A model generated the notes under the pieces. It searched no databases, was not told the origin of the DNA, and saw nothing but the letters and a program-made list of their open reading frames with translations. A stretch of 64,000 nucleotides of DNA from Hypomesus transpacificus (lineage: Eukaryota > Chordata > Actinopteri > Osmeriformes > Osmeridae): assembly GCF_021917145.1 (NCBI RefSeq), contig NC_061062.1, positions 6,716,160-6,780,159 on the forward strand, given 5' to 3'. Positions within the stretch are counted from its first letter, which is position 1. Each line of letters starts with the position of its first letter. Position numbers and translations under genes: made by a program. Below, piece by piece: positions 1 to 64,000 of this stretch.

Positions 1-46
1 TTTTCCAACCACGCACTTCTTTGGAATCCATTTCAGACAAGGAAGA

Positions 47-721
47 ATGGATTTCTTAGATCACGGCTACTCTCCGTATGAGTACACGTTCAATTTTTGG
101 AATGATTATCTAGGTTTGTCAACAATTGTCTCTAAAAACAAGATTAGCAACCAGTCCCACAATCCCAATTCCATAACAGAGTCTCTGAAAGCGACCATGG
201 GTTTAGATGACGCGCCTATATGCTCCTGCGTAATCAGACGCGGCGCCACGGACATCAGCGGACACTTGGACTGTCGCTGTTCATTCGCCAGCACCCCACC
301 AACCTCCATTCTCGACCTGAGAGAGCGCCTCTCACATTTCAGCCCTTTCGAAGATCTAACAAGTGAAACTCCGTCTATAGACAGCAACTCTGCATTCAGA
401 GGAAACTTTGGTGGCCTTGACCTGCTCGGAGTGGACCGTAGACGCAAACAAATGCACAGGGGGGTTAAGCCGGAGCCGAAGATTTGCGTGTTCTGTAGGA
501 ATAACGGGGCACCGGAGGAAGTCTTTGGATCTCACGTCTTAAAGACGCCAGATGGCAGAGTTGTATGCCCCATTCTCCGAGCGTACACTTGCCCACTCTG
601 CAGTGCCAACGGAGACAATGCGCACACCATCAAGTACTGCCCGCTGTCAAAGGACCCGCCAGCACAGCGAGTAGTGCGAGCAGGGCGCGCGGTGGGTAGC
701 AAAAGGATGAAAATATTCTAA
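47..721 (+). CDS. nanos1: Nanos homolog 1, RNA-binding translational repressor
   Basis: Single-exon gene of 224 aa. The C-terminal half carries the two CCHC zinc knuckles that define Nanos. The first uses C147, C150, H163 and C174; the second uses C182, C185, H193 and C198, giving the family spacing CX2C-X12-H-X10-C and CX2C-X7-H-X4-C. Near the N-terminus, residues 15-24 ([10 protein letters not shown]) match the NOT1-interacting motif through which Nanos proteins recruit the CCR4-NOT deadenylase. Family knowledge: with Pumilio, Nanos represses mRNAs in germline and neural cells. The length and the N-terminal motif fit Nanos1 better than the shorter Nanos2 and Nanos3. The start is the first ATG of the open frame. 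The 3'UTR runs to about 1690, where AATAAA lies at 1669-1674. Confidence 0.92.
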
Positions 722-1700
722 ATGAAGAAAAAAAACGTCGGCAATTACAGTAAACGCTTGTAAATCACTTTTCCATTCATACATCTCAAATGTAATTTTT
801 GATCATTTTGTTTCTTTTACATGTAGACTACAACACAAGTTGGAATATGGTCCTATATTCTCTTAATATACTTTGGTTATAGATACAACTTTCGCGCTGT
901 GGAAACTTGAAAATATGGCCGCATAAAGAGAAAGAGTGCCATTTACAAATGAATGAACCAAAGTACAGTACGACATATGAATGAGTGTTTGCAATGCATA
1001 TTTAGTAACGCAAAGACGCACTAATAGTGCAAATTGTAGCCTATCATAAAGTACTTTCTATATATCAGTAGCCCTGTACTGTATTGTACATCAATGCATT
1101 GAATATATGTTTAATGGTAGGTATAGGCCTACTTGATTGAATTTTGTATTATTAGATTAAATTGATATTATGCTAATCAGTGTCTTTATGTAGATGGCCA
1201 GCACAGTTTTGGATGTTGTTTTCTACCAAAGGAATACAATTTATATGAAATGAAAAACGTTTGTTTCTGTATCATGTTTATTCTGCATTTTAAATGTCTC
1301 TTATATCCTGAGACAGACCCATTAAACAGTACCACTATTGTGGGGATGCACAGAAAATGTTTCAAAGTTGAACTGGTTTTAAATGATTTTATTTTTGCAT
1401 TTGAAGTAATTATCGCCCTGGTTGGCATTGTTTACCTGCATCACCAGAACCAGTTGACTACTGTTCACGGTAGCTACATTTGATTTCAAGGTGTGTATGT
1501 ACAAAAGAAACTGACATCAGTCTCAGGTGATATGCCTGCTTTTCCAAAACCTTCACCTGAAAAAGGAACATAGTTGTCGTATTTTTTGACACTGTGTGAA
1601 TGTTTTAATATTCACTGTACATCCTCTTTTAATCATGTTATTGCGTATGCATTAATTTGACTATATTAAATAAATACACAAAGACACAGATACATTCTAC
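722..1700 (+). terminator. nanos1 3'UTR and poly(A) signal
   Basis: AT-rich stretch after the nanos1 stop with no credible reading frame. An AATAAA hexamer at 1669-1674 is the best 3' end. Nanos 3'UTRs are often post-transcriptionally regulated, but I saw no clear microRNA seed or Pumilio site to assign. Confidence 0.5.
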
Positions 1701-1843
1701 TTTATGAGAACCCTATGAAACACTTTCTGAAATACACATTTGTGACTGTGTCAAGCTTGGAGATGCTGTGGTGCAGAACAAAGAGCCAGTGAGTAAGGGT
1801 AAACTCAGGACGTCTCCTGTATGCGGTGCACACCCCTAAATCA

Positions 1844-1937
1844 GCCTGTCCACACAAACTCCTGAGCCAGCCTGTCCGCACACACAATCCTGAACCAGCC
1901 TGTCCACCCACACAATCCTGAACCAGCTTGTCCACAC
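1844..1937. repeat. Short minisatellite, about 25-bp unit
   Basis: Three to four imperfect tandem copies of a unit like cctgaaccagcctgtccac with short CA-rich spacers. The rest of 1700-3000 looks like intergenic sequence without a recognisable gene. Confidence 0.6.
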
Positions 1938-3104
1938 TGGATCCCAGCAGAGGCTTGGAATATGGGTCTCTGCAAAACAGAGATGCTTGCAGGCTATTCT
2001 CTGTTTAAAAGCGTTGCTATAGTGCCACCTAGAGATACAACAAACATGCTTCAACAGAAGGGGAGAAAGGAAACGCTCCTATGACACACGAGGTAAATGA
2101 GAAGTGAGAAGCATGATAAGAAAACACACCTCAGCCACTAGGTAGTCGAGGTCAACTTCAGACACCCAAATGAGACAGCCTTTTTTCTGTTTGTTCCATT
2201 TCCATGATGAGTCATTTGACATGAACAGATATGAAAACCTAGCCCTGTATCCTCTGCCTTGTGCTCCATCTGGATTCCTGTGTCATCTCCCCTGTGACTA
2301 GACAGTATAGGTATAACACATCAGACTGCCACCTCTACACTGACACCTCTGGGTCAGCGGGTGTCTCCTCTGAGCTCCCTGTCTGGCAGACGTCAGACCG
2401 ACCAGGAGCTCCTGTGACTCATCACTTTTGTCATTGAAAGAGACAGAGACCCTCCAGGGACTGCATGTCGAGGGAGCGGACACCCCGAGGCTGTGTGGGC
2501 AAACACAGACCCACACGTTTGTCAAAGGTGCTAGGATTACACCACAGAGGACTTCCAAGGGGAGAGAGGGAAAGAGAGGAGAATCGAGGGAGACGTGTTC
2601 CCTGTTTCATCCCTAGGCAGGTTATAAGAAACAGGGCAGATGATAAAGATGTCAACTGCCGACCCAGATAAAGATTGTGAGCCGACGCGAAAACCACAAG
2701 TGAAAACCTGACTCTTCTCTGAGAGCGAATCAACTCCTGATTGATATCTCTTTGTCTTTCTCTCTCACCGTCTCTCTGTCACTCGATTTCGCTCTCTTTG
2801 TCCGAGGCTCTCTCACTCACTATTTTTTCTGGGGGGAAAAACACTGTTTCGGGTCCTCGATTACAACATTCCTGCCTTGTTGACTAGCTGTAGCTTTGTT
2901 GAACATCTGAACCTGTGAGGGGCTGTTATTACTATTATCTATCGGAGTTGCTTGCTAGACCTTAAATCAACTGCAGAGCTAAGCAATAAACATATTTTTT
3001 CTCCGGACAGCTTTCTAAGAATGGCTCTTCCACAGCCGTGTTTCTGAGTGGTGTGGAGCAGCAGACAGAAAACCAAGCTTGCCTTACCTCACTGCAGCAG
3101 CTTG

Positions 3105-3230
3105 CTATTGGCTGAGCAGGTGCTGACAAGCTTGATGCATCTCTCTGGGGGCGCGGGGAGGAGGGGGGAGGGAGGAGGGAGGGGCCGGGCATACTGCATA
3201 AAAGCCGAGGTTCTGCAGCATCACTGAGCT
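3105..3230 (+). promoter_or_regulatory. Core promoter of the internexin-like gene
   Basis: A TATA-like element (cataaaagc) lies at about 3197-3205, preceded by a GC/GGGA-rich tract (3148-3190) and an inverted CCAAT box (attgg) near 3109-3113. The distance to the ATG at 3368 gives a 5'UTR of roughly 140 nt. The placement is inferred from motif spacing only. Confidence 0.5.
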
Positions 3231-3367
3231 GGTGCAGTGCAAACACGCTCGTTCATCCTCACCGATGGTGTGCAGAACAAGGGGGACTTCAAAAAACTTC
3301 TGAAACCAAAACCAAAACATCCACATTATTTCATAAACAAAGAAAAAAAAATAGAAAAAAATCCATC

Positions 3368-5423
3368 ATGAGCTTCGATTCTCACACCTCCTACCGCCGC
3401 CCCTGGGACAGCTACAGAGGCTCCCGACCCACCAGAACCTCCATGTCCTCCTTCTCCTCCTCCTCCTCCCGGGCCCTGGCGCCGGGAAGGCGGCCCATGT
3501 GGCCTTCATCCTGCCTGCCGGACGCATCGGAGCGGGTGGACCTGGCCCAGGCCTCCTCCCTGAACGCCGAACTGCTGGGGGTGCGTGCCCAGGAGAAGGA
3601 GCAGCTGGTAGGGCTGAACGACCGCTTCGCCACCTACGTGGAGAAGGTGAGGAGCCTGGAGCAGCACAACCGGGTCCTGCTGGCCGAGCTGGAGGTGCTG
3701 CGGAGGCGGCAGCGGGAGCCGTCCCGCCTGCGGGGGCTGTACGAGGGGGAGGCGCGCAGCCTGAGGGCCCAGATCGACGCGGAGAGCGGCGAGAAGATGC
3801 GCGTGGAGGCGGAGAGGGCCTACCTGCGGGACGTGCACCTGCAGCTGAGGGAGCGCTGCGGGGAGGAGGAGCGCCAGCGCCGCGGCGCCGAGGAGACCCT
3901 GCGGGGCGCCCGGGAGGAGCTGGGCCGGGCCGTGCTCGCCAACTGTGGCGCGGAGGCCAGCGTGATCTCCCTGACCGAGGAGATCGCCTTCCTGAAGAAG
4001 GTGTTCGCGGAGGAGCAGGTGGCACTCCGGGCCCAGCTGCAGGCCGCCAGCGTGGACGTGGAGGTGGAGGTGTCCCGGCCCGACCTGTCCGCCGCTCTCC
4101 GGGAGATACGCGTCCAGTACGAGCGGCTGGCCAACAACAACATGCGGCTGGCCGAGGACTGGTACCAGAGCAAGCTGGCCGGCGTGGCGGAGATGGCGAG
4201 CAGGAACACGGAGGCCGTGCGGGCCGTGCGGGAGGAGACCATGGAGTACCGGCAGCTGCTGCAGTCGCGCTCCTCGGAGATCGAGGGGCTGAGGAACGTC
4301 ATCGAGTCCCTCCACAAACAGCTGGACGACTTGGAGGACTCTCAGGGTCAGGAGGTTGCCAATTACCAGGTACAGGACCTCAGTTAGGAGCACACAAAGT
4401 TAGGACACTTTATGTCCTTTTTTATTGATCCAAAACAACATACTATAAGTGCATTTAGTAAGTACGGTGGATTCAAAAGGAGCACAAGTGCAAAGTCACA
4501 CAGGGTTTCAGCAGTTGGAGCCAAGGAACTGTCAGTTTTTTTTACCAGTCACAGTGCGACAATTACATCTCAACCACATTATTACATCATTCTGATGATA
4601 GGACAGTGCAGTAATACTGACTAATGACTTAGGACGTGAAGACAGTGTGTGTCTGAGGAGCTAGCCAAGCTAGCAGAGAGAGGAGGCTCCACAGAGCAGT
4701 CCGACTAGGTTAGACAGCTGAGAAAGAAGCCATGTTGGGTCCTCAGGACACAAAGGATATTCTGTAGCTGTGAGCACTACTAATATGCTCTCTGCACCAG
4801 ACCCTCCCCCCTCCCGTAGCTTAGCCAGACACATGAGGCTCCCTGCTTAGGGGAGAAAGAGTCCAAGGTGACTGTCGACAAGTAACTGATGTAGAAACAT
4901 AATAAATGGTGTGCGATGAAGAAGATGCACGAAAGCACAATGTACTTATGAATGATTTTGTGCTGCACTTTCGATGCGCCATTTGTATGTCACCTGGATG
5001 ACAGCTAAATGAATCAAATGTTAAATGTGACATGAATCAATATTACAATCGTTCAGTCATATGCCCTTGGTGTGGTTACTTGGAATGCTGATTCCAGTTC
5101 CATAGTTTTGACCCGATTTTGGTTCACGTCCAGGTGAGGGTGAATGATCTGGAGAGGAATATCAATGACGCAAAGCAGGAGATGGCTCGCTATCTGAGAG
5201 AGTATCAAGACCTCCTCAATGTCAAGATGGCCCTGGACATTGAGATAGCTGCGTATAGGTAACAACTTGATATGTGTGTTTATCCTCATCATCATAGTTA
5301 TTGCACAAATCCAGCAATTGATATATTTAATATATCTGTATCTTGTATCTCCACAGAAAACTCCTGGAGGGCGAGGAGTTCAGACTGACCTTCTCCACTC
5401 TCCCGGCCCTTCCCTTCCACTAA
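3368..5423 (+). CDS. ina: Alpha-internexin-like neuronal intermediate filament protein, short tail
   Basis: Three exons with GT..AG junctions: 3368-4369, 5134-5258 and 5357-5423, giving 397 aa. A Ser/Arg/Pro-rich head (about 1-65) precedes an alpha-helical rod. The rod begins at the helix-initiation motif ([16 protein letters not shown], about residues 79-94) and ends with the termination motif ([13 protein letters not shown]) spanning exons 2-3. Exon positions and the 19-residue stretch after exon 1 align without gaps to my recollection of human INA. The fold and role are type IV: coiled-coil dimers that assemble into 10-nm neuronal filaments. Oddity: only about 13 residues ([14 protein letters not shown]) follow the rod, whereas INA, NEFL and related proteins carry long acidic tails. 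The gene is very GC-rich in exon 1. It could instead be a divergent fish neurofilament paralogue. Confidence 0.85.
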
Positions 5424-6620
5424 AGTGTCATCTAAACTACAATACCCAAGATCCCCTTCCTTACCTCTAAGCTGTCATCTCAAGTACAGTCCCAAATATC
5501 CCCTTCCCTACACCAACATTTTCATCTAAACTACAGTACCCAATATCCCCTTCCCTACCTACATCAGCAGATATTCCACGTTTCCCTCCCTGACTTCACG
5601 TCCCTCCTTCACTTCCGTCTCATCCAATTCAACGTTCCTCAAACCTTACAGCTCCCGAGCCAGATTCTGTGGTCCGGCTCCATCCTCATCTTAAGCTCAT
5701 TTTCCGAAGACAGATGCGCCCTTGTTCTATACAAGAGGTCCACAAGAAGGTCCCCCTTCTTCTCCACACACTGACACCACACATCAGCCGAGAGAGAGAG
5801 AGAGAAAGCAGGACACTGCTGCGGGGCTGCACTGCATCGGTCCTGGTTGAGGTCCAGAGCAGTTTTCTTTTGGTAGAGTGGCCCTCCGCTGTGACAGCTA
5901 GACTCCAAGCACCAGGGCTCAGCGTTAGACCCTTTCCAAACCCACCGTCACAAACATTTAACCAATTGTTTGTGACGGAGGATAATGTTCTAATTGATTC
6001 TGCTTTTGGATGCTTGGACTGTATCTGTGCTCACGAGAAACCAGTGTGTGGCTTTGGAACTCTACCGACAGAATGCTGCACTGCAACCCCGGTTCTAAGT
6101 AATCCGTAACCAGTAACCTTACATGTCCATCGTAAGATGTTATTAAGTTGCTTTTTGTTATTCTTCCATGATATTTGTATGCACCTTTGCAAGCTTCAGT
6201 TTGGTTGGAGAGGAAATTTGCTTTGGTTTTGGTGAAGATTTGGTTCACTTAATCAGCTAATTATTAATTGATCAACTATGATAAAAGACAAGTTTCTTTT
6301 GAAAAAGTGAAATGCTTGGTGCATGGCAATATCATGGACGACTATTTGTTACTGGTTTGTACGTGTGATCTTTTAAATATCCCCTTGTCAGGCTCAGCCA
6401 TTTGTGTTTATTAGGCTCAATGAAACAAAGCTAAAGTAAATAATGTAATGTAACTGAAAGATAAGTAGCCTGGTAACTGTAACCTTATGTTGTGGAAACA
6501 GAAATCATAGACCTAAAAGGTGATTTAACTCTGTGAAACTATAAGAAGCTTGCACCTTATATGGTTGGTGTAAATGTCAGTGCCAGCCACATGCTGAATA
6601 AAACAAACATGGCTTAACTA
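5424..6620 (+). terminator. 3'UTR of the internexin-like gene, with 47-bp tandem repeat
   Basis: Directly after the stop there are three imperfect copies (5426-5566) of an approximately 47-bp unit containing the core atatccccttccctac. A candidate poly(A) signal AATAAA lies at 6597-6602. No further reading frame continues the tail domain. Confidence 0.5.
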
Positions 6621-7209
6621 AACTCCAGTTGAATAATGTGTTGCTGTTTGGTTTGCTTCCTTTAATTAGGGTTCATTCTTCCTTGATAGTTGTAGGCCTA
6701 TTGGTTTCATATTATGTAGTTATTTTGGGTGGTGTGAATACAGGATGTGGCTGCTCACCTTACAGTTCTCTCGTCGTTCTCACGTTGAGTTCCACTGACT
6801 GCAGGATCAGCGGCACTGCAGGATTTCCCACATTTCCATAGCGCTGGCAAGTAGCTAACTGTGTCAGCAAATATGGCTCAGGCACAGTGTGTTTTATATG
6901 GAGCTTAACCACCGAAAAGAGCCGAGTAAATGAATTTATTCTCTCAGCTATTGCGAGATAATAATGCCCATGTGTTCATGAATAAAAGCATAATAATTTG
7001 AATACTGAAATCAGTTCTACTTGAAAACAAACCGAAAGCATTATGAAAATTAAGGGAGTTAGGCTACCTCAGAGAATGAAAGAGGTGGGGTGATTAATTA
7101 AATTTAATTCTCAGTAACTAGCTTACTCAATTATTTAATAAGGTACGAGTAGCTTTCTTTTGTAGTATTTAACTTTGACGGTAGGTGGCAGTCACGAATA
7201 ACTTGCCAA

Positions 7210-7390
7210 TATAGAATACTTCCGGTTGGTGAAAAGACAACAATATGGCGGCCTCGTGTGTCTAAGGATCTCAATGTTACATTTTACTTGGATGCATTTA
7301 ATTGTAATACCATTACATAGTTCACATTGCATCTGATTTGCATCAAATGCATTCAAATTCGCTGGCTGTACATTATCGTCAGTAGTCAAA
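7210..7390 (+). promoter_or_regulatory. Housekeeping promoter of mrps26 (ETS and YY1 sites)
   Basis: An ETS/GABP site (acttccgg) at 7218-7225 and a YY1 site (caatatggcggc) at 7241-7252 lie about 150 bp before the mrps26 ATG, with no TATA box. ETS plus YY1 close to the start is typical of nuclear genes for mitochondrial ribosomal proteins. The gap 6620-7210 is AT-rich and shows no gene. Confidence 0.6.
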
Positions 7391-8627
7391 ATGTTTCAAG
7401 TTATTAGTAGAACGGGTACGCCTGTTCCTCGTCTTCTCGCATCCCGGGGTGCCGTGCTTGTGGAGGCTGTCAGAGGGAGAAAGTCCCGCAACGACCCGAA
7501 GGCCAAGTCGAAAGAGGGACGGATCAAAGTACCGCCTCCCATTAACCCAGTCGAGATGGTAGTTCTCAAGGAGAGATTTACAGAGTATGAATTAATCATG
7601 AGAGCACTTCGGTAAGTTTTGTGGTCAGTCTGTGTACACAGTCTGACAGTCCATTGTTTCATTTGCTGCAGCTTGTTAAAACGGATTATTTTTGTTAAGC
7701 TAATGAATGTTTATGAATTGGGGAAAGGGGTTCTCAGTGAACACGTACTGTGTGTGGTTTAATAGTCTACAGTCCCTTCGAATAATTGATTGTCTGCGTG
7801 TGTTGTCAGTCTGGAGTTTAAGGAGGAGATGCTGAGGAAGAGATACGAAGCTGAGGTGGGGTCCCAGGCGGGGGAGAGAGCGAAGCAGGAGGCGGAGGAT
7901 CACCGCGCGCTTATGGCATGGAACGATGCAGAGAACCTCCGCATGCTCAAAGTCAGGTGCGGTAGACGTCTGTGTTATATTAGGTGCATTCGACTTCATC
8001 CAGCGCCGGCGCTGCATGAAGTCGAATATACCTATTGACATATATGAGAAACCTCATTTACCTATTGATAGATCACAGTCTGGGAATGTTATTTTGAGAC
8101 TGTGCCTGGTAGAATACTGACCGTTCCTTGACTATTACCACTGACTTTGTACTTTCTACATGCATTTTGTGTATATTGCTTTGGACAAAAGCAGCAGCTA
8201 AATTTATGTAATAAGTTCATGCTTTTTTTCCAGAGAGCTGAGAATCCAGAATGAGCTAGAAGCAGCTGAGCTGAAGAAAAGCGAGGAGGCCATCCAGGCA
8301 GAGCAGCTCATGCAGGAGTTCATCAAAGCAAAGGAGAGAGAGATCTTGCAGTTGCAGGTAAGACTCTTTTATCATCACACGCACGTGTGTGCGCATGTGG
8401 GTTTGTCTATTGTTCTGACTGCCATTTTGAAAACTGAAATACTACATCTGTGTCTGTGTTTGTCTAAATCAAAACATCCTTTTACTACCCAACAGGAGGA
8501 GGCAAAGAACTTTATCACTCTGGAGAACTTGGATCAACGCATCGAAGAAGCTCTAGACAACCCACAGAACTATAACTTTGCCATTGATAAAGATGGCCGC
8601 GTGGTGAAGAGGACAGTACTGGAGTGA
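7391..8627 (+). CDS. mrps26: Mitochondrial small ribosomal subunit protein mS26
   Basis: Four exons: 7391-7611, 7810-7956, 8234-8357 and 8496-8627, total 207 aa, close to the length I recall for human MRPS26 (205). The N-terminus is basic and amphipathic ([20 protein letters not shown]), fitting a mitochondrial targeting peptide. It is followed by a charged helical protein rich in Glu, Arg and Lys (for example [12 protein letters not shown] and [14 protein letters not shown]) with the conserved end ([19 protein letters not shown]). All junctions keep frame. It is a component of the mitoribosomal small subunit in the matrix. Intron 2 carries a degenerate SINE tail at about 8169-8215. Poly(A) signals AATAAA occur at 8851-8856 and again near 8949 and 8992. 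Confidence 0.9.
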
Positions 8628-8859
8628 TCTTCTCACTGACAGGTCTCCTACTGTCACTGTCACTAAGTTGACTACATGTGGGTTCTATCATTCATTGATC
8701 CGAGGAGAGTCATAGGAATCAGTGGGTGCGAAGAGAGGTTAGCCTTCCCTGGTTACCCTCGCCAGTCTACCAATGAATATAGCAAGTATCAAACCCTGTG
8801 TGTAGACATTGCAGGTACACATTTGTTAACTACTATACACGTGTGTATGTAATAAATGA

Positions 8860-9391
8860 TATTGTACAGAACAGTTTCTCGAACTTTCTACTCCTGTCCT
8901 GTGAGCCATATTTGAGTTTGTCTGTGTAGACATAAGTGTGCTAAGCCTAATAAATATTTAAATCCTTTATTTTGTATGTTCTTGGTCTTTCAAATAAAAG
9001 TTGATTACGTAATTTGCAATAAATACGATATTTATATATATGCACGCCTAAGTTACGGAATAATTACGTGTCGCTTATCCTTCAAGGCTTCCGTACTTCC
9101 AAACATCTTAAAACACTTCTGGACTTGAATGCGCTCTAAAACGTGATGCAATGTGTGCGCACGCGCAAAGCACTCCATGGCTTGTCATTGTGAGTCGACT
9201 TCCGAGGACCGAATTTGACAGCTGATTTGAAATTAAAATGGCCTATATAGCCCATTTATACTAAACGACATCTTTAATTGTTCGTCCGGTTGTTTGTTTT
9301 TTATATGAGTGTTCTCGGTCCATGCATTATACCAAGTGTTTCAAAGAATAGGACCAGGGGTTATAAAGTTATTTCAGGGAACTGATGCAAC
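8860..9391 (+). other. Spacer between mrps26 and htra2 (htra2 promoter region)
   Basis: No coding frame. The stretch contains the late mrps26 poly(A) hexamers and then the presumed TATA-less htra2 promoter and 5'UTR. I saw no motif strong enough to place the transcription start. Confidence 0.4.
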
Positions 9392-12300
9392 ATGGCAACG
9401 AGACATGTAAGTCGACCCTTCCTGTGGCTTCTTTTCAGAAGATATAATCAAGAACGCAGACACACATCTACTATTTTGCTTGAACAAACTTTAAAACAAG
9501 TATCCAGTGCTTGTGTCAGCGATAGTTATTCGCTGAGAGATGTGAAATGCTGTTGGGACAACAGCGCACTGTCACTACGGAGTACAGAAAGCGACAGCGG
9601 CAGTGGCTCAGGTCGGACAGGACTCCTCAGGTCTGTCGCCGTTTGTTTAGGACTTGGTGTGGCGCTCTCTCACTCCAGAGATGATGGGAAGACTGACAGG
9701 GGACCAGCTGTATTTTATGGATCGATCCTCGAACGCATGCTTCAATCTGCTCAATGTGCATCTCCTTACAAACCTGACAGCCCACGCTACAAGTACAACT
9801 TTATTGCTGATGTGGTGGAAAAGTCGTCTCCGGCTGTGGTGTACATCGAAATCGTTAGCAGGTAAATTTTAAATGTTGTAGTTTTGGGCAGTGAATAGAC
9901 TTGTTTTGTTCAATGACAAACCCAACAAAGATATCTGTACATGATGTCCATGATCTGGCTGAATGGGATGAATGACGCTAATTGGTGGAAAAAGGAGTAG
10001 ACGTGTAAATTGGAATGCGGGTACTCGACCAAACAACCCCAATATTATCTGCTTTCGGCACCCTAACCAGCACAGGCCTTGGCCAAGGCCGTTGCTGGAA
10101 CAACAACTCCCCTGAAGAGCTGCAGCGAGACTTCTCTTGCATTCCCTACCCCCTTCCAACAGACACCTGAGGATTGTTGTCTCTGTCTGGGACCTGATCA
10201 AGGCTGTCTCCATGGCAATACAATCTGCGAACTGAGAACTGTCTAATTGTGGCCTAGGCGATAGTGACAACCCAGGCCTAGTCATACACTAACTTTCACC
10301 TGTGGTTTGCGTCTCTGCCTTGGGTCATGACCAAGGATATCTCCATGGCAATACTATCTGCGAACTGAGAATCTGACTGTCTTACTTACTTACTAATTTA
10401 AAGTCAAATGGATGTTTTTGCCACAAAGGCTTTAATGGCTTCAGACTGGCTATGGGTACAAGCGACATTCTGAAGGCCGTTAACTAAGCTGATCTTTCTC
10501 AGGCACCCGTTTTCCGGCAGGGAAGTCCCTATATCCAACGGTTCCGGTTTTATCATCAGTAGAGATGGGCTCATTGTGACCAACGCTCACGTCGTTGCCA
10601 ACAAGCGAGGTGTCCGCGTGAAGCTGACCAATGGGGCGACGTATAACGCCACCGTGCAAGACGTAGATCAGCTGGCAGATATCGCCACCATCAAAATCAA
10701 TGCCAGGGTGAGTGTAAACCATTTGAACAATTACTTCCTGTAATTGGTATAACTGATCAGATGGCATAGTTGGCTAAAGTGTTGTTTGTGTGAGGTTGTC
10801 AGTAATGGTGATTCAGAAGATCCAAGATCAAACCCAGCGTAGATCAGGTGGGATAGGAAGAGAGACTGGCGATGACATCATGACCCATGTGACGAGGCCT
10901 AATGACGGTCCTCACGTACCATCAGGCTGTCCGGGCCGTTGCCACCTTGTGACCTGTCTCTTCCTCCTGCAGCATCCTCTGCCCACCCTCTCCCTGGGGC
11001 TGTCGTCCGAAGTGCGCCAGGGGGAGTTTGTGGTCGCCATGGGCAGCCCCTTCGCCCTACGCAACACCATCACATCTGGCATCGTGAGCTCGGTGCAGAG
11101 GGGCAGCAAGGAGCTGGGGCTCTCCAACAACAACATGGACTACATCCAGACGGACGCCGCCATCGACGTGAGTCCCTGCCCTCCCCCTGAGGCACGACCA
11201 TGCATTCATGTAGCTGGAAACCTGCAACCTCTTGATCTGCAGTCAAAGGCCCTAACCGTCGAGCTAAACCCAGCCCTCAAACATGAATGACTTCGACCCT
11301 AACGGTGCTGTAGTATATGTGCTGTCTCCCAGCAATTCCATAATGTGTGATGTTCTTCCTCGCAGTTCGGGAATTCCGGAGGACCTCTGATCAATTTGGT
11401 GAGTTGGAGGTTCCGTTCCTCTTTCACTTTCTCTGATGGTGGATGTTCCCCTCTGATGGTGGATGTTCCCCTCTGATGGTGGATGTTCCCGTCTGATGGT
11501 GGATGTTCCCCTCTGATGGTGGATGTTCCCGTCTGATGGTGGATGTTCCCCTCTGATGGTGGATGTTCCCCTCTGATGGTGGATGTTCCCGTCTGATGGT
11601 GGATGTTCCCGTCTGATGGTGGATGTTCCCGTCTGATGGTGGATGTTCCCCTCTGATGGTGGATGTTCCCCTCTGATGGTGGATGTTCCCGTCTGATGGT
11701 GGATGTTCCCGTCTGATGGTGGATGTTCCCCTCTGATGGTGGATGTTCCCGTCTGATGGTGGATGTTCCCCTCTGATGGTGGATGTTCCCGTCTGATGGT
11801 GGATGTTCCCGTCTGATGGTGGATGTTCCCCTCTGATGGTGGATGTTCCCGTCTGATGGTGGATGTTCCCCTCTGATGGTGGATGTTCCCGTCTGATGGT
11901 GGATGTTCCCCTCTGATGGTGGATGTTCCCCTCTGATGGACTCCCACATCTAGCTGTGTGTTGTGCTGCATTCCAGGACGGGGAGGTCATCGGTATAAAC
12001 ACCATGAAGGTCACCGCCGGGATCTCCTTCGCCATCCCGTCCGACCGCGTCAAGCAGTTCCTGGACAAAGCTGCGGAAAACAACAGTATGTGAACTTTTG
12101 CTGAGAGGGAGAGGGGAGGATAGGACCATGCGACCCTTGAACTCTGCCATTGTAGGAGGACATCAATCTCTATTAGTTCAGATCAACTAACCTCTCCTTT
12201 CCATCCCAGGATCGAACGTTGGGGATTCTCAGGCCAAGCGTCGATACATCGGGGTGATGATGCTGACCCTGACTCCAAGGTGAGCACACGCTGTGTTTAC

Positions 12301-13200
12301 ACTTTACCAAACAGGGAAACACAGAAAACCAGTCACCCAATTACATTCATCAAATAGTTTGTTTACAATTGAGACGGGACTATTAGGAAGTGTTTATCCA
12401 AAGTGACAAACAGGGGATTTGAACCTTCAACCTCTTGAGCTGCAGTTAAATGCTCCACAGGGGCGCCCCCTGGTGGCTCACCAATGAAGTGTGTGTACCT
12501 CATGGGCTGAAGCCTCACAGTAGTGGCCTGGTCATTTCCTGCACGTCTTCCCCTCTGTCTCCCCTGCCGCTCCTGTCTGTTCACTGTCCATTAAAACACA
12601 AAAATGCCCTAAAATATACACACATATACAAAACAAGCACTGTTAGCTTTAGCCCCAGTCTGCTGTTGTCTGCAGCATCATCGCTGAGCTGAGGCTGAGA
12701 GACCCCTCCTTCCCGGACGTGAGTCACGGGGTCATGATCCACAGGGTCATCACGGGCTCCCCAGCATACAGGTCAGTCCCCCTGGGGTCCTCTGACCTTC
12801 CAGCACGATTTACAGCCTCAGTACAGACGCTTCCTGTCAGAAACATCTCCCTAGCCAGCCGGCAACATCTGAAACGCTAGCGGTTAGGTAGCGAGGCCGG
12901 GCGGTATTGAGGGGTGAGTTTAACCAGTTGAATTAGGTCACATAAGGAAAGGCAGGGCTCCTGCTTGGGCACTGTAACCCAAGCACCTCCCCCTAGGTCA
13001 GGTGATGTAACCCAGGCTCCTCCCCCCCTCCCAGGTCGGGCATGTTGCCAGGAGACGTCGTGGTGGAGGTCAACGGCGCCAAGGTGCACACCTCGGAGGA
13101 GATCTACAACGCGGTGCGCACCAGTGACAGCATCGCCATCGTGGTGAGGAGAGGGCAGGAAGTGCTCCGGCTGCAGGCGGCTCCAGAGGTCACAGAGTGA
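9392..13200 (+). CDS. htra2: Serine protease HTRA2 (Omi), mitochondrial
   Basis: Eight exons: 9392-9861, 10503-10707, 10973-11167, 11366-11398, 11977-12085, 12210-12279, 12676-12771 and 13035-13200, giving 447 aa (human 458). Order: N-terminal mitochondrial presequence, a hydrophobic anchor around residues 75-90 ([16 protein letters not shown]), a trypsin-like protease domain starting at [19 protein letters not shown], and a C-terminal PDZ domain (about 340-447). The catalytic triad is visible: H186 in TNAHVV, D216 in ADIAT and S294 in GNSGGPL; the serine sits in the 33-bp exon 4. Family role: ATP-independent quality-control protease of the intermembrane space, which in mammals also binds IAPs after processing. 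A canonical AVPS-type IAP-binding N-terminus is not obvious; AVFY at residue 106 is the only similar tetrapeptide. Intron 4 holds a large minisatellite. Confidence 0.95.
11219..11280 (-). repeat. tRNA-derived SINE head fragment, antisense
   Basis: Within htra2 intron 3. The complementary strand reads like a tRNA-type promoter head (agctcgacggttagg ... gactgcagatcaagagg ... caggtt), matching other SINE copies in the window. Confidence 0.5.
11431..11940. repeat. 20-bp minisatellite in htra2 intron 4
   Basis: Twenty-five full copies plus half a copy of an exact 20-bp unit, (c/g)tctgatggtggatgttccc. Reading every copy, the only variable position is the first base, C or G; the other 19 bases are identical throughout. 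The array begins 32 bp after the exon 4 donor and ends 36 bp before exon 5. The long open frames it produces on the minus strand are artefacts of the repeat. Confidence 0.97.
12381..12455 (-). repeat. tRNA-derived SINE, antisense, degenerate
   Basis: Contains the tail-like stretch tttatccaaagtgac followed by gggatttgaacc and cttgagctgcag, the reverse complement of the SINE box B and linker seen in other copies. Lies in htra2 intron 6. Confidence 0.55.
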
Positions 13201-14569
13201 CCCCGAGAAGCAGGACACGACCAGGGCCAAGCTCGGAGGCTGCCGACTTTGTTGGGAGACTTATCCTCGTGTGTGGCTTGCTACAAACTATGGGGGTTAT
13301 GGGAACTGTTGATGTGGTACTGGAGGTAAGACGCATGGATGATTTCGATAAGTGTGGAAGGTGAAGGCTTGGAAAGGTGTGAAAGGGCCCAGTTACCAGA
13401 CCAAGAAGCCCCCCCCCCCCCCTGCATGTTTACATGGATGGATTGAGGAAGTTAATGACGTGCAGGGGGGTCAGTGATCAGTATCTGTGGACGGGGGACA
13501 GGGGATACACCATGGTAACTGATACTGTGAGGAACTGCTGCATCTGGAGGACATGTTTTCACCAAATATTCTTATGATATTCTTCTTTGCATCAGGCTGT
13601 TATGAAATGTGTGAAGTCTGAAAAAGTTGGTCATGTCTGAAACACTGCACACACAAAACTTCCTCTTGACAGTTTTATTGGTTAAAGCAGGTATTGGATT
13701 GACATTATATATTCCAGATGTGTTACAATTTCCCTTGTTCTGCACAGAACTTTTAACACTTTACCTTTAGTTCTAATAGTACTCTTGGAACACAAAAAAA
13801 CTGTCTGTGAATGTGAGTGTTGTGAATCATTTGTACTCATTTTTTGCTCCAGGGGTACTACTTACCACCTTTAATGGGACAATAAATACATTCACAAATA
13901 CTTCATTTCCTTAATGCCAGTTGAAGAAGATAAAAAGATACAAGAGTGTAAAATGTGACAAAATGGTAAACAAGCAGATGGTATAAAAATGCTCTGAGAA
14001 GAACTGGCATAAGTCACGATGTGTTGTCAGATATAAACTTCTGCACACATGACAATGGTTTCACAGAGCAGCACCAGAGTAGGACGGCTCCTTGTAAAAA
14101 CTCTAGAGGTTGCTGACGATCAGAACATCTTCCCCCCCGGATCCCCTTTCAAATGCACTGGATAAAAAAATAACACTTCATACTCTAACATTCGTTACAA
14201 GCTTGCGTGACGGTACTCATGGAAAGTACCGGTATGAAACCCTTTGAAGCAGTCTAGCACTTGACTCCCCCTGAGCCAGAGATAAATGTTTACTAAAAGA
14301 GCACTCGAGTATTCAAGTAAAATGACTCTTTGACACACATACATCCACCCACACATTCAACAAATGACCATAATCCTGTCCTAACCGCGTGGTTGCTTCA
14401 GGAGATATCTTGACTGGGGTACATAAGATCCAGGTAGGTAGCTAGGCAAACAGGGGGGCCTTTGACTTAAGGGCTTGTGGGACCTATATACCTAGCTACT
14501 GTGTACAACATGACCCTCCCCTCTTCCCCCCTTCAGCTGGTCTGGCAAGATGACCTGTTACCACGACAA
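13201..14569. terminator. Convergent 3'UTRs of htra2 and loxl3
   Basis: No reading frame. A plus-strand AATAAA for htra2 lies at 13881-13886. A minus-strand AATAAA for loxl3 lies at 13674-13679 on the complement. If both are used, the two transcripts overlap by about 200 bp tail to tail. A C-homopolymer occurs at 13411-13422. Confidence 0.5.
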
Positions 14570-17500
14570 TTAGGAGATCTGGTTGTTGAGTTGTCCGGGG
14601 TACTTATCAAAACTCCTCTCAGCCTCCTCGCTGAGCGCATCACCTGGGGGCAGAGCAGCAGAGTGGCGTTCAGAGGCAACGGATGAGCCGAACATGGGGG
14701 TGCTTCTCATTGGATACCAAAAAATCCTCAAATGTATTCCAGATCTCTGAGGCTCACCAATATGGCAGTTATGAAGCCAGATGCGATGACCGTCATACTT
14801 GCAGTTGCACTTCATGGCGTTGTTAGTGAAGTCACTCTCTGCCACTTCGAAATTTGGATTTATAACAATCTGAAAGAATTAGGAATACACATTATCGGCT
14901 CAACAGGTCATCAATAAATAAGGCAAATGAAACGAGTTGCAGACAAGCCGTCTGTCCACCTGCAGGATATAGTTCCCAGGCTTGATGTCTGTGATGTCGA
15001 TCCACTGGCAGTCGATGTCGTGGCGATACAGATCCCAGCACCCCACCGTGATGCCCTGCTCGCCGAAGTTGGCACACTCGTACCTCTTGGAGATACCTGG
15101 AGGACCACGGGACAGCTTCTGTTAGCGCTCAGAGCTCCCTGCTGTCGTGTTTATACATGCACGTGCTTAACCACAGAAGAAGCCTTCCTCAGAGTAAACA
15201 TGCTCCTCAGTAGATGTAGCTGAATGATAGAGCGTTGACTGTACTCTCCTCAGAGTAAACACGCTCCTCAGTAGATGTAGCTGAATCATAGAGCGTTGAC
15301 TGGACATGAAGCGGTTACAGGTTCACATCCCTATCTGTGTGTCACTTTGGACAAAATGCTAACGGAACACATTATTATAAACTCCCACTCTCCTCATTCA
15401 TGTTGTATAAACTCCCACCCTCCTCATCTTATATAACCTTCCACTCTCCTCATGTGAGGTGAACACCACTCTCCTAAGGTTATATTTAACCTCGCTCAGC
15501 AGTCCAGGGCCACCCAGGCTCACCTTCAAAGCACTCCGTGTCCTCCAGACAGAAGCTGGCCTTGTGGCCCTCGGCCACCTTGCTGCCGTTGGCCGACAGC
15601 AGGTCATAGTGGGTGAAGATGTCCATGCTGTGGTAGTGGCTGAGAAGGACAGAGCAAAGACAACTCATGAGCCCATTTCATTCCTTAACAATAATATGAC
15701 AGGTCTGTTGGCCCCATCCATGTGAATGTGTAGCTGAACCGTGCTGAGTGCACCGCTCGGCACGCAGATGAAGGAGCTTCCTGTACCCGTGGCAGGCGTG
15801 CCACACCCAGGAGTGGCGCCCGGCCTTGGGTCTGAAGTCGGCCCGGCCGATGTTGTGTATCTGGGAGGAGAAGCGGAGCAGCCTGCGGTGGCCGTAGGGC
15901 CAGTTGGCCTTGGAGGCAGACTTGGAGAGGCAGTCCTCCTCGGCGGCGCAGTAGAGCATGTGCAGCGGACGGTCCTCGATGTAGACGCTCGACTGCACCA
16001 GGGGCGCGTTCAGGACCAGGTCGGACGCCGCTGGACGCACGAGGAGGTGGACAAAGGGATTATTATCAGTTAGCACATGAGATGTATGGAGATGTATGGC
16101 ATTTCATATTGCAGTTGAGATATGATCATTGTTGCACAGTGCCTGGTAGCTGAGATGTGGTCACTTTGCACTGGTAAATACAGACCATTGCTCGACTCCA
16201 ATCACCAAAACAACGTTAGAACTATGAACTCCAGATTTGATATTTTTCCGCTGTATTTTCTGTATACACCACTTGTATAGTGTTTAGGAAAAATGCAGTG
16301 AATAGCAAAATGTTAGCTAGATAATGATGTGGCGAGGGTGAGGTTGCGTGTGGAGAATCCGCAGGGATGCCAACTCACTCTCGGAGCAGATGACCCCAGC
16401 TGAGAACTTGGCCGCAGCCTTCTGGCAGGTGACAGACTTGTGGTGCTGGCAGTGATCCAGCGACATCTCACTTCCTGTGCACCTCACACCACTCATTATC
16501 ATCTCTGTTACGTTACTGCTGTCCCAGTACCAGGTTTCCTTTGGGGGGGGGACAACATATACACACACACACACACACAGGCACACACAGCATCCATCAG
16601 GAGATTAGCAAGACTCAAGGCTCTCTCAGGAGTAAATAAGTGTGTTAAAAATGTGTTTGTAAGTCATTCATAGTCAAACGTATTCTTGTGTATACACCAT
16701 GTCACACCTCCCCAAGCCTTATTCTTTATAATACGATAAACCTGCTTAAGTCTTCAGTAGGACTGACAAATCCTGGGGTAACAGCTCGGTCCGTGATATT
16801 ATACAAGGAGATTACTGAGAAATATGACTAATGTGAATGAAGACGACACTTGACAGGTGCTTCTCGGCCCCCAGACTGTGCTGACCTGGTGTGGCCTCTG
16901 TCCTCAGTCCTACTCACAGTGATGGCATGCATGGAGTATCCCAGCCCTAGCTGTCGACACACCACCATGGCCTCCTTGGTGGTCCAGCGCTCGCTGCACA
17001 CTGTGCCCCAACGTGACCCAACCAGAACCTCCACACGGCCCTCATAGTAGGTCCGGCCGCCCACTATTCGGACCTGCACACAGGCCCTGAGGGGAGTCAG
17101 TCAGAGGGCACTTCCTGTCCCACCTCTGACACTTCCTGTCTGAGCTCCCTCGGTAAACAGTTGCAGTTTGCAAATGCAGCCCTAGCTGGGGGATTAGCCG
17201 CAGAGCTAGGTCCCCCTCACATGGTTTATAATTTTTTTGGTTGGTTTGTTGGTAACCAATGTGAGGTTGCCACCTTGCAGGTTGGGATTGGCCTATCCAC
17301 CAAGCAAAGGCGTTTAGATAAGAGGTTCATGGAATGCGTAGTCCATGATTAGCATGGTAGCAGGTGAATTAACTTACTTTTATTCTTTGGTTAGCATGTT
17401 AGCAAGTTAGCCTCATTGCAGGCCATGATTAGCAGGTTAGCGGGGCTAAGTTAACCTACTTGCAAACCATGGTTAGCGTAGCCTAGCCCCAGCTGCCTGC

Positions 17501-20500
17501 AGACCACCATGGCCTCCTTGGTGCTCCAGGCCTCCCCACAGATCAGACCCCAGCTCTGAGTCCCGTTGTTGTCTGTGGCCAGCACCTCCACGCGGCCCTC
17601 GTAGGGCGTCCGGCCCCCCGTGAGGCGGATCTGTGTGGAGCAGATGTGTTAGCGAGCGCGGAGCAGAGAAGAGGGGGTTCTGTGTGGGCTGGACGGACGC
17701 AGGGAGGTCCACCTGACACACTGTGAGTGGGGAGGGTCTAAAGCTCTTTGTTTGTGATGCTGATTTACTGTTTATGAGATGAGGATGTTCTTTTCTCTTT
17801 TCATCTCTCATCACAGTATAATCTCCACAAACAAAGTCATAAGCGGCACTTACACTTGGTCATTCATGTGAAAACAATTAAGAAATAACTGATCCGTTAG
17901 TGTGTGATGATATCAGTTAGCGACTAGAGATCGATACAAAAATAGGTTCAAATAACATTATAACAAATAATCAAAAATAAACACAGAATTTATCTCTACC
18001 AAGAAAACTCAAATAAGAGTATTCCTGGTCAAAAAGGTCATAAACATGTGTTAGCTGTTTCAGGTATGTGTGGTAAGCAGGTCCACTCTGACCGAGTTCT
18101 CGACCCCCATGTAGGGTGTGTTGCATATGATGGCAGCGTCCTCCACGTGCTGGCAGTCCTCAGACGTGATGTTCTTGTAGGGGCAGTTCCAGATGGACTT
18201 CTCCTGGCCCAGACACTTCACCTCATTCATGTGGATGGGGCCCATGCCTACAGCACAAACACAACCTCAACCTCAGTATGTACGCAAGCTTAGTGCAAAC
18301 AACCTCATTCTTGTGGATGGGAGCCATGCCTACAGCACAACCTTAACTTTAAGTCAGGTACTTTCCAAAACTAAATAAAAAAACACGTTTCCTCCTGAAG
18401 GAGGAAAATATGCATGAATTCCTCCTCCTGACCATGTCTTAGCAGGTCTGTATATATCTTATAAAGTGAGTCAGGTGGCTGAGCGGTTAGGGCATCGGGC
18501 TAGTAATCTGAAGTTTGCCAGTTCAATTCCCGGCTGGGGCATTGTGTCCTTGGGCAAGGCACTTCACCCTATTTTCCTCGGGGAGAATGTCCCTGTACTT
18601 ACTGTAAGTCGCTCTGGATAACAGCGTCTGCTAAATGACTAAATATAGATGTAATTTAGTTCATTAGAATGTGTGCTGCGTGTCCCTGCGGGGGAGGCTG
18701 CAGACCTTGGCCCATGCGGGCTCCAGTGAGGGCTTCCTTGGCGCTGCCGAAGCCCAGCTCCCTGCACACCACGCTGGCCGACTGCAGGTTCCAGCGGTCG
18801 TCACACACTGTGCCCCACTGGCTGTTCCTCAGAACCTCCACACGTCCCTCCCCCAGCTTGGCCCCCCCCTTCAGCCTCACCGTGCTCTGGGGAGGGGGTG
18901 GGGGTGAGGGTGGAGTAAACAGGAGGAGAAGGAGAGGGTAAAGAAGTGTAGGGGTGAGGAGGGGGTGGTGAGGAGGGAGGAGAGGAGGAAAGAGGAATAC
19001 AAGAGAAGGGGAGAGGACACAGTTATTTGACCACCCTGTCAGGACCGGACAAGAACCAACACGTGGGACCCTGCTGCCAGGGCGGGCTCCTCACCGACGT
19101 CTTGGGCTTCTTCTTCATGCCGCTGGGCGTGTACTGGGGGCCGGGCACGCAGCTGACCACGGCCGGCATCCCGCCCCGGCAGAAGGACGTGGCGTTGGCC
19201 TGGTTGAACTCCAGCGGGCAGGCGGCCAGGTGCACCTCCGTACCCACGCAGCCCACCGAGTGGAGCAGGAAGACGCTCTTCTGACGCTCCGCATGCAGCC
19301 TGGGGGGGGGGGTCGAGGGTAACAATGTCACAGGGGTCAAGGGGGGGAGGGGAACACAGGGTTAAGAGAGGAAGGGTGAGACTGGTTAAGAAGGGGGAGG
19401 AGGGGGTAAGACAGGTTTAAGAGTTATGAATGTGTCCTGTGGCTTGGTTTCCAGTAGCAGCAGCAGCTGTAAAACAACAACCCTATTCAAATATGACAGA
19501 CATTTTTGGAGAGTGACGGATTAACATTCATAAATAATATTAGAACGGAATCAAAGTAACTTTGTTTCGCTGTATTAGGTCAATACATCTTCGAAGAGAA
19601 CAGACTGTGCCAGATGTTATATATCTCTCTGGCAGGAGGCCTGGACTTACACAACGCTTATCTCATCAGTCCTCAACAAGAATGTCTCCGAGAGACGTTG
19701 CAGTCTAGCCAGATGTTCCTCCAGAACGCCTCAAACTGCTGCCTGTTTTGAACTGGTGACCGCATTAAGCGGAGAGACGCGAGGGAGGTAGGAAATAAAC
19801 GCAATTGTATACATTTAGCAGACGCTCCCATCCACAGAACCATACAGACGGGGAATTTTGAACCTTCGACCTCTAGATCTGCAGTCGAACGCTCAACCAC
19901 TGAGCTGTATCCATCCCTGTCTTCTAGATGCACTGACAACAGGTATAACCACGGCAACAACTCGCTCCAGGCTGCTGAGTGAACACTGGAGGAGTGTCAA
20001 CTGAAGGGTGTTTATAATAATACTGTGTTCATTTAGCAGATGCTTTTCTCCAAAGCACCTTACAGAGGGGGATTCAAACCTGAGACCTCTTGTTCTGTAC
20101 TCTACTATTGAGCCCAACTGTAAGTGTACTCAGCCTGCCCATCCCTCCCTTCTCCAGGTGTTTGATCTCACTCTCAGAGTCCTGAACTAGACAGATTTAT
20201 GGCCATTATTCCAATGCCAGTATCAGGAGTAAAATCACTATCAAAGTCCACAGATTCAGTCGTGCCGGCAGCCATTTGGATACATCTCATGAGTCAGGTA
20301 CCTACAGGTAGTGGACACGGCTGATCAAAATGGCCGATCCAGATTACCCAGATTACCTTTTGTTTGGCCCAGAGTGGCTCTGCCTAGTCCTAGATTTAGC
20401 TTTAGCTTTGAGAGTCTGCCTGCAAGGTAAACATGTGTTAGAGGGGTTTACAGAAGGGATGAGATGAAGACAGTTATAGTCACACGTTAAGTTACATGAA

Positions 20501-23500
20501 GCAATGACATCAATCATGACGAAAAAGAACAATGGAGTTAGTTTGACAGAGACTTACAACATTTCACTTATGTAGTTATTGTACAGTATATGTATATGTA
20601 ATATATACATGCATATATTAATCCACTGACTCATGTAGCATGGTTTGATTAGTGCTGTGCTTATGAGTTCTAACTGAAAGATGCTATTAAAACTGTGTGC
20701 CAGGCACACAGACTGCCATGCAGAAGACACAAAGGTATCTACAGATGCATGCCTTAGAGCAAAGATATACCACATACACTGGATATCTTTAGACGGAAGT
20801 GGGGCAGATAAAGGGCGTTTGGTGCATTGTAGCAGGTGCTGCATTAGTGGGACTGGATGGAGGGAGCCGAGGGACGGAGAAGGGGGTGAGGGGGTGAGAG
20901 GAGTGAGGTGAGTGAGAGAGGGAGGATGGAGGTGAGGATGAGAGTGAGAAGGAGGAAGGTATGCAAAAGGTGAATGAGTGAGGGTAGGAGATGAAGGGGT
21001 GAGGGAGGAGAGGAGGTGAGGCGCTTCATAGGGCTCCCTTTCTAAGTAGTACCGGTAAATAAGGGTCAACCCCTGGATCAGGATTAGGCAGAGTTAAGAG
21101 TGTAGACATTCACACATTTTACAACACACTACAGTTAGATGATAATAATGTACACACACACACACACACTACAACCCTCCAGAAGAAGGGAGCTGGCAGT
21201 CAGGAAGCTCAGGAAGTGAGGATCAGCTCTACAAGTGATAGAGACACAGTCCCTGAGGGGGGGAGCTCTGGGGGATGGGGGGGGGGGACCCTGGTGTTCC
21301 CGGGGGGAGGAGAGGGTATGTTCAGGGGGGTGTTTGGGAGGACCACCCTGAGCGTGTACCTGGCTGCAGCTGACTTTGCAACTTTGGATTTGGAGACTTT
21401 CTCTGGTGCTGCTCGCTTTCTGAGACTTCTGCAATGACGGAAACAGCAGGACTCCATCACACAGAGACACTGGGAGTCGTGTGCACACAGGAACACTTGT
21501 ATGCACTACACACGCATACTTATACACACTAGACACACACACAAACGCATACTTATACACACTAGACACACACACGCATACTTATACACACTAGACACAC
21601 ACACAAACGCATACTTATACACACTAGACACACACACGCATACTTATACACACTAGACACACACACAAACGCATACTTATACACACTAGACACACACGCA
21701 CACATACTTGTATACACTACACAGAGACACACATCCTTCAACTAACACACCAACACACACACACACACACACACACACAGGGGCCTCTGTGGAGCAGGTA
21801 AGTGGAGCAGGGCAGCTCCATGGAATAACCCACATTGTTGACATTCCCAGTGTGAGCGAGCCGGTGGTGGTGAGAGAGCCCCATCCTCACACAGTATCAT
21901 GACACTCAGTCTGGACGCATTTCTACACCACTGTTGTTGACCACAGTCATTTCAACAACATGTTCTGGACTGAAGTAATATTGTATACATTTAGCAGACA
22001 CTTTTATCCAAAGCGACATTCAGGCCACTCTACAAAAAGAACATACTTTTAAGGTCTCTAAAAAATCCAGTGGGTAATGATATTCTTCTCCGAACATGTG
22101 TTTGGCCTTAATTCCCTATAGTAAACCAGAATCCCAGAATCCCAGTCTTATGACGTGTAAAACTGGAAGGAGAGCCAGTCAACCCTAAAAGAGATCTGAT
22201 TTTACAGACACAATGGAAACACCATCAGTTACGAAACTTGTTTCCAAACAGCTCTCTCCAGCTGCCATTACAATTACACATTTTTCTATTGGATGGAATC
22301 CAAAATAAAAAGTCTTCTTTGCCTCCGCCTGTTCTCCCAACACGAAATCGCAGCATCAATCATATCTCAAACATTTGCTTTGTCATGGTAAGTATCTGAG
22401 AAGTCGATGTTTCTTCCTCAATCCCAAATATCATACCTCGCTATGAACGTAGCTCAGGAACATGGCAGCCCCGGAAGCTGTTTCAGACTGGCGTGTTCAA
22501 ACAGACAGGCAGGCAGACAAGTGGGCAAACAAACCCAGATCCCAGTCTGTGTGGGGAGGTCAAAGAAGGGCTCTCCTTCTATCAATGGCACTTCATAAGT
22601 ATTCGGACATTCCTAGCTCTCACAAAGAGTTCATTAAGTGAAAGGACCTCAGTGTCCTCCACAACAGCAGCTCAGGGGATCGTTCATGGACTCATCTGTC
22701 AATCTCTCCAGAACAACAGAAGGTCTTGCAGGAGGGCGCTTCACCCCTGGTCTGATAACAGAACAGGAAGACTGTTGACCAGATAGAGTCTACCGACCCT
22801 GCCCCCTCCCCCTGAACCCTGGTGCCCCCGGCCTCCTCGTCTTCACACCCGGCTGAGAGAAAACACATGTCTCCCCTCGCGCTCCTGTGACCAAGCAGCA
22901 GCACGAGGGGAGGAGAGTCGTGGAGATCTGGTCTGCAGACGTCAGATCGAGGTCACACTGGGAGACACCAGAGGAGGACTGGGAGACACCAGAGGAGGGC
23001 TGGGAGACACCAGAGGAGGGCTGGGAGACACCAGAGGAGGGCTGGCAGACACCAGCGGAATTAACCTCCTTGTGTTCCGTAAAAGATTCCATACTCATAC
23101 TAACCTTTCTGTCATTCTAAACTCTGTCTGGACATTTTCACATACTGTAATTCATGTAACTCTCTGGTTCCTGGTAAGATACAGATTTTCGCTGCCTCAT
23201 AGTTCTCAACCTCTTGAATATTGACAGACTATCTACTGTGGGTTTTACAACTGTTTAGATTTGTGTGTTAAAATGTTTTGGAAATGTTTGTCAATGAGTC
23301 AGACTCAGAAGTTGGGTAGATACTGGTACAAAAGGTTTCCACGGCTGCAAGTCATTCCGTTGCATTCCTCAGGTCACCACACACACACAAACAAAAAGGG
23401 AACAAAAAAACGTTTCCATCCTCGATCAGCGAGAAAAACAAAACCATTTCTGAACACGCCTGAACACTCCTGCAGATGAGAGTGGGCAGACAGAGCATTT

Positions 23501-25700
23501 GTACACAGGGAAGCACCGCTCACCACCATTGTGTTTATGGTCACTACTTTCCCACCACAGAGACTGAGAGGCCACTAGTGGTTTGTGTTGCATTGTTATG
23601 TGTTTGTTAGCGGAGGTGAAATTGAGGACTAACCCTAACCCCTCACAAACAGGACTGCAGACTCAAAACATCCCAGAGAAATGTTCCCATTCAGAGTTTC
23701 TAGCAGAGAAAATGTTTTTCCCCAAAATGGCTCATCTCATGCCCAATCACATCTACGTACTGTATCTAGATGAGATGTATCTTATGGGTACAGTTTGAAT
23801 CCTGGCGACTCACTTGTAGAAGTTCTTGTTGACCTTCCTCTCGTGGGGGAACCCCAGCATTCCGCAGACGACGCGTGTGTTCTTGGGGGTCCAGCCCACG
23901 TCGCACACCTGCGCCCAGCCCTCCTTGTACTTCACCTCCACCACGCCCTCCGTCACCGGCAGCTTCCGCTTCGCCACAGCGACCACGGGCCGCAGCCGGA
24001 CCTCCTCCACCTTGTTGTCGTCCACCTGTACCTGCTGGGCAGGATCTCTCTGTGTCAGCACAAAGGAAGTCAATCGGTCCACTGAGAGATTCACCTAGAA
24101 TACTGATGGCGTGTATTCATTTTGCGGACGCGTTCATCCAAAACGACGTACGGTACTAGGGGCGATTTGAACCTACAGTGAAACGCTCTAACCACTAAGC
24201 TATACCCCCCCCCCCGCCCCTCCCTGAGTTGCTATGCACGGTGACGTATCGTTCAGTCAGAAGGAGGGGGAGGACAAGGGTCTGAGGTCACTGCTACCTT
24301 TACTCTAATTTCCCTTACTCTGATTTCCAGGAAGAGTTCACAGTTTACAACCAATCCATCCTGACAGTAGTGTGTGGCAGCCCTGGTGGCAGAGAGCTAG
24401 CTGGCCAGCCTGGGAGCAACAACTGACCCTGAGAGAGCGTGCCTTCCAGACGGCACACTGGGAGAGAAGCTCCTCACATCCCAAGTTCCTTCTCAGTGAA
24501 GACACAGCTAACTGGCTCCATATGTGGGTGTGTGTGTGTTTCGTACGTGGAGCTTCATCTGTGCGTTCAATGCTAACCATGTGTGGTGAGGCCGCACAGA
24601 CTCCACACACAGGGAGGTTCATAGGAACAAAACAAAGCATTCCTATCTGTAGCCTCAATCGCCAAGCCAATGTGACAACGGGTTGACTTCACAGGACTAA
24701 TAAAACCCAGACAAAGCCAGCCTATCAGGAAGTTACAGTGTGGGACGTGCATGTGTTTGTCACACTTTATGATAGTGTGTGATATAGCATACACTGTGGT
24801 GTAATGGGTGAGAAATACTGTCGGCCAATGAATTCATCAATGAGGCTCGCAGCCCATTCGTACAACAAAGCAGGAATGAAGCGACCAACGAGTCTTACAT
24901 CGATGACGTTGGAGTCCACAAAGCCAGGGAGCCTCTCGTCCTTGCAGACCACCCCAGCGTCCTCGTCGTGGGTGCAGTCACTGTTGCCCCAGCCCCGAGA
25001 CTTGCACAGGTCGATACTCTTCTCTCCTCCGTTGCACTGCACGTTGTCCAGCCAGATCCTCCCTGCACAAAGAACCAGGCGGTCGGCATCACACAGCCAC
25101 AGTCCCTGTCTATGGTCCTGTGACGCCTCCCCAGGGGAAATGTGGTCACAAGTGCATCATTAATGTGCACTCGTCGTAAACGTGCAATGTTATGTACCAG
25201 AGTCGCCAGCTACTATACGAGTCCTGGAATTAGGAACACATCATACATGTGTGCCAAAAGCAACAAAGGTTGCTTTGTGTCGTCTTGTCCCTAAGAATTT
25301 CAGTGCCCAGTCTGACCCTGTGTTGTTCTGTGCATCTGACAATAAAAGACTTGAACTTGATAAACGTGTTGTCGGTCTCACCGAGGCCCTTGCCATACTT
25401 GGCGCTGTGGGTCCAGCCGGTGGCCGAGACGAAGCCCAGCTGGCGACAGAGGACGTTGGCATTGGCCAGTGAGAAGTCGTCATCGCAGATGGTCCCCCAC
25501 TCTCCCTTGTAGAAGACCTCCACACGTCCCTCGTTGTGTTTCCGGGGGTAACCGACCAGCCGGAACTTCAGCCTCTCCGCCTGGGGCGTGGCCACTGGCA
25601 TGGCCGGGGATGGGGGCGTGGTCTGGCAGAGGCAGGCAGGAAGCCACACGCCTAAGAGGAAGCCGACGATACAGCGTTGCCACCGTCGTGAGATCACCAT
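14570..25700 (-). CDS. loxl3: Lysyl oxidase-like 3, secreted amine oxidase with four SRCR domains
   Basis: Thirteen coding exons (high to low): 25700-25382, 25062-24899, 24031-23814, 19299-19095, 18886-18706, 18247-18093, 17630-17460, 16538-16379, 16030-15787, 15639-15524, 15096-14960, 14869-14758 and 14643-14570, total 751 aa (human 753). All junction phases agree. The donor of the 18886-18706 exon (GTCTGC) is weak. A signal peptide covers about residues 1-25. Four SRCR domains follow at about 46-147, 170-295, 305-405 and 415-523, then the catalytic lysyl oxidase domain (about 527-730). The copper site [13 protein letters not shown] spans exons, with ligands H605, H607 and H609. Family role: oxidises peptidyl lysines in collagen and elastin outside the cell. 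A second version of the SRCR4 exon lies at 17073-16918. The first coding exon probably begins near 25713, after an acceptor, so a non-coding 5' exon lies upstream. Fish have a and b copies; I cannot tell which this is. Confidence 0.95.
15187..15302. repeat. Tandem duplication of about 58 bp in a loxl3 intron
   Basis: Two near-identical copies sharing the cores cctcagagtaaaca and gctcctcagtagatgtag, followed by gagcgttgactg. A degenerate array of aactcccaccctcctcat-like units continues at 15385-15450. Confidence 0.7.
15266..15370 (+). repeat. Degenerate tRNA-derived SINE, sense
   Basis: A box A-like head (gtagctgaatcatagagcg), a box B-like stretch (ggttacaggttcacatccc) and a tail (gtcactttggacaaaatgct). 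The same tail is found on other SINEs here. Confidence 0.55.
16918..17073 (-). CDS. Alternative (duplicated) SRCR4 exon of loxl3
   Basis: A complete 156-bp, 52-residue exon flanked by a consensus acceptor (tgtgtgcag) and donor (gtgagt). It encodes [20 protein letters not shown] onward, ending in [14 protein letters not shown]. It starts and ends in phase 0, exactly as the upstream exon 17630-17460 does, and both would join the following exon at ETWYW. The two exons share the stretch coding [14 protein letters not shown], with long nucleotide identity. The copy lacks a five-residue insertion ([10 protein letters not shown] region) of the other version. Using one or the other yields 751 or 746 aa. 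I infer mutually exclusive splicing; inclusion of both would keep frame but duplicate half an SRCR fold. Confidence 0.8.
18300..18348 (-). pseudogene. Partial duplicate of the loxl3 18247-18093 exon start, in the upstream intron
   Basis: The stretch tcttgtggatgggagccatg and the adjoining cctacagcacaacc repeat the acceptor and first about 24 bases of the loxl3 exon at 18247. On the minus strand this recreates an acceptor followed by a MAPIHKNEV-like reading, about 90 bp upstream of the true exon. It looks like a fossil local duplication and a possible cryptic acceptor. Confidence 0.65.
18462..18655 (+). repeat. tRNA-Ser/Leu-like SINE
   Basis: The head ggtggctgagcggttaggg (box A) and ccagttcaattcccggc (box B) is followed by a body ccttgggcaaggcacttcac and the tail cgctctggataacagcgtct, then gctaaatgact. 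The same element recurs at 57421. It sits in a loxl3 intron. Confidence 0.85.
19806..19912 (-). repeat. Short tRNA-derived SINE, antisense
   Basis: Reads tail first (acatttagcagacgctccca), then a box B complement (ttttgaaccttcgacctc) and a box A complement (caaccactgagctgtatcc). Nearly full length. Confidence 0.7.
20030..20112 (-). repeat. Short tRNA-derived SINE, antisense
   Basis: The tail complement catttagcagatgcttttct is followed by gggattcaaacctgagacc and attgagccc. Same family as the copy 150 bp upstream. Confidence 0.65.
21500..21722. repeat. CA-rich minisatellite with dimeric organisation
   Basis: About seven copies of gcatacttatacacactag in which monomers with and without an extra acaaac alternate strictly, giving a repeat of about 62 bp. 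A pure (CA)n run follows at 21750-21779. Located in a large loxl3 intron. Confidence 0.85.
21985..22032 (-). repeat. SINE 3' tail fragment, antisense
   Basis: Contains acatttagcagacactttta then tccaaagcgacattcagg, the complement of the common SINE tail. No head is recognisable. Confidence 0.55.
22956..23056. repeat. 21-bp minisatellite
   Basis: Five imperfect copies of gggagacaccagaggaggg-ct in a loxl3 intron. The last copy carries gcagacaccag. Confidence 0.85.
24105..24215 (-). repeat. Short tRNA-derived SINE, antisense
   Basis: The tail complement attttgcggacgcgttcatc then caaaacgac is followed by ggcgatttgaacctacag and ctaaccactaagctatacc. It ends in a C-run (24208-24222). Confidence 0.6.
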
Positions 25701-26117
25701 GACGACCCTTCAGAAGCAGCAAGAAGACGCTGTTTTAATCCATTCAGAATTAATTTCCATGTATTGTTATATCAAGTACTTGGATTAAAGTATTTAACAA
25801 ACTTTCATATGCTTTTTTCAGTATTATGGTTAGACCAGACTAATGGAGGTTTGACAGTCAGGCCCCAGCTCCGGAAAAGGTCAAGGGTTAATGTTCTTTC
25901 AGCTTGTTAAAAGGTCAGAAGGTCAATTCCTAGCAGCACCGTAACACACCGGCAACAGGACACACACAAGCTGCTACAGCACGCACAAGGTTATTCTGAA
26001 TGTAAACACCCTTAACTTAGAAGGCTAAGATGTATTCATGTCCACATTAAACAATGGTTTAAGATTCTGTAGACGTGACTGAGAAGCCCAGCTGGAGCAT
26101 AACGTCTTCCACTTCAC

Positions 26118-26460
26118 TTGCTCAGTAGACGCACCTGCCTTCTATCAACTCATCAACCACAACAGTTTATCTACCCCACCTCTCTGCTATATTCAGAGTT
26201 TAGTTTGTGTTTTCTGATTCATTGTGTTTGCTGTGCCTCTACTCACGCTGTTTCCCGGTGCCTCCAGGATCACTATTCCTACCAGCCTGCCTGTCTGTCA
26301 AGCCTGCATGCTGACCGCACCCCGGATTGTCTACAGCCATTCTGGTCGCTCCTCTCCACATCATCAGTCACCTGGACTATTGTAATAAACCCTTTTCTCA
26401 TCACCAAATTCCACTGTCTGTGACCGTTTTTGGGTCCAGCCCAGCAATTGTAACATCCAG
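26118..26460 (+). mobile_element. Possible LTR remnant (Ty3/gypsy-like)
   Basis: The 3' part has an LTR-like organisation: aataaaccc at about 26381, then ctgtctgtgaccg, tttttgggtccagcccagc and aattgtaaca. This resembles the ends of fish LTR elements. No internal coding region, target duplication or second LTR was seen, so it may be a solo or truncated LTR. Confidence 0.35.
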
Positions 26461-26992
26461 AGTAGAGAAGCCCACAGTTGGGTCTGGGACGTCCTCTCGT
26501 GACAAGAACGAAGCGATTCCTGATTTAAAACGGCTGCTGAATATTTACTCGTAATGAAGGCAAAAATAACAAGATGTGTTTAGATACAGCAGCCTGAAAT
26601 GAATTACAGGCTAAACAGACCCAGATATATTAAAAGCTGCTGAAAGCACTTTTGCCAGAAATGCTTCTCGTCAAGTATGTGACTCAATCTGGTATTTGAA
26701 CTTTAACCTTCCTGACCTTCCATGTGCTGAAGACAGATATGCCCTTGTCGTGCCAAACCTGTTTCAGACGGCGAACAACAATAGGAGTTAATTATTTTTA
26801 CATTTCACCAATAATATTAAGCAGTGAAAACATACCAAAAATCATCCTTTATATACAAGGCTTTATTGCTATAATTAACAATCCAAACTCAATAGTTCAC
26901 CTGTACAGAAATCACAAGCTTAGAGTTTCTCCTTTCCAAAACCTTTTCAGAAACTGACTGAATCTAATGTCTGTAAGGAGAGACTCCTCTGG

Positions 26993-27233
26993 CCCAGTAC
27001 AGCCAGGTACACCCTGGCCCAGAAGAGCCAGGTACACCCTGGCCCAGTACAGCCAGGTACACCCTGGCCCAGAAGAGCCAGGTACACCCTGGCCCAGTAC
27101 AGCCAGGTACACCCTGGCCCAGAAGAGCCAGGTACACCCTGGCCCAGTACAGCCAGGTACACCCTGGCCCAGAAGAGCCAGGTACACCCTGGCCCAGTAC
27201 AGCCAGGTACACCCTGGCCCAGTAGAGCCAGGT
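26993..27233. repeat. 26-bp minisatellite, strictly alternating dimers
   Basis: Ten monomers of cag-NNN-agccaggtacaccctggccc. The variable trinucleotide reads tac, aag, tac, aag, tac, aag, tac, aag, tac, tag in order, so the real unit is a 52-bp dimer. Open frames across it are repeat artefacts. Confidence 0.95.
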
Positions 27234-28918
27234 CTGAGGCCAGAGACCCTCCATACCTGCACTGACTGGCCTGATTGGTAAGATAAACTAGTCTGGATGG
27301 TCCCTTCTCCCCTACAGAGGTAGTGACTTGTAACCCAGTCACACGGCAACGCCAGAAATATAATTCAGGTATTCCAAAGATGTGTGTGTCATAATATGAG
27401 TTTGACCGAAAGAGACTGATGTGGAAAAAAGCCTCTCATCGAAGATATAAGCAGTAGTAGTTTTATACTGACCCCAAAACTGGGGCCTGAGCCCAAATGA
27501 GAACTAATAAAAACCAGCTGGTGGAGGAATGAATATCTCTTTCCTCATCAGTGACTGGCCCAGAGGTTCTTACTGGTGTTACCGCTGGTGTTATTACTGG
27601 TGTTGTTGATATGGAAGGCTACTTTTATATGCCATTTGATTCCAAAAGTAGCTCTATGAAGGCTTATTAAGGTAGAACCACACATACTACGTGTAACTAC
27701 AAAACAGGGTCAGAGAAAATGGAGGTCAAGTCCTCCTTAAGAGCACATCTTGGAATGAACCAGCTAGTCTGAGAACTTCTGCGAAAGCAATTCAGACTGT
27801 TTACTGACTGGAATAGCAGCAGGATATTTCCTTCATTACGGCAAATAATCTCGCTCTCAGTAGGCTACTGCTCCAAACCCCCCTCAGACCGAAGACGGTT
27901 ACACGGTACGGTGTTGACCCAATCTGGAGTTATTTAGTGAATGCGCGGTTCTGGTGCTTTAATGACTGCGCTCCAGACAAGTACTATAGTTATTAGCTGC
28001 AGGTTGACACTATACATTCTTCACTTTTTAATAGCGAGGTTTGATAGGCAGATTGCGTTACATAAATGTACCTATTGTTTGAATTGCTGCATATAGGCTG
28101 GTAGCCTAGGTGTCGTTTTAATGGACAAAGAAAATATACTTATTCACTACAGTCAAGGCATTTAAATATACAGTACTGTAAATGCACTAATATGATTTGA
28201 TGAACAGTTAGTTGTAAACATTGGGTATAGGCTCTGGCTGACTAAAAAGTTCAACTTCATGATTAAGTTTCTCATTATCGGAAGTAGCCCAGACAAAGCT
28301 TGTTCAGAGATCGGCCCTACTAATGAAACAGACTTTAACATTTTTCTATATAAACATTAAATTAAGTGCTTACAAAAACGCGTAAAAATACGCGTTTACG
28401 CGTAAAAATATTTAGCGGTTACCATTCTCAAAGTTTGTTCTCAACAAAGAGAATATTAAACTGTTAAACCGTTACAATTAATATTGTGCACTTACCTGTT
28501 TATGTGTTCTGTATAATTGTAACGGTATCAGCAAAAGTGGAGGGTAATTCAGGTATCCAAAATATAACAGGCTACTCGTGAAACCAAGTCCTACTTATTA
28601 GTCCTCCAGTAGAAAGTGTCTGTTGACAGAATACAGGGCCGCCTAATAGCCAATTATGCCTATCACCCTTTTGTCTGTGAATTGCCAGCTGTACAGCCCT
28701 CGGGGAGGAGGGGGAAAGAAAAGGTGGAGTTGACTCGTGGACTTCTACACGTTAAAAGGGGGAGGATTTTCCCTGGAAAGACACTGCCTCTTTCATGGAT
28801 GGTTCTGTAACAGCTTTTCCACTTGCGTAAGGCAACAACGTCATATCAAATTGGGAATGTTTAAATGTCTTAATTTACCAATAACAAATGTGCTATAAGA
28901 AATGGATTATCAAAATAA

Positions 28919-28924
28919 TTTATT
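28919..28924 (-). terminator. Candidate poly(A) signal of the pantothenate kinase gene
   Basis: AATAAA on the minus strand about 1.1 kb downstream of the stop at 30006. The intervening sequence has no coding frame and is taken as 3'UTR. Confidence 0.35.
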
Positions 28925-30005
28925 ACCAATACAAAATCAATTAAAAACATTGTGACAAAAGTACATTATGTCTTGCTCTACACATACCAGCCCACCAGAG
29001 GGCACTCTGAAGTAGGCCTAAGAAATATGCCGTCAGAAGCATCTCTTGATTGTCACCTACGCTGTAAATCATTACAGGCACTTTGTCTTGCCTTAAGAAC
29101 GGATCAGTGGCTTTCAACTCTGCTACCAACAGACAGACAAAAGACAGAACCCGGAAGTTCACACCGACTCTAAATAAGACTCGCTTGCATCAAAACACAA
29201 ATGTACGACCTCACAGTTCTGTATAACCAACTTCGGTTTTCAATCTGACAATTAAACAAAATTATAAATGTGTAGGTGTTTTGTATTGCATGCTCCCTAT
29301 TGAATTCCAATAAGACAATTATGATAAGTAAAACCATGGAACAAACAGAGACTGTGTTAAACCCAAATGGAGTAGAGGTTCACAGAATTTAGAATGAGCC
29401 TGACATGCAAAAGGGTTTTTAAAGGATGGATGATGATATAGATACACATGTATACGATATTCCTTTGAACTGAACCTCCCAAACCACGTTCTGATGACTG
29501 CAGCATTTCTGAATACCTTACATATACGCTACACAAACAAAATGGACATTTACCACTCATGAACAATGGATATCCTCAACACAAAACATAATAAATTCAT
29601 AAAACATCAACAGTTTGGTAAATGTAAAGGTCATGGATATAAAGAAATGAGTTTTCAAAAGAACAATACTGGTATAATGCTCAAAAGCATCAGATCTGCT
29701 CTCATCAGTATGGACAGCAGTTTGAATTTAAAGCTCCTTGAAACCGATTTGGAGACCTTGACCAGTCCTCTAAATACTCAGTTCTCTGACCTGTGTATAG
29801 TATTAAATCTTTAAGAAATACAGCATTTAAGGACACACTGGTGAGACATCTTGAAGATAAAGAAAAATATGCATTTCTAAAAATGTGCAGACTTGTTTGA
29901 CTCTCCTACAGTACAGCTGTGCATGACATTCACAGTGTGTGACTGATTCAGAGCATAGTCATCAGTGCTTCAGTGGTCCTCTGGACAGTCGACCTTCCAG
30001 AACAT

Positions 30006-34726
<4,721 letters not shown>

Positions 34727-35060
34727 TGAAACAACTCTGTCTATTATTACTAGTGACTACTCAATAATGTCCTGTTATTGGTCATTTTTGTTAAGTTGCA
34801 GTCGCGTCGCGGCTAGTTACGAGGTAGTACGACAGTGTTCACTCGCTGTGTACATGCTAATACTGTAAGTGACAAGAATGTTGAGCCTATCAGGGCTTAT
34901 TTCTAATAAAATAGGCGGGTGGTCGAGTGTCCAACAGCCAATAGAGTGAGTATGTAGAAACTAAATAAAGGAACAGACAAAGGTAGCTAAAGTTGTTTTA
35001 TGAGACAGCAGCTTTAGTTAATAATCGTAATTGAACACAATGAAGACATATTTTAGAAGA
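34727..35060. promoter_or_regulatory. Upstream region of the pantothenate kinase gene
   Basis: About 330 bp between the pank2 start and the putative mavs 3' end. CCAAT-type boxes are present in both orientations (ttattggtc near 34777, agccaatagag near 34936). No TATA box was recognised. Confidence 0.35.
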
Positions 35061-35062
35061 AT

Positions 35063-36119
35063 TTTATTGATTTGTATTTGAATGTGCAACAGGTCGTACA
35101 GATTCTCAGAGTTTTGGGGTATCACACAAAGACCTACAGTCCACTTGGGCATCCTACTATTTAGAATATTTAATACATTTGCTATAGACAAATCCAAATT
35201 GATAAAAAAAATAAAGACTTTAATCTTATCTCTATAGTAATGATAATAAAATACAAATTTACAAGCACATATTTAAAATAAAGGTAGAATGCAAACTTGT
35301 ACATATGGACATACTATACAGAGTGTCCTCAGTCAAGACCATACTGTTGTGATTTATTCTTGCTAAACAATACCTACACAAAAGCACAATCGAATGTTCA
35401 GTATAGTGTACAGTATAGTATAATAGTATAAAGTGCAGTATACAGTATATTAATAATAATACAAATGTATGTTCATGCTGCACTATCATTTGAGATGATA
35501 ATACATCTCCACATAACAGGGTGTACCAACACATTTTTCAAACCATGTCTTACCTTGTTGTTCAATAAACTACAAATAAATAATAATAAAGATAATGAAT
35601 GTAACGAATTTTGATTAACATTAAAATAATTGAAAGATAAGTCAAATTACTGGCAAGTAGTAGAATAATGTTACAGCATCCTAGCAGCAGATCCAAATCA
35701 GCATATCTGCATAGTCCCTTTTCTCCACAGTAAGCTACAGCAGTTTACATCACTCAAGTGTGTGAATAAATAGCGCTATCAGAAGGGTGCAGTAATTGTT
35801 AACCCTGGACACACAACTGGCCTGAGATAACCCTCTCAACAAGCTCTAGAAATACAATCTGTGAAGCATGTAAATACACACTTTGATTTAGCAGTGCTGC
35901 GTTTGGACTCTGTACACAATCATTTGGGAAGTTCTGTTTCTAACTATTCCTTGATTCTAAGTTCGGAACAAGGCAGGCTTCCTGTTGTTCGATGTCAGTT
36001 AAAGATTAAGCGTTTGCATCATCTCGGAAAAACGCTTCACCTTTATGCTCCAGTCCCTACAGTAAGGCACAGTGCCAACGCTCCTTCAAAGGACAAACTC
36101 CATCTTTCCGAAGACATGT
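35063..36119 (-). terminator. mavs 3'UTR
   Basis: AT-rich, no coding frame. A minus-strand AATAAA lies at 35063-35068 on the complement, about 1.05 kb after the stop. Confidence 0.4.
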
Positions 36120-38586
36120 TTAATTCCTCAGCCTCCATGCTACGAAGAGAGCCGAGACCCCCACTGCTGCCGCCGTCAGGAGATAATAGTTCTTCTGGTT
36201 CTTTGGGTTAGTTGGGTTCTTTAGTGGAATGGTTCCCCCCTCCTGTGGTTCCTGCTGCTGGGTCTCCTGCTCCAGCAAGCCCTCCTCCAGCTCCGAGTTC
36301 TGGCCATCTTCACTGGAGGAGGCCGCGATGACGGATATAGTGACATCGCTGATAGGAGGATCGGAAATAGGCTCCTTGGTTGCTTGGCCGTTGAGGATTT
36401 GACTTTTTGAGTCGTCAGCGACGCAGGCAGCGTTCCTCTGGACGCTCTCATGTAGGTCATCAGACTCAGGGACGCCATCTCCGAGTATAATCTGGGATTG
36501 GCTGTCATTATTCTTAACAGGTGGATCTCCAAATGAACCTACAGCATTACCCATCATGCTTTGGGTTTGGCCTTCGTGGTTCAGGACAGATGGTTCCTCA
36601 TAAACACGGACCACGTTAGTTAGAACTTCCTGATCCCCTAAGGAGCTTTGGCAGGTAGACTCAAAGGAGTTCTCCTCAGGTTCATTATGGAACACGGACG
36701 TGTCCTCCTCGAGAACTCCATTCTGCTGACATGGTCCTGGGTTTGCAGCCACCTCGGGGTCAGAGGTCACAGTAGAGCAGACTGTAGGAGCTCTGGCAGC
36801 AGACTCGGGGTCAAGGCCTGAAACTGAGCGACTTATTTCCAGACATCCGGTGTTCACGGAGTAGGACGCCTCTGGGATGGTGTTATTTGTAGCGGGGCTG
36901 TCAGCGTAACGGGGGGTGCTCAGGAGAGGTGCAGGCTTGCTGAAGTACTCATCACTGAGGGTGGAGACTGGCCCATCTGCACCATCCACTGGTGACAAGC
37001 AGGGGGCGACAGAGACAGGCTGAGTCAGGGGAGCCTCTGCCTGTTCATAATCCCTCGTGACCTGCAGGAGAGGGCAGTGTTAGTGATGCTCATCCTTACT
37101 GTTGCTTTCATTGGCTGTATTTCAAGCTAATTCAACAAAAATAGTAGTCAGGCAATACAACGATGCACTCTTAAACAATGATTTGGCTAGCGTCTGATAC
37201 CCACCTGTAGGGTGGAACCAGAGTCCTCCACTGGCTGCTGGGCCGGGGGAAGCACAACCAGGCTCAGGGGCGCGGTGTCCTGGACCGGGAGTTTTATCTG
37301 ATACAGGGATGGAGAAGGTTTGGTGGTGGACGATGGGTCTGTCCGGCCTGGAGGAGTCCTTGGTGATTGGCTGGCTTCCACAGGGGCTGTTGGGATTTGG
37401 TCAGCCTGGGAGGAGGCGGTTGTATCAATGGGGCGAACAGCTTCAGAGGTCACCCCAAGGTCAAATCCTGGCACCTGGCTGGCCAGTGCACTGCCATCGC
37501 GTGAGGTTAGGGTGTCATCAGTGGGGACTTCCTGCAGGACTGCGACTGGAGGGGAGGGAGGTCTTTGGGGTGGAATCTCAATGGTTACGGGGGTTACAGG
37601 TGGAGGAGGTTTGAGATCTGGAGAATAGAAAAAACAATACTTATAAACATACTTCATCCAGGCATCCAAGGCAATTCAGTCAATTCCTTTTGTTTTCATC
37701 GGATAACAGGACAGTAGACCTACCGCGAGGGGCTACACTGCTGTGCGGCTGCTGCTGAGGACTCTCTGGGCTTGCTGGTGCAACTTCCAGGTGAGGATCC
37801 ACAGCCATGAGAGGAGGGGAGGGCAGGGGGACTGGTGGTGGGTCTACAGCAGCCCTGAGTGGAGGGGAGGGCTGAGGGGCTGGCTCGGCAAGAGGTGCTG
37901 GCTGTGCTGGAGACGCTGACGCAGAGTCATCAGAGCTCTCTGGAATGGGCAGGGACGGATTAGGGGTTGGTGCTGGGTGGACATGGGCTTTGACTACCGT
38001 TGTTGCAGGGGAGGGAGATTTGGGATCTAGGGAACAGGAGAAAACATTGAGAGAATTCCCTCAGTCCAGACCTCACCAATGCTGTAGTGAGTGGAGAACG
38101 CTATCTGATTGGTTACTTACTGCGCTGGACCAAGAAAGAGTTGTATTTATCTTGGATCTCCTGGGCCAGAACATCGTGCTCACATGCCCTGAGCGCTGAG
38201 ATTAACTCCTCAGGCCAGTTCTCCCTCCTCTTCAGGCAGTCCACCAACAGCTGCATAGCGTTGTAGTTCCCCGCCTGTTCCTTCTTGGCCACTATCTCAT
38301 CCTGAAATCACGTGTAGGTAAACGCAATGGGAATGTTAAAAAGGAAAGTTACTGTAACTGCAAATGAACAGCGGCTAATTTAAAAACGAAACATATATGT
38401 TGGGGGATGTAAGTATTTACAGCTTTCCACCCACAAGGAGGACACAGTGGCGTGTTCATGTACCCTGTCTGACTGAGTGAGGCAGGACAGATGGGGCAGG
38501 ATCTCCATCACTTTCACCGAGGTGATGAGCGTTCCCAAGTTCTTCCGGATGAAGTTGTTATACAGTTTATCACTGGCAAAGGACAT
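36120..38586 (-). CDS. mavs: Mitochondrial antiviral-signalling protein (MAVS/IPS-1)
   Basis: Five coding exons: 38586-38464, 38301-38121, 38026-37724, 37617-37205 and 37061-36120, total 653 aa. Exons 1-2 encode an N-terminal CARD (residues 1 to about 95; KVMEILPHLSCLTQSDR, then AGNYNAMQLLVDCLKRRENWP). Exons 3-4 encode a proline/serine-rich linker. Exon 5 encodes a long acidic region and a C-terminal membrane anchor (YLLTAAAVGVSALFVAW, about 632-648) followed by RLRN, the tail-anchor design of MAVS. L414-E-I416-S417 fits the LxIS signature used to recruit IRF3. Family role: adaptor for RIG-I and MDA5 on the mitochondrial outer membrane, activating TBK1-IRF3 and NF-kB. The start at MSFASDKLY was preferred over an ATG five codons upstream because fish MAVS proteins begin this way. 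It lies beside pank2, as in human. Confidence 0.93.
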
Positions 38587-38639
38587 CTTCAAGCTGCTCA
38601 TCCAGATGGAGAGAGTCAGGCGTTAGGAACACAGTAACT

Positions 38640-40640
38640 ATACTTCCAATATGATTACACAAAAGAGCTTGTTATCCAGTAGTTTGATTTGTGATGGGTG
38701 ACATTCAGTCCTAGTTAATGAATAGTTCATAGTTACCTGTCCTCTCACTCAAGCTTGCAGCGCTTTCTCGGCAAAGAAATCCTGATTGTCTGCAGAAACA
38801 CCCTGTCTACAAGGCAGTTAGAAACACTGTATGTAGGGCGGCAGTTAGAAACACAGCAGTGCACAGTCATAACATTCCACATCTGTGCAGACTGTTCTGT
38901 GTCTGCTATGACACAACCACTGGGGGGCGACCCTGGGCAGGGGATTTTTAAGAAACTGAAACCGAAATGATTTCTGTAGGAAACAGAAAGTGATGGCCAA
39001 TAATACAAAAAAATAAGGAAAAAAAGTACAAATGTCATTCTTTAGGTGGGGTAATTCCTCTGCTTGGGAAAATGTGTACAGTTTGATCTACCAACTAGCT
39101 GGATGTGGTTCAGGGAAAAGATAGACTGAATACATCTATATAAGCACATAATGACAGTTGGATTTGGCTGCTGTTTTCTGTTGTAACCTGTTCTGAGACC
39201 TTAGACCAGCATTGGTAACTAATTAATGGCCTCCGGTCTCTGCAGCAGCTTAATATCACAAGGAGTTCTGCAAGACGGAAGGGCATCTACTGTGACTTTG
39301 GCATCAAATCCATCAACATTATCTCAGATGACACAATAAAAGATTCCAACATTCAAAATGATTACATTTTCCAATGGGCTATAAAAGATTACCCCACAGC
39401 AGTGTTCCAAGCATAGAAATATGAAAGTTACTATCTACGACTTAGAGAACCAATTGTCCACACTGTCTCAGGAACATCTCACGTCATCTCTGCCAGCCAT
39501 TTCAAATCACACGTGAATCACTGTTTATTAAACACACTTTAAACCTTTCCCTGTTTATATCTATACAGACACAGGGAATAATCTGTTGTGCTGTTGGAAC
39601 ACATGACGTGACAACCACAGTCACATCTTCCCAAGCCTACTACAACTGCACGTTAGAGATTACTGTCAAAGACCTGCTTTGGCTCTGCACACTGAAGAAG
39701 CCCACAGCTCCCTACAGATAGTGGGCAGTAACTAAGGAGCAAAGTCTTTTGCGTTTGAACTGCTGGGAAGTTTGTGTGTCAATCCCTTGATAAGTAGCTA
39801 CGAGCAAACACGCGCACGCACACACAAACACACTGCACACACTCATACACTCGGGTATTGTCAATGTTTGGTTATTCACATTTGACCACATCACTTTTCC
39901 AAAGTTTTTTTTTGCAATAACTGTCATGTGATTATGGATTACAAACAACTGCACAGGTGAGCCTGTTTTGGGGGAAGCACCTTGAGCCAAGGGCAGACAT
40001 GCAGAGCTGTGCCAGAGGAATGCCCTCCAAAACACTAGGTCACCACTCAGCTCTGGCTGGTTGTACTTCTCAAAAGGTTTGTTGAGGGGAATAGTTTGGC
40101 AGAAAGAGCTTGGATTATATGATTGTTTATTGTCTATTCATACTTTTGTAATAACATTTATAAAATAATAGTCATTCAAATAAATAAAAAGTAGCCTGAC
40201 TCATTAACACAGTTGAAGTTCGTGTAAGTTGCACTGACAATTCTTCTGAAAGCATTATTGAATTATTATGAAGAAAAGAAGTAGGCCTACAAATATACTG
40301 TTGGCCTTATAGTATTGTTCAAACGATATTTTTACTTCACTGTTGACCGACACAAAAACGTGAATGAAGTCGCAGGATATTACTCCCTTTTACTCCTCGA
40401 ATGCGCCTTGTTAGACTTGCAAATAATATGTTGCCAGACACAGTAAATTAGGAGTCATTAATTGTCATTAAAGTTTGATTCTTATATCTGAGCGAGAGAC
40501 ATGTGTTTAGCCATAACTAAAGATTGTCACAAAGACCAATTAGGCCCTACACGAGCACTTGTTGCTATTCAATGTTAATACTATTGTCTACACAATAGTG
40601 AAGATACACAATCTGATACAATTAAACAGTCTGCTCGTTT
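38640..40640 (-). other. Region upstream of mavs coding exons
   Basis: No coding exon is recognised. It is probably the first mavs intron, followed by AT-rich sequence. No transposon was recognised. Confidence 0.3.
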
Positions 40641-40647
40641 TTCTCAC

Positions 40648-40870
40648 CTTTCGTACCAGAGGTTCAGGAGTTGGTGGGTCTCTCAATCCAACGCGATCTT
40701 GCTTTCGTTATGGCCTGCACTCTTTGCTTTTAGAGGTGGATACCTTCCTATCCCGCATCCCATGATTGGTCCAGAGACCCAATTTACCGCTTATCATTGG
40801 TCGGTAAGGTTTATTTTAATTTTTATTGGTCGGCAAGGTTTTGCACGAAAATGATGACGCATTACAAGGT
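40648..40870 (-). promoter_or_regulatory. Possible mavs non-coding first exon and promoter
   Basis: On the minus strand a good donor (CGAAAG|GTGAGA) lies at 40648. Upstream of it are three CCAAT boxes (attggt on the plus strand at about 40766, 40796 and 40826). This is compatible with a 5'UTR exon spliced to the mavs coding exon 2 kb away, but there is no transcript evidence. The remaining 40.9-43.1 kb shows no gene. Confidence 0.3.
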
Positions 40871-43122
40871 TATTTTTTTCTTTCAAGACACGCAGTGGTA
40901 ATCCTGACCCTATTCTTAACCCGTTGACAGCTCTTCCGAGTGTCTCTGTTGTCACACACAAATTAACACAAACAGAATTAGCTTTATTAGTTGCCACCAG
41001 CCTTTTGTTTTCATTTATCTTGGTTTAGCTCATCTGATATTTTATATCTACCACAAACAAACCTTAAAACCACCAGTGTGGATATAGCCAGAGCCATATA
41101 AAGAGAGAGTTGCGACCGGTTGCGACACTTAAATAGACTTCCATCGAAGAATACGGAAGTAAAGCGTGTCACATGCAACCTACAGTTCTAAACGTTGTAT
41201 TTTCCAACGTTCAACCCCATTCATTTTCAGTGTTTCCGAAGCAATTTAGCTGGTGAATTGATCGTTTGATCGTAATTTGTTTATATGGCTAAGCATACTA
41301 AATTGTATAGGCTTTCACAACGTTTAGCAACTTGACGAGAGATCATACAAAGATCATTCTGACATCCAAATGGTCTGATTGCAGGATGTAGGCTAAATGA
41401 CAAATATTTGTCAGTCCCGAGTTGATCTATAACCCATGAATTTATCTGCTAGTGTATTTCAATGCACAAGGTTTACCTCATTTACCTGACAATATTATGT
41501 GGAAATCCTCCTCCATATTGTAGGCTATCGACTACAGATCCAGTTGTAGGCTGCCCATCTCCAACCAGTTGGTGGCAGTATTAACCTAAGGTTGTTCTGG
41601 AGAGGGCTGGACACTGTGGACAGCAGGCTTCAGCCTCTTGCATCCAAACTAAAAACCAATCTCATCTCCATCCTCCTACTCCTTTCTCTCCATATACGTC
41701 GGCGGTTGTCCTATGACTTAAGTAACTTCAGTAATTTGAAAGTAAACCTACACAGGTAATTAGCTAGGCCTAGAAGTGAACATACTCCAACGTCTACTGA
41801 ACTTTTAAAAACAAAACAAAAACACGATTTACGTGGTGAGTTATATAACGTAAGCTTTGATGTAGCCTATACATCGTGTTAGCAAAAAGCATTAAAGTTA
41901 AATTAAAAGAAATTCAATTGACCAGCACAACCCTAACTCAACTGATGCACAAATAGGCACTTTTGTTTTCTCGTGGATGATGTAGAAAAGTAAACCGGCA
42001 GCTTTTTAATAAGTGTAATAGTTGTGTACTGGAATAAACATGGTTTGGGTACTGCTAGATGGAGAAAGTTCAGTCCTAGTTCACTGACCAGCACAAGCAG
42101 CTAAACCCCTGAAGCACTCCATAGGCACTAGCATGTACGCGGATGTTAGCTTCATCCGCATCAGTGCTGCTAAGTGTTGGTCTTTTTGCCTTTACATTTT
42201 CATAATGGCACAGTTGCATGTTGTGTACTCGTAATGGGGCCTTGCGTGCCTCCTGGCCGCAGGCCACTGCTCACCGAGGTAGAATGCATCTGGCATTCAC
42301 GTGACCGAATGAAATAAAAGATTGGCTACCATTATATTGTTTGCAGTAATTGCAGACTTATTGAAACGAATTCAATCAGCTGATCTAACCCATCCAAGTT
42401 ACAGAGGATTGAGTAAGTGCAAAAACCTGCTTGCTAGACGGTTCTGCTGGCATCATTTTTAAACCTTTTAATTCACAGTGTTATTATTTTTAACTTTTGG
42501 GGGATGGGCTTGGCTGAAGTTGAAGGATTCGCTGGTTGGAAATGAATAAACCATACCGTATTTGTACTTATTGCCGTATTGTAGCCAGGGACAGTATAAC
42601 GCCTATAGGCTACTTAAAACGTCCTCCCACGTGCCTGGACAGGGCAGGACAGTGCAGGACAGTGCTAGAAAACTCAGTATACTTATTCTCCACCTCTGAC
42701 CTTTCAACTCTCTCTCCATTCATCCTGAAATGTCAAATCTGCTCGAGCCGCACGGGGGGCAGTGCTTTGGTGCTGAATGGAGACCGTGGAGAAAGAGGGC
42801 CCGTTTTAAAAGGAACCCAAAGGTTAACATCAATCCATCTACAGTTAAAAATAACCCCAGTAGCCATATAAAGGAATATAACAGGCTGGCTTGATCATGT
42901 ATTTGAATCATCTTCCTGCACACTAGGTCACATGGAGTGTAAGGGCTGTGATGAATCAGGGTCAGAGGAGCTGTATAGTTTCTGTTTGGCTATATGCCAG
43001 GGTACAGAGGCACTATAGCGTCTACAAGGTGTGATATTTCATAATAGTTACAGTATGTAGAACATGCACTATAAACCCAGAACAAAAACGTTGTTTTGTT
43101 AGCAGAACAAAAACGATACATG

Positions 43123-43128
43123 TTTATT
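43123..43128 (-). terminator. Candidate poly(A) signal of the GPR151-like gene
   Basis: AATAAA on the minus strand, about 370 bp after the stop at 43497. Confidence 0.4.
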
Positions 43129-43496
43129 ATTAACAAAACATTGATGTAGGCTGTATGTATTTTGTAAATTACCTTTATGAAACACATGTAAACACGTACG
43201 TATGTAAAGTATTGTCTTCTGCATCCTCAAGATATACATTTCTTGAATATTTGTATCATATTTACATCGATAGGTTAGGGTTACCGACACAGTACAGGTG
43301 ATCTTCATGCAAAAGTGAATTAATCTGATCAAAAGATGCGTAATTGATTGTAACAACAACACTGCAATTTAACGGTAGAAGTGAAACACCGTTGGGCCCT
43401 AAAGGATGAGGGGTTATTATCTTGTATAGGAACATTATTTTTTAATTTTTTTACAAAACGAAACAGGTTTTAACTGTAGAGTCAATGGTGAAATCC

Positions 43497-44720
43497 CTAC
43501 TGATTGTATTTCTCCTCTCGTTCCCAGGGAACCGGGTCATCCTGATCCTCCTCCACTGCAGTGTTCCTGCGCTCGGTCCAAAAAAGTGCCACATCCGGAA
43601 AGGTCTTTCCCGTACCGTCGACAACTTCTGGCCTCGCGGACGAGGATGCCCTTTCCAGCTCCAGCGCAGAGTTAATAACCATCGGTCCTGTCTCTGATCC
43701 GTTGCCCTCCGCTTTAGGACCTTGGCTTAGGGCGATGTGTTTGGAGGTTCTGCAAGTTAGAAAACGCCACAGGGCAGCCAGGCCCTGACGCACATCGTCG
43801 TATATGCTCAGGAAGATGATTGGGGAAAGAGCGCTACATGCATACAGGAACACCTGTGCAAAAATGACCAGACCAACAGGCGGTTTAACGTCTCCAAGCT
43901 TGATCCATGTCCATGTTCCCCATTCCGGCAAGAGCATGAAAGCGTTGGCGCCGCTGACACAGAGCATCAGAGGGATAGCCTTTGTCTGGAGTTGCGGACT
44001 GGCTGCGTGGTTCATTGTGGACTTGGTGTTGCGCAAGGCTCTGGTGTAGAATGCAAGACTGAAAAAGATCGGAATAACAAAAGTAGCAGTTGGGTAGATC
44101 TTGTTGAAGACGTTCATGAAGTCGGAGGCGCAGATCGGCATGTCATAGACGCAAAGGTCGATGTCTCCATATGGTTTTAAAGAAACAAACATCACTTGGG
44201 GTATTGGAAAGCTCATGGACGCCATCAGTATGAACACCAGAGCTCCGTACACTTTAGTCGTATTAAACAAGTCGCTTTTAGACGTGCTTGTAACAAAGTT
44301 ATGTCTAGCGTTGGTCGAGGCTGCAAGGACCAGCGATTTGGCCACCAGGCACGAGTGCTGAAACCAATCCGCTGTCTTGCAGACGAAAGTCCCCAAAGTC
44401 CAAGTCTGTCGGTAGTATGTCATCGCGCGCACAGGAGCGCACAGCACCAGGATCAACAAGTCGGTCGAGTTTAGGGTGACGAGGAGCGCTTTCAATTCGG
44501 ACCCCCTTCCAGTTCTAAAATCGTGAGTGAGAATCAGTAGCACGAGCAGATTCCCCAATCCTCCTGTCACACTAATCCCTACTAGGATGGCAGGTAGAAC
44601 CGTCTTGGTGTTTTCCTCTGGGAGCAGTTGAGCCCCTCCAGCAAAGTCAAGAAATGACATGTTTTTCGGCCAATCAATATTCATATTTTTGTCCTTTCTA
44701 TTTCCAGCAATATTTTTCAA
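43497..44720 (-). CDS. gpr151: Orphan G-protein-coupled receptor, GPR151-like
   Basis: Single-exon gene, 407 aa, with seven hydrophobic segments. Visible class A landmarks: N in GNLLVL (TM1), D in STDLLIL (TM2), a Cys in FVCKTADWF (TM3) pairing with the Cys in DLCVYDMP (second extracellular loop). Departures: the TM3 end reads TNARHNF with no DRY motif, and TM7 has SPIIFLSIYD instead of NPxxY. The N-terminus (MSFLDFAGG) and the far C-terminus (PDVALFWTERR, DDPVPWERE) match my recollection of human GPR151, whose relatives include the galanin receptors. In mammals and fish GPR151 is expressed in habenular neurons. Two Met codons upstream of MNIDWPKN make the exact start uncertain. It could be a fish-specific paralogue. 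Confidence 0.85.
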   Translation of the reverse strand: MKNIAGNRKDKNMNIDWPKNMSFLDFAGGAQLLPEENTKTVLPAILVGISVTGGLGNLLVLLILTHDFRTGRGSELKALLVTLNSTDLLILVLCAPVRAMTYYRQTWTLGTFVCKTADWFQHSCLVAKSLVLAASTNARHNFVTSTSKSDLFNTTKVYGALVFILMASMSFPIPQVMFVSLKPYGDIDLCVYDMPICASDFMNVFNKIYPTATFVIPIFFSLAFYTRALRNTKSTMNHAASPQLQTKAIPLMLCVSGANAFMLLPEWGTWTWIKLGDVKPPVGLVIFAQVFLYACSALSPIIFLSIYDDVRQGLAALWRFLTCRTSKHIALSQGPKAEGNGSETGPMVINSALELERASSSARPEVVDGTGKTFPDVALFWTERRNTAVEEDQDDPVPWEREEKYNQ

Positions 44721-44791
44721 AAACGTTCAATTTGGAAGTGCTGACATGAACCAGCCGCTTCCACCTCCCAGTACAACCCAGATAGAAGGAA

Positions 44792-44816
44792 CTGTCCACG
44801 ACCCCGTGGTGCTGAA
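44792..44816 (-). promoter_or_regulatory. RE1/NRSF-like element with wide half-site spacing
   Basis: On the minus strand the left half-site TTCAGCACC (44816-44808) is followed, after a 10-bp spacer, by the right half-site GGACAG (44797-44792). The canonical RE1 spacer is about 2 bp; expanded-spacer RE1 sites bound by REST are known. The element lies about 75-95 bp upstream of the receptor start codon. Confidence 0.45.
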
Positions 44817-45802
44817 ATACCGCTGATGCGCCACGATGCTACCAGTGGGAGAGCTGGCAGGTGCGCTATTTTAAGTGCTGCCATTTAGTGTCGTCAACCG
44901 CTCGCGTCATTTGATCGCTGTGGCCTGAGGCTACATCCAACCCAAATCTAGAAGAGCCTACTTTAACTGCAAACTAGCATCCTGATGCGGGATACGTTAA
45001 AACCTTTGTAAAATTCTATGTTCCAACTGTATTTAGGTCGTATTTGACTCCTTAACGTATACTCTAACTTATTAACTATAATAACTTGTTATTGGCACAT
45101 ATACGAGACAAATTGTAATCTCGTTGACTCAAACGAGTTACTCTTTGAAGAGACAACAATGAAATGCATGTGGTTGTGTATTCTGTGTATGTTTGTGCGT
45201 GTGTGTGCGTGTGTGTGAGTGGAGGGGGGAGTAACCTTTTCCGCTGTATTCAGAAGGGACTGTCAGGTTGTCAGTAATGTACTCCCTAGGGGTGATGGTG
45301 ACCCAGCTCTTCTCTCGGCCCTCAGACCATCTTCTCTGACCGGATTCCTGCAGGAGATTCCAATGCAAGGTGCGCTGCTTTGTTGTGAGGAGCATTTGCG
45401 ATAGACTGTATTTAGCCTCGGGGTGTGCGGAGGGTGCCCACTCAACCACTGTCACCTCCTATGAGACTGCCTGTTGCTAGGAGACCTGGGCCATCGTCGC
45501 TGAATAGTGAGGTTGGTGAGGGGAGCATGAGGAACTACTAACTAACTACTTATTGTTACTACTACAACTACTAACTACTTATGAATGTTATTACTACTAT
45601 TTACTTATTATTACTACTACTAACTATTATCAGTACAGTACTACTGCTAGGCTTACTAACAATCTATTATTATAACTATTACTACCACTTACCACTTACT
45701 AACAATTTATTATTATTATAACTACTACTACATCTAATTAGTGTTACTATTACTACTACTTGTTGTGCTACTTATTATTATTAACTACTGTTTTATATAC
45801 AG

Positions 45803-46415
45803 ACAGCTCTCTGGAGGGGTAGCAGGGGCACACAGAGAGCTCTCTGGAGGGGTAGCAGGGGCACACAGAGAGCTCTCTGGAGGGGTAGCAGGGGCACACA
45901 GAGAGCTCTCTGGAGGGGTAGCAGGGGCACACAGAGAGCTCTCTGGAGGGGTAGCAGGGGCACACAGAGAGCTCTCTGGAGGGGTAGCAGGGGCACACAG
46001 AGAGCTGTCTGGAGGGGTAGCAGGGGCACACAGAGAGCTGTCTGGAGGGGTAGCAGGGGCACACAGAGAGCTCTCTGGAGGGGTAGCAGGGGCACACAGA
46101 CAGCTCTCTGGAGGGGTAGCAGGGGCACACAGAGAGCTCTCTGGAGGGGTAGCAGGGGCACACAGAGAGCTCTCTGGAGGGGTAGCAGGGGCACACAGAG
46201 AGCTGTCTGGAGGGGTAGCAGGGGCACACAGAGAGCTCTCTGGAGGGGTAGCAGGGGCACACAGAGAGCTCTCTGGAGGGGTAGCAGGGGCACACAGAGA
46301 GCTCTCTGGAGGGGTAGCAGGGGCACACAGAGAGCTCTCTGGAGGGGTAGCAGGGGCACACAGAGAGCTCTCTGGAGGGGTAGCAGGGGCACACAGAGAG
46401 CTGTCTGGAGGGGCA
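45803..46415. repeat. 33-bp minisatellite
   Basis: About 18.5 copies of a unit with ctctctggaggggtagcagg then ggcacacagag. Variation is limited to a few positions (ctctct versus ctgtct; gagag versus gacag). Because 33 is divisible by three, all frames are open; this is not evidence of coding. Confidence 0.97.
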
Positions 46416-46482
46416 GTGGCTGCTGTTTTTGTGTCCTAGCCTACTCTGGGTGAATCAGATGCTCCCCAAGGCTCTGATGAGA

Positions 46483-46484
46483 GA

Positions 46485-46546
<62 letters not shown>
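46483..46546. repeat. (GA)n microsatellite
   Basis: About 30 uninterrupted GA dinucleotides, followed by imperfect GA-rich sequence to 46580. Confidence 0.97.
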
Positions 46547-47078
46547 CAAATAGAGCAAGGAGAGACAGAGAGAGAGCGAGGGAGAATGGGAGAAAACATT
46601 AACAAAGAGTTTTTTGAGAGTCTAAATGAATGGGGTAGTGCTTCCCTGGGAGACAGTACTCTCCCTCAGACAGGATCCCAAGTTGTTTTCAGACCACAGG
46701 GACCATATGTTTAAAAGCAGACATATGCCAGTTTTGATCTGTTTCTAGAATTCCTTGATGCAGAAATGCTCTTGCATTGTAAGCAGGCTGCCCCCTACGT
46801 TACAGTAAGTGCAGTTAATAAAAAACACAGCCAAGCCAAGAACAAAACCAGGAAGCCGTGATGATTTTTTAATACTTTCCTATGGTTGTATATAATTTTT
46901 GATTGGAGAAGTGACTACCAGTGCTTGTTCAACCACTGATGTGCATGTTGAGGGACTTGTTCATGTGACATGTCCACTGTTGCACACAGATCACATTATC
47001 TCCAGCAAGCAGAGTGACAGTTACCAAGGCAATGCATTAGGAAATCAGTAAACCTGCAAACAGACTCCGACAGTGTCC

Positions 47079-47765
47079 ATCTCTCCTCCACCCACCCCTC
47101 CTCTGAGCCTCTCTCCTCCACCCACCCCTCCTCTGAGCCCCTGTCCTCCACCCACCCCTCCTCTGAGCCCCTCTCCTCCACCCACCCCTCCTCTGAGCCT
47201 CTCTCCTCCACCCACCCCTCCTCTGAGCCTCTCTCCTCCACCCACCCCTCCTCTGAGTCTTTCTCCTCCACCCACCCCTCCTCTGAGCCCCTCTCCTCCA
47301 CCCACCCCTCCTCTGAGCCCCTCTCCTCCACCCACCCCTCCTCTGAGTCCCTCTCCTCCACCCACCCCTCCTCTGAGCCCCTCTCCTCCACCCACCCCTC
47401 CTCTGAGCCTGAGCCCCTCTCCTCCACCCACCCCTCCTCTGAGCCCCTCTCCTCCACCCACCCCTCCTCTGAGCCCCTGTCCTCCACCCACCCCTCCTCT
47501 GAGCCCCTCTCCTCCACACACCCCTCCTCTGAGCCCCTCTCCTCCACCCACCCCTCCTCTGAGCCCCTCTCCTCCACCCACCCCTCCTCTGAGTCTTTCT
47601 CCTCCACCCACCCCTCCTCTGAGCCCCTCTCCTCCACCCACCCCTCCTCTGAGCCCCTCTCCTCCACCCTCCCCTCCTCTGAGCCCCTCTCCTCCACCCA
47701 CCCCTCCTCTGAGCCCCTCTCCTCCACCCACCCCTCCTCTGAGCCTCTCTCCTCCACCCACCCAC
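47079..47765. repeat. 30-bp C-rich minisatellite
   Basis: About 22-23 copies of ctctcctccacccacccctc followed by ctctgagccc, with one 6-bp insertion near 47405. The plus strand is almost free of A and G runs, so the array is strongly strand-asymmetric. Long open frames on both strands are artefacts. Confidence 0.97.
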
Positions 47766-47825
47766 AAAGAATTCCTATTGTAAAAGGTCAAGAAATCTGA
47801 AATATCAGCCCCCCCTCTGCACCTG

Positions 47826-48021
47826 TGTAGTGTGTGACTGTGTGTATGTGACTGTGTGTGTGACTGTGTGTGTATGTGAATGTGTGTGTGTACCTTTGTG
47901 TGTGTCTGTGTGTGTGAATGTGTGTGTACGTACGTGTGTGTGTGACTGTGTGTGTGTGTGTGAATGTGTGTGTGTGTGTACCTTTGTGTGTGACAGTGTG
48001 TGTGTACCTGTGTATGTGACT

Positions 48022-48060
<39 letters not shown>

Positions 48061-48094
48061 TGTGTGTATGTACCTGTGTGTGTGACTGTGTGTG

Positions 48095-48162
<68 letters not shown>

Positions 48163-48216
48163 TGTGTGTATGTACCTGTGTGTGTGACTGTGTGTGTGTG
48201 TGTGTGTGTGTGTGCT
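47826..48216. repeat. Compound (TG)n microsatellite
   Basis: Runs of TG interrupted by recurring tacctgtgtgtgtgactgtg-like modules, with a pure run of about 25 dinucleotides near 48103-48158. Confidence 0.95.
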
Positions 48217-48637
48217 TGCAGCTAGACCTCCCACAGATTCCGTACAGACATGACAGTGACTTACCGTCACTTCAATGAACCAGCAACATGAGACACAGAC
48301 AAGGGACTTCCTGCAGATACCTGTCATGGACTTGTTGATGTCTTATAGCCTATACAGGCAAACGTGATGATATGTCACACAAAGCCCTTTGATTTAGTGT
48401 TTAGGATTTGATTTACATCAGAAGTGAATATTTATAACAGTATTTCAGTGGTCAGAGTCATGGCCTAAGACCAAGGGGTCACATTAAAAAACGGAAACAA
48501 ATTATATTTAAACATCAGTGATTGGATGCGTCAATCTAATTAATCCGTGTACACTGAATCACATTAGTTACGCTTTTGGCACCAGCGCATGAAATCGTAA
48601 TAACTTGATCAATTTATTTTGTTTTCATTTTATTATT

Positions 48638-48730
48638 CAGTCAGCTCAGGGGAGGGGGCACAGGGGGGGCCAGGGATATTTTTACAGGGGCCCTGGCCCC
48701 TGTAGGCCCCCGTGTAGAACCGCCACTGAC
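48638..48730. mobile_element. Fragment of a hAT-like element terminus
   Basis: The sequence ends in gtagaaccgccactg, the complement of a common fish hAT-type terminus, preceded by ggggccctggcccctg. No partner terminus or target duplication was found, so it is taken as a truncated copy. Confidence 0.4.
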
Positions 48731-49229
48731 TAGGACTGTAACTGCAAAGGAGAGGAACCATTTCAACTTGGTTCCAATGCTTTGACAGTTTTTCTCGATT
48801 GCTAACATACATTTCTTGAATGTTCGTTTTTCTCAAAACTCTAAACACACATGCTCACACCTTTCTAACCAGACACTTTTGACCCAAAACTAAACATTGT
48901 GGTCAAAACCATGTTATATGTCGTAGAAAACCAACCTTTGCTTTTAAATTTGACACAAAACCATCAAATACTATCAGCCTTCTGAATACCCTTTACATGT
49001 TTGCTGGGAGAAATTGATAAACTATTATAAAAAAGGTGTTTATTAACCAATTTATATAATGTGACCCTGAATTTCCACTGTTCCACTCCATCATCCGTCT
49101 GGCACCATGTGAATTGTGCAATCACACAAATACTACAATTGTCCTTCTTACAGACTGTAACATTTTCCACTCAAACATTCTACAGTACAATACAACAATT
49201 GCTTGTTGAACTATCATGCTTGTAACTAG

Positions 49230-49499
49230 CAAGGCCGGATCTACTATATGGGCAATCTGGGCAAGTGCCCAGGGGCCCTTGGGCATAGGGGGGCCCTCTG
49301 TGATCGGAGAATTGTATTTTATTTTAATTAATTTTTGACAACATCAAAACGTCACAACAAGGCCTGCTTGGCCCTCGATTTTGATAATTGTCCAATCAGA
49401 ATAAAATAAAAGTTGATTACAATTAAGTATGATGGGGGGAGGGGGGGGGCACATGAATTTCAGTGTCCAGGGGCCCTTTGGGGTACTAATCTGGCCTTG
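49230..49499. mobile_element. hAT-type MITE, 270 bp, with 8-bp target duplication
   Basis: Terminal inverted repeats caaggccggatctac (left) and the complement of taatctggccttg (right) bound a 270-bp non-coding element. It is flanked by perfect copies of gtaactag at 49222-49229 and 49500-49507. An 8-bp duplication is the hallmark of hAT transposition. Subterminal aggggccctt-like motifs occur in opposite orientation at each end. No transposase is encoded. Confidence 0.85.
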
Positions 49500-50171
49500 G
49501 TAACTAGTGGTCATTGTAATGTACTGAAAGTCACCAACACAAATTTGCCAAGAGGGAACTTGTGGAAAAAAGAAAAAGGCCTGAGAAAACAAGGAAATCA
49601 ACAGAGTGTTTCCCCCCAAGGTAGGAGGGGCAGAGTAGCTTAATTAAAGACAATCGAACGTCAATCGATGCAGCTCTAAAACGGCTCAGGTTTAGCTTTG
49701 CTCTCAGTCCAGCTTCCCTCTCTTAATGTCATACCGTGCTGCTCGCCAGCATGTTCTGCTGCTGCCCCCTAGTGACACCACAGTGCATCTGTCACGCTGC
49801 ATATAGGATTGTGTGCTTGTAGAATCACACAAAACTGACTAAAACCTATAGTAAAAAAAAAACGTCTATCTGTACAAAAAGGCTGCACAACTGTAAATGC
49901 TGAGCGTGTCTCTGCACACCTGCACATGGCATTAAGAAAGCAGGCTAAACCAAGTTAGGCAACAAAATGATCTATATATTTTGAACAAATTAACAAATTA
50001 TTCTCTCCTTTTTCTGCAATCCTTTGCTCCTCCCCTTCTCTATCCTTTCCCCCTGCTCTCCACTCGATCCCAAATGCTGGATAAATAAACCAACCATAAT
50101 GACGTTAACATAGATTCACCGGTAAAAACAGGCTTTTCAGAAATACCGTTGTCTACGTTGTAGGCCTATCC

Positions 50172-50480
50172 CAGAGGTCGGCAACCTGCGGCTCTTGAGA
50201 CGCATGTCCCATAATGCAGTCACATGTCACACTGTCTTCTTTAGATTGAACGCTGGAGAGCGGCAGAGTACCATTATGTAAAAGCGCCTGACAGATGCAC
50301 GGCCTTAACTTTACCAGCAGAGGGCGAGTGGCCTCTCTCTCCATCAAGGTGGACATGTCTGTGAAGAATGGGCAGCTTGAAAGAACGTCGTGATGTTTGA
50401 AGGTTCCATTAAGCCTTTTCTGCCCGTTTGGGGTTGAATACAACCAACAGCAAAATAAAGTTTGTTGTGGCAAACTGCTA
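50172..50480. mobile_element. Possible degenerate hAT (Charlie-like) remnant
   Basis: Begins cagaggtcggcaacctgcgg, the typical outer end of Charlie/ZBED-type hAT elements. The right boundary is unclear, although taggcct occurs in both flanks. Confidence 0.4.
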
Positions 50481-50555
50481 GGCCTGTGATCTTGACCTTA
50501 AACAGTGGACAGACACAAACACACCATGTGGCTTTACACTGAGAAGCACCCCCCC

Positions 50556-50589
<34 letters not shown>

Positions 50590-50779
50590 GAGATTCATGT
50601 AAACACACACACTGACACACACACATAAAAACACAAACTGATTAAACTTGGGTTTTCCATGCATACACAGGAAAATGTCATTTTTGTTTAATCTAGATGA
50701 CTTGTAGGTTGTTGCCTTGATGCATACAATCATGCCCCGCATCAGCCTCCGTACATAATGAAAAGGGCTTATCAGGATT

Positions 50780-51760
50780 TTGGCCCCAGGGTGACGTCGA
50801 TTTTCTCTATTTCCTGCAAAGACTTCGCTGGGAATAAAACGAATGCCACTTTAAGCATGTGACCAACAGGAATCACCGCGGACAACGTGTGCCGCCGCTT
50901 CTTCTGGAACGGAACAATGACTCAGAGAGAATAAAATGAAGAGTTCAATTGGGAAGCGATTAAAATGAATAGAAGCCATGGCCAGATAAGACACACACTA
51001 TTTCCTCATCTATTTAACATTCATTGAATTGAATAATCCGCTCTTATTATCGTAAATAGTCTGCATATTTACCCGGAATATGCTAATTTATGTTAGCTTC
51101 AAGCGCTCCATGACTTAATATTTTTTCATCAATATATGCATATCTCTCCTTGATTCCTATAGGCTATACTGTAGCTATTTGAAGAGAGGAGGTGGGGATT
51201 GAAGAAGAGGAAGAGAGGGAAGAGAGAGATCTGTTAGTCCTCATTGTTTGTGTAACTTTCCCCTGGGCCAAGCCAGTTACATTTCAATCAAAAGATTCAT
51301 TGTAAAGTCATTATACCAAACTAGGCACTGATAATTGGCTGTCACTTTGCATAGTGTCTGCACTCTAGCTGTGGGGCAAATGACTACGGTCTTATCTCTC
51401 ACTTTTAAGGGAAAATAATGGACAATTTATCATTTATCTTCGCAGCGAAATAATAACAAGTTAAATGTCATTCCCCGTGTCGTGCCTTTCAAATAGAAAT
51501 GTTGGCTTGCATGGCCTCGTTACCCAGGCAGAGAGGAGAGAAGATACATTTATAAAAAGCTACATGAAAACCGAAATAATTTACATTTCCCGGCTTCAAC
51601 GATTGCATGGACAAATAAATAAGGACAGACGTTTTCTTTAATCAACATAATGGGGCATAGGGAATTTGCATTCTGTCAGCAAATTCATATTTCCATCCTG
51701 GTTGGACCAACACATTGATGAACACCTTATATAAAAGTTGAACACATTACCATACATCAA
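50780..51760. promoter_or_regulatory. Candidate conserved non-coding block
   Basis: About 1 kb of unique, repeat-free, AT-rich sequence dense in transcription-factor-like words: atatgctaattta (octamer/POU), homeobox-like taatt cores, gccatggccagataag (GATA) and aatttgcat. There is no open frame. Its texture differs from the flanking microsatellite-rich DNA and resembles developmental enhancers, but I cannot test conservation. Confidence 0.35.
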
Positions 51761-52889
51761 GACCCGTTAGCCTATACAATGTAAATAGCTAATTATTTGA
51801 ATGCAAAAACATTAACTTTATTGAAGTCGTATATTGAGAGTAATCGGCTAACTCAGTTGATTGTAGGCTATTTTCTTCTCTTGTAGGCCTATATCCTATA
51901 TAGGCTAATTGAGCGAAATTGCAGCCTTGGCAAATCAGAGATGATAACAGGCCATCATCATTTCTCATTTAGGCAACTCCTTGATTGATCTAATCAATTC
52001 ATTCATCAAGAAAAGCGTATATGTATAGGCTATGCCTGTATAGTTATAGTCAAGGGTCTATAGCTGGCAGGGACAAAGGCTTACTCGCTTTATTTTAACA
52101 ATGTTGTATCCTTCATTTTAATCATCCAATATAGGATAATGGGAGCGTGAAAGAGGGCATTACTCCTGTCAAAAAAGGACGACATTCATTCCCATTCGTT
52201 TATCGGATTATGTCCAATTCGAAGGACAAACGTAGAATGACTCGCTTGGAATTCAAAGGCAACTGTCGACACGGCGACGTGTTTGGACAAGGATCAATCA
52301 TCAATCAGTCTATAGGAAAAATGAGACGCGAAGGATACAGAGATTAACAAAGCTATACCAGTTGTGTTGACAAATAACCTCTAAAATCCCTTCAATGAAT
52401 GCACGCAGCCACGCGCCTTTGGCTTTGACACTGGCCAGTGCAGAACGAAAGGGCAGTGGTGAAATCCTATTCAGATGGTAAATTCCAGCTGAATATATTT
52501 TCCAACAACCTAATAACAACACAATTATTGATGTTTAGTTTTATCGTTGCGAGGTTGCACCTCATCTCTCCTCCTGTGGTTACGCAATTTACATGACACA
52601 GAATAAGCTTTGTACCTGAAGCAGTGCTTTAGATTTATCTCCTTAGTTTCCTTTAATTTATTACAATTCTAATCCTAGAAACATTTTGCTATAGGTTTAG
52701 CTAGTGAAACATTGCACACATGATCTCAGGTAGAGTTGCTGATATAACATCGTCATCTTGCAACACAATGCAGTCAACTGTTGGTTCTTCCTCAAGTCAG
52801 TGAATTATATAGAATTATCTGCTAATTCAGAAAAATTTTAATATCACTGCTGCTGGCAGTAAAGGCCTCAATGAGAACAAAACATGAAC

Positions 52890-52895
52890 TTTATT
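52890..52895 (-). terminator. Poly(A) signal of the unidentified minus-strand gene
   Basis: AATAAA on the minus strand (context gtgaataaagttcatg), 128 bp downstream of the TGA at 53023. Confidence 0.6.
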
Positions 52896-53022
52896 CACAC
52901 AATTACTGTATGGCCTGACATACCGAATACAATACAAACACACGATCCCCCCTCCTTGCAGCACGGAAAGTTCCAGGTGTGACAGGAGGACCCTCCATGA
53001 CCAGCATCAGGGGACGATGGTG

Positions 53023-53185
53023 TCACCAGAGGGTCTGAGACGGGGTCCTTCTCCTCTTTAGCATCATGTGTCTCAGCTTCATGACCACATCAATAGCGTT
53101 TGTCAGTGTGTCCGTTTGGAGGTCAATCGCCATGGTCGCAGCAAGGTCGGGAGGTGTGGCCTTGCTGAGCCGGCGGGCTCCTGCA
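53023..53185 (-). CDS. Terminal coding exon of an unidentified gene
   Basis: On the minus strand a strong acceptor (cctgtcctccctctgcag) is followed by 53 codons and TGA. The protein reads AGARRLSKATPPDLAATMAI onward, with an amphipathic helix (LTNAIDVVMKLRHMMLKRRR) and the end TPSQTLW. A poly(A) signal lies 128 bp downstream. An alternative acceptor five bases later (53180) keeps the same frame. I do not recognise the protein and found no upstream exon between 53.2 and 59 kb. A competing frame through the same stretch (from an acceptor near 53260) ends within about 50 codons and looks less protein-like. Confidence 0.5.
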
Positions 53186-54149
53186 CTGCAGAGGGAGGAC
53201 AGGGCCCCGGAGCAAACAGTCTGTTCCTGTAATCCTCAACGTCCCCTTTCCCAGCACCTAGGAGAGGAGTTGACCGTGGCAGTTAAGAACCCTGGTCCCT
53301 CGACTGGCACGTCTGCTGAAGACCCCACCTCCCCCCGCCCTTCTCCACACACACACACGCAGGCACACACACGTGTTTTGTTCCTTAAGTCGAGTAAACA
53401 GGATCAGCACCGGTCTACATATGAAGCTGTGGAAACAGACGTGCCTGAGTGGGCAAGACAGACAGTTCGACCCTGGGCTCGTCTCTCTGGGGCTGAGGTT
53501 GGGGCTGAGGTTGGGTCTTGTGGCTGAGGCTGGGGTTGGGGCTGAGGTTGGGGTTGTGGCTGAGCTGGGCGGGACAGACCAGAGGAGCGGACAGACCACC
53601 TGGAGCCCCGCTCTTCTACTTTCGAGTTTTTTAAATGACCAGTAAAATATATCCAAGTCTTGCTCACCACGTAGCTAGTACAGCTGTATTAGTGGTCTCT
53701 CCCCCTCTCTCTCTTTCTCTCTCACACACACACACACACACACGCAGGGGAGCACAGTCCCTTTCTGTTCCATCTGTGGGTGGGGGGTCGATCAAAACAG
53801 CTTTACAATCCTGAGTTTATAAAAACACTCAGGGTAGATCCTCCTGGGAATTGCCCCAAGCCGGGCAACCCAAACAAGGCATTACAGGGGGCTTACAGCG
53901 TCTCCCTCCTCCCTGGGGACTTCAAACAGCGAGTACAGCCCAGTGACACGGCCAGTTAACCTCACCCTCCCCTCATGCTACAATGCTACCTCCATGATAG
54001 CAAGGTATACCTATTATCCTGTCTGCTACAGTGCTAGTCCATATTATCCATGTGTAACTATTTACCTGTAGGTTACTCCATATTAGCGAGCTATACTTGA
54101 AACTACAGTGCTACTCCATTTTAGCAAGCTAATACCTCTTTGCCTGTAT

Positions 54150-54312
54150 TTCTGTGTGTATACTGTGTGTGTGTCAATTACTGTGTGTACGTGTGTCTTT
54201 GTGTATGTGTGTGTGCTTCATGCGTGGGAGTGTGTGTAATACATGCGTGTGAGTGTGTGTACTGTATGTGTGTGTGTGTGTGTGTGTGTGTGCGCGTGTA
54301 CTGTGTGTGTAT
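54150..54312. repeat. (TG)n-rich microsatellite
   Basis: Imperfect TG repeats with a pure run near 54268-54290. A (CA)n run also lies at 53724-53742. Confidence 0.85.
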
Positions 54313-55889
54313 GAGCCGCTCTCAGATCCTCAGAGGACAATAGCTCATAACATGAGCAGGTTTCCGTGGTGACTGATGTGTTCATTCAGGGGCCTGTTGG
54401 AAGCAGATTAGCCTCCCTGTGGGAGGTGTATGACTCATCCCCCCAACTCCTCTCTCTGAGGGCCCAGAGTTGTGACTCCTCCCCCTGGGGTTAGGGAGGG
54501 GTCAAACACACACAGACAGGTCATCTTAGCTATCCTTGGTTCTTCAGACTGAGTGACAGCTGGGGGTGTTGTACCATGTCAGCATGAGGAAAGACACACA
54601 GTCCAATCTGACTAGGGCAGATTTTCTTAACAGCAGGAGGCGCCATATACAAGAAAGTGCCTGTCCTAAAAGGTTCCTTCTACGTGCTACATTGCAATGG
54701 GTAGACAGAGACAGACAGATAGTTAGAGATAGAACAAAACAATGTGCTGTCAATAAACGCTGTAACGTAATCAGCCACTGATTGACATCTCAAGGATTCA
54801 AACCGCTGCCAATTCCCACATGTTCCTCAACCTCAGTTTAGCGGATAATTAAAATATAAATCGCAGCACGACTACTAAATCCTTAGTTAAATCACACAAA
54901 AGAACCCACATCCCCAAACTGGTAAACTGACACCAAATTAAATCCCCAAAAGAAAACCACGGCGAGATCAGCCAGCTGCTCAGAACAAGTGCCGGCTGTG
55001 CGGCCGGTCAGAGGGGTGGAGAGAGGTGGGGCTGCCGTGGGTTACAGTGCTCGGCGCTACGTTAATCTACCGTCCTGTTTAGACAGGATAACATTCGCCC
55101 ACCGTCAAACAATAACAATTGTCTGCTCTGAATTTAACAGATCGGTTTGGAATTTCAATAACTACCAGGCCTTTCCCCAGGGGCGGGGTTAGTTGGAACT
55201 GCCTTGATTACCGGTGCTTGTGTCCAGAGCCAGGTCTACCTCCCTGCGTGCCTGTAGGTAGCTTTATATCAGACAACAGACCAACCAATGACGGGAATGA
55301 TTAGGAGATTAACTTGGAGAGCGCTGAAATGGCTGGAGGCATTCCTTTTTTTATTTGGATTCTCTTTAAATGTATGAGAGGATTTTCAGTATAGGCAGAG
55401 CTGTAGAGACCAAACGTACAGGATCTTCTGTAAAACTTCTGTGTGCACGTATTTTTTAAGGGAAAGTGGTTGGACCTGGGTCAGTGTTCCTATCCTCGCA
55501 GGTTTGTGTGTGCTCAGCCTGTGCAGATAAAAACAAATTAAAGACCATCCCCTGATGACACCTGATCTCGCCCAGACAACCTAAATATTTGGATTCTAGT
55601 AAAGCCCAGCAAGGCCTGTATGAGCAATCAGCTGAGAATGACCATCACAGGTGTTCTATAGAACAAAGAGGAGGGGGGGGGGGGGGGCGTACAGATCTTT
55701 GTATGGCAGCCAATAATAAATACAGATAGGCATATTGTTGCATTATAAAAAATACACACTAACATATTTTCTGATGTGTCATGTGTCATGTGTCATGATG
55801 ATTTTTCACTCACTATTCATAGTTGCTTAATTATTGTGTCCCACTCCCATGTTTAGTGTGCAGTCTAGTGAGAATGTGGGGCCACAGGG

Positions 55890-56110
55890 TGACGGGACAG
55901 TGACTGGTGAGTGGATCTACAGGGGAGAGTGCCTGGTGGGCGGAGCAACCAATGAGAGTGCCTGCTGGGCGGAGCAACCAATGAGAGTGCCTGCTGGGCG
56001 GAGTAACCGGTGAGAGTGCCTGGTGGGCGGAGCTACAAGTGAGAGTGCCTGGTGGGCGGAGCTACAGGTGAGCGTACCTGGTGGGCGGAGCTACTGGTGA
56101 GAGTGCCTTC
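55890..56110. repeat. 30-bp minisatellite containing a GC box
   Basis: Six to seven imperfect copies of gagagtgcctggtgggcgg then agctacaggt. Most units carry gggcgg, an Sp1/KLF-type box. Confidence 0.85.
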
Positions 56111-57420
56111 AGGTCACAGCCGAAGCAGTGCGTGTGAATCAGAGTTGAGGACAGTGTTAGAAACAGGACAGGAGCCAGGCATTTCAGTATGTTCAGCAGG
56201 GCTGAGAATGGGAGCCATGATTAGGTATCTAATTACCCACTTTAGACCCTAAGTAGGCCATTTGCACTCTGATGCTGCAGCTAGATCCAGCCTGGCCCCC
56301 TCTGCTTCCCCTGGCCCTGGAATGACGGCCTGCTATGACAGCTGCCATCTTCTCATCTCCCCAACAATCTGTGTGTGTGTGAGAGAGAGACTGTGAGTAT
56401 GTATGAGAGTGTGTGTGCATGTGTGTGTGTGGACTCAATCACAACGCCTTATCTTGAGAGGCAGATCAGTGGAGGTGATATAACAGCTGTTGGTGGCCTC
56501 AGCCCTGATATGAATCTGGACGGCTGACGAGGCTGTGACGGACAGCTCCTCTCCCAGAATAGAGGAGGAATGTGTCTCTGATGAGGACCTAAGCTGGGGC
56601 TCTTCTCTTTAGCATAGTTGGAAAAAGGAATCCTTCTGTTCCCCTTTTGATTGACTGGGCTAAGAACTTAATTGAGTTCATTATCCAGGCTCGTTTGTCT
56701 TCTGGGATCGCGGAAGACTTCTCCAAGTAGGAACCCCAGATACTGGAACATGTTTCGTCTCCGATGTGAGTCAACACAGAGATGTCAAACAGGGTCCCAC
56801 TGGATCATATTATTATGGGATGGGAATCGTTACATCACCCCAGCTTGTCAGGAGAAAAGTGACAAAATTCTAAGTCTCAGTTGACGAGACTAAAGTGACA
56901 GTCACTAGCTGTTACGCTCTCATGAATCCAACTGCAGTTACACCCCCCATCCTGCAGGTGTCCCCAGAGGCCCCCAACTGGGCACACTGCTGGCTCTTCA
57001 GTCATGTTCAGGTCATACTTAATACTGGACTACACCACGTGCCTGGTGTGATTGAACTCTGTACGATTACAGAGACGTTAACTAAAAAAATGATGCATGG
57101 CACGCATGTTTGCCAATGTTGTCAGTGTCGCTGGTGTGTGTTTTGTACTTTTTAATTCATTCTTGTCACATTGCATAACTTTGTTCTGTGCTAGCTAGCT
57201 AGCCCAGCCGGCACACAATTATACAAACTACAACAGTGACCTTAGAGAACTACAACTCTGCATTTACTTGTCTGACATGCCCCCGAGCGTGGTACATTGT
57301 GAAAAGCCAGGCAAAGCTGAGCATTAAATAATGCTTTAGTGGACAGATCCGTAAGAGTAACTAACTTTAACCATGAGAGTTACTAACCCATGAGAGTAAC
57401 AAACCCTGAAAGGTAAATAG

Positions 57421-57612
57421 GGTCAGATGGCTGAGCGGTTAGGGAAACAGGCTATTAATCAGAAGGTTGCCGGTTCAATTCTCAGCTGTGCCAAATGACA
57501 TTGTGTCCTTGGGCAAGGCACCTCACCCTATTTGCCTCGGGGAGAATGTCACTGTACCTACTGTAAGTTGCTCTGGATAAGTGCGTCTGCTAAATGACTA
57601 AATGTAAATAAG
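57421..57612 (+). repeat. tRNA-Ser/Leu-like SINE
   Basis: Full-length second copy of the element at 18462: box A gatggctgagcggttaggg, box B ccggttcaattctcagc, body ccttgggcaaggcacctcac, tail gctctggataagtgcgtctg, then gctaaatgactaaatgtaa. Confidence 0.88.
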
Positions 57613-58267
57613 TAACCCTGAGAGAGTCCTGAGTGTTGAAGTCACATGATGAGACCATGTAAATAGCCTTCTCTCTCAGCCATTTATGCGTCTCCCCTTC
57701 TCTCTCTATTCCCCTTTCCCTCCCCTCCTTTCCCCGTCTCTTTCTTCCCTTCTTTCCTTTCACACTGTCCTTCTGAGAATCACATCAAAATCTTCAGATA
57801 ACATTGTGTGGTGTTTGGCTGCTTTGTGTGTGGACTACAATTCCCACAATCCTCTTTCAGTTCGAAGTATCTTCCATGTCTACATGTAAGAGAGCTGTCT
57901 GTGGAGTGGGTCCACATTCCATTGCTGTGCTTCTCCTGAGCTCTGTAATATTCTGTATTGATGTGATGACCAGTGCAGAACTGTACTCAAGGTGATGAAT
58001 TCTGCAGTAAATATGCCTCCGCAAGTACATTATAGACTAGTAAGCATACAATATTCAACACCATCAGCATTAGTAATTAGGGCCCCCCCTCCCCACCCAG
58101 GGTGGAGCAGACTGTTTTCCTGCTGGGACACATTTATTATGCTGCTCTTTGTGATGTCATTTGTACGAACAGGGAGTGTTTGTGAAGTCAGTCCAGAAGA
58201 GGCTATGGACACGCATGGTTAAACCAGGCCATCTTCAGCTGTTTTTGTTTTTGTCACACATTCATCT

Positions 58268-58445
58268 GAGGATATCTGAGGGCTTATCTGTTAGAGCTCT
58301 ATACCACGTGGGCTCTGGCCTTACTGCATGGTCCCGGGTTCGATTCTGGCCCTGGACATTTCCTGGACATGTCGTCCTCGATCTCTCTCTCTGCCTTTAT
58401 TGTCACTGTCAGAAGAAATAAAGCGGTAATTACCCCCCAAAAATA
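58268..58445 (+). repeat. Second tRNA-derived SINE type
   Basis: A box B-like gtcccgggttcgattctggc is followed by a pyrimidine-rich body (catgtcgtcctcgatctc, tctctctgcctttattgtc) and an A-rich tail (agaagaaataaag). Differs from the other SINE family in body and tail. Confidence 0.5.
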
Positions 58446-58779
58446 TATTTAAGAAACAACATCAGTCTGTGTGTTCATAATGCTTCTATTGTGTTAGATG
58501 TAATACCCAGTGATAGCAGTGAACACTATAACTGTCACAATAGGTTTGTGTAAACCCATTATCTAGCCTAGGCCTATTCAGTTGTATAGGTATCACCAGC
58601 CTTTTCCTGTGAGCATTATAAAACCAGCTGGTTAATTATTGTTTGGTGCCCTGTGTGTTAATATAAGTGTACATAGTTAGCTCTGCACATTTGTAGAAGA
58701 GAGCAAACATCGCTGCGCTCAAAATAATTCTGTCTTGCACCCAAACTGCACGTTCTGTTTAACTTCACCACCACAAGCA

Positions 58780-59134
58780 TGGTAGTTGCTCACTTCCTCG
58801 TCCTGCAGGGAGGATAAAGGCGTGACGTCTGCAAATGCTTTGGGTTCTTCAATTCTGCAGAGGGGCGCCCGTCCGCCCTGCCCGAGAGAAGAGCGCCTTC
58901 GAGAACAACAAGCTAGAGTCGCGGCAGGCTGCGAAACACAGGGACACCGGCGAGAATACTGTACACCGAACAATACCAACAACTTTGGGCAGAGGAGAAC
59001 AATAATGCGCTACTGTCATCCCCGGGGTTAGCGTGTCTGCACAGCTTTCACCGTGACAAGGAGGAAACGGTGGCGGGTACCATCGGCACGTTTCGTTTCG
59101 ATCCCGTCTTCCTCACTGTAGTTCGTGTTTGGAC
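58780..59134 (+). promoter_or_regulatory. rab11fip5 promoter and 5'UTR region
   Basis: Local rise in CpG density (ggggcgcccgtccgccctgc, agtcgcggcaggctgcg) just upstream of the rab11fip5 start, consistent with a CpG-island promoter. No TATA box is close by. Confidence 0.45.
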
Positions 59135-59511
59135 ATGTCCTCCCTAAATGTAGACGACGATCAGAGATGGGTGCCTACACACGTCCAGGTGACAGTTCTG
59201 CGGGGCAGGGGGTTGCGAGCCAAGGGCAAACACGGGACCAGCGACGTCTACACCATTATTCAGGTGGGGAAGGAGAAGTACTCGACTTGTGTGGTGGAAA
59301 AGACCACCTCTCCCGAATGGAAAGAGGAATGTTCTTTCGAGTTGTTACCGGGGGTGTTGGAGGATGGGGAACGGAGCGCATACCCCCCGGGGAGCAGCGA
59401 TGTGATCCTCACGGTGATGCACCGGGCGCTTATCGGTCTGGATGTGTTTCTCGGACAAGCTGTGATCCCACTGGATAAGGCCTTTCAGGACAATATATGC
59501 ATGAGAAACGA
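59135..59511 (+). CDS. rab11fip5: Rab11 family-interacting protein 5, first coding exon (C2 domain)
   Basis: The first exon encodes MSSLNVDDDQRW and then a C2 domain (about residues 13-122): THVQVTVLRGRGLRAKGK, TSDVYTIIQVGKEKYST, VVEKTTSPEWKEECSFEL, MHRALIGLDVFLGQA. It ends at a donor (GA|GTAGGT) in phase 2. VVEKT-PEWKEECSFEL fits RAB11FIP5 better than FIP1 or FIP2, and in human the gene lies on 2p13 near HTRA2 and LOXL3. Family role: a class I FIP binding membranes through C2 and active Rab11 through a C-terminal helix, in recycling-endosome traffic. The next exon (expected to start near WYKL) was not found before 64000, so only the first 125 residues are present. Confidence 0.88.
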
Positions 59512-60699
59512 GTAGGTTATATTCCCTGGTTCAGTAATTAATAGCCCACGTTTAATGTACTTCAACACTGCACACGACAGCTACCTCTTACCGGCACGGG
59601 GCTCTTTAAGGGGGCATTTTGTTGTCCTAATGAAAGATTCGGCAGTGTCATACAACAGATACAAAAAACGCTTATTTACACCAGTAACCGTTTGAGTTTA
59701 CATAACGTTACACAACTGACTGGTGGTCCACACACAGCTGTCACTGTAATGCTGCAATCACACAGGGCCTCTGCAGTCACGCCCTCTGCGTGGAGACAGA
59801 AACGAGTTAGTGAGTCTGGGGCGGAGAGGGACAGTTAACTGTTGAGAGAAAGAGAGAGAGAAAAAATAACACTTTCCGCTTGGAACGTGGAGCTGAGTCA
59901 GGTACCATGTATGCACGGTACTGCGCTGTCACAAATGAGCTTTTTACGTTATTTCTCCGATGTCTGTATTGTTTTTCCCAGTGCAGGGCAGGGGATTAGG
60001 GACTGGCACAATCCCAGGATTATCTAACAGTTCCATGGTTTTAAAGCCATGTGTTATTTTTAGCATAACATGTTTTTTACGAAGCCCACGTTTTTATGAA
60101 TCTCACACAGGAAGAGCAGTCGATGAGAAATGCTACTTCTGAGCTTGTCTCTCATTGATGAGGCTACATCTGTAGCTCCAATATTGATTAGCCTGGCCAG
60201 GACACCTACATTTAATTTACATGTCTTAAATGAGAGCTTCATACATTTTCAGTTCATGTATCTTTTTCTACACAATTGGACATGTACTGAAAATGTATGA
60301 ATTTTGTATATTCCCATACACATATCAAAATGATCAGTAAGTGAGTATGTTTGTACTTTGTTAGAATACTTCAAGTCTAATCTTTTTGGCTTGGAATCCC
60401 CTTGGTTTGAATGTGAATTAAACAGTTTGATAACCCATGTCCTGGCCATCCAGGAAGTGGAAGTACCCAAACAAGCGGTTCTGATCACCCTCCCTCCCTG
60501 TGGATCATCCCAGAGAAAGGACGGGTGTGATGACAACTGACCCGGCAGACAGAACCCCCTCAGCCCACCCCTACCACAGAGAAGGTCACTAGTCTGATCG
60601 ATGTGTAACTCAAGACAGCTCTACCTAGGTCATCGACGTGATCTTGACGGAGTTTTATAGACAACCCTAGTTCCTGCCCTACCGTGAGGATGATGGCAG

Positions 60700-60836
60700 T
60701 GTTGGGGGTGACCTATGGTGATGCTGAGGGTGGTGGGGTTAGGTGACCATGGTGATGTTGAGGATGGTGTTGGAGGGGACCATGGTGATGATGAGGATGG
60801 TGTTGGAGGTGACCATGGTGATGATGATGATGATGT
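60700..60836. repeat. Imperfect GATGGTG-rich tandem repeat
   Basis: Copies of ggtgaccatggtgatgatga and related units about 30 bp long. Confidence 0.8.
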
Positions 60837-61195
60837 TGTACTGAGGAGATGTAAGTCCCAGCTGTTCCATAGTTCTATAGAAGCAGTGGCATTCTCTTTC
60901 TGTCTCTTTTCGTCTCTGTGTTATTGTTGGTCTATCATATCCCTCATGGTCTCGTATCGGCATGTTTCCTGTAAGTTACATACCAAAGGTTCTCTCTTAT
61001 TGGCTAACTGGGATCACAAAGACATCTTTGAGCTTGCAGACATGTAAATAAGCTAGGCACAGCTATTCCTTTGGCAGGCTGCTGTGTAGGGTAGTAGAAT
61101 AGCTATCCTCTGTGGATGGGGTCTATCTGCGGTCTGACTTTACAGTCAGCTCTGTGTGCTAGTCAGCAGTTAGGGTGGTGTTTCCCTCTGCAGAA

Positions 61196-61340
61196 GGAGG
61201 GTGCTGTGGACAGGAGGTGCAGGGGTAGGGTGCTGTGGACAGGAGGTGCAGGGGCAGGGTGCTGTGGACAGGAGGTGCAGGGGCAGGGTGCTGTGGACAG
61301 GAGGTGCAGGGGTAGGGTGCTGTTGACGGGTGGTGCAGGC
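61196..61340. repeat. 30-bp minisatellite
   Basis: Five copies of gtgctgtggacaggaggtgc followed by aggggcaggg or aggggtaggg. Confidence 0.92.
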
Positions 61341-61557
61341 TCTCAGGGGTACAGAACACAGCAGTGCTACAGGGAGGTAGATTGAGCTAGCTTGTACATT
61401 GTTGTTCTCAAATGGATAGTAAATCCACACTCTCCCCCATCTTTTCGGGTCTGCCTGCGTCTTCTGCTGCTGGATGTGTGACTTGTGTGCTTGTCTGCCT
61501 GTTTCTCCATCTGTCTTTCTGTCTGCCTGTCGATCCATTTGTTTCTCTGTCTGTCTG

Positions 61558-61620
61558 ATAGTTTTGAATTTATGACCTTTTGATCTGCAGTCAAATCTAC
61601 AACTGAGCTACACCTTTATC
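61558..61620 (-). repeat. tRNA-derived SINE head fragment, antisense
   Basis: gaatttatgaccttttgatc then tgcagtcaaatctacaactg and agctacacc, the complement of the SINE head seen elsewhere. Confidence 0.55.
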
Positions 61621-62014
61621 CCCATATATCTATTTGTCTGTCTGGCTCTGCTGTCTGCCAGTCTCTCTGTTTGTATCTCTGTCTGCCTGTTTTTCTCTTA
61701 TCCGTCCTATCTGCCTGTCTGTCTGTCTCCAGGGCTAGCACAAGAACAGGCTGGTAGGCATTAGCCTGTGTGTGTGTTTTAGCCTGAGTATGATTGTGTG
61801 TGTGTTTGTTAGTGTCTGTTAGCGCTCGTATTTGTGTTAGCGTGTGTATTATTGTGCATGTGTGTTAGCATGTGTGCTAGCATGTATGTGTGTTAGCATG
61901 TCGTGTGTGTGTGTGTGTGTGTGGAGCAACGTTGGTACTGTAGCATGAGATGAGCATCCTACTGCTTCATATATAATGTACAATCCCAGTGACAGGACCG
62001 GCAGACTGTCCTTA

Positions 62015-62179
62015 GAACAAGCTAACACACACAGCCAAGCTCACACACATGCACAAGCTAACACACAGGCAAGCTACCACACACACACAAACCCACACAC
62101 ACACACACACAGCCAAGCTTACACACATGCACAAGCTAACACACAGGCAAGCTACCACACACACACGAACCCACACACA

Positions 62180-62219
<40 letters not shown>

Positions 62220-62370
62220 GACAAGCAAACACGCACACACACGCACACACACGTAGATAAGCTAACACTCACAAGAGCTAACACATACACCAATACAAGC
62301 TAAGATGTACATACACACACACCCACAAGCAAACACACACACACATACACACATTCAAACTAACACACCC
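62015..62370. repeat. (CA)n with recurring CAAGCTAACACACA modules
   Basis: CA microsatellite interspersed with caagctaacacacaggcaag units; two copies of a module of about 70 bp are present (62036-62100 and 62110-62165). Confidence 0.9.
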
Positions 62371-62717
62371 ACTCAAAGATGTAGCATATACCGTAGCAAC
62401 TTTGCAGGGGACTGACTGGAGACTATCCAACAAGATTGAGAGGTTTTCAGAAATGTCACTGGTTTTGAATAGTCCTGTTTGTGTTACATAACAATATCCA
62501 TTAGGAGATCTTAGTGACTGGTCTCCATCTGGACTAAGCTTAAACGCTCAACTATTCAGATACTCTGTCCCTCTGGATGCAGCTGTGCAAGGTGGTTCTG
62601 CATCAAATCAGGGGAGATAAATCAGTTCAGGTCTTGTGGAGGCCTTATGGGTGATTTTCAGAACACATTCTGTGTTTTTTCTTGCCCTCGTATGTTACAT
62701 TTTAGCGACGTAGCTGG

Positions 62718-62830
62718 GGAGGGAGAGGCCGAGGAGAGAGGGAGAGCGAGGGAGAGAGAGAGCGAGGGAGAGGGAGAACGAAGGAGAGCGAGCGAGGGAG
62801 AGTGAGGGAGAGGGAGAGCGAGGGAGGGAC
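62718..62830. repeat. GA-rich low-complexity tract
   Basis: Imperfect gagggagagggagagcga units. Confidence 0.85.
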
Positions 62831-63319
62831 TCGATCACATCCAGATGGGGAATGTGTTTCTCTTCCAGTCTGGTTTTACTGCTGATGAGGCAGCTAGACA
62901 CGAGGGCTTCACACCCATACCTCTCTATGCAACACTGTGTGTGTGTGCATGCGTGTACGTGCACCTGCCAGGCTGCAGTCCTGGGTCCAGAGCAGGGAAC
63001 ATGGAGGATGAGACTGTAATGTCATCTCACCTGTGTCTGTCTGGAAACCAGTTGTCTCAGTCAGAATCCCCCTGCTCTGGTACGGTCGCTGACAGTAGCC
63101 CTGCCCGGCTAACCTGGCTAGCGTAAAAAGCAGCCACTCAGGAAGGGATTCATTTCCCTGGGTGCAGATCAGAGGGAGTAGGGGCAGATGCTATCTGCGA
63201 GGGATGGGAGGAGCGGTTTCCTGTTTTTAGGTGATGGTGGATGCAGATATGAAAGTGTTCCGTGGCCCTGGAATGTTCTATGTGTTTACTCTCAGTGCTC
63301 TCCAGGCTAGATGGAACTT

Positions 63320-63535
63320 ACCTGCCCCACTACCTGCCCCATCCCCTCTTCTTGCCCAAGACCCCTCTACCTGCCCCATCCCCTCTTCCTACCCCAGTCC
63401 CTTCTACCCCAGTCCCCTTTACCTGCCTCATCCCCTCTTCCTGCCCCAGTCCCCTCTACCTGCCCCATCCCTTCTTTCTACCCCAGTCCCCTCTACCTGC
63501 CCCAGTCCCTCCACCTGCCCCAGCCCCCCTCCAGA
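63320..63535. repeat. C/T-rich imperfect repeat
   Basis: Irregular array of cctctacctgccccatcccc- and ttcctgccccagtc-type units; open frames on the plus strand are low-complexity artefacts. Confidence 0.85.
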
Positions 63536-63852
63536 TGCTGCTGCCTGGTTCTGTGTGGCTTACAGATACACAGCAGACTAGGCACAGAACACATCTAAAT
63601 TAGGAACTGAAAGTCAAGCTTTCTTGTGTTTGTTTCGTAATTGGTCACATGGTCTCTCACAGCTGCACGGCCACAAATAGATTCTTTTTGCTCTCTACTC
63701 TGAAACAAAGAGAGCAAGTGCATGATGAGGACAGTGCTTTTAAAGAATCATGGTCGACATGACTTGTGTCCTTAATATTCTCCTTGTGTCTCCCAGATGA
63801 GGGGGGTGGGGGTTATCTGAACACTGCTCAGGTATGAGAGAAGCCATGACCT

Positions 63853-63945
63853 ACCCAGGTCTGGGTTAGAGACCTACCCAGGTCTGGGTTAGAGACCTAC
63901 CCAGGTCTGGGTTAGAGACCTACCCAGGTCTGGGTTAGAGACCTA
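63853..63945. repeat. 22-bp minisatellite with internal palindrome
   Basis: Four to five copies of gacctacccaggtctgggtt with aga joins. Each unit contains the inverted arms acccag and ctgggt. Confidence 0.92.
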
Positions 63946-64000
63946 CGGGTCTATATGACTATGGGAGTTGTGCAGAGGCAGAATGGAGGGACTATGGGAG

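Follow-up and report, generated by a model that had tools for sequence, protein, structure and literature searches.

LOXL3 is described as a cross-linker of collagen and elastin which is required in palate, spine, eye and ear development. For the human enzyme, splicing was reported to yield the variants sv1, which is devoid of exons 1, 2, 3 and 5, and sv2, which skips exons 4 and 5 and with these SRCR2 (PMC6678131). Models of LOXL2 identified SRCR4 as the SRCR domain that is rigidly held to the catalytic domain (PMC6629125), and according to reviews the extracellular protein is glycosylated at N455 (PMC10380739), a position occupied by glutamine in the 5ze3 chain, which represents an N455Q construct (PMC6629125). 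Mutually exclusive exons, in turn, have been catalogued, and within the main text of this catalogue the terms 'lox', 'lysyl' and 'srcr' have 0 occurrences.

In the window, i.e., the whole stretch of 64,000 nucleotides from Hypomesus transpacificus which was analysed, the minus strand carries a loxl3-type gene with at least seven SRCR matches among those listed and four PF01186 matches (Pfam). SRCR repeats are followed by the lysyl oxidase catalytic domain, which is the architecture of LOXL2/3/4. The gene represents the third LOXL type of the genome, next to a loxl2-like and a loxl4-like pair, with catalytic exon identity amounting to 58/81 and 59/81 for the loxl4-like pair vs 51/80 and 50/80 for the loxl2-like pair. 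By elimination and by comparison with the human LOXL3 sequence (YANHGLQETWYW), it is provisionally taken here to be a putative loxl3. The first half of its fourth SRCR domain is encoded by two exons, A and B, which together with their surroundings comprise the following features:

18706..18886, minus strand: SRCR3 first-half exon, single copy, identified by sequence and splice sites (Pfam SRCR match 18707-18868)
18093..18247, minus strand: SRCR3 second-half exon, constitutive, preceding the A/B pair and finishing at a codon boundary
17460..17630, minus strand: exon A, SRCR4 first half, 57 codons, 171 nt, phase 0 at both ends, acceptor cacacag, donor gtaggt
17559..17567, minus strand: NGT sequon, exon A residues 22-24, aligning with human LOXL2 residue 455
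17074..17459, minus strand: 386-nt intron that separates A from B
17087..17088, minus strand: competing AG, 13 nt upstream of the B acceptor (exon start 17086)
16918..17073, minus strand: exon B, alternative SRCR4 first half, 52 codons, 156 nt, phase 0 at both ends, acceptor tgtgcag, donor gtgagt
17011..17022, minus strand: VGSR, the short loop of exon B, shorter by five residues than the loop of A and without a sequon
16379..16538, minus strand: SRCR4 second-half exon (ETWYW...), constitutive, following the A/B pair
14765..16022, minus strand: lysyl oxidase catalytic exons (PF01186 at 15783-16022, 15522-15641, 14957-15100 and 14765-14878; window positions are genome coordinates minus 6716159)

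Both SRCR4 exons were reproduced as described in an earlier note on this DNA: their coordinates and lengths agree, the frames are open, and either end is in phase 0. Splicing of A alone as well as of B alone between 18247-18093 and 16538-16379 gives an open product. The two resemble the catalogued mutually exclusive exons in being adjacent and homologous exons of one gene (34/52 residues identical, 386 nt apart), of similar length and of equal phase with either fitting the slot in frame, both conserved and swapping a homologous region; they differ in that exclusive use is a candidate property of A and B. With human LOXL3 sv1 and sv2 they share the principle of alternative enzyme forms which differ in the SRCR region, but in the review covering these variants a swap of SRCR4 exons is described for neither of them (PMC6678131). 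The pair is best read as a candidate alternative SRCR4 cassette that would switch a predicted glycan site. Specifically, we lean towards the view that selection maintains B as a genuine alternative to A, that it arose when the SRCR4 first-half exon was duplicated in tandem within the loxl3 lineage, and that a transcript would take one of the two, giving two SRCR4 faces.

All four splice sites of A and B are of the AG/GT class. Their earlier characterization as good is borne out for both donors (top 3% of GTs in the gene stretch), whereas both acceptors are moderate (top 12%), and the AG upstream of B outscores B's own acceptor (7.8 vs 4.5), all splice scores deriving from a matrix that is not calibrated on this species. 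Use of exon start 17086 results in a frameshift with a stop at the 15th codon. A built-in exclusion device was absent among those examined, namely a short intron, a frame break upon double inclusion, a clash of splice-site classes and intron pairing; such a mechanism is present in some cases of mutually exclusive exons and is not obligatory. The 386-nt intron is no steric barrier, double inclusion of A and B is in frame (327 nt) and free of stops, and double skipping is in frame as well. Paired intron RNA was rejected as exclusion device: the upstream/downstream intron pairing (-169.2) was matched by 0/30 shuffles, yet 26/150 GC-matched window pairs were as low, which places the signal within background (upstream/middle pairing, 4/30 shuffles; middle/downstream, 26/30). 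The permissive intron, the in-frame double inclusion, the background level of intron pairing and the early stop reached from the stronger upstream AG would all fit A being constitutive and B being an occasional cassette, which would enter the message together with A or via the upstream AG and thereby yield an aberrant or message-destroying form. This is considered unlikely, as A plus B would amount to one and a half SRCR domains, the unpaired half-domain of which would hardly be expected to fold, and as the conservation of B at residue level would be hard to account for if its products were only poisoned or misfolded.

With regard to this conservation, the four non-loxl3 LOXL SRCR4 exons have 35 invariant residues in common, of which A keeps 29/35 and B likewise 29/35. 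Across all five other SRCR4 exons 29 residues are invariant, 26 of which are retained by B, the three departures being L to I, A to S and Q to T. Stops, indels and losses of splice dinucleotides are absent from exon B, in which the two cysteines and two tryptophans belonging to the conserved pattern are intact. The dN/dS comparison of the two exons, which had been proposed as a check, was carried out and returned 0.25 (other LOXL SRCR4 pairs, 0.04-0.52), indicating apparent purifying selection, whereby this value is rough, as synonymous sites are near saturation (24.1/39.7), averages both exons and comes from one species. As 29/35 residues are kept and dN/dS is 0.25, B looks constrained and appears to be no long-dead relic. 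The previously suggested two-exon reading holds to the extent that A and B are complete, phase-matched and homologous SRCR4 exons of a loxl3-type gene, both apparently under purifying selection. In neutral simulations starting from A, the frame, the absence of indels and the AG/GT dinucleotides were kept in 0.5% of the runs at 0.2 substitutions/site and in 0/5000 runs at 0.6 substitutions/site. At 0.05-0.1 substitutions/site, frame and splice sites survived in about 26% and 7% of the runs, and at least 26 of the 29 residues were retained in 66% (0.05), 17% (0.1) and 0.35% (0.2 substitutions/site) of them. A recent onset of decay in B (0.05-0.1 substitutions/site) is compatible with these simulations, and B would then be the relic of an old duplicate, formerly used and lately silent, which still looks intact. 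The neutral survival at low divergence, the three changes at invariant residues and the better-scoring AG close to the B acceptor are in line with such a relic, but the lack of lesions, the preserved cysteines and tryptophans and a count of paralogue-invariant residues that equals the one of A argue against it, rendering this explanation rather improbable.

The origin of B was addressed by a whole-genome search, in which A ranked top after B itself among the 98 matches listed (A vs B, tblastn E 1.9e-20, far above chance), and in which LOXL SRCR4 first-half exons, i.e., B, A and the four paralogues, made up six of the top seven. Each of these paralogues, two loxl2-like and two loxl4-like, has one SRCR4 first-half exon. 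T8, Y10, K38, Y51 and H54 are common to A and B alone among the six LOXL SRCR4 exons, while V30, S32 and A55 of B match the loxl2/loxl4-like exons and not A (I30 and G55 in A). When viral_contigs was scanned for relatives of B, 21 pattern matches were obtained, 0 of them confirmed. Within a tree of 13 rows, from which SRCR1, SRCR2 and non-LOXL SRCR sequences were excluded, placing A and B as a pair gave a p-AU of 0.457, which neither supports nor rejects their sisterhood, and a grouping of B with the five other SRCR4 rows from which A was excluded gave 0.491. The free tree placed B outermost within SRCR4 (support 38/0), its end branch being longer than that of A (0.55 vs 0.22; B flagged long). 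As the short loop is SRCR3-like, B was also considered as a potential copy of the SRCR3 exon. This was rejected, since the SRCR4/SRCR3 split, which groups B with SRCR4, received a support of 100/99. The genome contains large SRCR arrays, with at least 154 SRCR matches, and import of B from another SRCR gene, instead of duplication of A, would fit both the lack of resolved sisterhood and the residues shared with the loxl2/loxl4-like exons; it is nevertheless very improbable, given that the best B matches listed are LOXL SRCR4 exons with A foremost, that five residues are exclusive to A and B, and that both share phase, boundaries and a neighbouring position. Duplication of the SRCR4 exon within the loxl3 lineage is retained as the preferred origin. 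Residue identity is 47/56 within the loxl2-like pair, 49/56 within the loxl4-like pair and 34/52 for A and B, so the A/B split would be older than those of both pairs if rates were equal, but the B branch is long. The sequences flanking A cannot be aligned with those flanking B, and the duplication is therefore not recent. A farther-reaching and doubtful proposal, put forward tentatively, is that the pair is ancient: B would have split on the LOXL3 stem before the LOXL3-marking residues I30 and G55 of A arose, because V30 and A55 in B are still as in LOXL2/4, and would have been lost in the human lineage, with fishes retaining it as a splicing-controlled SRCR4 N-glycan switch of a secreted matrix cross-linker that sets the amount of enzyme secreted and the partners of SRCR4 next to the catalytic site.

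Following tandem duplication, the preferred reading of B as a maintained alternative would have either A or B joined to the SRCR3 second-half exon on one side and to the ETWYW exon on the other. The noted divergence of B in the loop and at the C-terminal edge was confirmed, and the loop comparison adds a further difference to the earlier note: the predicted A face has a loop of nine residues with the NGT sequon at the LOXL2 N455 position, and that of B a sequon-free loop of four residues and an altered edge (SMHAIT for ANHGLQ). Both loxl2-like paralogues carry a sequon in the corresponding loop (NNS and NGS), and both loxl4-like SRCR4 exons lack it, so the sequon is not universal. While exon A resembles LOXL2 in its sequon at the position of residue 455 (5ze3; PMC10380739, PMC6629125), both loxl2-like copies possess a single SRCR4 first-half exon, and the sequon of the loxl3-type gene would differ in being removable by splicing. 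The choice between A and B would probably decide whether a predicted site for sugar attachment is present next to the catalytic domain, and the models of LOXL2 with their rigidly held SRCR4 agree with the earlier statement that the exchanged region adjoins the catalytic module (PMC6629125). The A product would be the more glycosylated form, provided that the site is occupied, and B may alter secretion, stability or partner binding. A LOXL3 review lists a putative BMP-1 site, GDD at 446-448, in SRCR4 (PMC6678131). Judging by the human sequence, this site presumably falls within the exon A homologue. The corresponding residues are GEA in A and SER in B, and as GDD is present in neither, a BMP-1 cleavage switch is not proposed. 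If fishes choose between SRCR4 faces with and without the equivalent of the LOXL2 N455 site, two natural isoforms would exist, with which one could test how this glycan and SRCR4 contribute to secretion and to the choice of substrate. A further sequon, NVT, is located within exon 16538-16379 and is thus present whichever of A and B is used.

The gene on the minus strand of the window is of the LOXL2/3/4 type: in profile searches the lysyl oxidase model matched it four times and the SRCR model at least seven times. It holds, as the earlier note had said, two complete, phase-matched exons (A and B) that both encode the first half of the fourth SRCR domain (SRCR4), an observation which is confirmed in reading frames, phases and AG/GT dinucleotides alike.

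Exon pair, its flanking exons and neighbouring coding stretches in the window
18247-18093, minus strand: SRCR3 second-half exon, directly before the exon pair
17630-17460, minus strand: exon A, first half of SRCR4; open, phase 0/0, AG before, GT after
17073-16918, minus strand: exon B, first half of SRCR4; open, phase 0/0, AG before, GT after
16538-16379, minus strand: exon starting ETWYW, directly after the exon pair
3116-4387, plus strand: intermediate filament (PF00038), profile match
33450-33947, minus strand: pantothenate-kinase-like Fumble (PF03630), profile match
43497-44726, minus strand: rhodopsin-family receptor (PF00001), profile match

Seven of the ten frames scanned in the window gave no profile match over the cut-off. 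As a minor observation, the start of the SRCR3 second-half exon, together with its acceptor, has a 40-nt near copy (36/40 by eye; 18340-18301 versus 18258-18219, both minus strand) situated roughly 80 nt further upstream, where the decoy acceptor scores 0.8 bits versus 5.3 for the true one.

A genome search with PF01186 gave 40 matches at nine loci, whereby, among the SRCR matches listed, SRCR adjoins at five (contigs C3, which carries the window, C56, C158, C90 and C116) and at none of the other four (C10, C16, C19, C22). The SRCR-bearing lysyl oxidases found comprise two loxl4-like genes (C116, C90), two loxl2-like genes (C56, C158) and one loxl3-type gene, provisional names which follow similarity to human LOXL2 (solved chain 5ze3) and elimination rather than a phylogeny that includes LOXL3 and LOXL4 of human; the window catalytic exon is closer to the loxl4-like pair (58/81, 59/81) than to the loxl2-like pair (51/80, 50/80). 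Since tblastn identified a single SRCR4 first-half exon between SRCR3 and the catalytic region in each of the four paralogues, the doubled exon is peculiar to the window gene within this genome. Large SRCR exon clusters with several identical scores (C116:69189-130630, C21:2060298-2131864, C188:28369-48217) suggest recently expanded arrays.

That A and B are homologous SRCR4 alternatives was borne out by 34 identical residues of 52 aligned (tblastn E 1.9e-20) and by a 13-row tree placing B among the SRCR4 exons with branch support of 100/99; hence B was copied from an SRCR4 exon, which rules out the neighbouring SRCR3 exon as its source, the tree supporting membership of the SRCR4 group rather than one position within it. 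The 98 matches listed for B in the whole-genome protein search are led by B itself, A, both loxl2-like SRCR4 exons, an SRCR exon on C22 and both loxl4-like SRCR4 exons. The copy is old, as no alignment was found between the flanks of A and those of B. The two are also more diverged than the loxl2-like (47/56) and loxl4-like (49/56) pairs, which probably stem from the teleost genome duplication. Among the six LOXL SRCR4 exons, T8, Y10, K38, Y51 and H54 are common to A and B only, so that their split is later than the parting of loxl3 from loxl2/4. V30, S32 and A55 of B agree with the loxl2/4-like exons, against I, G and G in A; human LOXL3 presumably has I at 30 and G at 55, in which case the split might predate the fish-tetrapod divergence, a lead only, given the two residues concerned. 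G32 is uninformative, because human LOXL2 also has G there in the 5ze3 alignment.

Of the 35 positions invariant across the four non-loxl3 SRCR4 exons, A and B keep 29 each, and B keeps 26 of the 29 that are invariant in those exons and A. The dN/dS comparison proposed earlier gave 0.25 (NG86; dN 0.31, dS 1.24, the latter near saturation), which resembles other LOXL SRCR4 pairs in a run that left aside the second loxl4-like gene. G+C at third codon positions reaches 0.84 for A and 0.71 for B, compared with a G+C content of 0.41-0.49 for the three introns. In neutral simulations, for which we assumed a transition/transversion parameter of 2 and one indel per ten substitutions, the share of runs with frame and splice dinucleotides still intact fell from about 26% for 0.05 substitutions per site, through 6-7% for 0.1 and 0.5-0.7% for 0.2, to 0/5000 for 0.6. 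Long-standing neutrality of B is thus unlikely, whereas the fractions for 0.05 and 0.1 are compatible with a recent death of a still intact B. Judged from sequence, a functional alternative exon is the likeliest reading of B.

Mutual exclusion, for which the earlier note had proposed the pair as a candidate, is the weak part of the case. Spliced with A only, B only, both or neither, the frame stays open with zero stops, joint inclusion leaving it unbroken; every splice site is GT/AG, and the A-B intron measures 386 nt. One of three flanking-intron pairs showed strong complementarity versus shuffles (0/30 as low), but the same pair was ordinary versus 150 GC-matched window pairs (26 as low), and intron pairing was rejected as exclusion device. 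The splice sites called good have their AG and GT at both exons, but a competing AG, 13 nt upstream of the B acceptor, scores higher (7.8 versus 4.5 bits), and splicing there would run into a stop at the 15th codon; this stronger AG could be a brake on B or a mark of weak B splicing. A TGCATG inside B (16931-16926, minus strand), the sole copy between 18400 and 16300, corresponds to the RBFOX consensus; a single such hexamer is weak evidence.

The exon pair is well formed and apparently unreported: in keeping with the earlier claim for LOXL3, searches of the open-access literature, with excerpts of PMC9741552, PMC4448552, PMC3927612 and PMC6678131, turned up no LOXL gene described as having a doubled SRCR4 exon, and the human LOXL3 variants sv1 and sv2, as far as described in the portion of PMC6678131 available, alter other exons. 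The tandem exon pair is of known kind, and a choice between A and B would have a concrete, testable consequence.

A and B diverge most in the loop after RVEVL, a divergence already seen in the earlier note; this loop reads ATDNNGTQS in A, with the N-glycosylation sequon NGT, versus VGSR in B, five residues shorter and without sequon. Both loxl2-like paralogues carry a sequon in the corresponding loop (NNS, NGS) like A, whereas both loxl4-like ones lack it. In the alignment to 5ze3, whose construct is named N455Q (PMC6629125, in part), the Asn of NGT lies over the Gln standing in for N455. According to excerpts of PMC10380739, recombinant LOXL2 carries glycans at N288, N455 and N644, with improved stability and secretion, and extracellular LOXL2 bears them at N455 and N644, whereas an intracellular form is non-glycosylated; SRCR4 was modelled, in the part of PMC6629125 available, as the sole SRCR domain in rigid junction with the catalytic domain. 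Taken together, these points lead to the hypothesis that the A isoform would present a glycosylated-loop SRCR4 and the B isoform a bare, short-loop one, the swapped domain presumably abutting the catalytic module; glycosylation of the window gene's protein and its effect are what we infer by analogy with LOXL2. An NVT sequon in the exon after the pair is present in either isoform.
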